Under the pieces are notes generated by a model. The model made no database searches. It was not told the origin of the DNA and worked only from the letters and a program-made list of their open reading frames with translations. 64,000 bases of DNA from Acinetobacter pittii ATCC 19004 = CIP 70.29 (GTDB lineage: Bacteria > Pseudomonadota > Gammaproteobacteria > Pseudomonadales > Moraxellaceae): NCBI RefSeq assembly GCF_000369045.1, contig NZ_KB849797.1, positions 526,132 to 590,131 on the forward strand. Reading direction: 5' to 3'. Every line of letters begins with the position of its first letter. The first letter of the stretch is position 1. Shown here one piece after another: positions 1 through 64,000 of this stretch. The position numbers were made by a program, and so were the translations under genes.

Positions 1-15
1 AAACTGCTTATATAT

Positions 16-91
<76 letters not shown>

Positions 92-99
92 AATTTAAA

Positions 100-128
100 A
101 GGCCCTAGTCGAAAGACTGGGGCTTTTT
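100..128 (+). terminator. Rho-independent terminator of the tRNA
   Basis: The hairpin GGCCCTAGTC-GAAA-GACTGGGGC has a GAAA tetraloop and is followed by a run of six T. It ends the tRNA transcript. It is about 130 bp from the end of the leftward operon, so it could also stop readthrough from that side. Confidence 0.85.
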
Positions 129-258
129 TCTTTTTATCGACCCATGATTTTACGTTCTATCGATTCACAGCATATTCATTCTGAGAATAGCTCAGCTCAA
201 GGCCGAGTATTTCATTGATAGACTCAGATTTTTAAACCAGTAATTGTTTCGAGTTAAT

Positions 259-1023
259 CTAGTTATATTTGCAGGGTATTGGTGTTATCCGATGCGTAGA
301 TATAAAGGGTAATGATTGAAAACAATCCAAGTTAAAGCGCTCTAGACTACATCTTTGTTGTAAACAGATAGAAAAGATGAAGTTATGATCATAGACATAG
401 CTTTGGAAATAATATTCTTCTGCCTTTTGAATATCACGAGTTGAATCGAGAAACTCTATATGTTCAGCTAACACATGAAAGTTGAGCTTCTTTAAATGAC
501 GACTCATTCCTTCGCCAGTACATTTAATATAGGATTCTTTTAAGGTCCATATTTGAAAAAACCGTTGATATACAGTGGATGGATCAATCCTTTCATTTTC
601 CTGAATCCATTCAATTTCACTTGGCGCTAACACACTATCGACACGCATCCAATCGAACTCACGGTCCAGCCGTTCAACATCAACTCCTATTTCTCCTTTT
701 TCAGTCACCGCAAGAACAATAACGTCTGCTGAATGACTAAGATTGAAATAAACAGCTTTACTACCTTGTATAAAAGGTTTGCCGTTAGGTTGTAATTGAA
801 TGTTGACCTCATGGGGTGAAATACCCAACTTATCTGCTAAAACAGACTTCGTTAACACACGAGAAATTAAGAAAAGTCGTGCAGCATGAGGATGATATTG
901 ATCATATCTCAACTTTTCTGCCGCATTGAGAAAGCTGAGATAATGACTCAACATGAGATGGTTTTGTGGCACGCGTGAAACCGGGCAGACATACACCTGT
1001 ACTTTGGAAATATCAGACATCAC
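259..1023 (-). CDS. 4'-phosphopantetheinyl transferase (Sfp/EntD type)
   Basis: This 254-residue protein carries the Sfp-type PPTase signatures: NLSHS at 94-98, the metal-binding GVDVE at 113-117 and WTLKES (the WxxKES/A motif) at 159-164. Enzymes of this family move the phosphopantetheine arm of CoA onto the conserved serine of carrier proteins. It is the last gene of the eight-gene leftward operon, and its start overlaps the end of the preceding gene by 11 bp. Its likely substrates are the free carrier protein (11931-12191) and the carrier domain of the NRPS (7975-11934). Length is normal for the family. The first two codons are both ATG, so the start could be either one. Function is firm by motif; which carriers it serves is inferred from context. 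Confidence 0.93.
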   Translation of the reverse strand: MMSDISKVQVYVCPVSRVPQNHLMLSHYLSFLNAAEKLRYDQYHPHAARLFLISRVLTKSVLADKLGISPHEVNIQLQPNGKPFIQGSKAVYFNLSHSADVIVLAVTEKGEIGVDVERLDREFDWMRVDSVLAPSEIEWIQENERIDPSTVYQRFFQIWTLKESYIKCTGEGMSRHLKKLNFHVLAEHIEFLDSTRDIQKAEEYYFQSYVYDHNFIFSICLQQRCSLERFNLDCFQSLPFISTHRITPIPCKYN

Positions 1024-2878
1024 TGAGCTGTACTGTGGTGCTGATATATTTGGTTAGAACTGGTGTGAGGTAATCATAAACCGCTTCTACATGGGTAACG
1101 TGCGGATTATGGCCTGCGCCAGTAATGATATGTACAGGGATATTAGGATTTATTGTAGTAACAATTGGATCCTTCTCTCCAACAATGATTTCAACTTTAG
1201 AACCAAGTTCGTTTAACAAAGCTGTTTGAGATACTCTCTTTTGAGGCAAACTAATACGATGCATATACTCACTAATATGCTTGGCTACCGACACCCGGCG
1301 TAATGAATCCATCGCATAACCAACAGATAGATTTTTTTGTCCATCTGGATGCAGATTTTTAGCAATTTTATCTTTCGATACAAAACGGAAAATTAGATTA
1401 GAGATCGTTTGTATTTGAAATATTTTTGCGGCCTGTGCCTGCACGAAATAAGGCGATATAAGGATAAGACGTGCAACTTTATTTGGATATTTCTGTGCAA
1501 GACTCAATGCAAATAAACATCCTAACGAGTGAGCAATAACAACACTATTTGGTGCTAAAAGCTTTGCAGCATTATCAATAAACTGATGATTGTTATCTTC
1601 CATCACCTCATAACTACCTGAACGCCCAAGTCCAGGTAGGTCCATCATTGCGACCTGATCATAGGTGATTTTATTAACTATTGGGAACCAACATGTGCTA
1701 TCGAATGGAATACCGTGTAAAAATAATGCAGAAGATTTTTCTGAACCAACTGGTTGTTTAGTATAGATTTCTGTCCAATATCGATTCTGATAGCTGAAAC
1801 AGCTAGGTGTTGGAGCTTGCATACGACCAAAACGTGTAAGGACCAGACGATCAATCCAACGAGAAAAATAAGCACTGGTACTGATTAAGTCCGCAATACC
1901 CATCTTAACAGCCATCTTTTCTGTTTCAGCGACATGATAGTTTTCATTAGAAATGAAAGCGAGCTGCTCTTTTGAGCCACCAAGCAATACCTCGGGTAAT
2001 TTCTCGAGCAGAACTTTAGGTATTTGCAAATGTGGTGCGCTAACCCCTAAATGCTCGGCAGCTAGGTTAACTAGACGATGACATTTAGGTGTCGCAGGAT
2101 CAAGTAATACATACTCCTGAGCAATAGTCTCAGGAAAAGATATCGTTCGGATGAGAAAGCTCACGATATATTGCATATTGCAGAGTGGTAGGAATGTATC
2201 ACTCCCACCAGGCAGCGCCAGCAGACGTCCTTGATATAACTTATCAATCATTTCGGCAATACCAATATATTGCATATCACCATAAGTATAAAAACCATCA
2301 ATGACTGTCGCCGGATTTATTGCGGTCCATGGCACATTTAAACGCTTACATGTCTCAATAAAAGCCTGATGCCCTAAAATTTTCGAAGCTTCGTAACCAC
2401 CATATTTATAATACAAATCATCAGCAGACTCTTGCGGCGGAGTAGCGACACGATATCCACCAATCCAGATAAATCGCTCAAGCTGCTTCAATGTCGCAGC
2501 CCATTCAATCAGAGCAAGTCCTGATTTAACATTCGTACGCTGAGCTTCAGCTTTGCTAATGCCCCAATTAAATGATGCTGCAAGATGATAAACAACATGG
2601 ATCTTTTTTTGAGCATCCGTTAGTAGAGAGTCCAACTTAAAGTCATGACTTAAATCATACTCAACAAAAGAAATAGATGGATCTGTCAGCCCTTGTGTTG
2701 CAATGAAACCTAATAGCTTTTCTTTCTTAGTTGCCGCATTGCGTAGTGCAGCAATCACCTGATGACCTTCTCGTAGAAGTTCAACGATCAATCTACTGCC
2801 AATAAAACCTGCTGCACCTGTTACTAATATGGTCTTCCGTGAAAAATTATCTTTTTTTGCATTATTTAAATTATTCAT
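1013..2878 (-). CDS. SDR/epimerase-like reductase fused to an alpha/beta hydrolase
   Basis: The protein has 621 residues and two enzyme domains. Residues 15-340 form an extended SDR (NAD-dependent epimerase/reductase-like) unit, with the nucleotide-binding TGAAGFIG at 20-27 and the catalytic-type YEASK at 162-166. Residues 365-610 form an alpha/beta hydrolase, with HGIPFDS at 388-394, the nucleophile elbow AHSLG with Ser451, Asp570 in VGEKDP, and His590 in GAGHNPH, so a full triad is visible. It is gene seven of the lipopeptide operon. The pairing suggests reductive or hydrolytic tailoring, or editing of a thioester product, but the substrate cannot be read from sequence. The two parts may be independent enzymes joined for stoichiometry. 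Overlap with the next gene indicates translational coupling. Confidence 0.88.
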   Translation of the reverse strand: MNNLNNAKKDNFSRKTILVTGAAGFIGSRLIVELLREGHQVIAALRNAATKKEKLLGFIATQGLTDPSISFVEYDLSHDFKLDSLLTDAQKKIHVVYHLAASFNWGISKAEAQRTNVKSGLALIEWAATLKQLERFIWIGGYRVATPPQESADDLYYKYGGYEASKILGHQAFIETCKRLNVPWTAINPATVIDGFYTYGDMQYIGIAEMIDKLYQGRLLALPGGSDTFLPLCNMQYIVSFLIRTISFPETIAQEYVLLDPATPKCHRLVNLAAEHLGVSAPHLQIPKVLLEKLPEVLLGGSKEQLAFISNENYHVAETEKMAVKMGIADLISTSAYFSRWIDRLVLTRFGRMQAPTPSCFSYQNRYWTEIYTKQPVGSEKSSALFLHGIPFDSTCWFPIVNKITYDQVAMMDLPGLGRSGSYEVMEDNNHQFIDNAAKLLAPNSVVIAHSLGCLFALSLAQKYPNKVARLILISPYFVQAQAAKIFQIQTISNLIFRFVSKDKIAKNLHPDGQKNLSVGYAMDSLRRVSVAKHISEYMHRISLPQKRVSQTALLNELGSKVEIIVGEKDPIVTTINPNIPVHIITGAGHNPHVTHVEAVYDYLTPVLTKYISTTVQLSDV

Positions 2879-2932
2879 AAATCACCTTAATTAGGGACTG
2901 CAAACTCCAGCATTGTTTTGGAGCGAATTATC

Positions 2933-4207
2933 TTAAAAGTTATATCGAACCTGGGCATACACCAGACTGTTATCTCTAAATTGTCCTAACACCGTATCAT
3001 TTCTGCCCCAGAACCGATCACCACCTGCATTCAATTGCCAGTGATCATTAAGGTTGTAATTAATACGAACTCTCAGCATCTCATTGGGCTCTGGTGCAAA
3101 ATAGAAACCTGTTACTTCTAACTTTAGATTGTCATTCAGGAGGTTAAGTGCATAGCGCAGCATAGCTCCATATTGATCACGCTCATATTGGTTACTGATG
3201 GTTTGCTGATAACGGTAAACTTCTCTCAATAATGGATTTGTTAGACTATCGGCAGATCTTAAGTCCTCCGTATGTTTATAGACACCTACTAAACTCACGG
3301 TGGAATTCTTCAATGCTAATTCTGGACCCATGACCACGGTCAGATTATTTTTTTTGTGCGTAAGATCTTCACTACCATTCGAGTCAGTTTTTGTATAGGC
3401 AGCTTCACCGCGCCATACGATATCGTTATGGTTATAACTGAAATCAAATCCATAGACGGACATAGAATTATTTTTCAGCTGCAATGTTGCCTCCCCTGTT
3501 GGAGATGCAGAAATAATTGACAGATCGGGCATGTGGTCCAAACCTGAGAAATACGATGCACCCACATCTAGACCATCTACAGAATAATCCCAACGCATTG
3601 CAAATGCAGGACGGCTCTTACGGTCTATGTCATACTGAACACCAGCAATCTGACGCAATGGAATCACATCTGAACGACTACGCGGATACCACAATGCCGT
3701 CCATTTATTGGTTCCAGATTCAGGAATATACGTCAATTTGATTGCATCATTTCCTAGACGTTGATCTGTCTCGTCTGGTACTAGACGCGTATAGTCACGG
3801 GGCGATAGGTTATCCGTTGGGTTAATTCCATCCGCTCTCCCCCAGACGACAATCTGACGACCAACATCGACATAGACGGTCTGGTCCCAGTTGTAAGAGG
3901 CGTACAACTCACGTAAGTTGCGATTCACCTTACTCACCTGATCTGGGTTTACAGTATGTTCTGTTTCGTCTCCAATATTTATGTCGTAATGGATCTTAAA
4001 CTCAGGGTTAAACTTGAGCGTACCATTGGACCAGAAACTTGCTTGCCCAATGTTTTTTAACGAACTTAAATCACGATCTGATGACCAGACATCGAGTCTG
4101 GCTGAGTTCTGGCTCACAAAACTCATTTCGCTGTCATCTGCATAAGCATGCTGCAGTAGCATAAAGCTACTGCAGCATGCAAATACCCAATAGGCACCTT
4201 GCGTCAT
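2933..4207 (-). CDS. Outer-membrane beta-barrel protein (DUF1302-like) of the export system
   Basis: This 424-residue protein has a signal peptide (hydrophobic stretch to about residue 23, then AYADDSEM). The remainder is rich in alternating aromatic/polar strands typical of a beta-barrel, and it ends in RYNF with the C-terminal phenylalanine recognised by the BAM machinery. It overlaps the RND gene by 4 bp, so the two are translationally coupled. The family resembles the DUF1302-type barrels found beside RND/MMPL transporters and LolA-like proteins. By position it is the likely outer-membrane part of the lipopeptide exporter. It lacks the TolC helical hairpin pattern, so it is not a TolC-type channel. 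Confidence 0.72.
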   Translation of the reverse strand: MTQGAYWVFACCSSFMLLQHAYADDSEMSFVSQNSARLDVWSSDRDLSSLKNIGQASFWSNGTLKFNPEFKIHYDINIGDETEHTVNPDQVSKVNRNLRELYASYNWDQTVYVDVGRQIVVWGRADGINPTDNLSPRDYTRLVPDETDQRLGNDAIKLTYIPESGTNKWTALWYPRSRSDVIPLRQIAGVQYDIDRKSRPAFAMRWDYSVDGLDVGASYFSGLDHMPDLSIISASPTGEATLQLKNNSMSVYGFDFSYNHNDIVWRGEAAYTKTDSNGSEDLTHKKNNLTVVMGPELALKNSTVSLVGVYKHTEDLRSADSLTNPLLREVYRYQQTISNQYERDQYGAMLRYALNLLNDNLKLEVTGFYFAPEPNEMLRVRINYNLNDHWQLNAGGDRFWGRNDTVLGQFRDNSLVYAQVRYNF

Positions 4208-7200
4208 TTTTCAAGACTCTGAGGTGAGAAAAGCTTATCCGATAAGGTTTTTTCTGCGACAAAATCATTGACGATCACTTGTGTCATATGCTGAGTTTGC
4301 AGATTCTTCGCCATAGATTTCATGGCTTGCCATCTTGGTTTCACTTTGCCGTAAGGACGGATATCCGTGAACTCAATATGCTTTAACGGCTTGCCTGCTG
4401 TATCCCAAATGTCGATGGTTGCTGTAACAAAGTTGTCTTTGAGTATGCACATGCGACGTTTGCTATAACCAAAGTCACTCTTCACCGTATTATTAATTGG
4501 CGTTGCTTCGATCATATAGCAATCTTTGCCATTAAATTTGCCATCTGCAAGTTTGGTGTACTTCCAGTCACTTAGCTTATAGCCAAGTACATCACCATAA
4601 CTAAAGTCCGTACCAATAAAAGCATCACCCTTATTCGCTGATGCAAGACGGCGCACTTTTTTCAATGCAGGCAAATAGACAAACATGCTATCACTGCCTT
4701 TTGAGTTCTCAATCAATAACGTCGTGGTTCCCTGTACATCTGCAGGCGAGATAAACTCGGTCAAACGCATATTGTTCTGAGTATTTCCAGCAAGCTTGGT
4801 CATATTTTTAGTCAAGCGCACACGTTGCTCGCCATTTTTAGAAGTCAAAATAAATTTGGCACTAGCACTTGAAGTCAGGAATTTAGAGGCATCATCACTA
4901 CGATTAACAATGTCTTGAACTTCATCTGCATGAGATGTTTTAGGTAATGAAAAGGTGAGCGCAGTACCTAACAAAAGGCTTGTCACAACAGTTTGTGCAA
5001 CGGGGATACTTTTCTTATTTGAGGAAAAGATGAAACGAGGTTTTAATATTAGAATCATTGTAGGTACCATAATTAAGGTTGCAAACACACTGAATAGCAT
5101 CGCAATCACAATAAACATCGCCAGCCATTGATGTACGTGGAAGCCCTGCGATAAGGACAATACGCCATACCCGCCAGCGACCGCAGTCGCGACAAAAAGA
5201 GAAGCCTTACCAGCAGTACTTAATGTTTTACGAATAGCATCTTTGATATCTCCCCCTTCTTCGCGCAAGATTTCACGCAAACGATAGAGGAAATAAATTG
5301 CGTAATCCGCACCAATACCTACAGCCATGGCCGAGATAAGGGAATTTGGAATATTGAGCGGAATGTCGAGCCAGCCCATCACACCAAAGATGGCAAGAAT
5401 TGAGAACAAAAGTGGTGTCAGAACAATCAGTCCAGCTGAAATCGAACGGAAGACCAGGGCTGAAATAAAGAATACGGCAAATGAAATTTGTAGAATGTTC
5501 ATAAGCTTGCCGTGAACCATTGTCTCAGTCAAAGCAATCGTTTGCGTCACGTCACCACCAAAACTCACTACAGCCTTGTCACCCAATTGAGCCGCCATAT
5601 ACGTTTTTAGCGACTCAAGGATTTCTTTGATACGGTGGTTGCTGCCCGTTTTCATAAGAATCGTGATCTTGGCATAGCGCTGAGTAGTATCAATGTAGGA
5701 TTCAAAATCAGTCGGCTCACCAGACATTGAATACAACAGCAGATATTGAGCAACAACATCTTTGGTTGCAGGAACCTGAAATGCCTGTGGCTGATCGGCA
5801 TTCATTGCCTGATTCATCCTTTTGATATAGTCCACGATAGAGATTGTTTTACCAACCTCTGGAATTGAATTCGCGAACTTCTCTGTATTATCAATCGCTT
5901 TTAGGATCTCTGGGTTTTCAATACCGTCACGGACCTTCGTATCGACCATAATATAAAGGCTGTTTGTGCCACCAAGTGACTGATTCAAGAACCTGTCATC
6001 CTGCTGCATCGGTAGGTCACGAGAGAAGAAATTCCGACTATCGTTATCTACCACAATACGACTCGTGCCGATCGCAAGAAAGACACCAATTGCCGCAATC
6101 GCAGTCATTAACATCATTCGTGGACGAACTGACAAAATGGCATCGCCAATACGATTTGGAATCCAATCCCAGATCGGTAGCCCTTTGCGTTTGACCTTCG
6201 TAACCGAAGGCGGTGGCAACATTGAGCGTAGTGCTGGAATAAAAGTCATCTCGATGATCAACGTACTGATGATCCCGATTCCAGTAAAAATACCGAATGA
6301 ACGGATAGTTGGAATATTGAAGGTCAACAGAGAGAAGAATCCAGCCGCCGCAATTCCTCCAGCCAGCACCATAACTGGACCAACACGAACTAAAGACTGC
6401 ACCACAGCTTCGCTATTGGCAACTTTAGGTTCCATCCCTTGAGCAATCAGACGATCAAAATCTTCATAGTAGCGTTTGAGCAACTGCACGGCGTGCCCTG
6501 CTGCAATGGCCAGGATCAAAATTGGTGTAGGCGAGTTAAAGATATCCATAGGCTGTTTGAACAGCCCCATCATGCCCATACCCCATGCCACAGCAAGCAA
6601 AGCTGTAACGAGTGGCAGAATCAAACCCTGCTTACTGCGGAATGCTTCAAAGTGCAACAATCCAATCACCAATACGGCAATCGGGAACAAGATATTGATA
6701 CGCTTAGAGTAATCTTCAGCTTTATCTAGATAGACAGGATTACCGCCGACACTGAGCGTCATATCTTTAGATTGTTCGCTTTCTACAATTTTGTTGATCG
6801 GAGCCATCATCTTCTGGAAGCCCTCTGGACTTTCCTCAAGCTCAAGCAAAATCGCAGCAGTTCTTTGATCTTTAGACACCACTGAATTCATATAAGTTGG
6901 ATTCATTGCCAACACTTTTTTCAGTTGATCGATATCATCCTGAGTGACTGAACTGGTCGGCAATAATTTTTTGGCATCAAACCCTTCCGAATTAGCCATG
7001 ATCCCTTTCGCTTGACGTGCAGCCAAACTCATCATAGTTGATCGAACAACGCCGGGGGCGTTGTCCACTTCTTCGGTAATACGTTTGACTTTTTCCAACA
7101 CTTGCGGTTGATAAATATCACCTTGCTTCGGTGTAATACCGATCACAACCATATACTTGGAGCCGAATTTTTTTTCGATCAGCTTGGTCGAGGTGATATA

Positions 7201-7950
7201 AGGATGCCCATTCGGTGCAAGTGCGCCTGGATCAATAATAATTTTTACACCAGATGCAAGGTATGCCAAAGCAATCGTCAAGAGCATGACCACTGTCAGT
7301 ACAATACGGCGATGTCTAAGAATCCATCGCGCATATTGCTCCATCACTAGATGAGTCTTTTGAAGTGATTTTTCGATCTCTTGCGATGATTCTTTGATCT
7401 CCTGCAATGGTTTTTTGATCTCTGGCGATGGTTCTTCTATCTCCTGCAATGGTTTTTTGACTTCTACCGATGGCTCTTCAATCTCTTGCGTTTGCGTACT
7501 CACTGCCTCATAGGTTCCGCCCTTCTGAGCCAGCGCCTGAAGATTAGCAAGATCTTTTTTGAACTGGGCAAGAACCATTTTTTTTAGCAGTGCATTAGGA
7601 AATACACCAAAAAAGCCGCCCGGCTCTGCCTCAAACAACCATTCAATCCATGTACCTTCTGGATGAGGTTTGAAGCGATAAGTACCTTTGTAATAAAACG
7701 GTCCTTCTAACACTTGGAAGGCATACAATTCATTCGGTACCAGGTGTGTAATTTCACCTTTAAAGGCCAACTCACGACTAGCAAAGCTCAAATTGAGTTC
7801 ATACTTGCTGCCCACACGCGGAGTAGTGTCTAGTAGCTCTGAATGCTTACATGACAATTGCCAGCTTGCATCATTGCCCGGGTTTGCAAGATATTTAAAA
7901 ACTTTATCAATCTCGGCCGGTATAAGGAAAGCATGTTCTATGGTCACCAT
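4204..7950 (-). CDS. Fused exporter: SRPBCC domain, RND/MMPL transporter and LolA-like domain
   Basis: This very large protein (1248 residues) joins three units that are normally separate. Residues 1-145 look like an SRPBCC (polyketide cyclase/START-like) lipid-binding domain. Residues 150-200 are a charged Glu/Lys/Pro linker made of three 14-residue repeats. Residues 205-975 are a full MMPL/RND permease: a first membrane segment (about 214-234), a large periplasmic loop, a membrane bundle, a second loop, and a second bundle containing GIGADYAIYF. Residues 982-1004 form another hydrophobic segment ending in a signal-peptide-like SHADE. Residues 1005-1248 resemble LolA-like lipoprotein-sorting proteins. 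With the adjacent barrel protein it would form an envelope-spanning lipid export route for the operon product. Transport function is inferred from family and context; the fusion is read directly, with no stop or frameshift inside. Confidence 0.85.
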   Translation of the reverse strand: MVTIEHAFLIPAEIDKVFKYLANPGNDASWQLSCKHSELLDTTPRVGSKYELNLSFASRELAFKGEITHLVPNELYAFQVLEGPFYYKGTYRFKPHPEGTWIEWLFEAEPGGFFGVFPNALLKKMVLAQFKKDLANLQALAQKGGTYEAVSTQTQEIEEPSVEVKKPLQEIEEPSPEIKKPLQEIKESSQEIEKSLQKTHLVMEQYARWILRHRRIVLTVVMLLTIALAYLASGVKIIIDPGALAPNGHPYITSTKLIEKKFGSKYMVVIGITPKQGDIYQPQVLEKVKRITEEVDNAPGVVRSTMMSLAARQAKGIMANSEGFDAKKLLPTSSVTQDDIDQLKKVLAMNPTYMNSVVSKDQRTAAILLELEESPEGFQKMMAPINKIVESEQSKDMTLSVGGNPVYLDKAEDYSKRINILFPIAVLVIGLLHFEAFRSKQGLILPLVTALLAVAWGMGMMGLFKQPMDIFNSPTPILILAIAAGHAVQLLKRYYEDFDRLIAQGMEPKVANSEAVVQSLVRVGPVMVLAGGIAAAGFFSLLTFNIPTIRSFGIFTGIGIISTLIIEMTFIPALRSMLPPPSVTKVKRKGLPIWDWIPNRIGDAILSVRPRMMLMTAIAAIGVFLAIGTSRIVVDNDSRNFFSRDLPMQQDDRFLNQSLGGTNSLYIMVDTKVRDGIENPEILKAIDNTEKFANSIPEVGKTISIVDYIKRMNQAMNADQPQAFQVPATKDVVAQYLLLYSMSGEPTDFESYIDTTQRYAKITILMKTGSNHRIKEILESLKTYMAAQLGDKAVVSFGGDVTQTIALTETMVHGKLMNILQISFAVFFISALVFRSISAGLIVLTPLLFSILAIFGVMGWLDIPLNIPNSLISAMAVGIGADYAIYFLYRLREILREEGGDIKDAIRKTLSTAGKASLFVATAVAGGYGVLSLSQGFHVHQWLAMFIVIAMLFSVFATLIMVPTMILILKPRFIFSSNKKSIPVAQTVVTSLLLGTALTFSLPKTSHADEVQDIVNRSDDASKFLTSSASAKFILTSKNGEQRVRLTKNMTKLAGNTQNNMRLTEFISPADVQGTTTLLIENSKGSDSMFVYLPALKKVRRLASANKGDAFIGTDFSYGDVLGYKLSDWKYTKLADGKFNGKDCYMIEATPINNTVKSDFGYSKRRMCILKDNFVTATIDIWDTAGKPLKHIEFTDIRPYGKVKPRWQAMKSMAKNLQTQHMTQVIVNDFVAEKTLSDKLFSPQSLEK
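7358..7486 (-). repeat. Three tandem 42-bp coding repeats in the transporter linker
   Basis: The stretch encodes three imperfect 14-residue units built on the pattern QEIEEPSxEIKKPL (protein residues about 155-197). The central and right copies share the run TCCTGCAATGGTTTTTTGA at exactly 42 bp spacing. Because 42 is divisible by three, copy-number change by slippage would keep the frame and only alter linker length. Confidence 0.85.
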
Positions 7951-7974
7951 AGTGGTTCTACCTTCTTGTATTTC

Positions 7975-10900
7975 TTATGCAGGAATTGGATACATCTGAT
8001 CAATTGTCTTGGCCACAGCCGCAACGTTCTCAGCGAACATAATCGATGAATGGTCACCAGGTAGATCCACTTGTGTAAGCGTATCTTTGATCAAATGATC
8101 CCAGCCGAGACTTTCCCCAAAATCTTCAGACTCATCTTTGGCTTTAACCAAGAGGATCGGAAAATCTTCAGGCTCTGGGAAATAGGTCTGTAGTGCGACG
8201 CCATTCGCCAAATAAGTATCAAAGTAAAGCCGGAAATCTGATGGGTTAGCATCCAGAGGTATGACATTGATGGCCTTAGCTTCTTTAAGCACATGATCAA
8301 ACATGTGATCTGGACTCAATTCACGCAAGTATTGCGCTGATATCGTCAGCTTTTTGCCATAAGGCACAGCCAAATCACGAGCAAACCAAGACAAAAGCAT
8401 GGCATCATCAGCATCTTCAGGCACATTCTCTGGAATTGGAGCACGTGTATCAATCATGACAATCCCTGTGACCTGCTGCCCCATTTGACGCAACTGACGA
8501 CTGATCTCGTATGCAATCGCACCGCCAAAACACCAACCACCGAGGAAATAAGGCCCTTGAGGCTGCATTTTTTGCATTTCAGCAATATAGAGTGTCGCCA
8601 TTTCTTCAATCGCCACTTCAGCAGCATCTGCTTCAATCAGACCCGGAGACTGAATAGCACGTAAAGTACGGTTCGGATTGAGATGACGCGAGAGTTCCAT
8701 ATAACAGAAGGTACTGCCACCAATCGGATGGAAGAGCCATAGCGGCTGTTCATAAGTTCCGCTGCGCAGTTCGATTACGATTGAAGGTTTGATTTCTTTA
8801 TTTTCACGGATGATCTCCCCCAAACTCTCAACAGTTGAGTACTGTGCAAGTAAAGCAACTGATAATTCGGTACCAAATACCTTCTTGAGATGATTGACAA
8901 GTTTCACAGCCAGTAATGAATGCCCACCTAATTCAAAGAAATCATCATGTATACCAACTCGCTTGACTGATAAAATCTGCTCAAAGGTAGTACATAACTC
9001 GATTTCGATCGAATCGCGTGGAGCAACATAATCGTTGCTCTGCTCAAACACTGGCTCAGGGAATGCCTTACGATCTAACTTATTGTTAGCCGTCATTGGA
9101 AACTCATCCAATCGGATAAACGTACTTGGCACCATATAAGCCGGAAGATGGATTTGTAGAGTCTTTTTTAAACCAGCCATTTCAATATCATGTCCAGTCA
9201 CATAAGCCACCAGTTTCTGATCATTGTCGGCTGTGGTCTTAACCAAGACTACTGCATCTGTAATACCATCGATCTGTTTGAGGACATTCTCGATTTCGCC
9301 TAGCTCAATACGGAATCCACGGATTTTGACCTGAAAATCCAGACGTCCGTGATGAGTCAAACGCCCATCCATTCGCAGACAGACTTTATCTCCGGTGCGA
9401 TAGAGTCGACCAGCATTTGGTAGGGATGGTAAAGTTCTAAATTGTGCATCTGTCAACTCAGGTCGATGCCAGTAATCGACTGCAAGACCATCGCCTCCAA
9501 TCCAGAGCTCTCCCATAACGCCTCGTGGAACCAATCGCTGCTGTTCATCAAGAACATAAAGCTGGGTGTTCGCCATTGGTTCGCCTAAATCAATATATTT
9601 GGCATCGGTGATGTGGGCTGCACTGGACCACACAGTTGTCTCGGTCGGACCATAGACGTTCCAAAGACAGCTGACTTTACCCAGTAGTTTTTCTGCGAGT
9701 ACAGGATCTAGCGCTTCGCCTCCGCTAAGTGCAGTTAGATGTGGGATACCTTTCCACTCACTGTCCAAGAGCATTTTCCAAGAGGACGGCGTTGCCTGCA
9801 TAACATTGATTGACTTCGCCTGCATATACTCAACCAGCAGGTTCCCATCTAGAGAGATCTCACGTGGGCACACATGCACCACACCGCCGTACATCAGTGG
9901 AATCAATAGTTCAACAACAGAAATATCAAACGCATAAGTAGTGATTGCTAATAACTGCATATCAGCAGTTGCTTGCAGCCTATCATTCACAGACAGTAAG
10001 AAATTAGCTATTGAAGGATGCCCAATACGCACGCCTTTAGGTTTACCTGTCGAGCCGGAGGTGTACATCACATAAGCGGTATCACCAAAGGCAAGCGTCT
10101 CACGTACTTGCTCAAGGGGAACAACACCAGCTTGATTGATATCTAGACGTGGTACAGAGACTGTAAGAGCATCCATCAAGTCAGTTTGGGTCAAGATGAC
10201 TTTAGGTTCAGCATCTTCTACGATGTTATGCAAACGTTCTCTTGGGAAACTAGGATCCAACGGTACATATGCTGCTCCTGCCGCCCAGATTCCGAGGACT
10301 GCCGCGGGCAATAGCACAGTGCGGTCTACCATCAGACCTACACGATCCCCATTGGTAATACCATGTGCACGTAAATATTCAGCAATCCCAGCAATATGCT
10401 GACCTAACTCATGATAGCTGACAGCATGATCTCTAGAAGTCATAGCATGATTGTGACCACGCTCATCGATCTGTTTTAGAATCATTCCCAGTAGATCATG
10501 TCGAGGATAGTCGGTCACCTGACCACGTAGATAGCCTAGCTGAATGCCATTCGCATAATCAGGTGCGATATCTAACTCAACGATCTTACGTTCAGGATGA
10601 GCCACCATTTCCGATAGTACAACTTGCAGTAGTTGCACCATATTCTCGGCAGACTCCGCAGAAAATATTTCAGAGTTGTATTTCAGTACGCCAATCAGTT
10701 CACCCTGATATTCACCACCCATTTCTAGCATAATATCTAGTTGGCCTTCTTGTTGGCGAACTGGAAAGCTTCCTAGCGTAAGGTCTTGACCAGCTAAAGT
10801 AGCTGGATTCTGGATTGGTAAGAGTAATTCTTTAAACTCATCCAAACCACCTAGACGTTCCCAAAACATTCCAACCTGAGCCAATGGGTTGATACTGCCA

Positions 10901-11934
10901 TCACGCTTTGGTGAAACAGCTTCAACCACTCTGGAAAAAGCAACTTTTTGATGTTTAAGACTCTGTTTTAATTGTTCCTGCACCTGCTGTGTAAATTGAC
11001 GTAAAGTCTGATCAGCATCGATGTCTATGTTAAGAGCAATTGTATTGACAAACTGTCCTAGTGCATTGCGCAAAGAGCGTTCAAGTCGACCTGCTACTGC
11101 TGTGGCAACGACTAGATTATTTTCATTTGATAGTTTGTTCAGCAGGATATAGAAGCCCGATAGTACAAGACCGAACAAGGTAATTTCATAATCTTTCGCC
11201 AAGTTTACAAGACCAGACGATACTGACTCAGGTACACGGAAAATTACCGAGCTACCTTTATGTTGTTGCACAGCTGGACGTGGATAATCAAGTGGAATGC
11301 TATGCACATGTGGAGCATGCTTTAACGCATTTTTCCAAAACAGTAAGCTTTCATCAGCATCACCAATCACGTTGCTCTTCTGCTTATCTGCATATTGAGC
11401 GAACTCGATTCCGTTCACTAGATTTGACTCTGTCACTAGCCCAAAACGCTTGCAGACATCACGCAGCAACAAGCCAATTGACCAGAAATCCATTAAGGCA
11501 TGATGAATTACAACTGCAATCACATAGTGATTCTGACCACGCTCATAACAATGGATACGCCACAACGGTGGCTGAGTCAGGTCAAATGGTTGCTTGGTAT
11601 CCTGTTCGACTAATTTCGTCAAATCAGAAGCTTCAACATGACGAGCATCAGAGAGAATGATATTAGGATATACACGATCCCAAATGATTTGCTCGATACC
11701 CTGATCATTGGCAGGCATGCTTACACGTAGTAACGGATAATCATGTAACACTGCTTCCAAAATCTCCATCGGCTTATTGCCTAATGGCTGGTTGACCTTC
11801 ACATCAAAAGCCACCACCATATTGTAGGCACTGCAAGTTGGCTCAAGACGCTGGATATACCAAATACCAAGTTGTTCTGCAGAAATCGCATGACGCGACA
11901 GAATTTTTGGTTCTAGGCTCGCAATGTTATTCAT
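7975..11934 (-). CDS. Single-module NRPS (C-A-T-TE) with a cysteine-type thioesterase
   Basis: This 1319-residue protein has four domains in order. Condensation (about 12-450) carries HHALMDFWS at 144-152. Adenylation (about 480-960) carries YTSGSTGKPKG at 624-634, NVYGPTETT at 759-767, YRTGD at 845-849 and NKLDRKAF at 951-958. The carrier domain carries LGGHSL with Ser1006 as the phosphopantetheine site. Thioesterase (about 1060-1319) has the elbow GGWCFGG with Cys1135 in place of the usual serine, and His1295 near the end. The condensation domain would join a fatty acyl group, loaded on the separate carrier protein, to one activated amino acid, and the TE would release the product. By hand alignment to GrsA, the specificity positions read D670, I671, V674, S717, A735, S737, V760, V768 and W769, which I cannot assign to a substrate. 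It overlaps the carrier-protein gene by 4 bp. The cluster layout matches my memory of the acinetin 505 locus of A. baumannii. Confidence 0.94.
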   Translation of the reverse strand: MNNIASLEPKILSRHAISAEQLGIWYIQRLEPTCSAYNMVVAFDVKVNQPLGNKPMEILEAVLHDYPLLRVSMPANDQGIEQIIWDRVYPNIILSDARHVEASDLTKLVEQDTKQPFDLTQPPLWRIHCYERGQNHYVIAVVIHHALMDFWSIGLLLRDVCKRFGLVTESNLVNGIEFAQYADKQKSNVIGDADESLLFWKNALKHAPHVHSIPLDYPRPAVQQHKGSSVIFRVPESVSSGLVNLAKDYEITLFGLVLSGFYILLNKLSNENNLVVATAVAGRLERSLRNALGQFVNTIALNIDIDADQTLRQFTQQVQEQLKQSLKHQKVAFSRVVEAVSPKRDGSINPLAQVGMFWERLGGLDEFKELLLPIQNPATLAGQDLTLGSFPVRQQEGQLDIMLEMGGEYQGELIGVLKYNSEIFSAESAENMVQLLQVVLSEMVAHPERKIVELDIAPDYANGIQLGYLRGQVTDYPRHDLLGMILKQIDERGHNHAMTSRDHAVSYHELGQHIAGIAEYLRAHGITNGDRVGLMVDRTVLLPAAVLGIWAAGAAYVPLDPSFPRERLHNIVEDAEPKVILTQTDLMDALTVSVPRLDINQAGVVPLEQVRETLAFGDTAYVMYTSGSTGKPKGVRIGHPSIANFLLSVNDRLQATADMQLLAITTYAFDISVVELLIPLMYGGVVHVCPREISLDGNLLVEYMQAKSINVMQATPSSWKMLLDSEWKGIPHLTALSGGEALDPVLAEKLLGKVSCLWNVYGPTETTVWSSAAHITDAKYIDLGEPMANTQLYVLDEQQRLVPRGVMGELWIGGDGLAVDYWHRPELTDAQFRTLPSLPNAGRLYRTGDKVCLRMDGRLTHHGRLDFQVKIRGFRIELGEIENVLKQIDGITDAVVLVKTTADNDQKLVAYVTGHDIEMAGLKKTLQIHLPAYMVPSTFIRLDEFPMTANNKLDRKAFPEPVFEQSNDYVAPRDSIEIELCTTFEQILSVKRVGIHDDFFELGGHSLLAVKLVNHLKKVFGTELSVALLAQYSTVESLGEIIRENKEIKPSIVIELRSGTYEQPLWLFHPIGGSTFCYMELSRHLNPNRTLRAIQSPGLIEADAAEVAIEEMATLYIAEMQKMQPQGPYFLGGWCFGGAIAYEISRQLRQMGQQVTGIVMIDTRAPIPENVPEDADDAMLLSWFARDLAVPYGKKLTISAQYLRELSPDHMFDHVLKEAKAINVIPLDANPSDFRLYFDTYLANGVALQTYFPEPEDFPILLVKAKDESEDFGESLGWDHLIKDTLTQVDLPGDHSSIMFAENVAAVAKTIDQMYPIPA

Positions 11935-12191
11935 GAAGCAACTCCCTGTTGCAACTCAGAAACCAGATATTCAGCCAACGCATTGATTGTTGGGTAATCC
12001 CATAGCAGTGTCGGCTCAAGTTCCAGTTTTGTCAGATCTTCTAGGTCCCCAGACACAGACAAAGCAACGATCGAATCAAGACCATAAGTGGTAAATTTTT
12101 GCTCTGGATCAATCGTCTCAGGCTCTACACGCATCTCTTTAGCTACTAGCGTACGAATGATCGCGCTCCAGTAAACTTTATCCTTATTCAT
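11931..12191 (-). CDS. Stand-alone acyl/peptidyl carrier protein
   Basis: This 86-residue acidic protein has the carrier signature GLDSIVALS, with Ser40 as the phosphopantetheine attachment site. It overlaps both neighbours by 4 bp (start with the dehydrogenase stop, stop with the NRPS start), so the three are translationally coupled. It would carry the fatty acyl chain delivered by the acyl-AMP ligase, be the scaffold for dehydrogenation, and donate the chain to the NRPS condensation domain. This fatty acyl carrier role is inferred from context. Confidence 0.93.
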   Translation of the reverse strand: MNKDKVYWSAIIRTLVAKEMRVEPETIDPEQKFTTYGLDSIVALSVSGDLEDLTKLELEPTLLWDYPTINALAEYLVSELQQGVAS

Positions 12192-13981
12192 GGGGTAATC
12201 TCCTCTTTAACTGGTTTGGCATCACGCGGTGCCAATGCGAAATCGATAACAGATAACATGTGGTTGGTTAAAATTCGGTCTAGCAAATCTGCTAATGTGC
12301 TTTCACGTAATGACGTAATAGGAGGAGATGTCTGCCCTTCAGCAGCATTTAGGAAAATGATCAACCATGCTCCATCCTTTAAAGCAGTCCTTAAGCCATG
12401 ACGGTTGAAGACCCAGAAACCCAGCACAGCAATGCGGGCAAACAGTTCTGCGTAGCCTCGAGCGAGACTAAAACGCAAAGTTTCAAACTCTTTGCTTTCC
12501 TCAGAGCTTGAAAAGTAATTCTGAATTTTTTGATCTAATGTACGCTGTTCAACCAGAAGCCGGTCCGCATGCTTACGTAGCGTAGATAGCATTTCAGTAG
12601 ACAACCCTACTGTGGCTTCGGCATCGTTGAGCATTTCAATGATTGTTCCCAGCGACTCCATCACCAAATCGCCATCTCGGTTGAAAATCTCAAGCCCACG
12701 GAAATCAATAGCGTTTGTCTCCACTTGTAAGTCATACAACTGGCGATAGCGTGCTTTAGCTTCGGCTTGGTTGAGATGGTCGGCTTTTTTGCTACGACCT
12801 TTATTGGCAGATTTGAGCTGGAAACTCAGACTGTCTAGACAAACGGTGCTACTTCCGTCAAACACACTAACAATCAGATGGTCTCTGAATGCTTTCTGGT
12901 ACATTCCATCTGCATATGCATTTCTTAAGAAGAAACGTGACCCAAGCACTGAAGAAGTGATCTTGGCAAGTGACTCTACATACTCAGGCACCAGTACTTT
13001 GACGATTGGCGACCATGTACTGAACTGATTAATACAAACGTGTAATCCGCGCGCGCCAACGAGTGATAACACCTCCGCTGCTAATAGATAGGCATAGGCT
13101 GTAGCGAGCTGCTCACGCACCAGTGGAATGCTTATTACTTTTTTGTTATATAACTCGCGTTCGATAGCAAACTCGGTCGCGATTCGTAGCATCGTATCGC
13201 CAGCCCCCAGCGAGAAACTACTGCAATATGCACGCGTTACCTGTAGGGTTTTGAGTCCAAGTTCTAACCCTTGGCCCTCTTCACCGATCAAAGCATCTTT
13301 GTGAATTTCAGCGTTGTTAAAGCCAATACCACTAATATCTAAACCACGCATGCCCACTGTTGGTAGGCGGTTCAGACTATAGGTTCCTTTAGAAGCCATA
13401 TGACGCTTATCAAGCCAGAATGCACTCAAACTACGTGGTCCACGATCATTCGATGTTTTAGCGATCAGGCTTAAAGAGTCTCCTAAAGTGGCGCGGTTGA
13501 TTGACCATTTTTCGCCATTTAAGATGTATTTACTCTCGGCAGGCTGTGCTGTCACTTCACTAGATAATAGGTCAGCACCATGCGCTTTCTCGCTATAAGC
13601 CAATGCTGGGGCAGCACCACTTAAAATTCGGCTAGCAATATTTTGGCATTGATTCGGATTACCGCCGATCCACACAATCACAGACCAAGCGTTCGTGCTA
13701 TAGGTCGAATTGATAGTTAGATCTCGTCGTGCCAACACACGATGCAGATATAGCAACTCTTCACCAATTTCCATACGACCTCCGAGCTCTGAAGGTACAT
13801 AGAAACGGTTCATACCCACCGCATTCAGAAAATCAACAGCACGCTGAGGATATTGCTCCTTCTCATCACGCTCGATGGCAGCGGACCAAGAAAAATCGTT
13901 GTTGTTATCATGTACGGAGCCTAAAATTTGCTCCAGACGAGCAGCAGACTGAAACTGCCGCAAATTAGATGTAAGTGACAT
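12188..13981 (-). CDS. Acyl-CoA dehydrogenase-like flavoprotein, probably acting on carrier-bound acyl chain
   Basis: The protein has 597 residues, about 200 longer than ordinary acyl-CoA dehydrogenases. The N-terminal and middle parts follow the family fold (VPSELGG near 58, the SEKAHGADL segment near 140, LNGEKWSINRA near 162, then the flavin-binding strand region). The C-terminal 200 residues are extra helical sequence with a second stretch of polar residues. It lies between the acyl-AMP ligase and the carrier protein. The reasonable reading is alpha-beta desaturation of the acyl chain while bound to the carrier protein, as in other lipopeptide clusters. I cannot confirm the catalytic base from the sequence alone. 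Confidence 0.85.
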   Translation of the reverse strand: MSLTSNLRQFQSAARLEQILGSVHDNNNDFSWSAAIERDEKEQYPQRAVDFLNAVGMNRFYVPSELGGRMEIGEELLYLHRVLARRDLTINSTYSTNAWSVIVWIGGNPNQCQNIASRILSGAAPALAYSEKAHGADLLSSEVTAQPAESKYILNGEKWSINRATLGDSLSLIAKTSNDRGPRSLSAFWLDKRHMASKGTYSLNRLPTVGMRGLDISGIGFNNAEIHKDALIGEEGQGLELGLKTLQVTRAYCSSFSLGAGDTMLRIATEFAIERELYNKKVISIPLVREQLATAYAYLLAAEVLSLVGARGLHVCINQFSTWSPIVKVLVPEYVESLAKITSSVLGSRFFLRNAYADGMYQKAFRDHLIVSVFDGSSTVCLDSLSFQLKSANKGRSKKADHLNQAEAKARYRQLYDLQVETNAIDFRGLEIFNRDGDLVMESLGTIIEMLNDAEATVGLSTEMLSTLRKHADRLLVEQRTLDQKIQNYFSSSEESKEFETLRFSLARGYAELFARIAVLGFWVFNRHGLRTALKDGAWLIIFLNAAEGQTSPPITSLRESTLADLLDRILTNHMLSVIDFALAPRDAKPVKEEITP

Positions 13982-14013
13982 GGATTTTCACTCAAATGAT
14001 TAAAGGGTAAGGG

Positions 14014-15903
14014 TTAAAACAAAGCACTTTTCAGACGATTAAAAATCAGCGCGCGTACTTCACGTTCCTTGATCATTGAGTTGAGAAGATTGGAGCTATA
14101 ACGAATCAGCTGCCCCCGCTGCTCACGATCACGGATGACTTCTAAGCCGTTTTTGACATAGTTTCGAGCAATCACTGTTCTACGGTTTGGATGGGTTAAA
14201 CAAACCAATTGACCGCGTTCGATCTGTTCTTTAATTTTTCTTCTTCTAATTTTGCCGCTAGTAGTTTTGTTAATTCGGCCTTGATGCAGTAAATAGACGC
14301 CTTCTACAGGTAAGCCAATATCAGCTGTCACTTGTTCCTTGACCTGAGTTCTAATGGCTTCAAAATTGAGAGTCTTGTCTAGTGATTTCTTCTTGATCTC
14401 AAGTACAACCGTAACACCCTCAGAATCAGCAATATTCACTGCCGCAACACAGCCTTTACGAACAGCAGGATGTGCCATTTCAACAGAGCACTCGATATCT
14501 TGCGGGTAATAGTTCTTGCCACGGATGATAATCACATCCTTAAGGCGGCCAGTTACATATAGGTCTCCGTCTTTGACAAAGCCCATATCACCCGTTCTCA
14601 AGTAGTGCACTTGACTCGGCTGACCCGCGTCATCAATGATAGTCGCCGCAAAAGTTTCCTGATTGACCTCTGGCTTCTGCCAGTAACCTGCTGTAACGCT
14701 CTCACCTGCTAGCCAGATTTCACCAACTTCATGAGCCGCTACTTCTTGACGGGTATGCGGATTGACAATACGGCAATCAATATGTGCCGAGATCTTGCCA
14801 CAGCTCACCACTTGCACGGCGGTCTGATCTTGACTGGCCTGTATCAGATTGGCATTTAACTTGTCACGATCGATTGAAATTGAATTGAGAGGACCGGTCA
14901 CACCACTAACTAAAAGCGTAACTTCTGCCAGTCCATAGCATGGCAAGAAAGTATCTAGTTTCAGTTCCGACTGGGTATTGAACTTTTCCATGAAGCGTTG
15001 CATGACGTGAGCCTTGATCGGCTCAGCACCATTAAACAGCACCCGTAAACGGCTCAGATCAAGCGATGCAGCCTGCTCATCAGAGATGCGGTGCAGACAT
15101 AATTCATAAGCAAAGTTTGGTCCACCAGTAATTGTGACACCTTTTTCACTGATAAATTGCAACCATTTTAGAGGCTTACGAATGAAGTCCAGCGGTGACA
15201 TGACATAGCAAGTCAGGCCCACATACACAGTTTGCAAAACTGAGCCAATCAACCCCATATCGTGATAAACAGGTAGCCATGTAAGGCCAATATCTTCAGG
15301 TTGCGTGCCAAAAGCTTCAGCAATCATGACTTCATTTGCCATAATATTCTTATGGGTAACAATTACCCCTTTAGGCCAACCTGTTGATCCCGAAGTGTAT
15401 TGCAGGAAGCAGATATCTTCTTCAGTAATGGGCGGGAAATCTTTTTGTACCAAATCACGCTGTAGCTCAGTATCAACAGCATGTAATATTAAGCTTTCAT
15501 TTTGAGCTTTTAATGTGATCAGACCTGATAGCTCAAGAATCTTTTTAGTGGTGAGTACTATTTTTGGCTCACAGTCATTCATAATATTCAAAATATTAGA
15601 AAAACCATTACGATTAAAAGGTAGGCTGACTGGTACCGCGATAATTTTAGCTTTTAGGCAGGCAAAGAACGATACGATAAAGTCCAACCCAGGTTCAAAT
15701 AGCAATACAGCGCGATCGCCACTGTCTACAAGATTCATTAATACCTGAGCTTGATGTTGAACCCGAGCGTTCAAATCTTTATACGTAAGAGACTGAATAC
15801 CACCCGATTGACGCCCTAAATACTCGAAAGCAACCTTACTTCCATTTAAATTTGCGTGGGATTCCAATGTTGCAATGATATTATCCGTATCCATTACAGC
15901 CAT
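14014..15903 (-). CDS. Fatty acyl-AMP ligase (FAAL), first gene of the lipopeptide operon
   Basis: This 629-residue member of the adenylate-forming family has the P-loop-like YTSGSTGWPKG at 169-179, the HDMGLIGS segment typical of FAALs rather than CoA ligases, and RTGDMGF in the A8 region. FAALs activate a free fatty acid as acyl-adenylate and pass it to a carrier protein without CoA. The start at 15903 has a GGAG six bases upstream. It opens the eight-gene operon and is preceded by a lux box. The extra C-terminal segment after the KTTSGKIRR motif is basic. The FAAL assignment rests on motif flavour and context; a CoA ligase is less likely. Confidence 0.92.
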   Translation of the reverse strand: MAVMDTDNIIATLESHANLNGSKVAFEYLGRQSGGIQSLTYKDLNARVQHQAQVLMNLVDSGDRAVLLFEPGLDFIVSFFACLKAKIIAVPVSLPFNRNGFSNILNIMNDCEPKIVLTTKKILELSGLITLKAQNESLILHAVDTELQRDLVQKDFPPITEEDICFLQYTSGSTGWPKGVIVTHKNIMANEVMIAEAFGTQPEDIGLTWLPVYHDMGLIGSVLQTVYVGLTCYVMSPLDFIRKPLKWLQFISEKGVTITGGPNFAYELCLHRISDEQAASLDLSRLRVLFNGAEPIKAHVMQRFMEKFNTQSELKLDTFLPCYGLAEVTLLVSGVTGPLNSISIDRDKLNANLIQASQDQTAVQVVSCGKISAHIDCRIVNPHTRQEVAAHEVGEIWLAGESVTAGYWQKPEVNQETFAATIIDDAGQPSQVHYLRTGDMGFVKDGDLYVTGRLKDVIIIRGKNYYPQDIECSVEMAHPAVRKGCVAAVNIADSEGVTVVLEIKKKSLDKTLNFEAIRTQVKEQVTADIGLPVEGVYLLHQGRINKTTSGKIRRRKIKEQIERGQLVCLTHPNRRTVIARNYVKNGLEVIRDREQRGQLIRYSSNLLNSMIKEREVRALIFNRLKSALF

Positions 15904-16023
15904 AACTTACTCCGATTAATTATAATGCACCCTTAAAATTCGCTAATTTAGAAATTACATTTCTCGTCGGGGCTTTTAATAAAAATGAATATACTTTTTG
16001 TTTAAAATATAAATTCACATTAT

Positions 16024-16070
16024 ATTTTATGTTTGGGTGCCATTTATTACACCTGTAAGTGCTTACAGGT
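16024..16070 (-). promoter_or_regulatory. lux box and -10 element driving the lipopeptide operon
   Basis: The 20-bp element ACCTGTAAGTGCTTACAGGT (16051-16070) has perfect 9-bp arms around a TG centre and differs little from the classical luxI box ACCTGTAGGATCGTACAGGT. On the minus strand a TAAAAT hexamer (16029-16024) starts after a 21-nt gap, a distance that suits a LuxR protein replacing the -35 contact. The same 21-nt gap occurs at abaI. The predicted leader to the first start codon is about 115 nt. Confidence 0.88.
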
Positions 16071-16590
16071 TGGTCTATATTTATAAAAATCGAGAAGCTA
16101 GACACCTTTTATAAATCCTTTTACTCATTTCTATTTTTTGCAATTAGATTAAATATTAAACTTATTTTCATCTTTACTTTTTTAGTAGTTGAAAAAGTGT
16201 CTAAAGGTTTTAAATACATCAGCGAATTCTTAGCTTGTATAATTCTTTTATTGATATTTTAGTTTTTGAGATTTAATTTCTTATAGCAATAAGCTATTTA
16301 AGTATAGATTAACAATCCACCCATATTATTCATTTAAAAATAAATCATATTTCAACATTATAATTTCTCACAACCAATATATACTTTTATAAATCAATAT
16401 AATTAATTTTAACTTTCGTCATAAGATCATGAATACTAAAATAATATGAAATTAAATTTTTCCAGTTGGTTTAATTTTAAAATAAAACTCTGATAAATAG
16501 CTTTTATAACAAGTTTTAGTAACGATTAATTTAAAATATAAATATTACAATTATTTACTTTATTCAGATGTATTATTTATACGTATATTT
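16071..16590. other. AT-rich gene-free stretch between lux box and abaR
   Basis: About 520 bp of very AT-rich DNA between the lipopeptide operon promoter and the 3' end of abaR. Open frames here (for example one of 67 codons at 16059-16262) are Ile/Phe/Lys-rich with no ribosome site and no family features, so I do not call a gene. The composition would suit H-NS-like silencing, but that is inference. Confidence 0.55.
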
Positions 16591-17307
16591 TTATAAAAGT
16601 CCTAGCATCACAGCTCGGATAGCTGCTGAGATTTTATTATTTACGTTTAGCTTTTGCATTGAGTTACAGAGGTGAAAATTTACTGTTCTTTCAGTCACCC
16701 CTAGAATCTGGGCAATTTCTGCTGACGTTTTACCTTCAGCAGTCCAACGCAGTGCTTCTTTTTCTCGGTTTGTTAAATAAAGATTAAACTGAGCGAATTC
16801 CACCTCATTTACAACTTTAGCAATGCTAGAATGCACTGTTTGAGACAACCAATACATATTTGTATATTGTGCCTTTTGCTCTTTTTCCGACAATTGGTCA
16901 TTGGATCTTGCGAGTGTTAGCATCCCTCTGGTTCCAATAAAGTCACGGCTTGACTGAGCCCAACCGACATTAAGGCCATAAGAGCGCGCCTCCTCCCAGA
17001 AATCTTTTTCTTCTTGTGTCTTTGCAAATTGGCTCGACCAGACAAGAGGTTGAAGTGATACCATACAATGCTGCACAGTTGGATCTATCTTCACATATTG
17101 CTGTTCCACATACCGCTTTTGCCATGCTTCTGGATAATTATTCAACATAATCGTTTTTGGTTCAGCAATAGATAATGGCGACTGCATACCATAAGCACAA
17201 TAATCAAATCCAAGCTTTGAAGCTGTAGATTTAACGATTTCAAACAGCTGGTATTCATTTTTTACGATCAGAAATTCTGATAATAAATCCTCTTGCCAAT
17301 TTTCCAT
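16591..17307 (-). CDS. abaR: LuxR-type acyl-homoserine-lactone receptor AbaR
   Basis: This 238-residue protein has an N-terminal autoinducer-binding domain (about 15-165) with the conserved set W62, Y66, D75, P76, W90 and G115. The C-terminal LuxR HTH (about 178-238) contains LTNREKEALRW and TERTVNFHLCNSMQKL. The order abaR-abaM-abaI with abaR on the opposite strand is that of the known A. baumannii locus, whose signal is 3-hydroxy-dodecanoyl-homoserine lactone. When bound to signal it should activate the lux boxes at 16051 and 18510. A weak GGAG lies upstream of the ATG. No lux box is visible directly in front of abaR. Confidence 0.95.
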   Translation of the reverse strand: MENWQEDLLSEFLIVKNEYQLFEIVKSTASKLGFDYCAYGMQSPLSIAEPKTIMLNNYPEAWQKRYVEQQYVKIDPTVQHCMVSLQPLVWSSQFAKTQEEKDFWEEARSYGLNVGWAQSSRDFIGTRGMLTLARSNDQLSEKEQKAQYTNMYWLSQTVHSSIAKVVNEVEFAQFNLYLTNREKEALRWTAEGKTSAEIAQILGVTERTVNFHLCNSMQKLNVNNKISAAIRAVMLGLL

Positions 17308-18004
17308 TTACTCTCATTAGACTCCATTCACAAATCATTTTTTGTTCAGTTGCATATTGTGAATTCAAACAATCCAATTGAAGCGTAGGTCTCTTCGTTT
17401 ACCTTTATTTCAACAAAGCTTTTAGATACCTAATTTTATTTATCTGATTTCTCAATTTCAGATTTTGAATTCATCATCTAATTAACAACTCTTTTAAGCC
17501 AGATATGGTTGCAAATTATTCAGACAAACTAAATTTGTGAGAGCTTCTAAGGTTGTTATATTCCATGTGCGGATTATGCTTGAAAAATTAAATTTTACAG
17601 GATGCATTTTATTCCAAAAAATAAGTATTTTAAAAAAGATCAGAAGATCTATTAATTATTATTAATATTCAGTTTTCATTAATTTAATTAAACAATATTT
17701 TCTATCAACTATCTAGCCGGTATAATTTTACTAATTATTATGTAAAGAAACTAAATACACCTTTAATAATTTAATAAATCAAGCAATTACATTACAACTC
17801 ACCTTGCTTAGGATTATTATTTTAACAATGAGACTTGATGTACACTAAAAAATCTATAACAACACCAATCTACTTAGCATTTTTTTAAAAGGCAGTTTGC
17901 ATATTAAAACTACAAAATTCTCGTTTTTTCATAAGTAAGCCTTAAAGGCTGAATAACTCTCTAGTAAGAACAGCTTAACGGTGTATGCCATACAATTACA
18001 TTTA
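17308..18004. other. Long non-coding stretch between abaR and abaM
   Basis: About 700 bp of AT-rich sequence (many TTAATT/ATTAAT runs) with no credible gene on either strand. The longest ATG frames are under 20 codons and lack ribosome sites. It must hold the abaR promoter and the upstream control region of abaM, but no element apart from those listed stands out. Confidence 0.6.
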
Positions 18005-18024
18005 ACCTGTTAAACATAACAGTA
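18005..18024 (+). promoter_or_regulatory. lux-box-like dyad upstream of abaM
   Basis: The sequence ACCTGTTAAACATAACAGTA contains the dyad CTGTTA-AACA-TAACAG with six-base perfect arms, and it shares ACCTGT...ACAG with the two stronger lux boxes. It ends 66 bp before the abaM start codon. The -10 match at the expected distance is poor, so it may be a weaker or non-activating AbaR site. Confidence 0.5.
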
Positions 18025-18067
18025 TTTTATTGGCAATAATTTATGTTATTTATCCATTGAACCCCAA

Positions 18068-18082
18068 TTCAAGTCACTTGAA
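18068..18082 (+). promoter_or_regulatory. Perfect palindrome TTCAAGTCACTTGAA just before abaM
   Basis: The 15-bp sequence has perfect 7-bp arms around a central C and ends 8 bases before the abaM ATG. Its right part, AAGTCACTTGAA, recurs at 18553-18564 in the abaI leader. It could be an operator for AbaM or another regulator; this is inference. Confidence 0.45.
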
Positions 18083-18090
18083 CAGGTAGC

Positions 18091-18507
18091 ATGGTCACCA
18101 TCCCCCCTCATTTCTCAATATCAGCAGATGGTTTTATTCGAATGAATGAAAACCAGCTCATGAACTATCCGCTCCAACACCTCATATCTATTGTTGAATC
18201 AACACAAATTGAAGATTCTCAAATTCTCTATTATGGTTTTACTGAATGGGCAACATCACTGACCCCAGCTTTAAGTACGGGATGGGATTGGGAATTCATT
18301 GAGTACAATGGCATCACGAGTATAAAAAGAATTGGACTGCCTCGAAGCAATATTATGCTTGTTGATGTATCTGGTACAGATATTGGATTTGAAGTTACTG
18401 AAACACTAATTGAAAAGAAAATCGATACTTTGTTCTGGGAACAGTTCATTTATGCTCAAATCAATACAACCCAAACAATGGCTAAATTAACTCCATATTT
18501 CTCTTAG
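18091..18507 (+). CDS. abaM: AbaM, RsaM-like modulator of quorum sensing
   Basis: This 138-residue protein has no signal peptide or membrane segment and no recognisable HTH. It sits between abaR and abaI in the same orientation as abaI, which is the position of A. baumannii AbaM. AbaM is reported to be related to the RsaM proteins of Pseudomonas and Burkholderia that lower acyl-homoserine-lactone synthesis. The recognition rests on locus order and on recall rather than on a motif. An AGGT lies just before the ATG. The abaI lux box begins 3 bases after its stop, so abaI can be transcribed both from its own promoter and by readthrough. Confidence 0.82.
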   Translation: MVTIPPHFSISADGFIRMNENQLMNYPLQHLISIVESTQIEDSQILYYGFTEWATSLTPALSTGWDWEFIEYNGITSIKRIGLPRSNIMLVDVSGTDIGFEVTETLIEKKIDTLFWEQFIYAQINTTQTMAKLTPYFS

Positions 18508-18509
18508 AA

Positions 18510-18556
18510 ACCTGTAAATTCTTACAGTTACCGCTTCCTCACCTGTTAAGTAAAGT
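18510..18556 (+). promoter_or_regulatory. lux box and -10 element of abaI
   Basis: ACCTGTAAATTCTTACAGTT (18510-18529) is an imperfect lux box whose core CTGTAA...TTACAG is a 6-bp dyad. A TAAAGT hexamer (18551-18556) begins 21 nt after it, matching the spacing at the lipopeptide operon. This gives the usual positive feedback of AbaR on signal synthesis. A further half site ACCTGTTAAG lies at 18541-18550. Confidence 0.87.
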
Positions 18557-18585
18557 CACTTGAAAAATAAGTGGAAGCACTTGTA

Positions 18586-19137
18586 ATGAATGTTATTGCT
18601 GGATTTCAAAATAATTTTTCAGAAGGCCTATATACTAAATTTAAAAATTACCGCTATAGGGTATTTGTTGAATATTTAGGTTGGGAGTTGAACTGTCCTA
18701 ATAATGAAGAACTAGATCAGTTTGACAAAGTCGATACCGCCTATGTCGTCGCTCAAGATAGAGAATCTAATATTATTGGTTGTGCCAGATTACTACCAAC
18801 TACTCAACCTTATTTACTTGGTGAGATATTTCCTCAATTACTTAATGGAATGCCTATTCCTTGCTCACCAGAAATTTGGGAGTTATCAAGATTCTCAGCA
18901 GTAGATTTCTCAAATCCGCCATCTTCAGCTAGTCAAGCTGTGTCATCGCCCGTCTCTATTGCAATTCTGCAAGAATCTATCAACTTTGCAAGGGAACAAG
19001 GCGCAAAACAACTCATTACCACCTCTCCTCTGGGGGTAGAGCGGTTATTACGTGCTGCGGGTTTTCGTGCTCATCGTGCAGGCCCACCCATGGTTATTGA
19101 TGGCTATACGATGTTTGCATGCTTGATTGATGTGTAG
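18586..19137 (+). CDS. abaI: Acyl-homoserine-lactone synthase AbaI
   Basis: LuxI-family enzyme of 183 residues that makes an acyl-homoserine lactone from S-adenosylmethionine and an acyl carrier protein thioester. Conserved family residues are present: R25, F27, W33, D44, D47, R68, E99 and R102 (in ELSRF). The frame is open from a GTG at 18571, but the ATG at 18586 (MNVIAGF) is chosen because it matches the N terminus remembered for AbaI and the family start. Expression should depend on the lux box at 18510. A terminator follows at 19172. Confidence 0.96.
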   Translation: MNVIAGFQNNFSEGLYTKFKNYRYRVFVEYLGWELNCPNNEELDQFDKVDTAYVVAQDRESNIIGCARLLPTTQPYLLGEIFPQLLNGMPIPCSPEIWELSRFSAVDFSNPPSSASQAVSSPVSIAILQESINFAREQGAKQLITTSPLGVERLLRAAGFRAHRAGPPMVIDGYTMFACLIDV

Positions 19138-19171
19138 TTCATAATCAATTAGGTACACATTGAACAGCTGG

Positions 19172-19209
19172 AGCGAGAAAAAAGTAGCACTTGCACCTCT
19201 TTTTTCGCT
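19172..19209. terminator. Bidirectional terminator between abaI and the MocR gene
   Basis: AGCGAGAAAAAAG pairs with CTTTTTTCGCT across a 14-base loop, with one bulged base. The A and T tracts on either side let it work for both convergent genes. Confidence 0.7.
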
Positions 19210-19263
19210 TCAAATGTACTAAAAGTACTACCCGAAAAATTAGTTTGACTCATAAAAATTTTT

Positions 19264-20775
19264 TTAATTGTATTTCTTATAATCATTAACTGCCTGATCT
19301 AAAGCCTGAATTCCCTCATCAATTTTATCGGCAGTAATAGATCCAATGCCTAACCTTAAAAAATGTTGATGGTGATCTGTACTTAGAAAAAATGGCTGAC
19401 CGGCCTCTATAAAAACTCCTACATTAGCTGCGTATTGGGCTAAAAGAGTACAATTGATATCACTTTGGGTATCAATCCAACATGCCGAGCCACCATTTAA
19501 TGCGTAAACGTTCCATGTAGGAAAGTGATGGTGTAATGCTGATATTAACTGCTCACCACGATATTTATGGAGCTGAAACTGACGACGTAACATGCCATGG
19601 TAATAACCTTGATCAATAAAAAAGGCAAATACTCTTTGATTAAAAACATTGGGGTGCCGAAGCATTAGACGACGCAAATGACGCAACTCATTAATGAGTT
19701 CTGGGGCTGCTACGATGTATCCTAAGCGTAAACCTGGTGCTAGAGGCTTAGATAAGCTCCCGATATAAACCACTCTCCCATGCCGATCTAAACTTTTTAA
19801 TGCAGGGATCGTAGTATTTTGAACCAAAACCTGTGCATCGTATTCATCTTCTATAATGATACTATCTTGCTGCTCCGCCAGTTCTAAAAGCTTTTTACGG
19901 CGTGAAGGAGACATGGTGATGCCTGTTGGGCATTGTCGCCCTGGCGTCACATAAAAATAATCACAGCCCACAGCATTTGTTAGAGTAACGCCTTCATGAT
20001 CGACCGCTAATGGTACAATATTTGGTGTATGCAACATAAAAATATTTCGTGCATCAGGATAGCCAGGGTCTTCTACACCAACACTTTGTTGTTCTTTAAG
20101 TAGTAGTGCTGCCAACATATACAATGCATGCTGGCTTCCTACCGTAAGTAATATTTCATTTTCTTTGGCCATAATTCCACGGGTCGGTAAAATATGTTGC
20201 CGTATTGCATTTATAAGAAAAGTATCATCACCTTGTTGTGTAATATCCCTTGCCCATATCGATGCATCTTTAGCTGATAAAGCTTTAACAGCACACTCAC
20301 GCCAAGATGAAGCCGGGAAGCTTTCAAAGTCAGGCTGACCATATATAAACGGGTATGGGTAACTCATCCAATCCGCAGGTTTATTAATATGCCTTTGTGC
20401 TGATGGGCAAAGACGAAAGCGTGAAACCCATTCTGTAGATTTTGATGTCGTTTTTATCGTTTTGCTTTCACTACTATCAATTTGGAAGCTGGGATGCACA
20501 AAGTGTCCACTACGTTGCCTAGACTCTAAAATACGTTCAGCTACGAGTTGTTGATATGCAATAGTCACAGTATTACGACCAACTCCAAGTTGATCTGCCA
20601 AATAACGACTTGATGGAACAGCCATATCTGGCTTGAGATAACCTTGTACTAATGCAGTAAACATCATACGGCAAATTCGTCCCTGCAAATTGAGTCCACT
20701 TTGCTCAGTCTCTGCAAATAATACGTTCCATATACCTGGTACTACTGGACTTGTTACAAACTGATCTCTTTCCAT
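19264..20775 (-). CDS. MocR-type transcriptional regulator (GntR HTH fused to aminotransferase fold)
   Basis: This 503-residue protein has a GntR-type winged helix at about 25-95, containing PSSRYLADQLGVGRNTVTIAY. A fold-type I aminotransferase-like domain follows (about 130-500) with IIEDEYD at 307-313 and the PLP-lysine motif SLSKPLAPGLRLGY (Lys343). MocR proteins use PLP or an amine adduct as effector and usually control a divergent gene. Here the divergent unit is SnoaL-like protein, FAD oxidoreductase, permease and exporter (21048-25350), so it probably controls amine or amino-acid use. The effector is not known. Length is typical for the family. Confidence 0.92.
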   Translation of the reverse strand: MERDQFVTSPVVPGIWNVLFAETEQSGLNLQGRICRMMFTALVQGYLKPDMAVPSSRYLADQLGVGRNTVTIAYQQLVAERILESRQRSGHFVHPSFQIDSSESKTIKTTSKSTEWVSRFRLCPSAQRHINKPADWMSYPYPFIYGQPDFESFPASSWRECAVKALSAKDASIWARDITQQGDDTFLINAIRQHILPTRGIMAKENEILLTVGSQHALYMLAALLLKEQQSVGVEDPGYPDARNIFMLHTPNIVPLAVDHEGVTLTNAVGCDYFYVTPGRQCPTGITMSPSRRKKLLELAEQQDSIIIEDEYDAQVLVQNTTIPALKSLDRHGRVVYIGSLSKPLAPGLRLGYIVAAPELINELRHLRRLMLRHPNVFNQRVFAFFIDQGYYHGMLRRQFQLHKYRGEQLISALHHHFPTWNVYALNGGSACWIDTQSDINCTLLAQYAANVGVFIEAGQPFFLSTDHHQHFLRLGIGSITADKIDEGIQALDQAVNDYKKYN

Positions 20776-20852
20776 AGTGCATTTCTCGACCTATTTTGAA
20801 GCCCAAATGCTTAACATGGTGCATTTTGCTTCTGAAGACCTATGATTTACCG

Positions 20853-20974
20853 AAATCTGGCATCACAAATACAAATGCAAGACCCATTCCAATATATGAA
20901 AAACATAAAAAATTAATAAATTTTAAATATTTAAATTAATTTAAATCTGGCTCCATCAAAACATTAAATCTGGT
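20853..20974. promoter_or_regulatory. AAATCTGG direct repeats, candidate MocR operator
   Basis: The octamer AAATCTGG occurs at 20853-20860, 20943-20950 and 20966-20973. The last two are part of an identical 10-mer TTAAATCTGG spaced 23 bp apart, about two helical turns. MocR dimers are known to bind direct repeats, so these are good operator candidates for the divergent promoters. Confidence 0.55.
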
Positions 20975-21047
20975 ACTACGGCTAATTGCTCTATTTCCGT
21001 ACAGTTTAATCATCAAAAAAGATTCGTATGTATTTGGAGTTAAAAAG

Positions 21048-21443
21048 ATGAACCAAGCTCAACTTTTGCAACTAATCACTGACTTTTCTACAGCATGGAA
21101 TAAACACGATGTAGAGCAACTCATGGACTGTATGCATCCTGATTGTTGTTTTGAAACAGTTGCAGGTGATGAGGTATACGGTACACGTATTCAAGGGCAT
21201 GAAGCTGTTCGTCAAGCATTTGAAAATACTTTTAAAAGTTTTCCTGATGCACAGTGGCTTAATGGTAAACACTGGTTGAGCGAAGATGCGCTATACGGAG
21301 TTTCTGAAACAACATTTACAGCATCAACCCCTGAAGGTGGAAAGATTGAAGCCAACATGGTTGATGTTTTCACCTTTAAAGATGGAAAAATTTTAGTCAA
21401 AAATGCATTCCGTAAAAATCGCCCCGTGCAAGCAGCCGCTTAA
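21048..21443 (+). CDS. SnoaL-like / NTF2-fold protein
   Basis: This 131-residue protein has the SnoaL pattern: an N-terminal helix pair (FSTAWNKHDVEQLMDCMHPDC), a central TRIQGHEAVRQAF segment and a C-terminal strand rich region ending VFTFKDGKILVKNAFRK. A GGAG lies 8 bases before the ATG. It starts the operon divergent from the MocR gene and is followed after 11 bp by the FAD oxidoreductase. NTF2-fold proteins may bind or isomerise small molecules; no catalytic claim can be made. Confidence 0.82.
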   Translation: MNQAQLLQLITDFSTAWNKHDVEQLMDCMHPDCCFETVAGDEVYGTRIQGHEAVRQAFENTFKSFPDAQWLNGKHWLSEDALYGVSETTFTASTPEGGKIEANMVDVFTFKDGKILVKNAFRKNRPVQAAA

Positions 21444-21454
21444 GGAGCCTGCCC

Positions 21455-22891
21455 ATGAATCAATCAGTACAACAATTAACTTCTTTAGACAAAATAGTTG
21501 ATCCAATATCTGAACCTATTCATCGTGGCTTTAAAACCTACAACGCTAAATTTGATCCGTTGACAGATAAGATCGTAACTGGCAACGAACAATACGCACC
21601 AACCTACTGGGTTGCAACGGCTGGAACACCTCCCGATGATGATGGCCCATTACCAGGTGATACAGAGGCCGACATTGTCATTATTGGTGGCGGTTTTACT
21701 GGTCTTTCAACTGCGTTAACTCTTACAGAACAATTTGGCACTGCGCCATTAGTTCTTGAAGCAAATCGTAGTGCATGGGGTTGTACAAGCCGAAATGGTG
21801 GACAAGGTCAAAATGCTTCTGGTCGGTTATATCGTTCACAGTGGATCGAAAAATGGGGACTAGATATAGCCAAACGTTTAGATGCAGAAATCCGCGAAGG
21901 TTTTGATTATTTTAAACATCTGGTAACTGGTATTGAATGTGATGCACAAGATGGTGGGCATTTATATATTGCTCATCGTGCAAAAAAACTGGCGTTTTTA
22001 GAAAACGAAGGCAAAGTCATGAAAGATGTGTTTGGTTATAACACTCGTATGCTAAGCCGCGAACAACTTCACGAAGAATTTGTTGGAGACCAAGAAGCTG
22101 CCGGTGCGTTACTCGAACCTGATGGTATTGGTGTACATCCTTTAAAATTGGCTTTTGGATATTTAAAAAGAGCGCGTGCTGCCGGCGCGAAAGTACATAC
22201 CTCAAGTCCTGTATTAGATTGGGAAACACGTAATGGTATTCACTATCTACGTACCCCCCATGGCACGGTCAAAGCTAAACGAGTCGCTGTAGCAACAGGT
22301 GGTTATACACCTAATGGTTTGCATCCAAGCTTGTCTGGCAAAATCATGCCAATTTTATCTAATTCTATTGTCACCCGTCCGTTAACAGCTGCTGAGCTTA
22401 AAGAAGCAGGCCTACATAGTACAACGTTCATTACAGATACTCGCACTTTACGCCATTATTACCGCTTATTGCCTGATGGTTCAGTACAGTGTGGCAGCAG
22501 AAGTGCTTTAACAGGAGCCGATGCAAATAACCCTGTACATCTAGAGCGTTTAAAAGAAGGACTCTATCGCAAATTCCCAAGCTTGCGTGGTATACCAATT
22601 GCATATTCATGGTGGGGTTGGGTCGATGTCAGTCATGACATGATGCCACGAATTGTACAGCCTAATCCTGATGAAACTATCTATTATGCAATTGGCTATG
22701 GCGGCAATGGTGTATCTTTTTCAGCAATGGCAGGACGTCGTCTTGCAGAACGAGTAATGGGCATTCAACGCCCACAATTTGATCTACCTATTTATCAGTC
22801 ACCATTACCTTCACATTTATTTCGACCTTTTAGACGGTTGGGGCAAGCCTTGTTGTACCGCTGGTATTACTTAAAAGACGAAATGCTTTAA
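21455..22891 (+). CDS. FAD-dependent amine/amino-acid oxidoreductase (DAO family, PuuB-like)
   Basis: This 478-residue protein has a 70-residue N-terminal extension, then the dinucleotide-binding IIGGGFTGLSTA at about 76-87. A SRNGGQGQNASGR segment and a C-terminal GYGGNGVSFSAMAGRRLAERV close the FAD site as in glycine/D-amino-acid oxidases and gamma-glutamylputrescine oxidase. An AAGGAG precedes the ATG. It lies between the SnoaL-like gene and an amino-acid permease, under the MocR regulator, which supports oxidation of an imported amine or amino acid. The exact substrate cannot be told. Confidence 0.86.
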   Translation: MNQSVQQLTSLDKIVDPISEPIHRGFKTYNAKFDPLTDKIVTGNEQYAPTYWVATAGTPPDDDGPLPGDTEADIVIIGGGFTGLSTALTLTEQFGTAPLVLEANRSAWGCTSRNGGQGQNASGRLYRSQWIEKWGLDIAKRLDAEIREGFDYFKHLVTGIECDAQDGGHLYIAHRAKKLAFLENEGKVMKDVFGYNTRMLSREQLHEEFVGDQEAAGALLEPDGIGVHPLKLAFGYLKRARAAGAKVHTSSPVLDWETRNGIHYLRTPHGTVKAKRVAVATGGYTPNGLHPSLSGKIMPILSNSIVTRPLTAAELKEAGLHSTTFITDTRTLRHYYRLLPDGSVQCGSRSALTGADANNPVHLERLKEGLYRKFPSLRGIPIAYSWWGWVDVSHDMMPRIVQPNPDETIYYAIGYGGNGVSFSAMAGRRLAERVMGIQRPQFDLPIYQSPLPSHLFRPFRRLGQALLYRWYYLKDEML

Positions 22892-22949
22892 GTGTTATTC
22901 AACGATCAGCCTAACGATACGGTTATAAAAATTATGAGGGGAGTTAGCC

Positions 22950-24389
22950 ATGTATGATTCAGATTCAAACCAAGATTTAAAAAGTAGCTTGAAGCCACGC
23001 CATGTCCAGATGATGGCACTTGGTGGTGTCATTGGTATGGGGCTATTTGTCGGTAGCTCAGTAGTGATTCAATCTGCCGGCCCTGCAGCCATTCTTTCAT
23101 TTCTCATCACAGGTACCTTAATCATTTTAGTGATGCGTATGCTGGGGGAGTTAGCCACTGCTTCACCGGTAACAGGTTCCTTTTATGCTTATGCTCGCTA
23201 CGCTTTTCAAGATTCACCATTTTTATCTCGCCTCGCTGGATTTATGACAGGCTGGATGTATTGGTATTTTTGGGTGATCGTGATTGCCCTTGAGGCAATT
23301 GTTGGGGCTAAACTTCTCGCTTACTGGTTACCTGATATTCCCCAATGGATCGTGAGTCTGGTTCTGCTCGTTCTATTAACCGCAACCAATTTGTTCTCTG
23401 TCAAATCTTTTGGTGAATTTGAATTTTGGTTTTCATCTATCAAGGTTGCAGCAATTGGGGTATTTATTTTCCTTTGTTCATTATATTTATTTGGTTTCTG
23501 GCCAAACCATCAAGCTTCAGGACTAGGTGAATTATTAAACCATGGTGGCTTTATGCCAAATGGTTGGGTTCCTGTGTTATCAGGTGCAGTTGCGGCTACT
23601 GGTTTTTATTTTGGTGCTGAAATCGTCACAATTGCTGCAGCAGAAACAAAAAATCCAGAGCAATCTGTTGCTAAGGCAACTCAATCTGTCATCACTCGTG
23701 TATTGCTCTTTTATGTTTGCTCAATCTTTTTAGTCGTATGCCTTGTGCCGTGGAGCAGCCCCGATATCGCAACACCTTATGTAAGTGCACTTAAAGTACT
23801 CAATATCCCTTTTGTTGCAGATATTATGAATGCTGTCATTTTAGTTGCGGTTCTGAGTTGTCTAAATTCAGGAGTTTATGCTGCAAGCCGTATGTTGTTT
23901 GCTTTAACCAAAAATGGTGATGCCCCTCGTGCCTTAACTAAATTGTCTAAAAATGGAGTCCCTGTTCGTGCCATCTTATTCAGCACACTATTTGGTTATA
24001 TTTCCATTTTAGCTTCGTATTTTTCACCTGAGGGTATCTTTCCTTTCTTGGTCGAGTCCTATGGTACGGTAGCTTTATTTGTTTATATCATCATTGCCCT
24101 TTCTCAAATCCGTTTACGTCGTCACCTAGAACGTGTTGCCCCTGAACGAATTAAAGTTCGTATGTGGTGTTTCCCATACCTCAGTTATGTTGCCATTATT
24201 GGTATGGTTTGTATCTTTGCCGCAATGTCCCTCATTCCAAGTTTACAAAAAGCGTTCTGGTTCGGTATTGCTAGTGCTGCGATTTTATTCTGCATTTTTA
24301 TGATTCGTGACTATGTGGAACTACTTAAATTACGTAATCAACATCCCAAGTTAGATACTCTCGTTCCTGCGAAGCATAACAAAATCTAA
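22950..24389 (+). CDS. Amino-acid/amine permease (APC superfamily, GabP-like)
   Basis: This 479-residue protein has about twelve membrane segments and the family start HVQMMALGGVIGMGLFVGSS. The AAET motif appears in the form TIAAAETKNPEQS, typical of the AAT group (GabP, AroP, CycA). GGGGAG precedes the ATG. It should import the substrate of the upstream oxidoreductase. It differs clearly from the two cycA-like genes at 35-38 kb. Confidence 0.92.
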   Translation: MYDSDSNQDLKSSLKPRHVQMMALGGVIGMGLFVGSSVVIQSAGPAAILSFLITGTLIILVMRMLGELATASPVTGSFYAYARYAFQDSPFLSRLAGFMTGWMYWYFWVIVIALEAIVGAKLLAYWLPDIPQWIVSLVLLVLLTATNLFSVKSFGEFEFWFSSIKVAAIGVFIFLCSLYLFGFWPNHQASGLGELLNHGGFMPNGWVPVLSGAVAATGFYFGAEIVTIAAAETKNPEQSVAKATQSVITRVLLFYVCSIFLVVCLVPWSSPDIATPYVSALKVLNIPFVADIMNAVILVAVLSCLNSGVYAASRMLFALTKNGDAPRALTKLSKNGVPVRAILFSTLFGYISILASYFSPEGIFPFLVESYGTVALFVYIIIALSQIRLRRHLERVAPERIKVRMWCFPYLSYVAIIGMVCIFAAMSLIPSLQKAFWFGIASAAILFCIFMIRDYVELLKLRNQHPKLDTLVPAKHNKI

Positions 24390-24404
24390 CCTCCTCTCGT
24401 TTAC

Positions 24405-24429
24405 ACGACCTGTCTTTTAGATAGGTCGT
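24405..24429 (+). terminator. Hairpin after the permease gene, weak terminator or processing site
   Basis: ACGACCTGTC pairs with GATAGGTCGT around a short TTTTA loop. Only a weak T tract follows, so it may attenuate rather than end transcription before the EamA gene. Confidence 0.45.
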
Positions 24430-24453
24430 AAATCTCTTTTCAGGAATAAGCAC

Positions 24454-25350
24454 ATGTTGTTGAAAGATAAACTCGCTGCTTTTGCAGTGGTGTTCATCTG
24501 GGGTATTAACTTTTATTTTATGAAAGTTGGTGTGAGTGAAATTAGCCCCATGATGTTGGGATGTTTACGCTATATTTTAGTTCTAATCCCCGCTCTACTT
24601 TTTATTCGTATTCCACAAGTCGGATGGAAATGGCTCTTGGCATATGGGTTTATTAGCAACTTTTCTCAATTTGCCTTTATGTTTAGTGCTATTGCCACAG
24701 GTATGCCTACTGGGCTAGTTGCTTTAGTTGTTCAATCACAAGCCTTTTTTACAGTGATGATTGCTGTATTTCTTCTTAAGGAGCAAGCATCTTGGAATCA
24801 ATGGCTAGCAATCGTTATCGCATCATTAGGACTATTACTGATTGCATTAGGTCAACAGCATAGTCATATCCCTTTATTAGGCTTGATACTCGTTTTATGT
24901 TCAGCATTCTCTTGGGCATGTGGAAATATTGTTATAAAACGAATGGGGTCCATTAATCCAATCGGGTTAGTCGTTTGGGGAAATATTCTTACTCCTCTTT
25001 GGTTTTTATTATTCGCTATCCAAGATACAGGTTGGCAAGGTGTCGTTGTAGACTGGCACGCCTTAACATGGCGTGGTTTGGGAGCTGCTGCTTTCTTAGC
25101 TTATTTCGCAACTATTATTGGATATGGTTTATGGATTTATTTGCTGACACGTTATCCAGCAGCCAAGATTAGCCCACTTTCGTTATGGGTTCCTGTCATT
25201 AGTATGATTTTTGCCAATATTTTTTTAGATGAACATTTAAATAACTGGCAATGGCTTGGTTCTGTTGTTGTGATGCTAGGTTTAATGGTTCATCTACTTG
25301 GACAAAAAATCAAAACGCATTTGATTGGAAAAAAGCCACTTCACCCCTGA
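24454..25350 (+). CDS. EamA/DMT-family exporter
   Basis: This 298-residue protein has ten hydrophobic segments in two repeated halves, with the EamA start FAVVFIWGINFYFMKVGVSEISP and the second-half repeat LVLCSAFSWACGNIVIKRMG. Such proteins export amino acids or metabolites such as cysteine derivatives. AGGA precedes the ATG. It is the last gene of the MocR-linked unit and is followed by a strong terminator. Confidence 0.88.
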   Translation: MLLKDKLAAFAVVFIWGINFYFMKVGVSEISPMMLGCLRYILVLIPALLFIRIPQVGWKWLLAYGFISNFSQFAFMFSAIATGMPTGLVALVVQSQAFFTVMIAVFLLKEQASWNQWLAIVIASLGLLLIALGQQHSHIPLLGLILVLCSAFSWACGNIVIKRMGSINPIGLVVWGNILTPLWFLLFAIQDTGWQGVVVDWHALTWRGLGAAAFLAYFATIIGYGLWIYLLTRYPAAKISPLSLWVPVISMIFANIFLDEHLNNWQWLGSVVVMLGLMVHLLGQKIKTHLIGKKPLHP

Positions 25351-25431
25351 TACAATATATTCGTACAAAAACCAATCTCATCTCTACAACAGCTATATAT
25401 CGTCATTATCTTAATTTTAAGCTTACCTCAA

Positions 25432-25460
25432 TAAAGGCCTAAGAAAAACTTAGGCCTTTA
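25432..25460. terminator. Bidirectional terminator between the exporter and MHS transporter genes
   Basis: TAAAGGCCTAAG-AAAAA-CTTAGGCCTTTA is a perfect 12-bp stem with A and T flanks, placed between two convergent genes. Confidence 0.88.
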
Positions 25461-25473
25461 TTCTCCAAATAGC

Positions 25474-26835
25474 TCAAGAATGATCTGAAGCATTCGTATT
25501 AAGATTTAAATTTTTAGGGTTTGTATGATGCGTATCTACTACAAAGCTTTTATCACAAGGCATAAATGACGTCGATATAATTGCGACTACAGCCATACTT
25601 CCAATATAAAGCATAATTAGATATGGATTACCCTGCCCGACACTCAACAATTTAGTAGCAATCATCGGTGCCAAACCACCACCTAATACACCAGCCAACT
25701 GTACCGAAATCGAGATTCCGCTATATCGAATTTCTGCCGGAAATTGACGGGCAAAAAGCTGAGCTTGTGGTGCGTACATAATTGGGAACACAACGCCAAT
25801 TGCTAAAACAATTGCTGTCCACACTAATACCGGATCTTTTGTATTGAGCATGGTAAAAAATGGATAGCAGTAAAGCGCCAGTATGCATAGGCCAAACATA
25901 AACATATTGCGTTGGCCGACTTTATCTGACAAATGTCCACATAACGGCGTCATAAATAAAATCACGGCTGCGCCGCAAATGGTGGCAAATAAAATGTCTT
26001 GGCGTGGAATTCCAAGTTGTGCAGTGGTATAAGCCAATGTAAATGTTGAGGCAATATAGAACCATGCATTCTCGGCAGCGCGAGCCAAAATAATAGTGAT
26101 GAGTTGCTTTGGATGGTTTTTAAAAACCTGTAAAGCAGGAACTTTGACTTCTTCAGACTGTTGTTTTACTTTTTCGAAATCTGGTGACTCTGGCACTTTT
26201 ACACGAATATACCAACCCACTGCCAGTAAAATAATACTGGCAAGAAATGGTAAACGCCAACCCCAGCTAAACAGTGCTTCTTCAGGTAATAACGACACCA
26301 GACCCAACGCGATTGAGGCTAGCATTAAGCCACCACCTGTACTAGCTTGAGGCAAGCTTCCCCAAAACCCTTTACCACCTTCGGGAGCATGTTCAACGGC
26401 CATCAGTACAGCACCGCCCCATTCGCCGCCCATTGCCATCCCTTGAATAAATCGTAAGACAACCAAACCAATCGCAGCCCAATATCCAATTGATTCATAA
26501 GTCGGTAATAAGCCAATCAGTACGGTTGGGATCCCCATGAGCATCAAGGTCAGTAGCAACATCGATTTACGGCCAATCTTGTCACCAAAATGACCAAAGA
26601 CTAAGCCGCCTAATGGTCTTCCAATAAATCCAACGGCATAGGTGGCAAATGCAGCAAGCACGCCGGTAAGTGCATCCAGATTTGGGAAAAATAGCTTATT
26701 AAAAATGAGCGCCGCCGCCGCACCGTAAATAAAAAAGTCATACCACTCAATGGTGGTGCCGACCATGCTAGAGATACCTGCTAATCGATGTGACGACTTT
26801 TTAGTATTTGAACCGTTTCCATGTATTGATTGCAT
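25474..26835 (-). CDS. Metabolite:H+ symporter (MHS group of the MFS)
   Basis: 453 residues from the ATG at 26835, chosen because AAGGA lies 8 bases upstream; the frame remains open 23 codons further. The family pattern is clear: SSMVGTTIEWYDFFIYG at the first segment, the GRPLGGLVFGHFGDKIGRK signature between segments 2 and 3, and about twelve membrane segments, as in ShiA and ProP. It lies at the end of the valine operon and probably takes up an acid fed into that pathway. Substrate not determined. Confidence 0.9.
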   Translation of the reverse strand: MQSIHGNGSNTKKSSHRLAGISSMVGTTIEWYDFFIYGAAAALIFNKLFFPNLDALTGVLAAFATYAVGFIGRPLGGLVFGHFGDKIGRKSMLLLTLMLMGIPTVLIGLLPTYESIGYWAAIGLVVLRFIQGMAMGGEWGGAVLMAVEHAPEGGKGFWGSLPQASTGGGLMLASIALGLVSLLPEEALFSWGWRLPFLASIILLAVGWYIRVKVPESPDFEKVKQQSEEVKVPALQVFKNHPKQLITIILARAAENAWFYIASTFTLAYTTAQLGIPRQDILFATICGAAVILFMTPLCGHLSDKVGQRNMFMFGLCILALYCYPFFTMLNTKDPVLVWTAIVLAIGVVFPIMYAPQAQLFARQFPAEIRYSGISISVQLAGVLGGGLAPMIATKLLSVGQGNPYLIMLYIGSMAVVAIISTSFMPCDKSFVVDTHHTNPKNLNLNTNASDHS

Positions 26836-26955
26836 CGTAATATCCTTTTTAGATTTTCTTGTTTTATCTTTTTTATGCTTATGACCAGCCCTGACCATAA
26901 GCATTTTCAGGTCTCGCTTTATCTCCTTAAGCTTTTTATGTTTTTCTAATACGGT

Positions 26956-27981
26956 TTAACTCAATTTTTCTAAAATTGGCTCAAATTTCGAATTACGTTC
27001 TTGCCACTGTGGTTGTTTGTCTTTATCAACAATGAGAGCGCGGACACCTTCAATAAAGTCACCATGCTCAAACCAGATATCCTGTAAATCACGTTCAAGC
27101 TGCATGCACTGAGGTAAAGAGAGACCTCGACCTAAATGTTGCAGTTTTAAACTGGTTTGTTTGGCAATAAATGAGCGCTGCTGCAAAATGCTGAGCATCT
27201 TGCTTGCCCAAGTCTTTAAGCTTTCATCTTTTTCATTTTCAAGACTTTGCTCGATTTCATCTAAATGCTGATATCCGAAGTGTTTACGGATACCTTCCGC
27301 CAATTGTTTGAGTTCACTTTCAGCAGGACGAGTAATAAATCGGGTAATGATGCGTTCAATTCCCTCTTTGCTTAAACTTGGCGCGTCAACGAGAGCATCT
27401 TGCAAAGCTTGTAACTGCTCGCTTGGCACATGGTAGTCAATTAAATCGAGGTAAAGCGCATCACTACTGCTGATCTGCTCACCCGTAATGGCCATATAAA
27501 CACCAATATCATCAAGGCGAGACAGGAAATGAGTTGCACCAACATCTGGGAAAAAGCCAATCGCTGTTTCAGGCATGGCAAATCTGGATTTTTCACTGCT
27601 CACCACAATGTGGCAAGCCTGAGCCAAGCCAAAACCACCACCTAATACATAGCCATCAAGCACAACAATGATTGGCTTTTCATATTCACGTAGTATATTT
27701 AGCATTTTATATTCGGCACTAAAGTAGCCTTTGTAATCGGCCGTGCCATTTTTATAACTGTCATAGAGATAGCGGATATCTCCACCTGCACAGAAGGCTT
27801 TTGGGCTATTTGACTTAATTAACACTGCCTGAACAGCAGCATCATTTCGCCACAGTTCCAATTGGGTGCCAATACTTTTAATCATATCTAGCGACAATGC
27901 GTTGAGATGAGTCACACGGTCTAAGGTAATCATGCCCAACTTACCTTGTTGCTCAATCATTAAGTGATTTTCTGTATTCAT
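26956..27981 (-). CDS. 3-hydroxyisobutyryl-CoA hydrolase
   Basis: 341 residues of crotonase fold, longer than simple enoyl-CoA hydratases, as expected for the hydrolase of valine degradation. Visible family marks are KAFCAGGDIRYLY, the GGGFGLAQACHIV oxyanion segment, and MPETAIGFFPDVGATHFLSRL, which is characteristic of these hydrolases. It releases free 3-hydroxyisobutyrate, the substrate of MmsB in the same operon. The C-terminal part with WFEHGDFIEGVRALIVDK also matches. Confidence 0.92.
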   Translation of the reverse strand: MNTENHLMIEQQGKLGMITLDRVTHLNALSLDMIKSIGTQLELWRNDAAVQAVLIKSNSPKAFCAGGDIRYLYDSYKNGTADYKGYFSAEYKMLNILREYEKPIIVVLDGYVLGGGFGLAQACHIVVSSEKSRFAMPETAIGFFPDVGATHFLSRLDDIGVYMAITGEQISSSDALYLDLIDYHVPSEQLQALQDALVDAPSLSKEGIERIITRFITRPAESELKQLAEGIRKHFGYQHLDEIEQSLENEKDESLKTWASKMLSILQQRSFIAKQTSLKLQHLGRGLSLPQCMQLERDLQDIWFEHGDFIEGVRALIVDKDKQPQWQERNSKFEPILEKLS

Positions 27982-27993
27982 TTTATTGATCTC

Positions 27994-28767
27994 TTATTGA
28001 TTTTTAAAATTTGCCTTTCGTTTTTCAACGAATGCCTGCATTCCTTCTTTTTGGTCAAATGTTGCAAATATTGAATGGAACATACGTCTTTCAAAACGTA
28101 AGCCTTCAGTGAGGTTCACCTCAAAAGCGCGGTTAATAGTTTCTTTAAGCATCATGTTTGCAGTTAAAGAGCGTGCTGCGATTTTTTCAGCGGCTTGCAA
28201 GGTTTGTTCAAGTAATTCTTCTTTAGTAAACACACGTGCAACTAAACCACTTTGCTCTGCTTCTACAGCACCCATTTGACGAGCGGTAAGGCACATTTCC
28301 ATTGCTTTGGCTTTACCAATCGCATGGGTTAAGCGTTGTGTGCCACCAATACCCGGAATCACCCCTAAAGTGATTTCGGGTAAACCAAACTTGGCGTTAT
28401 CAGCACAATAAATAAAATCACACATCAGCGCCAACTCACAGCCACCACCCAATGCATAGCCACTCACCGCTGCAATTAGAGGTTTACGGCGCTGTGCAAT
28501 ACGGTCTGCAAGATGAAAAAAGTCATCTAAATAAATATCAGGAAATGCCAAATCAGCCATTTCTTTAATGTCAGCTCCTGCGGCAAAAGCTTTTTCTGAG
28601 CCTGCCAATACGATGCAGCCAATTTCACGATCTTTTTCGAGCTGATCTAATGCCTGATTAATTTCACTAATTAATTCACTGTTTAAGGCATTGAGCGCTT
28701 GAGGGCGATTTAATGTAATCAGTCCAACCCCATTACGCTTTTCTAATAAAATACTTTGCCACTGCAT
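27994..28767 (-). CDS. Enoyl-CoA hydratase, probably for methacrylyl-CoA
   Basis: Crotonase-family protein of 257 residues with normal length. AFAAGADIKEMA and GGGCELALMCDFIY form the oxyanion hole, and LPEITLGVIPGIGGTQRL holds the catalytic glutamates. AAGGA precedes the ATG. In this operon it would hydrate methacrylyl-CoA to 3-hydroxyisobutyryl-CoA. Wider specificity is likely, as for other hydratases of this group. Confidence 0.92.
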   Translation of the reverse strand: MQWQSILLEKRNGVGLITLNRPQALNALNSELISEINQALDQLEKDREIGCIVLAGSEKAFAAGADIKEMADLAFPDIYLDDFFHLADRIAQRRKPLIAAVSGYALGGGCELALMCDFIYCADNAKFGLPEITLGVIPGIGGTQRLTHAIGKAKAMEMCLTARQMGAVEAEQSGLVARVFTKEELLEQTLQAAEKIAARSLTANMMLKETINRAFEVNLTEGLRFERRMFHSIFATFDQKEGMQAFVEKRKANFKNQ

Positions 28768-28788
28768 TACTTATTCCTTGTTCTGATT

Positions 28789-29916
28789 TTATAGACTACG
28801 TGCAATCACTAAACGCTGGATATCACTCGTACCTTCGTAAATTTGGCAAATACGGGCATCACGATAGATACGTTCAATTGGAAAGTCTCTCAGGTAGCCA
28901 TAGCCACCAAACACTTGTAGTGCGCTCGAACACACGCGTTCAGTCATTTCTGAAGCGAATAACTTGGCCATTGAAGCTTCGTTGAGACACGGTTGACCTG
29001 CTTCTTTTAAACGCGCAGCGTAGTGAACCAGTTGTCTCGCTGCTTCAATTTCAGTTGCCATGCTAGCAAGGCGAAACGCGATGGTTTGATGCTCAAAAAT
29101 TGGTTTTCCAAAAGTAATACGCTCTTTGGCATAGCGAGTTGCTTCTTCGAGTGCCGCACGTGCTAGACCGACTGCTTGTGCAGCAATACCAATACGTCCA
29201 CCTTCTAAATTGGCGAGAGCAATTTTCAGACCTTCGCCTTCTTTCCCCAGCATTAAGCTTTTATGGATGCGCACATCGGTCAGAGCAATCTGACACGTAT
29301 CTGAAGCATGCAGACCTAGTTTTTCTTCAACACGAATCACTTCATAACCTGGAGTTTCGCGTGGAACTAAAAAGGCACTAATGCCCTTTTTACCTGCGCT
29401 CGGGTCGGTCACGGCAAACACAATAATGACACCAGCATTATTACCAGAGGTAATAAACTGCTTGGCACCATTTAAAATGTAATCATCGCCATCTTTCACC
29501 GCTCGGGTTTTAATGGCTCCCGCATCTGAGCCAGTATGTGGTTCAGTTAAGGCAAAAGCACCAATCATTTCACCTTGTGCTAAAGGTTTTAAAAAGCGCT
29601 CTTTTTGCTCGTCAGTACCAAACTTTAAAATAGGCACACAGCCAACCGAGTTATGTACACTCATGATGGTTGAGGTTGCGCCATCTGCTGCCGCAACTTC
29701 TTCAAGCGCCAGTACATATGCCAAGTTACCCGTGTCTGAACCGCCCCATTGCTCTGAAACAAGCATACCCATAAAACCGAGTTGCCCCATTTGAGCCAAG
29801 GTTTCTTTTGGGAAAGTTCCATCTCGGTCCCAATCGCTGGCATTAGGCTTAATTTGTTCTTGGGCGAAACTTTTCGCCATATCACGAATGAGTAATTGTT
29901 CTTCGGTAAATTGCAT
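28789..29916 (-). CDS. Acyl-CoA dehydrogenase, probably isobutyryl-CoA dehydrogenase
   Basis: 375 residues with all usual marks: [29 protein letters not shown], and the C-terminal [40 protein letters not shown], with the catalytic glutamate in the YEGTSDIQ segment. It transfers electrons to electron-transfer flavoprotein. The context (mmsA, mmsB, hydratase, hydrolase) indicates isobutyryl-CoA to methacrylyl-CoA. It is quite unlike the longer dehydrogenase in the lipopeptide operon. Confidence 0.92.
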
Positions 29917-29927
29917 TATTATTTCCT

Positions 29928-31577
29928 TTACCCTGCTTTAGCTTGTTGTTTAGCAATTTCTTGATTACGCAATAAAAAGCGCTGAATTTTACCACTTGGA
30001 GTTTTAGGTAATTCACTCACAAATTCAACTAAACGTGGGTAAGCATGTGCAGAAAGCCGTTTTTTTACAAATTGACTGAGTTGTTCAGCAAGTGTATCGG
30101 AAGGTTGAGCATCCGCAGCTAAAATTACGAAGGCCTTAACCACTTCGGTACGGTCCGGATCAGGTACACCAATCACTGCTGCTTCAATTACAGCGTCGTG
30201 TTCAAGCAAAGCACTTTCTACATCGAAAGGTCCAATACGATAACCCGATGTAGTGATTACATCATCACTGCGCCCTACAAAGCTCATGCTGCCATCGGCA
30301 TGTAACTCGGCAGTGTCGCCAGTTAAATAGTAGTGACCAATGAAGGGCGATTTACGACTTTCTTTATAGCCGCCGAACCACATCATTGGAGACTGGCTAA
30401 TGTCGACTGCTAAAATTCCCGGTGTATCTGGCGGCAGTTCTTCACCTTGTTCATTGACAATAGCAACGCGATAGCCCGGACTTGGGAAACCTGCTGAACC
30501 AGCATGAATTTCATGTTTTAAACCATGATGATTACACACCACCATGCCCACTTCAGTTTGTCCGTAATGGTCATAAATCGGAGCATCAAGCACTTGTTTA
30601 AACCAACGTATTACTTCTGGATTCAGTGGCTCGCCTGCACTGCTCACTACACGGAACTGCCCTTTTAACGGCGTCATTTGTGCTGGATCAGCCGCCATCA
30701 TCATACGATAAGCCGTTGGTGCACCTGCCAAGTTGTTAACTTTATAATCTTTCACAATTTGGCATAGGCTATCTGTGCTGAAACCACCTTCATAGAACAA
30801 AGTAGCGTGACCCAAGAATAACGGCCCAGTAATCGCATAGTACAGACCATACGCCCAACCCGGATCGGCAATATTCCAGAATGAATCTTCTTCGGTTAAA
30901 CCAATAGCATCTTGCATATATCGACCAAAGGCAATTAGTGCTTTTAATGGCACTTCCAATGGTTTAGCAGGACCTGTAGTGCCTGAAGTAAACATGAGCA
31001 AGAAAGGATCTTGGATACTACGCATAACCAGATCACATTGATCGGACTGCTGTTTTACTTCATTCCAAAAGTTAAAATCACCTGCTTTAAGCGGAGTACC
31101 TTGTGCATCGGCCACCGTCACAATTGCAGGGCAATTTTCAATTTCATCAAGCTTGCTACGGTTGCCCGTATCGGTCACCACCAGCTTACTTTGTGCAAGC
31201 TGAATACGGTGCTCAATCGCTTTTGGGCCAAATGCAGTAAATAGTGGTTGATAGACAGCACCAATTCGCCAAGCTGCAAAAATAGTCACGATCAATTCGG
31301 GTGTTCTTGGTAATAGACCTGAAATACGGTCGCCTGCTTTTACACCTTGTGATTTTAGAAAGTTGGCAAACTGACTTGACCACTCTTTTAATTCACGGAA
31401 GGTATATTGCTCTTTTCGTCCGTCTTTTCCTTGCCAATACAGAGCAATTTTGTCGCCATCGGCATGTCGATCACAGCATTCATAACAAGCATTTAAGGCA
31501 TCAAGTGAACCTGATAACATCAGTTTTGCAGTACTTTCCAAATCGAAAGTCTGTGCAGCATTTTGATAATCCATCAT
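29928..31577 (-). CDS. Acyl-CoA synthetase (AMP-forming)
   Basis: 549 residues with [18 protein letters not shown] (P-loop-like motif), [32 protein letters not shown] and a final [14 protein letters not shown] carrying the catalytic lysine. Length and motif style match acetate/propionate/medium-chain ligases. In the valine operon it may activate isobutyrate, methacrylate or a related acid brought in by the MHS transporter. The first two codons are both ATG with GAGGG upstream. Substrate is inference. Confidence 0.88.
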
Positions 31578-31654
31578 ATCTTTTCCCTCAGTCTGGATTT
31601 GTTGTTATTCACGACAGGGTTTAATGTGTTTAAAGCCATCCTTTGGCTTTACCG

Positions 31655-32545
31655 TTATGCCTCTTGTGGCAGGTATTGCTGAATAATGCTCGAAAAATCG
31701 AGATTGGCATTACCGCGCATGCACATTTGCTGATAGAGCTGCTGCACCATACCACCTAATACAACTGGCTGTTTAACTTGGCCTGCCGCTTCTACTGCAA
31801 GACCCAAATCTTTTAGCATCAGCTGAGTTGCAAAGCCGTCTTGGTAACCTCGAGATGCTGGCGCATTTTCATTAATATGTGGCCATGGGTTACACACATC
31901 CGAGCTCCAGCAACGACCGCTTGAGGTGTTAATGACGCCTGCCAATGCTTGTGGGTCGATGCCCAGCTTTACACCGAGTGCCATACCTTCGGCAACAGCA
32001 GCCATTGAAATACCTAAAATCAGGTTGTTGCAGATTTTGGCAATTTGACCTGCGCCGACATCACCACAATGAACAATATTTTTGCCCATGTGGCTAAGCA
32101 CAGGTTTTACTTCGTTAAAGGTTTGATCATCGGCACCCACCATAAAGGTTAAGGTTCCTGCTTGAGCACCAATGGTTCCACCAGAGACGGGTGCATCACA
32201 GATTTTAATATTTTTACTATGCGCAACAGCAGCAATGTCTTTAATGGTTTGTGGGTCAATGGTACTGCTATCAATGCATAAGCTACCTGCTTTTAGTACT
32301 TCTAAAACACCATTTTCACCCAAGTAAACTTCTTTAACATGCTTGGCCGCAGGCAACATGGTAATGACCACATCTGCTTGTTTAGCTGCATCCTGCGGGC
32401 TGCTACACACCACCCCACCTGCCTCGGCGAAGTGCTGAATCGCGACTTCACTGAGGTCATAACCATAAACTTTGAGTCCGGCTTTAAGTAGGTTATGGGC
32501 CATTTTGCCGCCCATATTGCCTAGACCGATAAAGGCGATATTCAT
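31655..32545 (-). CDS. mmsB: 3-hydroxyisobutyrate dehydrogenase
   Basis: 296 residues. The N-terminal Rossmann motif IAFIGLGNMGGKMAHNLLKAG, the substrate-loop DAPVSGGTIGAQAGTL, and the catalytic-lysine segment GAGQIAKICNNLILG are those of the beta-hydroxyacid dehydrogenase family. Adjacency to mmsA fixes the identity. It oxidises 3-hydroxyisobutyrate to methylmalonate semialdehyde with NAD. AAGGGG lies upstream of the ATG. Confidence 0.95.
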   Translation of the reverse strand: MNIAFIGLGNMGGKMAHNLLKAGLKVYGYDLSEVAIQHFAEAGGVVCSSPQDAAKQADVVITMLPAAKHVKEVYLGENGVLEVLKAGSLCIDSSTIDPQTIKDIAAVAHSKNIKICDAPVSGGTIGAQAGTLTFMVGADDQTFNEVKPVLSHMGKNIVHCGDVGAGQIAKICNNLILGISMAAVAEGMALGVKLGIDPQALAGVINTSSGRCWSSDVCNPWPHINENAPASRGYQDGFATQLMLKDLGLAVEAAGQVKQPVVLGGMVQQLYQQMCMRGNANLDFSSIIQQYLPQEA

Positions 32546-32556
32546 CCGTGATCCCC

Positions 32557-34074
32557 TTAACGTAAACTAATAGTTGTATTTACACCGCCAACTTCATGGC
32601 TATCTTCAAACCAGCGACTGGTAATGGTCTTGGTTTGAGTATAGAACTGCACAGCTTGTTTGCCGTATGGCCCCAAATCACCCAGTTTCGAACCTCTTGA
32701 ACCGGTAAAACTAAAGAAAGGCACTGGCACAGGAATTGGAATATTGATACCAACTTGACCAATATCAATTAAGTTTTGGAAAGTACGTGCAATCGCACCG
32801 CTTTGTGTAAATAGACCTACACCGTTACCAAATGGGTTGGCGTTGATAAGCGCAATCGCTTCATCAAGTGTGTCTACACAAATAATTGAAAGAACAGGGC
32901 CAAAGATTTCTTCTTTATAAATACGCATGTCGGTATTTACGCCGCTAAAAATCGTTGCACCTACAAAGTTGCCCGATTCATAGCCTTGAACTTGAACATC
33001 ACGGCCATCGAGTAGCAACTCTGCCCCTTGCTCAACACCGCTATTAATTAAATCAAGCACACGCGCTTTAGCACGTTTTGAAATGACTGGGCCAATGTCA
33101 GTATTTGGTTCATGGCCTGCGTTTACTTTTAAGGTTTTGGCTTTTTCGACTAGCTCTTGAATCCACTGTTTGCTGTCACCGACCATGACTGCAACCGACA
33201 ATGCCATACAACGTTGTCCTGCTGCACCAAATGCTGCACCCACCAAAGCATTTAAAGTTTGTTCTTTATTGGCATCAGGCATGACCACAACATGGTTTTT
33301 TGCACCCATCATCGACTGCACGCGTTTACCATGTTGCCCTGCCAGGTTATAAACATGTGTTCCAACTGCAGTTGAACCTACAAATGAAATCGCTTTAATA
33401 TCTTTGTGCGTACACAAACGGTCAACCACCTCTTTACCGCCATGCACAACGTTGAGCACGCCAGCAGGAATACCTGCTTGAATGGCAAGTTCAACCAGCA
33501 TCATGGTTGATAAAGGATCTTGTTCTGATGGTTTTAAAACAAATGTATTGCCACACACGATTGCCATTGGGAACATCCAAAGTGGAATCATGGCAGGGAA
33601 GTTAAACGGCGTAATGCCCGCACAGACACCCAAAGGTTGCTGCAAGGTATAGGTGTCTACACCACGCGCAACACCTTCAACATATTCACCCATTTGCAAA
33701 GTACCAACTGAACAGGCATGTTCAACCACTTCTAGACCACGTTGAATATCGCCTTCAGCGTCTGCCAAGGTTTTACCCTGTTCCGCCGTTAATACTTGTG
33801 CAATTTCTTTCATGTTGGCACGAATCAAGTCTTGTAGCTTGAGCATGATGCGCATACGTGCCTGAATTGGGGTTTGTCGCCAAGAAGCAAAAGCATCTTG
33901 TGCAGCTTGAATAGCAGCGTCAACTTCTTTAACCGTTGCAAATGGTACACGACCAATTACTTCCTGAGTCGCAGGGTTAATAATGTCTTGCCATTCCTGT
34001 GTTTCAGATTCGATAAAATTTCCGTTAATGAGTAATTTAGCGGTTTCCAATTCGATTTTTTGGATTGTGTTCAT
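32557..34074 (-). CDS. mmsA: Methylmalonate-semialdehyde dehydrogenase (CoA-acylating)
   Basis: 505 residues from the ATG at 34074, chosen because GGAGAGG lies 5 bases upstream; an upstream in-frame ATG at 34092 has no such site. The aldehyde-dehydrogenase fold is clear, with [13 protein letters not shown] (cofactor), and [11 protein letters not shown] holding the catalytic cysteine in the arrangement of MMSDH. It turns methylmalonate semialdehyde to propionyl-CoA. It is the first gene of the valine unit, only 12 bp before mmsB. Confidence 0.95.
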
Positions 34075-34208
34075 AACCTCTCCGTAGGCCATATTTTTAT
34101 TGTGTTCAATTATTAGAAAATACCTTTTGATCGTATTTTCTTTATTCCAGTTTCAATTGAGACTAGCAAAGAAAACTTTGACCACCAACGGAAATTCATG
34201 CACGATTG

Positions 34209-34226
34209 TTGTGCAAATATGCACAA
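34209..34226. promoter_or_regulatory. 18-bp palindrome between mmsA and the LysR gene
   Basis: TTGTGCA-AATA-TGCACAA has perfect 7-bp arms. It overlaps the presumed ribosome site of the LysR gene and lies 135 bp upstream of the mmsA start. It fits an operator for autoregulation and control of the divergent mms operon. Confidence 0.6.
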
Positions 34227-34240
34227 GGATGACAACAAAA

Positions 34241-35122
34241 ATGAAAGTGGATTGGGATCATCTACATTTTTTTCTGGTTTTAGCTCGGACTAAAACCTTG
34301 ACCAATGCTGCACGTATTATTGGTGTCGAGCACAGTACGGTGGCTAGACGGATTCAGGCCCTAGAACTTGCTTTGGGTACAACGCTGTTTAAGCGTGAAG
34401 CGACGGGTTATGAGCTGACACTCGAAGGAATGGCACTTGTTCCTCGAGTTGAGCAAATGGAACAAGCTTTCTTACAAATTGAAAAACCACATCAACCTTT
34501 GCAAGGTCGTGTGCGAATTGGCACACCTGAAGGCTTTGGTACTGCGTTTTTAGCTCGCTTACTGGCTGAGTTCTCGATTCAATACCCACTACTCACCATC
34601 GACTTAATTCCAGTGCCAAAAATGATTAAGCTTTCACACCGTGAGGCAGATATTGTGGTGTCAATTGATCGTCCTACGTCTGGCCCTTACATCATTACGC
34701 GATTATCAGATTATTGTTTAAAAATTTATGGTAGCAAAAACTATCTGGCCCAAAACCCGCCTATTCGAGCCTTAGAAGATTTAACCCAACATCGCTTTGT
34801 GAACTATATTGATGATCTAGTGTATAGCCCCGAGTTGTATTGTCTAGAACGTTTACCTTTGAAGCTGAATGCCAACTTCCGTAGCAGCAGTATTTTGGCC
34901 CAGCAAATTGCGGTGAGTGCTGGCGCAGGACTTGCGATTTTGCCCAAGTTTTTGGCAGATGATAAACCGGAACTTGAAGAGGTGCTAGAGCAACAAGTTC
35001 GCTTTACTCATACCTTTTGGATGCTGACTTTTGTTGATTTACAACATGAACCGCGCATTAAATTGGTTTGGGATTATCTACGTAAACAAGCCGATAAATA
35101 TCAGCATTTGTTGGTTGATTAA
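34241..35122 (+). CDS. LysR-family regulator of the mms operon
   Basis: 293 residues from the ATG at 34241 (MKVDWDHLHFF), which aligns with the usual LysR N terminus. The frame is open back to 34100 but that extension is not LysR-like. HTH residues 1-60 include NAARIIGVEHSTVARRIQALE, and the effector domain follows (about 90-290). It is divergent from mmsA, the classical layout for an activator of that operon. Inducer unknown; an intermediate of valine breakdown is plausible. Confidence 0.9.
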   Translation: MKVDWDHLHFFLVLARTKTLTNAARIIGVEHSTVARRIQALELALGTTLFKREATGYELTLEGMALVPRVEQMEQAFLQIEKPHQPLQGRVRIGTPEGFGTAFLARLLAEFSIQYPLLTIDLIPVPKMIKLSHREADIVVSIDRPTSGPYIITRLSDYCLKIYGSKNYLAQNPPIRALEDLTQHRFVNYIDDLVYSPELYCLERLPLKLNANFRSSSILAQQIAVSAGAGLAILPKFLADDKPELEEVLEQQVRFTHTFWMLTFVDLQHEPRIKLVWDYLRKQADKYQHLLVD

Positions 35123-35133
35123 AAAGCCTAAAT

Positions 35134-35166
35134 AAAAAAGCCAATCACTTATGATTGGCTTTTTTT
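35134..35166. terminator. Bidirectional terminator between LysR and cycA-like genes
   Basis: AGCCAATCA...TGATTGGCT forms a 9-bp stem flanked by A and T runs. A sister of this hairpin is found at 36946-36977 after the other permease, part of the same duplication. Confidence 0.9.
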
Positions 35167-35184
35167 GAAATCATTTATAGTTCA

Positions 35185-36615
35185 TTAAACGAGTTCTTGG
35201 TCTAATTTTTTGATACGTGGCTTATAGAACACAAAATAAGTTACACTTAAAACCACCAACCATAGTGGACTCACGTATACCGCTTTTAATGTATCTGGCT
35301 CGAGTGCCAAAATCACCAAAGTAAACAAGAAGAATGCAATAACGACATAAGCCATCAACACCCCGCCCGGCATTTTAAATGTTGATGCGGCATGAAGTTC
35401 AGGACGAGTTTTACGATAACGTAAATAGCACGCCATGATTAAAATCCAAACGCTAATGAATAAAATTACACAGAGTGAACTTGCCAGGGTAAATGCTTCC
35501 ATCGTGTTTGGAACAAAGTACTGAAGCACCGCTCCACCCATAATGAAAATACATGAGAAAATTAAGCCGTTTGATGGCACTGCGCGTTTTGATAAACGCC
35601 CCAAAGCACTTGGCGCCTGACCATCTTTTGATAAACCGAACAGCATACGACTGGTTGAAAACACACCGCTGTTCATTGAAGACATCACTGAAGACAGTAC
35701 GACCAAGTTCATGATGATGGCTGAAACAGGAATACCTGCATTTAAGAACAACTCAACAAATGGACTTTTATCTGCACGAATGTGATCCCAAGGGGTTACT
35801 GACATCACCACAAAGAGTGCCAACACATAGAAAAGGATAATACGTACAGGAATCGCGTTAATTGCCTTAGGTAGGTTCTTTTCTGGATCTTTCGTTTCAG
35901 CAGCAGTTGTACCAATCAATTCAACGCCAATAAAGGCAAACACGGCAATCTGGAAACCTGCCAAAAATCCGCTTACGCCTTTTGGAAATATGCCGCCATG
36001 CGACCACACATTACTTACACTCACAACCTCACCATGCGGAGCTTGAAAATGAGTGAGGAGCATGTAACCACCGACTCCAATCAGGCCAATAATGGCCAAA
36101 ATCTTAATGAGTGCGAACCAGAATTCAACTTCACCAAATAGCTTAACGGTAAGAAGGTTAAGCCCTAAAATGAATAGTACACAGCCTGAACTAATCATGG
36201 CTTGTTGCATGGGTGAGAAACTGGCGCCTTCGGGTAGCCAGAAACTTAAATAGTTAATGACCGCAGACAAATCAGCAATACCGACCAGTACCCAGCCTAA
36301 CCAATAGGTCCAGCCGATATAATAGCCAGCCCATGGTCCAATCAAATCATAAGCCATATCGACAAATGATTTGTAATGTAAGTTAGCAAGTAGTAATTCA
36401 CCTAATGCACGCATCAGAAAAAAGAACATGCCACCAATTATCATGTAGATAACGAGGATTGAAGGACCTGCGAGGGAGATGGTTTTGCCCGAGCCCATAA
36501 ATAGGCCGGTTCCAATTGCACCGCCAATTGCAATCATTTGTAGATGGCGATTATTTAATTTCCGTTGTAAATGATCAGGGGAGCTTGCCTCATCAGAATG
36601 ATGAACCATTGTCAT
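35185..36615 (-). CDS. cycA: Amino-acid permease, D-serine/D-alanine/glycine type (copy 1)
   Basis: This 476-residue protein has twelve predicted membrane segments and the AAT-group marks RHLQMIAIGGAIGTGLFMGSG and IGTTAAETKDPEKN. It is nearly identical in most segments to the permease at 36986-38425. AAGGA lies before the ATG. Next to dadA/alr it very likely imports alanine, glycine or serine in L or D form. It and its leader are a tandem duplicate (see the pseudogene at 36789). Confidence 0.9.
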   Translation of the reverse strand: MTMVHHSDEASSPDHLQRKLNNRHLQMIAIGGAIGTGLFMGSGKTISLAGPSILVIYMIIGGMFFFLMRALGELLLANLHYKSFVDMAYDLIGPWAGYYIGWTYWLGWVLVGIADLSAVINYLSFWLPEGASFSPMQQAMISSGCVLFILGLNLLTVKLFGEVEFWFALIKILAIIGLIGVGGYMLLTHFQAPHGEVVSVSNVWSHGGIFPKGVSGFLAGFQIAVFAFIGVELIGTTAAETKDPEKNLPKAINAIPVRIILFYVLALFVVMSVTPWDHIRADKSPFVELFLNAGIPVSAIIMNLVVLSSVMSSMNSGVFSTSRMLFGLSKDGQAPSALGRLSKRAVPSNGLIFSCIFIMGGAVLQYFVPNTMEAFTLASSLCVILFISVWILIMACYLRYRKTRPELHAASTFKMPGGVLMAYVVIAFFLFTLVILALEPDTLKAVYVSPLWLVVLSVTYFVFYKPRIKKLDQELV

Positions 36616-36788
36616 ATTAGAAGTCCTTTTTATATTTTGCTTAACTTAAATCAGCAACCTATAGGGAGAAAAACGAACCGTATATCGTGGGTTGCTGAGT
36701 CTATACCTCAGGACAAGATGTTCAAGTATATTTTTTCCTTAATTGATAAATCGTTTGTCCTGATTTTTTTAAGTCACATTATTTATTT

Positions 36789-36837
36789 ACTGCCTTCACG
36801 GCAATTTTAATTAATCAATCTGGGGTTCCAGATTAGC
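36789..36837 (-). pseudogene. Remnant of the 3' end of a ridA-like gene
   Basis: The segment CTTCACGGCAATTTTAATTA (36798-36817) and bases around it match the 3' end of the intact RidA gene (38587 onward, GTCACGGCAATTTCAATTAA) at nearly every position, including the start of the next codons (ATCTGG). No open frame of useful size remains. Its place upstream of the first permease is the same as the place of intact ridA upstream of the second one, so this is the scar of a segmental duplication. Confidence 0.75.
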
Positions 36838-36945
36838 CGAAGTGTAGCATGTGATCCTGCTATATGTACTTTTCCAATACCCTCCAAACTGCTCTATTGA
36901 TCCAAAAATAAACAATATTATTCCGATAAAAAATCTAATAAAAAT

Positions 36946-36977
36946 AAAAAAAGCCAATCATGATTGATTGGCTTTTT
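36946..36977. terminator. Terminator after the second cycA-like gene
   Basis: AGCCAATCA-TGAT-TGATTGGCT hairpin followed by T run. The stem sequence equals that at 35134-35166. The rest of 36616-36945 holds the duplicated leader of copy 1, including AGCAACCTA and GAACCGTAT blocks shared with 38459-38490. Confidence 0.85.
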
Positions 36978-36985
36978 AATAAAAC

Positions 36986-38425
36986 TTAATGATCGTTGAC
37001 GAGTTCACGTCCTAGTTTTTTCATACGTGGTTTATAGAGCACATGATAGGTAACACCTAAAATGACCAGCCATACTGGACTGACATATAAAGCTTTCAAT
37101 GTATCTGGCTCTAATGCCAAGATGACTAAAGTGAAAAGCATGAATGCCAAAACAACATAACTCATCCAAACGCCACCTGGCATTTTGAATGTTGATTTTT
37201 CATGTAATTCAGGACGTAATTTACGGTAGCGTAAATAGCACACCATGATGAGACTCCAGACACTAATGAATAGAATCACACAAAGTGAACTTGCCAAAGT
37301 AAATGCTTCCATCGTGTTTGGAACAAAGTACTGAAGCACCGCTCCGCCCATAATAAAGGTACAAGAGAAAATCAAACCATTTGAAGGAACTGCGCGTTTT
37401 GATAAACGACCAAATGCACCAGGTGCCTGACCGTCTTTTGATAAACCAAACAACATACGGCTAGTTGAAAACACGCCGCTGTTCATTGAAGACATCACCG
37501 AAGACAGCACCACCAAGTTCATGATGATTGCAGAAACCGGAATACCCGCATTTAAGAACAACTCAACAAACGGACTTTTGTCTGCACGAATATGATCCCA
37601 CGGTGTTACCGACATCACAATAAACAGTGCCAACACATAGAACAAAATAATACGTACCGGAATCGCATTAATTGCTTTAGGCAAGTTCTTCTGTGGGTCT
37701 TTGGTTTCAGCAGCCGTTGTACCTACAAGTTCCACCCCGACAAAAGCAAATACAGCAATCTGGAATCCTGCCAAGAAGCCTTCTGTACCTTTCGGGAATA
37801 AACCGCCATGTGACCAGACATTACTAATGCTTGCAACAGCGCCTTGCGGAGCTTGGAAATGGCTGAAAATCATGTAGCCGCCCACTCCGATCAGGCCAAT
37901 AATCGCCAAGATCTTAATAAGAGCAAACCAGAATTCAATTTCACCAAATAGGCGTACTGTTAAGAGGTTAAGACCCATCACAAACAACACACAACCTGCG
38001 CTAATCATGGCTTGCTGTATTGGTGAGAAGCTTGCACCATCGGGTAGCCAGAAACCTAAATAGTTAATGACCGCTGAAAGGTCCGCAATACCCACCAGCA
38101 CCCAACCTAACCAATAAGTCCAGCCCAAATAATAACCAGCCCAAGGACCAATCAGGTCATGAGCCATATCAACAAAAGATTTGTAATGCAGATTTGCAAG
38201 GAGCAACTCACCCATTGCACGCATTAAGAAAAAGAACATTCCTCCAATAATCATATAGATCAAAAGAATTGAAGGACCTGCGAGGGAGATGGTTTTACCT
38301 GAACCCATAAATAGGCCAGTTCCAATTGCACCGCCAATAGCAATCAGTTGTAAATGACGGTTAGACAGTTTTCGTTGCAGATGATCAGGAGAATTTTCTG
38401 TATCTGAATGACGAGCCGTTGTCAT
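36986..38425 (-). CDS. cycA: Amino-acid permease, D-serine/D-alanine/glycine type (copy 2)
   Basis: 479 residues with the same segments as copy 1 and only scattered substitutions, mostly at the termini and in cytoplasmic loops. It follows the RidA gene with a 160-bp leader and so is probably the original copy, in the order dadA-alr-ridA-cycA. Import of D-alanine or glycine would feed DadA and the racemase. Both copies keep full length and reading frame, so both are probably functional. Confidence 0.91.
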   Translation of the reverse strand: MTTARHSDTENSPDHLQRKLSNRHLQLIAIGGAIGTGLFMGSGKTISLAGPSILLIYMIIGGMFFFLMRAMGELLLANLHYKSFVDMAHDLIGPWAGYYLGWTYWLGWVLVGIADLSAVINYLGFWLPDGASFSPIQQAMISAGCVLFVMGLNLLTVRLFGEIEFWFALIKILAIIGLIGVGGYMIFSHFQAPQGAVASISNVWSHGGLFPKGTEGFLAGFQIAVFAFVGVELVGTTAAETKDPQKNLPKAINAIPVRIILFYVLALFIVMSVTPWDHIRADKSPFVELFLNAGIPVSAIIMNLVVLSSVMSSMNSGVFSTSRMLFGLSKDGQAPGAFGRLSKRAVPSNGLIFSCTFIMGGAVLQYFVPNTMEAFTLASSLCVILFISVWSLIMVCYLRYRKLRPELHEKSTFKMPGGVWMSYVVLAFMLFTLVILALEPDTLKALYVSPVWLVILGVTYHVLYKPRMKKLGRELVNDH

Positions 38426-38586
38426 ATTAAAATTCCTTTTTGAATTCCTTTGTTAAGATCAGCAACCTACGGCGAAAATTGAACCGTATGCCATAGGTCA
38501 CTGAATCTGTTCACCAAAAATGACTGGTTAAACCGTATCTATCTTCCTTCTGTTAGATACATCATCATTTTTGGAGTAAAAACGAA

Positions 38587-38946
38587 TTACTTTTGTGCTA
38601 CCGTCACGGCAATTTCAATTAACCAATCTGGATTGACCAAATCGGCCTGAATTGTGGCACGCGATGGAGCAACACACCCTTTTAACCAGTCAACCCAAAT
38701 TGCATTTACGGTTGAAAAGTCAGAAAGATTTTTCAAATAGAGCTGTGCAGAGAGCAAACGAGATTTATCTGTATTGGCTAATGCTAAAAGTTCATCAATC
38801 GTTGCAAGAATTTCACGAGTTTGGCCTGCCACGTCTTGCTCGGTATTTTTAGGTACCTGACCTGACAGATAAACCACTTTGTTAAAAACAGTCACGGCGC
38901 TCATGACTTCGTTAGTGTTAATCTTTTGTATATCTGAATTAGACAT
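38587..38946 (-). CDS. RidA/YjgF-family protein
   Basis: 119 residues from the ATG at 38946 (MSNSDIQKINTNEV), picked because AAGGA lies 8 bases upstream; the longer frame back to 38997 overlaps the racemase gene. Family marks: VYLSGQVPKN near the middle, QTREILATIDELLALANTDKSRLLSAQLYLKNL, and the IEIAVTVAQK end, with the arginine in APSRATIQ that binds the carboxylate. RidA proteins hydrolyse reactive enamine/imine intermediates, which DadA oxidation of D-alanine would generate. It sits directly after alr. Confidence 0.9.
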   Translation of the reverse strand: MSNSDIQKINTNEVMSAVTVFNKVVYLSGQVPKNTEQDVAGQTREILATIDELLALANTDKSRLLSAQLYLKNLSDFSTVNAIWVDWLKGCVAPSRATIQADLVNPDWLIEIAVTVAQK

Positions 38947-38956
38947 TCGGATTTCC

Positions 38957-40060
38957 TTATACCTGATTAATAAATTGAACACGGGCGGTGACAGCACACA
39001 TCAGTTCATAGCCCACCGTACCGGATGAAACTGCGACATCATCAATAGGTAAAACGACGCCTGTACTTGATTGGCCCCAAAGCACGACTTCACTGCCGAC
39101 TTTGGCACTTTCAATACCTGTTAAATCGACTGCTAACATATCCATGCTGACGCGGCCAATTGTACGAGTGAGGACAGAGTCCACTAAAACAGGCGTACCT
39201 GTTGGTGAAATACGCTGATAACCATCGGCATAGCCGCAAGCCACAATCCCAATCGTCATGGGTTGCTCTGCGACAAAGTTTGAGCCATAACCTACACTTT
39301 CATTCGGCTCTAAATGCTGAACGGAAATAATTTCGCTGCGTAAGCTCATGGTCGGTTGTAAGCCCCAGTCTGCAATACTATGCGTCGGGTAGTCTGGCGA
39401 GCTGCCATAGAGCATGATGCCGCTACGTGCATAATCTGATTTGAGCTGGTCTTGATAACGCAGAATTGCCGCACTATTACTTACCGACCTTTCACCCGGT
39501 AAATCTTTAATAATTTCTTCAAATGCAGTGATTTGATAATCAATACCTTGCTGGCCAAAACGCTCGCCATCTGCATCCGAAAAATGCATCATGTGCGTAA
39601 TCTTGGACACATTTGCCAAGTTATTTAAACGTTCCCAAGCCTGAACATAGTGTTGTGGTTTAAAACCAAGACGGTTCATACCACTGTTCATTTTTAGGCA
39701 AACATCAAATTGAGCAGGATAAGGATGCTTTTCTACCCACTCGATTTGCGCTTCACTATGAATGGTGAAACTGAGTTGATATTGCACACAATCAAATAAA
39801 TCTTGAGGAGAGAAAATTCCTTCGAGCAATAAAATTGGACCTGTCCAACCTAAAGCACGAATGCGTTTTGCTTCACCAAGATCAAGTAAGGCAAAGCCAT
39901 CTGCTGCTTTAAATGCTTCATAAACGCGTTCAATTCCGTGTCCATAAGCATTGGCTTTTACAACGGCAAAGACCTTACTGTTTGGCATAACCTTGCGTAC
40001 CACCGCCAAGTTATTTTGTAAGGCTTGACGGTGGATGACTGCGGTAATAGGACGAGGCAT
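38957..40060 (-). CDS. dadX: Alanine racemase (catabolic, DadX type)
   Basis: 367 residues. The PLP lysine is K35 in AVVKANAYGHG, and the catalytic tyrosine region is VGYGSNFVAEQ. Other signatures are MNRLGF and RIGRVSMDMLAVDLT with the expected TIGRVSMD pattern. It interconverts L- and D-alanine so that DadA can oxidise the D form. Its position between dadA and ridA indicates the catabolic enzyme; a separate biosynthetic alr elsewhere is expected. Confidence 0.93.
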   Translation of the reverse strand: MPRPITAVIHRQALQNNLAVVRKVMPNSKVFAVVKANAYGHGIERVYEAFKAADGFALLDLGEAKRIRALGWTGPILLLEGIFSPQDLFDCVQYQLSFTIHSEAQIEWVEKHPYPAQFDVCLKMNSGMNRLGFKPQHYVQAWERLNNLANVSKITHMMHFSDADGERFGQQGIDYQITAFEEIIKDLPGERSVSNSAAILRYQDQLKSDYARSGIMLYGSSPDYPTHSIADWGLQPTMSLRSEIISVQHLEPNESVGYGSNFVAEQPMTIGIVACGYADGYQRISPTGTPVLVDSVLTRTIGRVSMDMLAVDLTGIESAKVGSEVVLWGQSSTGVVLPIDDVAVSSGTVGYELMCAVTARVQFINQV

Positions 40061-40080
40061 GATTACTTCCCTAACGTCCG

Positions 40081-41346
40081 TTATGCAGCATGCGCGTGTG
40101 AATAACGCTGAATTGAAAGACCATCTGTACTGATATCAGTCTTATGATTCAATACGATGTCACTGATTAATTTTCCTGAACCACACGCCATGGTCCAGCC
40201 TAGAGTACCGTGACCTGTATTCAAGAACAGATTTTTAAAGCGAGTTGCGCCAATAATCGGTGTACTGTCTGGTGTCATTGGACGTAAACCAGTCCAGAAA
40301 GAGGCCTGTGCCATATCGCCGCCCGGGAACAAGTCCTGAGTCACCATTTGCAATGTTGCACGGCGGTCTTCATTTAGACCTAAATTAAAACCGCTTAACT
40401 CTGCCATTCCACCTACGCGAATACGTTGGTCAAAACGAGTAATCGCAATTTTGTAGGTTTCATCAAGCACTGTAGATTGCGGAGCAAAAGCAGGGTCAAC
40501 AATTGGAATCGTCAACGAATAACCTTTCACAGGATATACAGGCAACTGTAGATCAAGTGGTTTCAAGAAATCACGTGAATAGCTACCAAATGCTAAAACA
40601 TAACGATCTGCGGTTAAGACCTTACCATTGACCTGAACGCCCTTAATTTCATCGCCTTCAACAATCAATTTTTCTACGTTCTGGTTGAACTGGAAGTTAA
40701 CACCCAACTCTTTAGCAATTTGAGCTAAAGCATTGGTAAATAAATAACAGTCACCTGTTTCATCATTTGGTAAATGTAAACCACCAACCAGTTTATCTTG
40801 TGCATTTGCCAACGCTGGTTCTACACGACCAAGTTCATTGCCATTTAATAATTCGTAGCTTACGCCGCATTCTTGTAGCACGCTAATGTCACGTTGAACC
40901 GCTTCCATTTGTGCTTCTTTACGGAATAACTGCAACGTGCCTTTTGCACGGTTTTCGTAATTAATGCCTGTATCTTTTCTAAGTTCACGTAAGCAGTCAC
41001 GGCTGTATTCAGCCACGCGCATCATACGTTCTTTGTTTACAGCATAACTTTGTGGATTACAGTTTTTTAGCATTTGAGCCATCCACTGTAACTGCCACAT
41101 GCTGCCATCTAAATTAATCGCAAGCGGTGCATGATGTTGAAACATCCATTTCACAGCTTTAAAAGGAATTCCTGGTGCTGCCCAAGGAGTCGAATACCCA
41201 GGCGAAATTTGCCCTGCATTACCAAAACTTGTTTCTTCAGCAGGACCTGACTGGCGATCGAGAACAGTAACCTCAGCTCCTTGTTGAGCTAGATAATAGG
41301 CACTTGCCACTCCAATAACGCCGCTACCTAAAACAATTACGCGCAT
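40081..41346 (-). CDS. dadA: D-amino-acid dehydrogenase small subunit
   Basis: 421 residues from the ATG at 41346 ([13 protein letters not shown]), which has GGAGTGG just upstream; the frame extends six codons further. The FAD motif [16 protein letters not shown] is at residues 4-19, and [21 protein letters not shown] and [18 protein letters not shown] are family signatures. It oxidises D-alanine to pyruvate and ammonia and hands electrons to the respiratory chain at the inner membrane. It is the first gene of the dad unit, divergent from an Lrp regulator. Confidence 0.95.
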
Positions 41347-41423
41347 TTCCACTCCCTCACGCACACCAGTTTATTTAACTAGTATATTTCTGCTTCAATA
41401 GTTTATTTCACTGTTTTTCAGGC

Positions 41424-41459
41424 TATAATCTAGGTAAATTTATGTTTTTCTCGCGAGAA
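41424..41459 (+). promoter_or_regulatory. -10 box and 12-bp palindrome upstream of the Lrp gene
   Basis: A perfect TATAAT lies at 41424-41429, and TTCTCGCGAGAA, a perfect 12-bp palindrome, at 41448-41459, 24 bp before the Lrp start. The palindrome is thus in the 5' leader of the regulator and in the divergent control region of dadA. The regulator itself is the obvious candidate binder. Confidence 0.6.
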
Positions 41460-41482
41460 TTTAAAAAAAAGAGGAAATATCT

Positions 41483-41950
41483 ATGCGCCCCTTAGATCGT
41501 ATAGATCGCATGATTCTGGACATTTTGCAGCGTGAAGGACGAATTGCGATTAGTGAATTGGCATCGAGAGTCAACCTTTCTACCACCCCCTGTTCAGAGC
41601 GTGTAAAGCGCCTTGAGCGCGATGGCATTATCATGGGTTATTACGCCCGTCTAAACCCAGCCTACGTAGACCGTAACCTTCTCGTTTTTTTAGAAATTAA
41701 GTTATCTGCCAAATCTGGTGATGTGTTTGATCAGGTAGCTAGAGATTTAGTCGAAATTCCTGAAGTCCTCGAATGTCATCTTATTTCTGGCGAATTTGAC
41801 TATCTTGTAAAAGCTCGCTTAAAAGAAATGAGTGCATACCGCCGCTTATTGGGAGATCTATTAAAAAAGCTCCCCGCTTCGGCGTCTTCACACAGTTATG
41901 TGGTTATGGAAGAAGTGAAAGAAACTCTGTATTTAGATGTAAGCAAGTAA
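41483..41950 (+). CDS. Lrp/AsnC-family regulator of the dad operon
   Basis: 155 residues, usual length. N-terminal HTH: LDRIDRMILDILQREGRIAISELASRVNLSTTPCSERVKRLE. C-terminal RAM domain from about 65 with ECHLISGEFDYLVKARLKEM. GAGGA lies upstream. Divergent placement to dadA fits alanine-responsive control, as with Lrp or DadR. The AlrR/DadR-like role is inferred. Confidence 0.92.
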   Translation: MRPLDRIDRMILDILQREGRIAISELASRVNLSTTPCSERVKRLERDGIIMGYYARLNPAYVDRNLLVFLEIKLSAKSGDVFDQVARDLVEIPEVLECHLISGEFDYLVKARLKEMSAYRRLLGDLLKKLPASASSHSYVVMEEVKETLYLDVSK

Positions 41951-41975
41951 AGCGAGCATTATTGAACTCGCTTTA
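41949..41975. terminator. Bidirectional terminator between Lrp and DUF1624 genes
   Basis: AAAGCGAG...CTCGCTTT forms an 8-bp stem with a 10-base loop between two convergent genes. It lacks a long T run. Confidence 0.6.
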
Positions 41976-41990
41976 CTCACGTTTTGAAAA

Positions 41991-43136
41991 TTAGAAATAT
42001 TTTAAAATCGAAATATGTTTGTTTTGATGTTTGAACTTCGAGAACCATTTAACCGCTGGGTAGAGTGCAAAAGACAACACTATCGTCATTAACCACAGCA
42101 TCCACACATGGTTGACCAACAAATAGTTTCCGTAGTTGGCTCCCCATACACTGAGCGCAAATACATACATCAGTTTCAGCACATATAAGTGCAATAAATA
42201 AAAGAACATAGGCACAGAACCAAATACCACTAATGGTTTTAGAAATGAATATTGCTGCATACGTTCAAAAGCCACCAGCACAATCAAGCCAATTCCAACA
42301 TTCAGCAAAATAAACAGTAAAGACGGGGGATACTTAGTGAGGTTAAAAAAGCTCATAAGGCTCAGTTGTAATGACTCAAAATGCTGCCACGGCTGGTCGC
42401 CATAGACGTTGATAAAACGTAGTAAAACAAATAACCCAATACTTATTAAGCCAAGACTGAGTAAAGCGCGGCTTCTTTGATGTGCTGAATATTTTGAACT
42501 AAAGAACTGACCTAACGCATAGCCCAATAAAATCACGCCAATCCAAGGTAAAACAGGATAGCTTGTGCGAAGCTTGATGCCTGCAATCTCAATCCAACCA
42601 CGGTCATGTAAAACCAACCATATATTTTGTAAGACGCCTTGTGAGAAATGTACTGAATCTAATAAGTTGTGCCCAAAAACAATAGCCAAACCTGCGCTCG
42701 CAATGACTGGTAAAGGTAAACTCACACAGCATGCTAGCACCACCATGCTAATACCAATCGCCCAGATCACTTGTAAATAAATGACTTCGGGTGGAAAAGT
42801 TGCTGTCCATGCAAAGTTCACCAGCGTGAGCTCTAGTGCAATCAAAAATAAGCCGCGTTTTAATAGAAAGGCACGCGTTTGTTGTAAGTCCTGTTTTTTG
42901 GACTGAAATAAAAATGCAGAAATACCCGTTAAAAGTACAAAAACCGGAGCGCAAATATGTGCCAATAATCGACTGCCAAATAATGCTGGTTCTGTTACTG
43001 TTACGTCCATTGGATCGGTAACTTGTTTATGTAAATAGAATGTTTCTCTTACATGGTCGAGCAACATAATCAGGATGACCAAACCACGCAATGCATCAAT
43101 CGACTGTAAACGTTCAATATTTTTTTCTATAAGCAT
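41991..43136 (-). CDS. DUF1624-type multi-pass membrane protein (acyltransferase-like)
   Basis: Start placed at 43136 (MLIEKNIERLQSIDALRGLVI); a frame opens five codons earlier. The N-terminal RLQSIDALRGLVILIMLLDHVRE is typical of heparan-alpha-glucosaminide acetyltransferase-like/DUF1624 inner-membrane proteins. About ten membrane segments follow. Target unknown. It diverges from the TonB receptor gene and shares the control region with the Zur-box-like dyad. Confidence 0.82.
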   Translation of the reverse strand: MLIEKNIERLQSIDALRGLVILIMLLDHVRETFYLHKQVTDPMDVTVTEPALFGSRLLAHICAPVFVLLTGISAFLFQSKKQDLQQTRAFLLKRGLFLIALELTLVNFAWTATFPPEVIYLQVIWAIGISMVVLACCVSLPLPVIASAGLAIVFGHNLLDSVHFSQGVLQNIWLVLHDRGWIEIAGIKLRTSYPVLPWIGVILLGYALGQFFSSKYSAHQRSRALLSLGLISIGLFVLLRFINVYGDQPWQHFESLQLSLMSFFNLTKYPPSLLFILLNVGIGLIVLVAFERMQQYSFLKPLVVFGSVPMFFYLLHLYVLKLMYVFALSVWGANYGNYLLVNHVWMLWLMTIVLSFALYPAVKWFSKFKHQNKHISILKYF

Positions 43137-43154
43137 AGCGATAATAAACAAAAT

Positions 43155-43178
43155 AATGTAACGTTATACTATTACATT
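43155..43178. promoter_or_regulatory. Zur-box-like dyad between DUF1624 and the TonB receptor
   Basis: AATGTAA and TTACATT (43155-43161, 43172-43178) are perfect inverted arms, and inside lies GTTATACTATTAC (43163-43175), one base from the GTTATAnTATAAC core known for gammaproteobacterial zinc regulator Zur. It starts 33 bp before the receptor ATG. A Fur match (GATAAT at 43140) is only partial. Confidence 0.55.
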
Positions 43179-43210
43179 TTAGTTCTTTTGTCTTTCATGG
43201 CTGATTATTT

Positions 43211-45301
43211 ATGCAACACAAATTAGGATTGTTGTCTTCGTTAGGGTTATCTTTTATATCAACATTCTCTTGGGGAGACGAAACCTCAACAGTACTTGAG
43301 ACCATACGCGTGCAGGCTGAAAGTACCCAAGAAGGTGTGAGCCAAAATAGCTCGGCGACTAAATTTACTCACGATGTTTTAGATGTCCCTTTTAACCGTG
43401 CTTATGTTTCAAAACAAATGATGGAACAACAAGACGTTCAACGGATTGATGACGCATTAAGCTTGGTGAGTGGGGTTTTTCATCAAAACAGTTTTGGTGG
43501 TGGCTTTTGGGATAACTACTCTTTCCGTGGTTTTAGTACCGATCCCAACTTAGGCGCCTCTATGATTCGTAACGGCTTGAGTATCAACCGAGGGATTAGT
43601 GCGCCAAAAGATGTCGTAAATATTGAATCTTTAGAGTTTTTAAAAGGGCCAATGGCTGCTCTATATGGTCGTGGCGAAACTGGTGGTTTGCTTAACCTCA
43701 ACAGTAAAAAACCGCAGTGGGAAAGCGAAAGTGAACTTAACCTACGTGCCAATACCCAAGAACAATATCGAATTAGTCTGGAACATACAGCCCCTATCAA
43801 CGATGAACTGGCTTATCGTGTAGCAGTGGCTCATGAAGATAATCAAAGCTTCCGTGATCATGTCAGTAGTGAACGTTGGTTCTTTTCACCACAGCTCACA
43901 TGGAAAATTTCAGACCAGACGCAACTCGACTTTGACAGTGAATTTACAGAACACAAAGGAACCTTTGACCGTGGTGTCAGCACCGTCAATCACCAGTTTG
44001 TGATGGACCCGAAAACCTTTACAGGTGAACCTGACGACGGTGATTTGAAAATAAAAGATTACTTTTACCAATTACGTCTGAGTCACGAATTTAACCCTGA
44101 CTGGAAGCTAAACAGTGCAGTCAGCTATAAAGACGCCAAAATGGTCGGCTTTGCAACCGAACCTCGTCGTATGCAAGCCGATGGACGTACTTTAGAGCGT
44201 CAACGTCGCTATCGTGATTATACAAGTCAAGATGTGCTGGCTCAGACAGAGGTACTTGGCAAGGTTGATACTTCGTGGGCTCGCCATGAAATTTTGCTTT
44301 CGACCGAGCTTGGTCAACTCGACTATAAACAAAACCAGCTTCGTCGTAATCACAGTACTGGCATGCCAAACACAATTGATATCTACCAACCCGAATATGG
44401 CAAATATTTACCGAACTTAGCCCCGTTTACCGACACCAAAGAACAGCAGCGTTATTTTGCACTCAATATTCAAGACCAGATCTTTTTTAATGATCAGTGG
44501 AGTGTGCTATTTGGCAACCGTTTTGATCAGGTCGAACAAGACTTTGAAAATCACCTGACTCAGACTGAAAGCAACCAAACGCTTCACCAGAATAGTCCAC
44601 GTTTCGGAGTAAATTTTAAAGCCTCTGACCAATGGGCGTTTTATAGCAACTATGGTCGCTCATTTGCCATGAATAGTGGTATGAATCGAAATGGTCAGAC
44701 TTTTGCCCCTGAAAAAGGCGAAAGTTATGAGGTCGGCACCAAATATAAAATAAATGATCAAAGTGTGCTTAGTCTCGCTTTGTTTAAAATGAAAAAACAG
44801 AATGTACTGACAACCGATCCAATCGACAGTAATTTTCAAACCGCAGCAGGTGAAGTGAGTAGTAAAGGAGTTGAGTTTGACTTAAATAGCCAGATCACTG
44901 ATCGCTGGTTCGTCAATGTCAACTATAGTTATACCAATGCTCAAATTGAAAAAGACCAAGACTTGGCAAAAGGCGCGCGGCTGAGCAATGTTCCTAAACA
45001 CCAAGGTGCTATAAGCACTAACTATGAGTTTCTACAAGAAGGTGCAAGAAAAGCAGGTGTAGGTGCCAACCTCACCTATGTGGATGAGCGTAGCGGGCAT
45101 AATCTAGATAATGGATTTAACTTACCAAGTTATACGCTGGTCAATTTAAATAGCTACTATGCACCATCTGACCGTTTACGTTATCAGCTCAATGTAAATA
45201 ATCTGTTTGATAAAACCTACTATGTCTCAAGTTATAGCGATTTATGGGTTCAACCAGGTGAGCCACTGAATGCTTCAATCTCGGCACAGTGGAAATTTTA
45301 A
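43211..45301 (+). CDS. TonB-dependent outer-membrane receptor (siderophore-receptor type)
   Basis: 696 residues. Signal peptide to about residue 22 (ending SFISTFSWGD), a plug domain (about 40-165; SGVFHQNSFGGGFWDNYSFRGF, LEFLKGPMAALYGRGETGGLLNLNSKKP), then a 22-strand-type barrel ending in QWKF with a C-terminal phenylalanine. The plug pattern is that of siderophore receptors such as FpvA/FhuA. The upstream Zur-like dyad raises zinc as an alternative or second signal. The start codon has no strong ribosome site. Ligand unknown. Confidence 0.92.
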   Translation: MQHKLGLLSSLGLSFISTFSWGDETSTVLETIRVQAESTQEGVSQNSSATKFTHDVLDVPFNRAYVSKQMMEQQDVQRIDDALSLVSGVFHQNSFGGGFWDNYSFRGFSTDPNLGASMIRNGLSINRGISAPKDVVNIESLEFLKGPMAALYGRGETGGLLNLNSKKPQWESESELNLRANTQEQYRISLEHTAPINDELAYRVAVAHEDNQSFRDHVSSERWFFSPQLTWKISDQTQLDFDSEFTEHKGTFDRGVSTVNHQFVMDPKTFTGEPDDGDLKIKDYFYQLRLSHEFNPDWKLNSAVSYKDAKMVGFATEPRRMQADGRTLERQRRYRDYTSQDVLAQTEVLGKVDTSWARHEILLSTELGQLDYKQNQLRRNHSTGMPNTIDIYQPEYGKYLPNLAPFTDTKEQQRYFALNIQDQIFFNDQWSVLFGNRFDQVEQDFENHLTQTESNQTLHQNSPRFGVNFKASDQWAFYSNYGRSFAMNSGMNRNGQTFAPEKGESYEVGTKYKINDQSVLSLALFKMKKQNVLTTDPIDSNFQTAAGEVSSKGVEFDLNSQITDRWFVNVNYSYTNAQIEKDQDLAKGARLSNVPKHQGAISTNYEFLQEGARKAGVGANLTYVDERSGHNLDNGFNLPSYTLVNLNSYYAPSDRLRYQLNVNNLFDKTYYVSSYSDLWVQPGEPLNASISAQWKF

Positions 45302-45312
45302 TTTATCTATAA

Positions 45313-45344
45313 AATAAAAAAGCCCGAATAGTTTCGGGCTTTTG
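45313..45344. terminator. Bidirectional terminator after the TonB receptor
   Basis: AAAGCCCGAA-TAGT-TTCGGGCTTT is a perfect stem with A and T tracts between two convergent genes. Confidence 0.92.
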
Positions 45345-45345
45345 A

Positions 45346-45723
45346 TTAGAACATACCATTTTCATTGACGAGTGGGTCGGGCTGTACTTGTCCAATATCC
45401 CAAAACTCAGCAATTTTACCCTTTTCAAAACGGCAAATATGAACCACGGCCAAGGTGGTTAACCCATTCATTTGCATTTCAAGTTTTGAATGCACAGCAA
45501 CCAAATCGCCCTCTTCAATGACATGTTGAACATCAAAGACTTTGTTGGGAGTTTCAATTGCACTTTCACGCATCCCTTCCCTCAAAGAAGTCGCATCACC
45601 CGCATAATAAGGGTTGTGATGCTTGAAGTTCGGCGCAGTGTAATTGCTGTAAGCTTCATCGACTTCACCAGCTGCGGCAAGCTCTAAAAACCGTACTGCA
45701 ATTTGTTTTTGAGATAAGTTCAT
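45346..45723 (-). CDS. SnoaL-like / NTF2-fold protein
   Basis: 125 residues. The pattern AVRFLELAAAGEVDEAYSNYTAPNFKHHNPYYAGD, then VIEEGDLVAVHSKLEM and ICRFEKGKIAEFWDIGQVQP, is the SnoaL/ester-cyclase-like layout. It differs from the SnoaL-like protein at 21048 in sequence. No operon partner is close, apart from the RraB gene 28 bp upstream. No substrate can be named. Confidence 0.84.
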   Translation of the reverse strand: MNLSQKQIAVRFLELAAAGEVDEAYSNYTAPNFKHHNPYYAGDATSLREGMRESAIETPNKVFDVQHVIEEGDLVAVHSKLEMQMNGLTTLAVVHICRFEKGKIAEFWDIGQVQPDPLVNENGMF

Positions 45724-45751
45724 GATTATCTTCTACTTTTTATTTTAGACC

Positions 45752-46129
45752 TTACTGCAACAGGTCATCTTCTTCGTCTTCCTCGAAGACATAGGCCATA
45801 CAGCCCCATCCATCATATTCGCCCTGAAATTTCTCAGCGATGCTGGCAAACCATTGTTCCAAGTCAACAATGTCTGAATACTCAGGTTCCATGTTAACGA
45901 AGATAGTAATCACCCATTCATTTGGCTCAACAGAGTCATCTTGAAAAAGTGAAACTTTTTGTTCTTGATAAAGCAAATACAGCGCACATTGCTCTGCATT
46001 TTTCTGATCATGAAAAGCAATAGAAAATTCAATTTCATGCAGCTCGGTTAAGTCATCCCCATCTTCAGCCATTTGCCAAAGTACGTTGCCGTTATCGTCA
46101 TCTGGAAATTGTTCGTAGTCACGAGTCAT
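45752..46129 (-). CDS. RraB-family regulator of ribonuclease E
   Basis: 125-residue very acidic protein with the RraB/DUF1260-like middle (NVLWQMAEDGDDLTELHEIEFSIAFHDQKNAEQCALYLL) and C-terminal FVNMEPEYSDIVDLEQWFASIAEKFQGEYDGWGCM. RraB proteins bind RNase E and alter its activity. AAGGA lies upstream of the ATG. The family call is by pattern; I am fairly sure. Confidence 0.82.
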   Translation of the reverse strand: MTRDYEQFPDDDNGNVLWQMAEDGDDLTELHEIEFSIAFHDQKNAEQCALYLLYQEQKVSLFQDDSVEPNEWVITIFVNMEPEYSDIVDLEQWFASIAEKFQGEYDGWGCMAYVFEEDEEDDLLQ

Positions 46130-46255
46130 AAAATGTTCCTTGTTGTTGTCGCAGTATTAATATTATTCGACATCAAGAATACCCGACTTTTATTGCAGTT
46201 TGGGTATATATTCCGTTCCCAATTGCATCAAATTAATTTTTTAATTATATAAATT

Positions 46256-46954
46256 TTAAAAAGGCACTTGTGACTCAATCACTACATCCGTTCCATTTAA
46301 GGGATGTTGGAAAGCCAAATATGCGGCATGTAAGGCCATGCGGTTTAAGCGAAAACGTTTAGGCTCAGGGTGATATAACTTGTCCCCCATAATCGGATGT
46401 CCTATATGCATCATGTGCACACGTAGCTGATGTGAACGTCCTGTTACTGGTTCAAGTAATACTCGACTTTGATTGTTCTTTTCATCATAAATGAGTGGTT
46501 GAAACAAGGTTTTAGCATGTTTTCCTAATTCAAAATGTACAATTTGTCTTGGGCGATTTTCCCAGTCAGTAATGAGAGGAACTTCAACGCTGCCCTCTTG
46601 TGCGACTTGGCCTTGCACCAACGCAATATAATGCTTTTTAACTGTTCTGGCCTGAAACATTTTACTTACAGCAACTTCTGCATCACGATGCTTGGCAAAC
46701 ATAAGTAAGCCCGACGTCGCCATATCTAAACGATGCGTCACTTTAGCCAAAGGGAACTTTTCCAGCACCCTTAAATAAGCACTGTCATGATGCTCTGGTA
46801 AACGGCCCATTACCGACAACAAACCCGCAGGTTTATCAACCACAATTAAATCGTCATCTTCAAATAGAATTGAAAGTGGATCTTGTGGTGGAGCGTAAAC
46901 AAAGTTGTCGTTTAAAGGCATGGTCGTAGAAGCAGCAATGGAGCATGGCGGCAA
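46256..46954 (-). CDS. RluA-family pseudouridine synthase
   Basis: 232 residues if the first ATG is used; an alternative start (MPLND) lies at 46921, and neither has a clear ribosome site. The catalytic motif HRLDMATSG holds Asp77. DDLIVVDKPAGLLSV and the C-terminal GRSHQLRVHMMHIGHPIMGDKLYHP are family marks. It probably modifies rRNA or tRNA uridine. No S4 domain, so more like RluA or TruC than RluC/D. Confidence 0.92.
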   Translation of the reverse strand: MPPCSIAASTTMPLNDNFVYAPPQDPLSILFEDDDLIVVDKPAGLLSVMGRLPEHHDSAYLRVLEKFPLAKVTHRLDMATSGLLMFAKHRDAEVAVSKMFQARTVKKHYIALVQGQVAQEGSVEVPLITDWENRPRQIVHFELGKHAKTLFQPLIYDEKNNQSRVLLEPVTGRSHQLRVHMMHIGHPIMGDKLYHPEPKRFRLNRMALHAAYLAFQHPLNGTDVVIESQVPF

Positions 46955-47032
46955 ATCATAAAGAAATTTCGGTTCTACCGCAAAATAATCTATAACGCTC
47001 TACTCATGTTCCACGTGAAACTCAGAAAATCT

Positions 47033-47734
47033 TTATCGTTTTTTATTCATTTCAGCCAAAAGATCGAGCTGAATTTCTTGAATATGCGCAAGTCTTTCCC
47101 ATTGATGCGACAAAAGATGATCCATTTTTTCATGCAAATGGCGAATCTCAAGCTCGGCTTTTAAATTAATCTGATAGTCATGTTGAGAACGTAAGCGGTC
47201 TTTTGCTTCTTGGCGATTTTGGCTCATCATAATAATAGGCGCCTGAATTGCAGCTAAACATGACAATACTAAATTCAGCAAAATAAAGGGATAAGGATCA
47301 ACAGGCCGTACTACCATTACGACCGTATTTAGAATAATCCAGCCTGTCAAAAATAGAGCAAAGCAAATAAGGAAAGCCCAACTTCCTCCAAATGATGCGA
47401 TTTTATCTGCCAGTTTTTCCCCAAACGTCCATTTTTGATCAAAGTCGGATTCGGTATTTCGGCTAATTAGCTCGTGGCGTTGCATACTGCCAATCACTTC
47501 ATTTTCTAAATTAGAGAGTTCACCCTTTTCTGAGCGTAATAGCGACTGCACATATTTAATTCGATAATCTGCCAGATCGGCCCGACAAATAAAACTTGAG
47601 TAATTCCAATCTGGATAGTCTTTTAAAATTTCGTCGCTAATCACATTACGGATGACTTCACCAGACACTAGATCTTTTAAAGAAAAATTTTTCCCACAAA
47701 CGGCGCACTGCCGACACTGATTTTTATTTTCCAT
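47033..47734 (-). CDS. DUF1003 membrane protein with N-terminal CxxC pair
   Basis: 233 residues. Residues 8-14 hold CRQCAVC and a later FICRAD, possible zinc ligands. Two close membrane segments (WAFLICFALFLTGWIILNTVV and PFILLNLVLSCLAAIQAPIIMM) are followed by NRQEAKDRLRSQHDYQINLKAELEIRHLHEKMD, the standard DUF1003 signature. Function of the family is not known. Confidence 0.88.
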   Translation of the reverse strand: MENKNQCRQCAVCGKNFSLKDLVSGEVIRNVISDEILKDYPDWNYSSFICRADLADYRIKYVQSLLRSEKGELSNLENEVIGSMQRHELISRNTESDFDQKWTFGEKLADKIASFGGSWAFLICFALFLTGWIILNTVVMVVRPVDPYPFILLNLVLSCLAAIQAPIIMMSQNRQEAKDRLRSQHDYQINLKAELEIRHLHEKMDHLLSHQWERLAHIQEIQLDLLAEMNKKR

Positions 47735-47814
47735 ATTATTCAGCTCTTTATTATGATAATAAGATTATTATATAAACAATTTTGGCTGATCACATCGTAA
47801 ATAAAAATAGTAAT

Positions 47815-48318
47815 CTAACCTAAAATCTGTAAAGTCGCTGGTACGATTTTTCGATGGGCAGGAATTACAGGTAGCATATACAATCGCCCAAGCCAATTTT
47901 TAATATGCACTATTGTAGTTACGGTAAGCACTTGGGTATCTTCATTTTTATAAATAGATAAAGTCACATTTAAGTGCTTGTCATCGTCTCCAATCACTAA
48001 TTCATTTTCGGTACGCTGCAAAAAAGTAAAAATTCCAATTCGGTCACCTGCCACATACTCATTTTCTTTTTTATGAGTATCAATCTGCTTAAAACTTCCT
48101 AAATCTTTAAGCCCAATCTTTGAAGTAATTTTATTACGCATATTCATGCTCCACTCTATCCACTGCGGAGTGTGCTGAAATAGCTTAATAAGCTGCTCAA
48201 ATACACTTAGATCAGGTTGACCAAGCACAATGCTCCACGAGTCGTGGAAGTAGGCATTGTTCAATTGAGATGAGATTTGACTGTCAGAAGGTAGCGAAGA
48301 AAGATAAGGCTTATTCAT
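47815..48318 (-). CDS. DUF2867 family protein
   Basis: 167 residues. The pattern YFHDSWSIVLGQPDLSVFEQLIKLFQHTPQWIEWSMNMRNKI and the C-terminal NWLGRLYMLPVIPAHRKIVP match the DUF2867 type, which resembles SRPBCC-fold small proteins. No operon partner; upstream sequence is AT-rich. Function unknown. Confidence 0.8.
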   Translation of the reverse strand: MNKPYLSSLPSDSQISSQLNNAYFHDSWSIVLGQPDLSVFEQLIKLFQHTPQWIEWSMNMRNKITSKIGLKDLGSFKQIDTHKKENEYVAGDRIGIFTFLQRTENELVIGDDDKHLNVTLSIYKNEDTQVLTVTTIVHIKNWLGRLYMLPVIPAHRKIVPATLQILG

Positions 48319-48439
48319 AAATTATATTCTTGTAAAGTATCGTTTTTATTATAGAGAATTTTTTAGGGTGTCAAGGGAAAACATCTATGGTTTACTTCAA
48401 CAATCATAACTTTGTAAGTTATAACCTTGTGCCTATAAA

Positions 48440-48590
48440 CTTTTGATCTATAGCGTCCTAAGCCGAATCGAGACCTTTTGGGTGAGTACACACTAACGTT
48501 ATACGTTTTGGTGCATGCTACTCTTTTCGATCCCTATCACACCCTTGAGATATAGTTTAGCCACCACCCTGCGGGATTGTTTTTCTAAGA
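48440..48590. other. GC-richer structured block in a 600-bp gene-free gap
   Basis: Within the gene-free gap 48319-48926 this block is markedly less AT-rich than its surroundings and has the inverted repeat AACGT-ATA-ACGTT (48494-48506) plus several G/C runs, with no frame open on either strand. It may be an RNA gene or a remnant of a lost element. The remainder of the gap is AT-rich and shows nothing. Confidence 0.3.
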
Positions 48591-48926
48591 AAAGCGAATT
48601 TTTATTATTTTTGGGATTTTTTACAACATTAAGCCAATTTAAAAGAATTTATTCCCATTTAAACATAATTAGTTAAATTTAAATTCCACTTTATTTGTAT
48701 TTTCCGGTTTATTTTACCAAGAAAATTTTTTAAGCCAAATTGGAAGTTCGTTCAACCGCGCATGTTTAGCCCAATAACTCATGTAAAGCTGACTCCCTAA
48801 TCCCCGCTTTTAAGCATTTTTATTCTTTGAGTACTATTCTTAGAGATAACTTTTGCGCTTGAATACATTATAAAAACATATTATAAACTATTTCTAACCA
48901 AATAATTGGTTTTTTGGAACTTTATA

Positions 48927-49628
48927 ATGAACAACAATATTATAATTTTTGGTTATGGAACGGGTATTTCCAAAGCCGTAGCACATAAATTTGGTAAAGA
49001 AGGCTATAAAATCGGTTTAGTGGCACGTAATGCTGAAAAACTCGAAAAAGCCATTTTAGAACTTAAAACACAAGGTATTGAAGCTTACGCTTTTGCATGT
49101 GATTTAGCGGTTCTTGAAGATATACCAAATCTTATTAATCGTATTAAAGACCGATTAGGAGAGATTAAAAATATTCATTGGAATGCTTTCCATGATATTG
49201 AAGGAAATATCTTAGAAAACCCTCCACTAGAGCTTAGTAAAAGCTTTCATATTCGTGTTTCGAGCTATATTGCGACGGTTCAAACTTGCTTAGGTGATTT
49301 AGAGAAGAACCACGGCAGTATTTTATCAACAAATGGAATTTTTGCTTTCGATGCAGTGGGTATCGACTTGGTTGCCAAAGAATATTCATCCTTAGCAACC
49401 ACCGCTGCCGCTCAATACAAAGCCACCAACTTGCTTGCTCATAGTCTCGCTGACTCAAATGTTTACGTAAGCCAAGTGATTGTGAATGGCTTTGTTGATG
49501 GAACACCGGGCACACAAGATAAGACCTACACAGTACATCCAGAAACCATTGCAGAGCAGTTCTGGTACTTACACCAACATAAACAAGAAACAGTTTCTCT
49601 TTGTGGAGAAGCCATTCAAGCGGCTTAA
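48927..49628 (+). CDS. Short-chain dehydrogenase/reductase-like protein
   Basis: 233 residues from the ATG at 48927 (MNNNIIIFGYGTGISKAV); the frame opens seven codons earlier. The Rossmann motif is present (GYGTGIS) and LVARNAEKLEKAILELKTQG is the usual second helix. The catalytic YxxxK is altered: the region reads AAQYKATN, with asparagine where lysine is expected. It may thus be a non-canonical reductase. A truncated copy of its 3' half lies at 50243-50588. Confidence 0.82.
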   Translation: MNNNIIIFGYGTGISKAVAHKFGKEGYKIGLVARNAEKLEKAILELKTQGIEAYAFACDLAVLEDIPNLINRIKDRLGEIKNIHWNAFHDIEGNILENPPLELSKSFHIRVSSYIATVQTCLGDLEKNHGSILSTNGIFAFDAVGIDLVAKEYSSLATTAAAQYKATNLLAHSLADSNVYVSQVIVNGFVDGTPGTQDKTYTVHPETIAEQFWYLHQHKQETVSLCGEAIQAA

Positions 49629-49646
49629 ACTATTTCTTATGACAGA

Positions 49647-49703
49647 AGAAGCGTAATCAATTACGCTTCTCTGATAAATAAATAAACCCGCTTTGGCGGG
49701 TTT
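49647..49703 (+). terminator. Two consecutive terminator hairpins after the SDR gene
   Basis: AGAAGCGTAA...TTACGCTTCT (49647-49670) and AAACCCG-CTTTGG-CGGGTTT (49684-49703). The first recurs after the truncated SDR copy, where the IS256 element has inserted. Confidence 0.85.
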
Positions 49704-49765
49704 ATTACATTTCTAGTTCTCAACTTAATAAATTATAGATCAAATTTAGCACCAACAAATTGATT

Positions 49766-50209
49766 TTATTCAAAATTAGCATTCGTCAACTTTGCTTTAT
49801 TTGATTGATAAGCATCATTTGAGTAATTTTTTCTTAATTCGATTCTACATTCAGTATCAATTTTTGCTTTTTTAATATCGACTGAACAATCATCATTTTT
49901 ACATATTTCGACATGTGCCATATATTTATATAATTGATTATTAATTTCTTCTGAATCTAAGTCTACTCCACCTCTTACCATAAACTGATTTTCCAAACAA
50001 TTTAGCTTAGAAATAGGAAATGCATTTTTTTCAGAAATTTCTTTTAAAGAAGAAGAGCTTGTAACAAAACCTTGGTATGTTTTTTCTCCACTATACATAG
50101 ATTGGAAATATTTAAATTTTCCAAAATTAATATCGGTAGATTGATAATCTATATTTTTAGAAGTACAACCAAATAATAAAAATATCCATATACATGATAA
50201 AAATTTCAT
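49766..50209 (-). CDS. Small lipoprotein of unknown function
   Basis: 147 residues. The signal peptide MKFLSCIWIFLLFGC ends in the lipobox LFGC, with Cys15 as acylation site. The rest is Lys/Asn-rich with several cysteines. AAGG precedes the ATG. The gene is very AT-rich and lies between the SDR gene and its duplicated fragment, so it probably arrived with that rearrangement. No family recognised. Confidence 0.78.
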   Translation of the reverse strand: MKFLSCIWIFLLFGCTSKNIDYQSTDINFGKFKYFQSMYSGEKTYQGFVTSSSSLKEISEKNAFPISKLNCLENQFMVRGGVDLDSEEINNQLYKYMAHVEICKNDDCSVDIKKAKIDTECRIELRKNYSNDAYQSNKAKLTNANFE

Positions 50210-50242
50210 TTTACTTGAACCTTTTTTAATTCGGCTTGCAAT

Positions 50243-50588
50243 ATTTGCTCTGGTGATTTAGAAAAGAATCATGGCAGTATTTTATCGACAAACGGGATTT
50301 TTGCTTTCGATGCAGTTGGCATCGACTTTGTTGCCAAAGAATATTCATCCTTAGCAACTACAGCTGCCGCCCAATACAAAACCACCAACTTACTTGCTCA
50401 TAGTCTAGCGGACTCAAATGTTTATGTGAGCCAAGTGATTGTGAATGATTTTGTTGATGGGACATCTGGAGCACAAGATAAGACCTACACGGTACATCCA
50501 GAAACCATTGCGGAGCAGTTCTGGTACTTACACCAGCATAAGCAAGAAACTGTTTCCTTTTGTGGTGAAGCCCATTCAAGCTGCTTAA
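50243..50588 (+). pseudogene. Truncated, frameshifted copy of the SDR gene
   Basis: Bases from about 50243 match the SDR gene from about 49288 to its stop at high identity (for example AATATTCATCCTTAGCAAC in both). The copy lacks the 5' 360 bp with the start and Rossmann motif. Near the end an extra C (GAAGCCCATTCAAG versus GAAGCCATTCAAG) shifts the frame. The downstream hairpin was also copied. Confidence 0.88.
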
Positions 50589-50630
50589 ACTATTTCTTAT
50601 GACAAGAGAAGCGTAATCAATTACGCTTCT

Positions 50631-51948
50631 GAGCCTGTAAATTATTTTGTGTAAGTTCCATTTTTTATAAATGATCTTTTAATCGATCATCGAACTGAAT
50701 CGTAAACCAATTCATTGCTAAACGCCAATTTTGAATTGGCATCGTCCATTTCTTCGCAGCATTTGATGTTGCTAAGTAAATGACCTTCTTTACTGAGTCA
50801 TCAGATGAAAAGATTTTCCTTTTCTTCGTTGAATGGCGTATTACGCTATTCAACGACTCAATCGCATTTGTTGTATAAATTGCATGACGTATTTCGGCTG
50901 GATAGCTAAAGATCGTTCGGATATTTTCCCAATTGGCCCGCCAGGATTCTCCAATTTTGGGATACTGGTGATTCCATTGATCACAGAAGATGTCTAGGGA
51001 TTTTAAAGCATTTTCCTCTGTACTTGCCTGATAAATCGCTTTCAGACCCGACGTAACAGCTTTGTAGTCTTTCCAGCTTACAAATCTCAGGCTATTGCGT
51101 ACAACATGCACGATACACAGTTGAATATCAGTATGAGGGTAAACAGAGGCTATCGCGTCAGGGAAGCCTTTTAATCCATCTACACAGGCAACAAGAATGT
51201 CCTGTACTCCTCGATTTTTTAGCTCTGTCATGACTGACAGCCAGAATTTGGCACCTTCTGTCTGAGCAATCCACATACCCAGTAATTCTTTTTGCCCATC
51301 CATATTGATGCCTAAAGCAAGGTATACGGACTTGTTAATCACATTGGAGTGCTGACGGACTTTGACAACAATACAGTCAAGATAGACAACAGGATAAAGG
51401 CTATCTAAGGCTCTATTTTGCCACTCAGTCACTTGCTCAATCACAGCATCGGTAACTTTGCTGATGAGAGATGCTGACACATCGGCATCGTACATTTCTT
51501 TGAAGAAGGCTACAATTTCCCTATTAGTCATTCCTTTTGCATACAGTGAGAGGATTTGGTCATCCATACTGGTGATGCGTGTTTGGTGCTTTTTGATAAT
51601 TTGTGGCTCAAATGAACCTTCTCGATCACGGGGAATATCTAAAGCCAGTTGTCCATCTTGAGTTGTAATGGTTTTAGAACTAAACCCATTACGGCTATTT
51701 GAGCCTTTCTTGGGCTGATGCTTTTCATAACCGAGATGGTCTGAAAGTTCAGTATTGAGTGCAGTTTCAATCATGAATTTTTTAAAGACTGCTGTCATTT
51801 GGTTTAAGTCTTCTGGTGTTTTTAGACCTTTAGCCAATTCGGCAGCCATACTTTTGATTGTTGCTTCATCCATGTGAAGTACCTTTTGTAATTATCCTCT
51901 GAAGGATAAATGAAAATTAAGTACTTACACAAAATTTAGAACAGTCCC
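50631..51948 (-). mobile_element. IS256-family insertion sequence with intact ends
   Basis: 1318 bp. The left end GAGCCTGTAAATTATTTTGT and the complement of the right end (GGGACTGTTCTAAATTTTGT) form imperfect terminal inverted repeats. It is flanked by the 8-bp direct repeat ACGCTTCT at 50623-50630 and 51949-51956, the target duplication size of this family. It landed in the terminator hairpin of the SDR pseudogene. The size and family would fit ISAba26 from memory; not checked. Confidence 0.93.
50665..51873 (-). CDS. IS256-family transposase (Mutator-like DDE)
   Basis: 402 residues, full length. Family marks are GSNSRNGFSSKTI and DIPRDREGSFEPQIIKKHQ in the N-terminal part and the DDE residues: Asp in VYLDCIVVKV, Asp in VACVDGLKGFPDAI, and Glu in AIYTTNAIESLNSVIRHSTKKRK. 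No frameshift, so the element is probably active or was until recently. Confidence 0.95.
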   Translation of the reverse strand: MDEATIKSMAAELAKGLKTPEDLNQMTAVFKKFMIETALNTELSDHLGYEKHQPKKGSNSRNGFSSKTITTQDGQLALDIPRDREGSFEPQIIKKHQTRITSMDDQILSLYAKGMTNREIVAFFKEMYDADVSASLISKVTDAVIEQVTEWQNRALDSLYPVVYLDCIVVKVRQHSNVINKSVYLALGINMDGQKELLGMWIAQTEGAKFWLSVMTELKNRGVQDILVACVDGLKGFPDAIASVYPHTDIQLCIVHVVRNSLRFVSWKDYKAVTSGLKAIYQASTEENALKSLDIFCDQWNHQYPKIGESWRANWENIRTIFSYPAEIRHAIYTTNAIESLNSVIRHSTKKRKIFSSDDSVKKVIYLATSNAAKKWTMPIQNWRLAMNWFTIQFDDRLKDHL

Positions 51949-51962
51949 ACGCTTCTTACAGC

Positions 51963-52850
51963 TTATTGCACATAAGGCCAAATATCTGGGTCTATATAGC
52001 TCTCATCTATATGGTAACCCTCTTTTTTCATATTATTTTCTTCAGTTTTACGGGCTTTCTTATTATTGGCAACTTCAGTTTCAAATGCTTGCTTTAACTG
52101 CTCTGAATTCATCTTATCTGTATCAGATATAGCATTTCGTCCTGCATATTTAAAGTTCTCAAAGCTATACCTCACCATATACTGTTCTTTTTTATCATCT
52201 TGATACGTTTGTTGAAGGCTAATACTTAATTCTGCATCACCATTGTATAAGTTAAATACGAGTCTATTTGTTTTCGATAAAATGTCCTGCCATTCTTTAA
52301 AACTTAATACATAAGTCGGATCGATAACCTTACCCATCGTTTCATTCATATGCTTAAAATTATCTTGCTTATCAATTCGAGCACTAAAAGGTAAAAAATA
52401 TTGCTTCCATTGTTTGTCATTAATCTGATGTACTAATTTAGTATAAGCAGTATAGGCTTCTTGGCTCGTGGTATATTCATTTGGATGTAAGCTAGCATTA
52501 ATGTCCATGATTTGAATACCATCATTGCTTCGTCGAGCTACTTGTGTACCTAGCACACTGATCACATTTTCAATTTCTAAATTACTCTTTTCAGTAATCA
52601 CACGTACTCGACCTAGTTTTGGTGGAGTCCAATCTAATGATAAAAAATTCATCCCTGCAGGCTGACGATCAACTGGCGTAGTACTATTTTTACTAAAATC
52701 CTGCATGCCTTGTTCACCAAAATGAAGGGCTATTACATCTTGATTTTGGTTCATCGACTTATTTCCTTGGGTAGTATTATTTGCGGGCTTACAAGAAGTT
52801 AAAAAGATGCATGTAATAATGCAGATAAATAAAGATAAATAGTTTTTCAT
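51963..52850 (-). CDS. Lipoprotein in the VgrG cargo cluster, candidate immunity protein
   Basis: Start put at 52850 (MKNYLSLFICII), with GGAA upstream; the frame opens 14 codons earlier. The signal peptide ends in the lipobox LTSC (Cys20 region), and the mature part is polar, about 275 residues. It follows the 364-residue cargo gene (52876-53970) after about 25 bp. A periplasm-facing lipoprotein next to a VgrG and putative effector fits an immunity factor, but no direct evidence is seen. The IS256 element lies just downstream. Confidence 0.7.
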   Translation of the reverse strand: MKNYLSLFICIITCIFLTSCKPANNTTQGNKSMNQNQDVIALHFGEQGMQDFSKNSTTPVDRQPAGMNFLSLDWTPPKLGRVRVITEKSNLEIENVISVLGTQVARRSNDGIQIMDINASLHPNEYTTSQEAYTAYTKLVHQINDKQWKQYFLPFSARIDKQDNFKHMNETMGKVIDPTYVLSFKEWQDILSKTNRLVFNLYNGDAELSISLQQTYQDDKKEQYMVRYSFENFKYAGRNAISDTDKMNSEQLKQAFETEVANNKKARKTEENNMKKEGYHIDESYIDPDIWPYVQ

Positions 52851-52875
52851 GATAAGTTTCCAGCCTTGTCTAACA

Positions 52876-53970
52876 TCACACCTTCCCTTCATTACTACTT
52901 GAATGTATTTTAAAATCGGCTTTACTATTTCCCCATTTAGAAATGGTTTTCAATTCTTGTTGTAAAAATGGCCGACCTTTTTCATCAAGCATTAAACGGT
53001 GATATTTTTCAGCTGCTTTACCAATCCATTTCATACGACTATCATAATCTTCAGCAATCGTATCCTTGAGAGGAGCAATATAGACATCCTCTTTTAGCTC
53101 TACTAATTGATCAGCTTTACTACCTGTATAATTACCAAACCAATTCTTTTTTACCGCGTCTACACTATAATCACTTGATAGAACAAGTGTGGCATCTGGC
53201 ATACCTATAAACCAACGTTGCATCCACGCGCCAAATTTAACTGATGTATTTTCCCAAACAACAACTTGAAGAATATTATGTTGCTCCTGTACAGCAATAA
53301 ACATTAAATGCGCAAATAAATCATCTTTAGCAATTTTAAATTTTTTTTGTTCACTTTTTTCATTCGCAAAAGCTTTCTCAATTTCAGGTAATAGAGCAAA
53401 AGCCTTTCTAATTTCTTTTGTCGCTTTTAAATTTTTAATACTAGGTAAACACGATGACCATGGCAAATTCATTAATGCTGGCTTAACAAATTTGAATGTA
53501 CTTGTATCTCGTGTATCTTTACAACTCTTAAAAGATTCCGAAGATACACTCCAAGCTAAATGCCAAGGAGCAATATCCATAAACAACCACAAATTGCCAC
53601 GAGCAAAAAGATTTATAGCCTCTTGTACACCGACATTATAGCCAAGCAGACTCCCCCAATGCTTGAATATAGTTGCAACTGTTTTTGAGGCAAAGGCTCC
53701 TAAGCCCATCCAATAATATCGTCCTAGTAGATTTTTATTCCCACCGAGCTCTATTTCTAAAAATATTTTGGCATATACAGAGGCAATTCTTCTTGCTCTT
53801 GCCTCATATCCTGGCTCAAGTTTATAGTTATTCGCTCTTTGTAAATTAGATAATCTCTTGATCGCTTCTTGCTGATATATTTCCCAAAATGTCAAACAGT
53901 CACAGTGAGCATCCTTACAACTATGTTCACTTATGTTCGTTTTACTGTTCCAATCTAAACTGTTAGACAT
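52876..53970 (-). CDS. VgrG-linked protein of unknown function, candidate type VI cargo
   Basis: 364 residues, overlapping the end of vgrG by 8 bp with AAGGA before its ATG, so it is translated together with VgrG. No signal peptide. A CKDAHCDC cluster lies at residues 18-25, and there are hydrophobic stretches around 95-150 (LGRYYWMGLGAFASKTVATIF; NLWLFMDIAPWHLAWS). I do not recognise its family with certainty. Position directly after vgrG and before a lipoprotein suggests a secreted effector or an effector-loading protein. Confidence 0.65.
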   Translation of the reverse strand: MSNSLDWNSKTNISEHSCKDAHCDCLTFWEIYQQEAIKRLSNLQRANNYKLEPGYEARARRIASVYAKIFLEIELGGNKNLLGRYYWMGLGAFASKTVATIFKHWGSLLGYNVGVQEAINLFARGNLWLFMDIAPWHLAWSVSSESFKSCKDTRDTSTFKFVKPALMNLPWSSCLPSIKNLKATKEIRKAFALLPEIEKAFANEKSEQKKFKIAKDDLFAHLMFIAVQEQHNILQVVVWENTSVKFGAWMQRWFIGMPDATLVLSSDYSVDAVKKNWFGNYTGSKADQLVELKEDVYIAPLKDTIAEDYDSRMKWIGKAAEKYHRLMLDEKGRPFLQQELKTISKWGNSKADFKIHSSSNEGKV

Positions 53971-56788
53971 TTTTACTTCCTTGCGCTGGATCTACCCAAA
54001 CTTCGGCTTCATCTACTGTTTCTAGATCCAACCATAACAAATCGAGCTTAAGCCCCTGTTCTTTAGGGCTATGTATTTCTTTGGTTTGACCTTTCTTATC
54101 TGAGTTAGCAAAAATTTCTTTACCTTCAGAAGATATCTTGTAATCAACAAATGAAAGTGGTTCACCTGAAGGTAATAACATCTTGAACCTCTCATTATAG
54201 GCTTCATAAGCAGGTAACCCTTGAAGGTTCATGCCTACTTCAGCTCCTCCTTTAAACAAATGCTGTCCAGCCTTCACCTCAAACTTGCCGCTCGTAGTCA
54301 TAAAAATGCCCGAACCGGTAATTTTGACTTGAGAACCGCCTGCGGTGAGTACAATTTCTTTGGCTGCGGTCGCTTCGATTTTGTCTTCAGTCGAAATCAC
54401 CTGAACAGCTTTACGGGCAATCAAATCTGCTCCATCGCCTTGCGCTTGTATCTCAACTTTGCCTTTGCCTGCATAGAGTCTTGCCCCTTCTTGAGCTGCA
54501 AAAAGACTAATTTTATTTTGGGCATGTGCAATCAGGTTCTTTTGGGTAGACAGATTAATGCTGTCTCCAGCAGTTTGGTTTAGCTGCCCATCTGCGGTTA
54601 AGTGAATGTCTTCGTTACTACTCAACGCGACACTATTCGGACTTGCCAGCAGCATAATCGCTTCTTTAAAGGTTTTGGCTTTTGCGTTGTCTTGCTGCTC
54701 AAGTTTTTCAATAAAAGATTTTAAGTTTTCTAAATTTTCTAACGGGTCAGTTTGCTGATTTTTAGCAACTTCACTGAGTGCCTTGGCATTGTTGAGGCCG
54801 CCTTCTATTTGTTGCTTAGCCTCATTTGCATCAAGGTGTACACCTTGAGCTTGATCCTGTTTGTGGGTACTAACGAGTAAACCACTGCCAGCTCTTACTG
54901 CGCCCCACTGGTCTGTTCTTAGTTCGAAGCCTTCACCACGACCTTCACTCTCCGCCTTATCTTTTGGATGGCTTAAGTTACCCAAGTTGAGCTGGCTTGC
55001 CGCATGACTACTTTGTAGCTGGGCACTGATTTGCCCTGTGGTGTCATCAAAACGTAGCTGGTTAAAGCCTTTACCGTCGACTTCTTCTGAGCGGATGCCG
55101 CTGAGTTTTTTAGTGTCAGGTAGCTGGCCTTTTTGGTCAAACTGCGTTGGGTGACGTTCGGCTTCATGAATACGTCCGACTACAAATGGGCGGTCAATGT
55201 TACCGTCAAAGAAGTCGATCACCACGATCTCACCAACACGTGGCAAGAAGCGTGCGCCATAACCTGCGCCTGCCCATGGAGTCAGTACATCGACCCAAGC
55301 GGAGTCAGTGTCATTGTCGTTACTTCCAGCTCCACCGTCATGGCTATGGTCGTCAGTTCGGGTAAACAAGAAACGGACTTTAATGCGCCCCCACTGGTCG
55401 ACATGGATGCTTTCGCCTTCTAGTCCCACCACTTTAGCGCGCTGCGGGTAAGCGGCTGGTCGGTGTTCTAGCGGGCTATATTCAGGGACAGCTTTAATGT
55501 TGCGTCGAACAACGTTCAGTTCAGCAAAGTGGCGCTGCTCAGGGTTTTGGTTGTCGAGTTCGGCTGCGTTGAGTTTGTCTTTGGGCAACAGACGCTCAAG
55601 TTGCTGTTGTAATTCTTTTGGTAAATTATTCTGGTTGTAGTAGTGCTTGCTTAAAATTAAGAATTCTTTATCGGCACTGTCATGTTGGTCGAGTTCTGGA
55701 TGGTCATTGAGTTCAAACCAGTAACCCACCTGTGCATCACGGATGTTACCTGAAACGGTAAATTGTTTAGAACTCAGGTGATGGTAAGCATTAATGTGCT
55801 GGTTAAGCTGTTCAATCTGGCCATTGCCTGAAGCAGTGGCTTGGTCTTCACCGTTTAAGTCCTGCATCCAAGCGGGGCTAACATGCCATGCATCTTCAAG
55901 GTTTAGGCTAGCATTGTCATAGTGTTCGCTGTGCTGCTGTTTACCTTGTACGCTGCCACTGCCTTCTTCTTGCTGGAGGGCATCGGCTTGCCAGCGTTGC
56001 ACATGAACAGAAGTCGGTTGTAAGCGGCGTTCAGCCGTGACTTGGGTAATGGTGTCGAACTGTTCTGTCGCACTGCTGCGTTGGTAGCGGAGACTACGGC
56101 GTTCAAGCGCCTGATAATTTTGGTTATCGTCAATTAAACGTAACACTTGTGGCTGAATGGAAGCATTCGGGTCAGTGACAAAAAGTTGCGATTCATCGAC
56201 CAACCAGTTAATGCCTTCACTACGCCATAAACGGGTTAAAAAGTCATAATCGCTTTCGTTTGACTGCATCACAAATGGACGCACATCATAGTCTTTGGTT
56301 AAGCCAGATGTGTCGAGTGTTAAGCTTGCGGCAAATAACGGGCTTTTCCCCTGCCATTCTTTAAATAGAATTTCGCTAATATCGCGCACGCTTTTGTTCA
56401 TAAACACGCGGCTATTACGGCGTTTATGCCAGAGTGCAGTTGGGTCTTTTAAGGTGAGGTTATAAATGGTGAGTGAGCCGTCGCTTTGCCCTTGGCTCGC
56501 TTCGGTAATAATGCCCGTGGTTCTAAAGAACTGGCCTGTATCGGTGACTTGATCTACGGCAACCTGACAGCCAATAAATTGTTTTAATGCAATATGTGCG
56601 TTTGTCGATAGACACAGTAACTCAGCAACGCTACCTTGATTGAGGGTATGTTCACCCTCAATGCGTTGCAAGAAAACTTGCTGATTTAAAGACTGATTTG
56701 AGAATTGGATATGAACAGCGCGATTTTGTGAAACAAGGCCTAAACGCTCCAATATACTCGACACACTCATCTGCATTTTTATTATCAA
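53963..56788 (-). CDS. vgrG: VgrG (TssI) spike protein of the type VI secretion system
   Basis: 941 residues. The N-terminal two thirds follow the VgrG gp27/gp5-like pattern: RSEGINWLVDESQ, then WGRIKVRFLFTRTD, AGAGYGARFLPRVGEIVVIDFFDGNIDRPFVVGRI, and DQWGAVRAGSGLLVSTHKQDQAQG, the DUF2345-type start. The C-terminal 250 residues form the repeated beta-prism (SLFAAQEGARLYAGKGKVEIQAQG, IVLTAGGSQVKITGSGIFMTTSGKF). A possible start is also at codon 5 or 7 (MQMSV/MSVSS). This is an orphan vgrG with its own downstream genes; no structural T6SS genes are in the window. Confidence 0.94.
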   Translation of the reverse strand: MIIKMQMSVSSILERLGLVSQNRAVHIQFSNQSLNQQVFLQRIEGEHTLNQGSVAELLCLSTNAHIALKQFIGCQVAVDQVTDTGQFFRTTGIITEASQGQSDGSLTIYNLTLKDPTALWHKRRNSRVFMNKSVRDISEILFKEWQGKSPLFAASLTLDTSGLTKDYDVRPFVMQSNESDYDFLTRLWRSEGINWLVDESQLFVTDPNASIQPQVLRLIDDNQNYQALERRSLRYQRSSATEQFDTITQVTAERRLQPTSVHVQRWQADALQQEEGSGSVQGKQQHSEHYDNASLNLEDAWHVSPAWMQDLNGEDQATASGNGQIEQLNQHINAYHHLSSKQFTVSGNIRDAQVGYWFELNDHPELDQHDSADKEFLILSKHYYNQNNLPKELQQQLERLLPKDKLNAAELDNQNPEQRHFAELNVVRRNIKAVPEYSPLEHRPAAYPQRAKVVGLEGESIHVDQWGRIKVRFLFTRTDDHSHDGGAGSNDNDTDSAWVDVLTPWAGAGYGARFLPRVGEIVVIDFFDGNIDRPFVVGRIHEAERHPTQFDQKGQLPDTKKLSGIRSEEVDGKGFNQLRFDDTTGQISAQLQSSHAASQLNLGNLSHPKDKAESEGRGEGFELRTDQWGAVRAGSGLLVSTHKQDQAQGVHLDANEAKQQIEGGLNNAKALSEVAKNQQTDPLENLENLKSFIEKLEQQDNAKAKTFKEAIMLLASPNSVALSSNEDIHLTADGQLNQTAGDSINLSTQKNLIAHAQNKISLFAAQEGARLYAGKGKVEIQAQGDGADLIARKAVQVISTEDKIEATAAKEIVLTAGGSQVKITGSGIFMTTSGKFEVKAGQHLFKGGAEVGMNLQGLPAYEAYNERFKMLLPSGEPLSFVDYKISSEGKEIFANSDKKGQTKEIHSPKEQGLKLDLLWLDLETVDEAEVWVDPAQGSKNV

Positions 56789-57037
56789 TCAAACTTATAT
56801 TTAGGCCGCATTTTAATTAAAAAAAGACTAATCTGTCTATCTATACTCATTTTCAAAATGTAACTAGTCTAAATATGCAGTTTTAGGTTAATTTTTTATT
56901 AAATAGGTATTTAAACCGTAAAATCAGATCATTTTAAAGCACTATAAACCAACCAAATATATTTAATATTTTTCTTTTATATTCAAATAGATATTGAAGA
57001 AAACAACTACTCAAATTAATAAAATGCAGGATGAGAT

Positions 57038-57730
57038 ATGAAAATAAAAAATACTACTTTTTATATATTTACGATGATTTTCTCTCTTCATTCTTCAGCA
57101 TTTGCTGAACCGAGCGTGGCCGATATTCAATATCGTGCAGAACAAGGACAATCCGTTGCTCAATATCATCTGGGGATGATGCTTTTAAGTGGCGAACAAG
57201 GCGTTGTTAAAAACTATGAGCAAGCGTTTAAATGGCTAACTGTGGCTGATCAAAATGGAAGTATGGGGGCAAAATATAGTTTAGGGATGATGTATTACAC
57301 AGGCACGGGCGTCGAAAAAGATGCCAAGCGCGCTTTTGATTATTTTACTAAGGCTGCGGCCAAGGACCATGCGAAAGCACAATATAACTTAGGGGTGTTA
57401 TATGACAGAGGTGAAGGAACTGCGCAAGATTATGGAAAGGCGTTTGAATGGTTTAGTCGTGCTGCCAAGCAAGGCTACCCACCCGCAGAATATAATTTAG
57501 CTCATCTATATAAAAAAGGTCACGGCGTCTCACAAAGCGATGAGCAAGCACTTAAGTGGTACACCAAAGCGGCTGAGCACAATGAAAGCGATGCTCAGTA
57601 CAACTTGGCCCAGATGTATTTAAATGGTGAAGGCACACCGAAAAACCTACAACTGGCAAAGAAATGGTTTCAGCACGCTGCCGATGCAGGTGATTCGGAT
57701 GCTAAAGAAATGCTTAAAAGTTTAGAATAG
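57038..57730 (+). CDS. Secreted Sel1-repeat protein
   Basis: 230 residues. Signal peptide to about residue 23 (ending SSAFAE). Five 36-residue Sel1-like repeats follow, each with the form AQYxLGxMYxxGxGVxKDxxxAxxWxxKAAxxG, then a short partial sixth. Sel1 repeats make protein-binding solenoids in the periplasm. The gene is divergent from vgrG. GGATGAG lies before the ATG. Partners unknown. Confidence 0.9.
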   Translation: MKIKNTTFYIFTMIFSLHSSAFAEPSVADIQYRAEQGQSVAQYHLGMMLLSGEQGVVKNYEQAFKWLTVADQNGSMGAKYSLGMMYYTGTGVEKDAKRAFDYFTKAAAKDHAKAQYNLGVLYDRGEGTAQDYGKAFEWFSRAAKQGYPPAEYNLAHLYKKGHGVSQSDEQALKWYTKAAEHNESDAQYNLAQMYLNGEGTPKNLQLAKKWFQHAADAGDSDAKEMLKSLE

Positions 57731-57890
57731 GCAGCTATCTCTATAATATTTTATTTATAAGATACTGAACCCTATTATTAATAAGATTATTTTATTATTT
57801 ATTTTTTCTAATTAAATATAAATATTAATCCTATTATTTTAAAAATACATTTAGTTTTATTATTAAATCAAAAATATTTTAAACATTAAA

Positions 57891-57919
57891 TTGACGTAAT
57901 TAAAATCACCGATTATTAT
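57891..57919 (+). promoter_or_regulatory. Sigma70-type promoter of the structured RNA locus
   Basis: TTGACG (57891-57896) and TATTAT (57914-57919) are spaced exactly 17 bp, each five of six to consensus. Transcription would start near 57926, at the base of the first hairpin of the RNA described next. No coding frame follows. Confidence 0.72.
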
Positions 57920-57925
57920 CTCGTT

Positions 57926-58030
57926 GCTGGCCTACATTGCCAGACGGTTTTGACAGACCGTAACTCGTAGCGGGTTATAGTTCTACTATAATTCGTTAGA
58001 CCCTTGCGTCCCCTTTTCTTTGCGGTAGGA
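57926..58030 (+). ncRNA. 5' part of a structured RNA split by the IS3-family element
   Basis: Several stems are seen: CTGGC-CTACATT-GCCAG, ACGGT-TTTGACAG-ACCGT and TTATAG-TTCTA-CTATAA. In addition three strings pair with the part beyond the IS in nested order: TTGACAGAC (57950-57958) with GTCTGTCAA (59539-59547), ACTCGTAG (57963-57970) with CTACGAGT (59528-59535), and GCGTCCCC (58006-58013) with GGGGACGC (59504-59511). The IS lies in the loop of the last stem. No Rfam family is recognised by eye. Confidence 0.6.
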
Positions 58031-58060
58031 TGATCTGACCCCATAAAGTTGGACAGTTAG

Positions 58061-58822
58061 TTAAGCAGTTTTTAAAAACTGGTTTCTATATTGTACAGGG
58101 GATAAACCTTGTAGCTTCACCTTGATTCTCTCATGATTATAATAATGAATGTACTCTCGTATAGTTTTCTCTAACTCATCAGTTGATTGAAATTTTTCAC
58201 CATGAAAGCACTCCGATTTTAATATTCCAAAGAAGCTTTCTATTACAGCATTATCTAAGCAATTTCCTTTACGAGACATACTTTGAATTAAACCATGTTG
58301 CTTTAATTGCTGTTGATAATGAGCCATTTGATATTGCCATCCTTGATCTGAATGGAGAATTGGTTTCTCATGTCGCTTAAGTTTAGCTAAAGCATGAATG
58401 AGCATATCTTTCACTAACTCATAATTGAGTTTACGTTGGATCCGGAAGGTAATAATTTCCCCATTAAATAAATCTATAATTGGTGATAGATAAAGTTTTT
58501 CACCGTTAACATTAAATTCCGTCACATCAGTTGCCCATTTCTGGTTGGGACGGTTCGCTTTAAATTGCCGTTGCATAATGTTATCGGCCACCATCCCGAC
58601 ACAACCACTTTTATATGAGCGATATTTTAGTGCTCTGATACGTGATTTAAGTCCCATAGTTTTCATAAGACGATATACACATTTATGGTTGATTATTATT
58701 CCTGTACTTTTCAGAGCAAGAGTAATTCTACGATAGCCATAGCATCCCTTATGCTTGTGATATATGGACTTGATCTGCTGTTTTAACTCAGTATATTTAT
58801 CCTTAGAGCGTACAGCTTTCAT
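58061..58822 (-). CDS. IS3-family transposase OrfB (DDE integrase)
   Basis: 253 residues from the first ATG, but expression is expected as an OrfAB fusion by -1 frameshift. The integrase core is intact: first Asp in WATDVTEFNVNGEKLYLSPIIDLF, second in LHSDQGWQYQMAHY, Glu in NCLDNAVIESFFGILKSE. HKGCYGYRRITLALK is the HTH_21-like start. Read back in its own frame it continues upstream to the slippery site at 58969-58975. Confidence 0.94.
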   Translation of the reverse strand: MKAVRSKDKYTELKQQIKSIYHKHKGCYGYRRITLALKSTGIIINHKCVYRLMKTMGLKSRIRALKYRSYKSGCVGMVADNIMQRQFKANRPNQKWATDVTEFNVNGEKLYLSPIIDLFNGEIITFRIQRKLNYELVKDMLIHALAKLKRHEKPILHSDQGWQYQMAHYQQQLKQHGLIQSMSRKGNCLDNAVIESFFGILKSECFHGEKFQSTDELEKTIREYIHYYNHERIKVKLQGLSPVQYRNQFLKTA

Positions 58823-58935
58823 GTGATAGAAATAAGTACTACGAGCGATCTTGGCAATACTGAGTAAGAGCTTTAATGGATAAATTTGCCTTAATTCTGA
58901 AATAACTTGAACACTGTCTGCAGTAGAAATTGAAT

Positions 58936-59454
58936 TTAGGTACGTTGCTTCAGTTTTAAGGCTTTTAGCTTTTTTAAAAAGGCAACCTCTGCTCGTAAAG
59001 CGGTCACTTCATCAATGAGCTCCTGCTGAGATTTATCTTTGTCATCTTTTACAGACTTGGTTATTTTAGTTTTATCTTGTTTAAGCATATTGGTATAAAT
59101 CCTCGTGGTATTAAACCCAGCAATCCCTTCTTTATGATACTGAGCTAGCCACCTTCTTAAAATTGACGTCCCGCTCAGATTTAACCGTCTTCTAACTTCT
59201 CTTACCGGTATCTTATCAAGAAGCATTTGTACAGCCTTGATTTTAAATTCGGAAGAGTAGTAGGTTTTTTTAGTTTTAACATTCAGGCCATCTTCACCTT
59301 GTGCCTTATAGTTTTCAATCCATAAGCGGATGGTTTGGAGATCTACATTAAATTCTTGTGAAAGGATTTTATATCCTTTACTTCCCTCTAAATAAGCTTG
59401 AATGACTTTTAATTTTAACTCTTTTGAATGCTTCGGAATTGGCATAGAGCACAC
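58936..59454 (-). CDS. IS3-family transposase OrfA (HTH protein)
   Basis: 172 residues with two HTH segments (LKVIQAYLEGSKGYKILSQEFNVDLQTIRLWIENYKAQGEDGL and a similar one after), followed by a leucine-zipper-like C-terminal part (ALRAEVAFLKKLKALKLKQ). The slippery heptamer A AAA AAG on the minus strand (58975-58969) lies in the FLKKL codons in the right frame for -1 slippage into OrfB. Frame analysis shows the -1 frame stays open into OrfB. Confidence 0.92.
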   Translation of the reverse strand: MCSMPIPKHSKELKLKVIQAYLEGSKGYKILSQEFNVDLQTIRLWIENYKAQGEDGLNVKTKKTYYSSEFKIKAVQMLLDKIPVREVRRRLNLSGTSILRRWLAQYHKEGIAGFNTTRIYTNMLKQDKTKITKSVKDDKDKSQQELIDEVTALRAEVAFLKKLKALKLKQRT

Positions 59455-59494
59455 CTCATAAGTTTTAAAAGTCTAACTTATGGGGTGCAGTTCA

Positions 59495-59600
59495 GGACGG
59501 GAGGGGGACGCCCCGTGCGTGCTGGTTCTACGAGTCCAGTCTGTCAACCCCCTTTCGTTCTACCACCATAAATTAATTCGCGGTAATCTGGTGGTAGGAC
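59495..59600 (+). ncRNA. 3' part of the split structured RNA
   Basis: It holds the right arms of the three long-range stems and, beyond them, the stable hairpin CTACCACCA (59560-59568) / TGGTGGTAG (59589-59597). Without the IS the RNA would be about 210 nt to here. An AAGGAG and mini-ORF follow (59613-59660). Confidence 0.55.
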
Positions 59601-59624
59601 TCCATAAATTATAAGGAGTTGACC

Positions 59625-59660
59625 ATGACACTTTTCAAACTTATTCCCTCTCCTGCTTAA
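59625..59660 (+). CDS. Possible 11-residue peptide MTLFKLIPSPA
   Basis: A strong AAGGAG (59613-59618) lies 6 bases before an ATG. The frame runs 11 codons to a TAA. It follows the last hairpin of the structured RNA at 27 bp, so it may be a leader peptide or toxin-like peptide whose translation the RNA controls. The window has no long gene right after it. Short length makes chance possible. Confidence 0.4.
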   Translation: MTLFKLIPSPA

Positions 59661-59855
59661 TCATTTTATTTATTTAAAATTTAGGTTTTTTATTGCCTAG
59701 TTTTTAAATTTATAAATTATTTTTATTTTAAAAATTTAATTATTTTATTTTCCTACATACATTGGAGGATTAACTATTACCCAAAAATTATTTTAAGCCT
59801 TAAAACAAATTATATTTTTATTCTACTCATAGATATAAATCATTATGAGAATAAT

Positions 59856-60140
59856 ATGACAATTTATAAATCTATTATGGCTTTAAGTTTGGTTGTAGCG
59901 AGCTTGGGAATTTCGGGTTGTAACTTACATACTCAGCAGGAGTTTGAAAAAATTTGCCTGTCGGGTGGACACACTAAGACCAGTTGTGGATGTATTTATC
60001 AGCGACTTGAACAAACCTACTCCCCTAAGCTCATGCAGCAGCTTAAACATGTCAGTTTGCAAAGTCCTGTTCTCCCACGGGACTTTGCCCCTACTTTCTT
60101 TAGCGTCATGCAGCGGTGTGACAAAAGTAGTCTGGGCTAA
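59856..60140 (+). CDS. Small cysteine-rich lipoprotein
   Basis: 94 residues. Signal peptide with lipobox GISGC (Cys22). The mature part has four further cysteines (EKICLSGGHTKTSCGCIYQRL and the last MQRCDKSS), probably disulfide-linked in the periplasm. GAGAA precedes the ATG. Family not recognised; it may be a common Acinetobacter envelope protein. Confidence 0.75.
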   Translation: MTIYKSIMALSLVVASLGISGCNLHTQQEFEKICLSGGHTKTSCGCIYQRLEQTYSPKLMQQLKHVSLQSPVLPRDFAPTFFSVMQRCDKSSLG

Positions 60141-60343
60141 GCGTTTGGCTTAGCTCTTTATCTCTGTGTTGCAATGGTTTATTACTTTAAATCAGCGCAA
60201 AAGATTAAAGTCTGTTGCGGCACAGGGGCCTAAAGTTGAATTCAAAATAATATATATCGAAAGCGATCTTGTACGTTTTTTCCTACAAGCTTTTAAGGAT
60301 TTTGCGGATTGGCGACACCCTGCTTTTTTCCTAATATGAACTC

Positions 60344-60473
60344 ATACAGGAACAGGATGTTCCGGAACACAAAACAACAATAATAGGTTCATGCACCAGG
60401 AGCGTGAGATACGACAGGAGTCATATCTAGCAACCAAATACGAAAAAGCTCGACAGGATGTCGGGCTTTTTTT
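60344..60473 (+). ncRNA. Small RNA gene, copy 1 of 3
   Basis: Promoter TTGGCG (60309-60314), 17 bp, TATAAT-like TAATAT (60332-60337). About 130 nt of RNA follow with hairpin GGAACA-GGA-TGTTCC and the terminator GCTCGACA-GGA-TGTCGGGC then T7. The block from 60271 on, promoter included, is nearly identical to copies at 61175 and 62356. No coding frame is conserved. Six GGA triplets are present, several in loops of hairpins. From memory, a multi-copy sRNA group with C4-like features has been reported in A. baumannii ATCC 17978; I could not check if this is it. Confidence 0.82.
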
Positions 60474-60505
60474 ATGTTCATTTAAAAACAACTTAAAGAA
60501 AATTC

Positions 60506-61015
60506 TTATATTGTTTTATGCACAACATACCTTTGAACTACTTGGTTGAGAGTAATTTCGGAATCAAGACGACCATTGTTTGCTTGAATAGTTTTTGCAG
60601 AAGCTAAATTAGATTTATAACAATGTATATGTAACTCCGTTAGGCCTAGCTTCCATGCCTCCTGAATTGTAAGCTCTAACAATTTCGAGCCAAAATTCTG
60701 TCCACGTTTAGAAGGACGAATACCTAAACCAATATGTCCACCACAATATTCAATCTGTTCATTGAGTTTAAGTCGCAAGTTAGACGCGCCAATAATTTCA
60801 TTATCCTCTACTAACCAATATGTAATGTTGGGAACATGCCCTTCTTCTAGGGATTCCCCATTTTCATAATCTCTCAGTTTATTCAAAAATGATTCAAAAT
60901 TTGTATGGTCAAACTCCGTTGTCAAAGGGTGACGATCTTCATCTGCCAATTCATTAATATAGTTGTTATAGCTCTCTTTAAACCTTAAATGAGGTTTTAC
61001 CAACATAACGGTCAT
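60506..61015 (-). CDS. GNAT-family N-acetyltransferase
   Basis: 169 residues. The acetyl-CoA-binding pyrophosphate loop reads IGLGIRPSKRGQNFGSKLLELTIQEAWKLG, the usual R/Q-x-x-G-x-G/A form, with ITYWLVEDNEIIGASNLR in front. Substrate unknown; resembles small-molecule or ribosomal-type acetyltransferases. The first sRNA gene converges with its 3' end. Confidence 0.9.
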   Translation of the reverse strand: MTVMLVKPHLRFKESYNNYINELADEDRHPLTTEFDHTNFESFLNKLRDYENGESLEEGHVPNITYWLVEDNEIIGASNLRLKLNEQIEYCGGHIGLGIRPSKRGQNFGSKLLELTIQEAWKLGLTELHIHCYKSNLASAKTIQANNGRLDSEITLNQVVQRYVVHKTI

Positions 61016-61247
61016 TTATTGATTACTCCCGATAAAATTGTTCTTTTTACAACCAAACTTAAACATAACATATTGTTATCAATAGCAACTCTTATACTTC
61101 TCAACATCTTAAATGATTAGGTATAAAAGTAAGCCCCCTCTGTAACTACAAAACGCCTCACACCATGTTTCAATGTACGTTTTATCCTACAAACTTTTAG
61201 GGATTTTGCGGATTGGCGACTTCCTTCTTTTTTCCTATGATGAGTTC

Positions 61248-61377
61248 ATACAGGAACAGGATGTTCCGGAACATAAAACAACAATAATAGGTTCAAGCAC
61301 CAGGAGCTTGAGATACGACAGGAGTCATATCTAGTACCCAAATACGAAAAAGCCCAACAGGATGTTGGGCTTTTTTT
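61248..61377 (+). ncRNA. Small RNA gene, copy 2 of 3
   Basis: Promoter TTGGCG (61213-61218), 17 bp, TATGAT (61236-61241). The same RNA as copy 1, with changes mainly outside the hairpins. In the terminator it reads GCCCAACA-GGA-TGTTGGGC, where both sides of the stem have changed from the CGACA/TGTCG of the other copies: a paired, compensating change. It ends just before the 3' end of the DUF4126 gene on the opposite strand. Confidence 0.82.
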
Positions 61378-61408
61378 ATTGCTGTTTAAAAATATGTTTA
61401 TGCTAAGC

Positions 61409-61984
61409 CTATAGAGGACTATGCGCCTGTTCTTGCTTTTTATGGCGGATCCAACGTACCGCTAAAATAATCGCAATCAGCACTACTACCGCAACAAGTG
61501 CAGGCACTAACATGGCCGAAACCGAAAGTAAGATCGCTCCAATCCACTCACCTGTCGCAACGACAAAATTCCCTAAACCACCCGTAGTTGCAGTTGAAAC
61601 ACCGCGTGCAGCAACGGTACTCATTTGCACCACACCTGCCGTACCACCGCCCACAATAATCGCTGCCGCCCAACTGGCAAACTGAGACATTTCTCCGCTA
61701 CTCACCGCCATTGTCGCTAATGTACCCGCAATCATCGCCGCAGGAGTCGCGACTGTGTCTAAGGCATTATCGACCCACGGAATATAGTAGGCTGCAACTT
61801 CACACACCGTTGCCACACCTAAAGCTAAACACACCGATGGCAGAGCTAACCATTCAAAACCTTTTGATGGTTCAAACCATCCCATCATGGTTGCAATGCT
61901 CATAACCAGTAGCGGCACAAACACGCGAAAACCGCAGGCAGCGCTCAGCCCCAAGCCAATACATAAACCCAATATTGTTTCCAT
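61409..61984 (-). CDS. DUF4126 membrane protein
   Basis: 191 residues with about five membrane segments, family start LGLCIGLGLSAACGFRVFVPLLVMS, and PWVDNALDTVATPAAMIAGTLATMAV. The C-terminus is short and basic (RWIRHKKQEQ). AAAGGAAA precedes the ATG. Function of the family is unknown. Confidence 0.87.
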   Translation of the reverse strand: METILGLCIGLGLSAACGFRVFVPLLVMSIATMMGWFEPSKGFEWLALPSVCLALGVATVCEVAAYYIPWVDNALDTVATPAAMIAGTLATMAVSSGEMSQFASWAAAIIVGGGTAGVVQMSTVAARGVSTATTGGLGNFVVATGEWIGAILLSVSAMLVPALVAVVVLIAIILAVRWIRHKKQEQAHSPL

Positions 61985-62044
61985 AACGGTTTCCTTTTCA
62001 TGCCCATCACGGGTCTTGTTATGTAAGTCTTATTTTTAAATTAA

Positions 62045-62078
62045 CAAAAAAGCCCCATCAGGTGACAGGGCTTTTTGT
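62045..62078. terminator. Terminator before the DUF4126 gene
   Basis: AAAAAGCCCCATCAGGTGAC-AGGGCTTTTT: stem AAAAAGCCC/GGGCTTTTT with a 13-base loop. It ends the zinc-ribbon gene transcript (leftward) and is bidirectional. Confidence 0.85.
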
Positions 62079-62107
62079 TAAATGCGAACGCAAATATTAT
62101 TTCATTC

Positions 62108-62242
62108 TTAACGTTTAAATTGCGTGCAGTAGCATTTCGTGCAAGGTGGTAAAGGGTCGGTATTAATTTCTAAAAACACTCTATGTCCGCACTGAGCACA
62201 GAAGTAGAAGCCTGTTCCGGGTTTTTCGCCAGCTGTTACCAT
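62108..62242 (-). CDS. 44-residue zinc-ribbon protein
   Basis: A gene below the usual size cut-off. The frame begins MVTAGEKPGTGFYFCAQCGH and ends CTKCYCTQFKR, with two cysteine pairs (FCAQCG and PPCTKC) that form a zinc-ribbon or rubredoxin-like knuckle. AGGAA lies 8 bases before the ATG and a terminator follows. Similar short zinc-ribbon proteins with the pattern GxYxCxxCGxxxxLxxxxPLPPCxxC are known in many proteobacteria. Role unknown. Confidence 0.85.
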   Translation of the reverse strand: MVTAGEKPGTGFYFCAQCGHRVFLEINTDPLPPCTKCYCTQFKR

Positions 62243-62428
62243 GATTACATTCCTATAATCGTATATATATTAAACAGGAATATAACCCACTTAAAGTGAA
62301 TGTCAATTGTCCATTTCGCCCGATGATGATGGCATAAATGCAAAAAATGTTATTTGTACGATTTATCTTACATAGATTTAGGGATTTAGCCGATTGGCTA
62401 TCCTCTGCTTTTTTTCTAATATGAACTC

Positions 62429-62558
62429 ATACAGGAACAGGATGTTCCGGAACACAAAACAACAATAATAGGTTCAAGCACCAGGAGCGTGAGATACGAC
62501 AGGAGTCATATCTAGCAACCAAATACGAAAAAGCCCGACAGGATGTCGGGCTTTTTTT
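62429..62558 (+). ncRNA. Small RNA gene, copy 3 of 3
   Basis: Promoter TTGGCT (62394-62399), 17 bp, TAATAT (62417-62422). RNA body nearly the same as copy 1; terminator GCCCGACA-GGA-TGTCGGGC then T7. It stops just before the 3' end of the opposite-strand gene at the right edge, as the other two copies also do for their neighbours. Confidence 0.82.
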
Positions 62559-62569
62559 ATGTTTTTATT

Positions 62570-64000
62570 TTATACAACATCTGTATCCCAGTTATAGAAA
62601 ACATCGTATTCATCTGCATATTTACTTATCGTATTTTGTATTACTCTACTAATTTCTTCATTAATATTTTCATTACTTCGAGTAAATATAAGAGTTCTAT
62701 CTATCATTAGTTCACCTTTATCAATCCTAAATTTATTTTTTGATATTTTCTCAGGTTTACCAATAATTGTTAGAATTGCTCCTATGGCATGACTACCTAA
62801 TCTGCAAAATATAGCCGAAGTCAAACTTGTTTTCTCAAATTCGAATATGTGATTACTGTCTACCTCACACTCGACTCTAAAATCACACTTATTTGTTTTA
62901 GTAATTATAGTATGGAACTGTTCAATTTCTTCTCTATAATTATATAACTCCTGAATAGAAATAAATATTTCATCATAAATTTTGCTTTGAAAACATATTT
63001 CTAATGCCTTGTTCAATAGATCATCAAATATACTTAGCTCTCTTTTTATAAATTTACTTTTAGATGAAGAAACTACAGTTTCAAAATTTTCTATGATTAG
63101 TTCAATAATGAATTCTTGGTTATCTCTGCTCATCAATTCAATTAAGCCAATAGCATCTTTTAGTTTCTTTAACTCAAATCTCCTATCGTCACCTAAGTTA
63201 AACTTATAATTAGATTGTTTTTTATATGGCTCAAAAGTCATATCAAAGAAATCGCCAACAACTCGAAATTTTGAAAATTTCCTAAACTCATTAAAACTAA
63301 AAGGTGAGTTATAAAAATCTATATCAAAAACTAAGCCAGTAGAGAGACTATCTTCTTTAAATCTAATTTTTCCTTTTTTTGGTGGTTGCACACTCAAACT
63401 TAGTTTTGCTTTAGGTATTTCAAAATTCGACTTTTTAGATGGGATACCAAATCGCTTTTCAATATTAACTAAGTTTTGGACATCTAAATCCTCTTCTAAT
63501 CCTAAAGAAACATCAATGATTCTCTGAATACCCTCTTCACCTTCAAGGGAAAATTGAACTGTTCCATACCCATCCTCAAAACCACACTCTTGTAAATATT
63601 TATTTTTACTAGCTATGTAATCAGAATAGTTTTCACCGATATATTTCAACAAATTTTGTTTTAGATTTTCCCCATCTAATTTTTCAAGTCTGTGCTGTTC
63701 ACTATAAGTAAGAGTAATTGTCTTTTTATTTAAATCCTTATTTTTTTCACTTTGTTCTATTTGATGAACTCTTTTAAGAATTTTATAAACCAACTCATTA
63801 TCTATATGTAAAACAAATGCATTTTGTGCTTCATTCTTCCCATCAAATTCTAGAAAAACGTAAAATGCTGGCATTTGCACAGTTGCCATCCGTCTAAGAT
63901 TTGATACTGTAATAGCGAGTTTTCTATCCTTTTTATCTGTTGCTTTAACTTGAACTTTACATTCAAAAGCTGATTTATGTAATTCATGAGTAGTTATATT
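62570..64000 (-). CDS. Protein of unknown function, running off the right edge
   Basis: The ATG-started frame covers 439 residues to 63889, but the same frame is open a further 37 codons to the edge at 64000, and those codons (with ...FECKVQVKATDKKDRKLAIT...) look coding. So the true start is outside the window. The protein is Lys/Glu/Asn-rich and soluble, with no membrane segment. The N-terminal VQVKATD...MPAFYVFLEFDGK pattern recalls nuclease-like or DUF4365-type proteins that use a QVK motif, but I cannot assign a family. AT-rich and apparently of accessory origin. Confidence 0.75.
   Translation of the reverse strand, partial: NITTHELHKSAFECKVQVKATDKKDRKLAITVSNLRRMATVQMPAFYVFLEFDGKNEAQNAFVLHIDNELVYKILKRVHQIEQSEKNKDLNKKTITLTYSEQHRLEKLDGENLKQNLLKYIGENYSDYIASKNKYLQECGFEDGYGTVQFSLEGEEGIQRIIDVSLGLEEDLDVQNLVNIEKRFGIPSKKSNFEIPKAKLSLSVQPPKKGKIRFKEDSLSTGLVFDIDFYNSPFSFNEFRKFSKFRVVGDFFDMTFEPYKKQSNYKFNLGDDRRFELKKLKDAIGLIELMSRDNQEFIIELIIENFETVVSSSKSKFIKRELSIFDDLLNKALEICFQSKIYDEIFISIQELYNYREEIEQFHTIITKTNKCDFRVECEVDSNHIFEFEKTSLTSAIFCRLGSHAIGAILTIIGKPEKISKNKFRIDKGELMIDRTLIFTRSNENINEEISRVIQNTISKYADEYDVFYNWDTDVV

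Follow-up and report, generated by a model that had tools for sequence, protein, structure and literature searches.

Each of the three repeated units in the window, the whole 64 kb stretch of Acinetobacter pittii DNA analysed here, very probably encodes a decoy RNA of the Csr/Rsm type that would be switched on by the Gac system and would sequester CsrA. This reading is drawn from sequence, because the predicted RNAs carry GGA loops and follow a GacA-type box. The family is genus-wide in Acinetobacter as judged from sequence matches, and related copies lie beside the pdif sites of plasmids.

Three repeated units in the window

Three direct repeats of ~205 bp each form putative transcription units that start at 60270, 61174 and 62355, and copies 2 and 3 each share 89% identity with copy 1 across 219 nt. 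This bears out an earlier note on this DNA, which had described three near-identical sRNA genes of about 205 bp with their terminators. All three units lie on the plus strand. Copy 1 consists of a GacA-type box (TGTACG-N6-CCTACA, 60270..60287), recognized by its sequence and kept in relatives, a -10 hexamer TAATAT (60332..60337) located 62 bp after the box start, and a predicted sRNA of ~131 nt including the terminator (60343..60473), with its start placed from the -10 hexamer. Copy 2 carries the same box (61174..61191), the -10 hexamer TATGAT (61236..61241) and a predicted sRNA at 61247..61377. Copy 3 has the box variant TGTACG-N6-CTTACA (62355..62372), the -10 hexamer TAATAT (62417..62422) and a predicted sRNA (62428..62558) with four GGA stem-loops, the last of which is the terminator. 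The paired change that had been claimed for the terminator stem is real: the stem reads CGAC/GTCG in copies 1 and 3 and CAAC/GTTG in copy 2. Upstream of copy 1, the minus strand holds two ORFs at 58061-59454 that resemble, by eye, an IS3-type transposase pair.

Every unit is followed by a convergent gene on the minus strand: at 60506..61015 after copy 1 (by eye, it looks like a GNAT acetyltransferase), at 61409..61984 after copy 2, and at 62570..63889 after copy 3. The units had been said to end directly at the 3' ends of these genes, which is nearly right, because the convergent 3' ends lie 32, 31 and 11 bp past the last terminator T of copies 1, 2 and 3, respectively. This arrangement bears on whether the unit could serve the next gene as a leader or attenuator, as the RelE/ParE-type toxin gene that follows in the same direction on some plasmids might suggest. 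Gene direction leads us to reject that explanation, to which we give almost no credence: all three window copies face a convergent neighbour, and the same holds on several plasmids.

Conserved GGA loops and the upstream box

The predicted fold of copy 3 is 5.2 s.d. better than those of 200 shuffles, none of which is as good (0/200). Each copy carries five CAGGA motifs per RNA (~135 nt), a number reached in 0 of 2000 dinucleotide shuffles, and a scan of the 64 kb on both strands (135-nt windows, step 5) found windows with five CAGGA confined to the three copies. The plain GGA count is mildly high, at 6 versus 3.2-3.4 in dinucleotide shuffles, 2.6-4.4% of which (0.026-0.044) reach it.

Conservation of the structure was assessed by aligning 43 copies from chromosomes and plasmids, after rows more than 97% alike had been removed. 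GGA is present in the loop of stems 1, 2, 3 and 4 in 41/43, 42/43, 36/43 and 42/43 sequences, respectively; all four loop GGAs are found in 32/43 sequences and three in 11/43. Both-sided changes occur in 12 of the 29 pairs, and double-sided cells number 52; shuffles give 12.1 and slid controls no more than 9. The pair count follows a structure drawn partly from one member's fold and thus carries a possible bias. Stem 2 shows no double-sided change among the 43 sequences, and RNAalifold, run unaided, predicts only stems 1 and 4. The proposal in the earlier note of a multi-copy sRNA family whose structure is under selection is supported by the excess of double-sided cells over shuffles in this 43-copy alignment.

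An unpaired stretch, AAAACAA, is conserved between stems 1 and 2. Together with the abundance of Hfq-dependent sRNAs described in A. baumannii (PMC12802169), it would suit RNAs that act by base-pairing and in which the GGA loops are incidental. We consider such a mode of action unlikely, given that the repeated conserved feature is the GGA in four loops and that GacA-controlled decoys would account for the box and its spacing. As to the preferred reading of a CsrA decoy, the ligand of CsrA/RsmE is described as a stem whose loop contains GGA; for RsmE, loops without the N of A(N)GGAX are reported to bind 10- to 1000-fold more weakly, this N-less form being that of two RsmZ stem-loops (PMC4005645). 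The loops of the Acinetobacter family are without this N, and a moderate CsrA affinity per site is therefore expected.

The promoter of each unit had been described as a -35/-10 pair, of which the -10 part stands and the -35 part does not. Among 59 non-redundant copies, taken only if they carry the box, conservation is 1.68 bits per position in the box arms and 1.58 in the -10 hexamer, versus 0.69 in the DNA between them and 0.76 in the hexamer that had been named as the -35. A sigma-70 -35 element is rejected as the driver on these values (0.76 versus 1.58 bits per position for the -10). The conserved upstream element, absent from the earlier note, is an 18-bp palindromic box with the consensus TGTA[C/A]G-N6-C..ACA; the palindrome taken for the GacA site reads TGTAAG-N6-CTTACA. 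The palindrome upstream of rsmX, rsmY and rsmZ is described as a potential GacA site (PMC2375449).

The box is present in 64 of 67 HMM hits, and the three boxless hits have one base changed, are cut by the record start, or are a fragment. Of the 64 boxed hits, 61 have the box start 62 bp from the -10 hexamer and 3 have it 61 bp away; these counts come from an HMM that itself covers the box, and the -10 was sought only 54-64 bp from it. The fairest test, free of the biases of requiring the box and of an HMM that spans it, used blast matches whose start lies past the box and looked at the 90 bp upstream of each, which gave 25 distinct stretches: 23/25 contain the box, and 25/25 do with one mismatch allowed, versus 1/5000 shuffles. 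A self-spreading repeat with no regulatory function might be expected from the many copies, plasmids included, and is nonetheless very improbable in view of the paired changes, the conserved box and spacing, and a repeated block in which neither a transposase nor terminal repeats were found.

The regulators that a CsrA decoy under Gac control would call for have candidates in this genome. It encodes a CsrA that scores above its model cut-off. A GacA-like regulator has UvrY/SirA/GacA as its best family, at 267.8 bits (12 bits under the cut-off of 280), and a GacS candidate matches the BarA model at 564.9 bits (cut-off 890), far ahead of the next match.

The RsmX/RsmY/RsmZ RNAs of Pseudomonas and the CsrB/CsrC RNAs of enterics are likewise short non-coding RNAs with several GGA stem-loops and an intrinsic terminator. 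The likeness extends to the upstream palindromic box taken for a GacA site (PMC2375449) and to the presence of several copies per genome. Unlike these RNAs, the Acinetobacter family is confined to its genus by model R1 and has related copies beside plasmid pdif sites. Also unlike them, it has no match to the Rfam models CsrB, CsrC, RsmX, RsmY or RsmZ up to E 10, and it is therefore not a member of those sequence families. No Rfam model reaches its gathering threshold within the three-copy cluster; the best match is AgrB at E 0.04, all matches up to E 10 score far under the gathering scores, and the C4 model (C4-like Group 1 sRNAs of A. baumannii) has no match in the cluster.

Copies across Acinetobacter and beside plasmid pdif sites

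The genome-wide copy count that had been suggested as a check gives seven matches at E <1e-12, namely the three window copies and C13:475318, C12:259879, C5:247276 and C8:1182. Contig C8 is 4548 bp long and, over its first 4455 bp (98%), matches an A. pittii plasmid record with 100% identity; therefore, this genome itself carries a plasmid copy. The family matches 110 of 119 Acinetobacter genomes by blastn, and in related genomes the window cluster numbers three or four copies. Model R1 matches 168 of 299 Moraxellaceae genomes at E <=1e-3; by our own count, 124 of these are Acinetobacter (123 of them at E <=1e-6) and 44 are other Moraxellaceae (best 1.2e-6). Two Acinetobacter are named among the genomes that R1 misses, and 111 further misses come without names. 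The out-of-genus matches are rejected because 12 sequences from six of these genomes contain the terminator only, with no box and 0-2 GGA; weak R1 matches within Acinetobacter may likewise be terminator-only. A phage origin is also rejected: 6 of 50,697 phage records match, all of them contigs labelled MD-2021a (CAKLQF02/CAKLQH02, Acinetobacter phage MD-2021a), which are likely bacterial DNA in a phage deposit.

By map position only, the family matches the Group 3 sRNAs of A. baumannii AB5075 (Weiss 2016, PMC5320573), with 4/4 loci in agreement in strand, order and approximate distance when positions are compared in two Acinetobacter genomes with long contigs. The distance from ssrA to ABUWs061 is 15,927 bp in AB5075 versus 15,968 and 15,446 bp in the two genomes; ABUWs005 lies at 236,876 versus 230,980 and 233,411; and ABUWs081 is separated from ABUWs083 by 97.8 kb versus 90.9-92.8 and 85.1-86.6 kb. 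Group 3 is reported with one transcript, ABUWs083, where the two compared genomes have the three-copy cluster, and with transcript sizes of 128-147 nt versus 117-130 nt for the family here. The Group 3 transcripts were seen by RNA-seq, and their function is described as not assignable by comparison (PMC5320573). The mention in the earlier note of a multi-copy sRNA group reported in A. baumannii was thus correct, and the group is, by map position, Group 3 rather than the larger, C4-like Group 1. Two RsmA-regulating sRNAs of 119 and 139 nt predicted in A. baylyi ADP1 (PMC5568370) share the functional class and the genus, and may belong to this family.

Plasmids are the second setting of the family. 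The RNA part of copy 3 matches 421 of 72,556 plasmid records, 400 of them from Acinetobacter. Three matching records of chromosome size (NZ_CP077849.1, NZ_CP104448.1 and NZ_CP064203.1, 3.7-4.1 Mb) hold the chromosomal sRNA cluster and are seemingly mislabelled chromosomes. OXA-24, OXA-72 and tet(39) plasmids are among those with a copy. Fifteen records were fetched, and leaving out two Klebsiella plasmids (broken or partial copies) and one chromosome-size record gave 12 Acinetobacter plasmids, hand-picked before pdif sites were looked at and mostly small and complete. Each of the 17 complete copies on these plasmids is preceded by a pdif site with no more than 2 mismatches, 203-240 bp before the box and with the XerC half facing the sRNA in every case (17/17), and none has a pdif site in the opposite orientation within 330 bp. 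Further pdif sites are present on most fetched plasmids, and L053 has one immediately downstream.

A search of 119 Acinetobacter genomes for the exact composite pdif-N210-240-box found 59 sites distributed over 39 of them, this genome included. As controls in the same 119 genomes, the composite read backwards gives 0 occurrences, and the version with the pdif site reversed is present in 0/119. The pdif pattern alone occurs 1224 times, so that the strict arrangement accounts for ~5% of pdif sites. Given the 17/17 linkage and the 59 sites in 39/119 genomes, pdif modules appear to include, as a recurrent end-piece, what its box and loops predict to be a GacA-driven CsrA decoy.

Two side observations concern individual plasmids. 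The Klebsiella sp. plasmid L050 and the K. pneumoniae plasmid L051 have broken or partial units beside a catalase gene, like the A. lwoffii plasmid L049, which suggests export of the module beyond Acinetobacter. On A. johnsonii pAcsw19-3 (L045), a ~7.7-kb plasmid unit is repeated several times, four of the repeats having the full sRNA unit; these repeats represent a multimer or an assembly effect.

The window copies differ from those on plasmids in their surroundings. No pdif-like site within 5 mismatches was found in the whole 64 kb; the best sites have 6 mismatches, and one of these, at 62248, lies upstream of copy 3 in the opposite orientation. The suggestion that the unit spreads or duplicates as a transcription unit is therefore borne out in part: the unit recurs with promoter and terminator beside plasmid pdif sites, but the window copies are without a pdif-like site within 5 mismatches. 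Nor is the family restricted to known mobile elements, a restriction named earlier as contrary to this view, because chromosomal copies without pdif exist.

The DNA between pdif and box, ~230 bp long, is conserved and non-coding and contains a two-way terminator-like hairpin (L042-L055, L080-L109); a TTATCCCCAATTTCTGCGGATAA-like inverted repeat is also seen in this spacer (L042-L055, L080-L109). At pdif-linked loci, the spacing has one cluster at 226 bp and another at 237-238 bp, a difference of roughly one helical turn. A link to pdif is present in 46/100 loci, which is not a rate, since loci were fetched for their match to the pdif pattern. Copies linked to pdif are poorer in GGA (mean 4.46 versus 5.59 without pdif) and tend to group in a tree built on ~205 bp, with 9 state changes versus a mean of 31.8 and a minimum of 24 in 200 label shuffles, four of the 46 pdif labels having unusual spacings. 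An HMM of the spacer detects it ahead of 61 sRNA hits, and 79 hits, mostly chromosomal, lack it; overlapping loci enter these counts more than once.

The spacer is perhaps Xer accessory DNA. Accessory DNA lies on the XerC side in cer and psi. The plasmid unit and its spacer could together serve as a cis-acting accessory sequence or insulator for Xer recombination at pdif, with an RNA that no longer acts on CsrA. We regard this as a minority possibility, less probable than the decoy reading though well ahead of the other alternatives. It would account for the near-fixed spacing, the single orientation to the XerC side, the conserved spacer with its hairpin and the lower GGA content of pdif copies; however, the plasmid copies retain the box, the -10 hexamer, the RNA stems and the terminator, and two spacer HMM hits have no adjoining sRNA.

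Predicted mechanism and meaning for Acinetobacter

Under the decoy reading, GacS would activate GacA, which would bind the palindromic box centred ~65 bp before the start, and the ~131-nt RNA would then be made. Its GGA loops would hold CsrA dimers, freeing CsrA-repressed mRNAs, and the dose would rise with every chromosomal and plasmid copy, of which this genome has seven, including one on a plasmid contig. Units of a diverged set, carried on plasmids at the XerC side of pdif, would contribute further decoy that also answers to the host GacA, so that the plasmid would amplify the host Gac signal rather than bypass it, with a decoy dose that follows plasmid copy number. We infer the binding of CsrA, the binding of GacA and the effect on the host. 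The broader proposal, that pdif modules spread a GacA-inducible CsrA decoy and that plasmids, including carbapenemase plasmids, thereby raise host Gac-Csr output with their copy number, is tentative, and we hold it with somewhat less than even confidence.

The dif (pdif) modules of Acinetobacter plasmids are described with 28-bp XerC/XerD sites on Rep_3-type plasmids, resistance genes being among the cargo (PMC13141974, PMC6449649). The main texts of PMC13141974, PMC6449649 and PMC11705084 do not contain the terms non-coding, noncoding, small RNA or intergenic, and the novelty of the present findings rests on the plasmid and pdif part, as judged among the matches listed from the open-licence literature. 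The plasmid-borne RsmQ of Pseudomonas offers a parallel, in that a plasmid likewise reaches into the host Csr/Rsm system; RsmQ is a CsrA-family protein (PMC9928087), whereas the Acinetobacter plasmid unit would be an RNA antagonist.

CsrA is described as essential for growth of A. baumannii on rich media (PMC12802169). Loss of GacS or GacA is reported to lower pAB3 transfer ~100-fold, GacS/GacA to raise small-plasmid mobilisation 10- to 100-fold, and GacA to bind the promoter fragments tested (PMC10746170); CsrA was not found in the main text of that report. GacA-driven CsrA decoys would, if true, fill the middle of the pathway from GacS/GacA to transfer and could bear on this reported dependence, a decoy role of the plasmid copies in transfer being a guess. 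The decoy reading would also give a function to sRNAs reported in 2016 without one. Finally, it would mean that resistance plasmids, with OXA-24, OXA-72 and tet(39) among the carriers, can bring with them a means to tune a global regulator of the host, an RNA-level form of host control by plasmids that would be the mirror image of plasmid-borne Rsm proteins.
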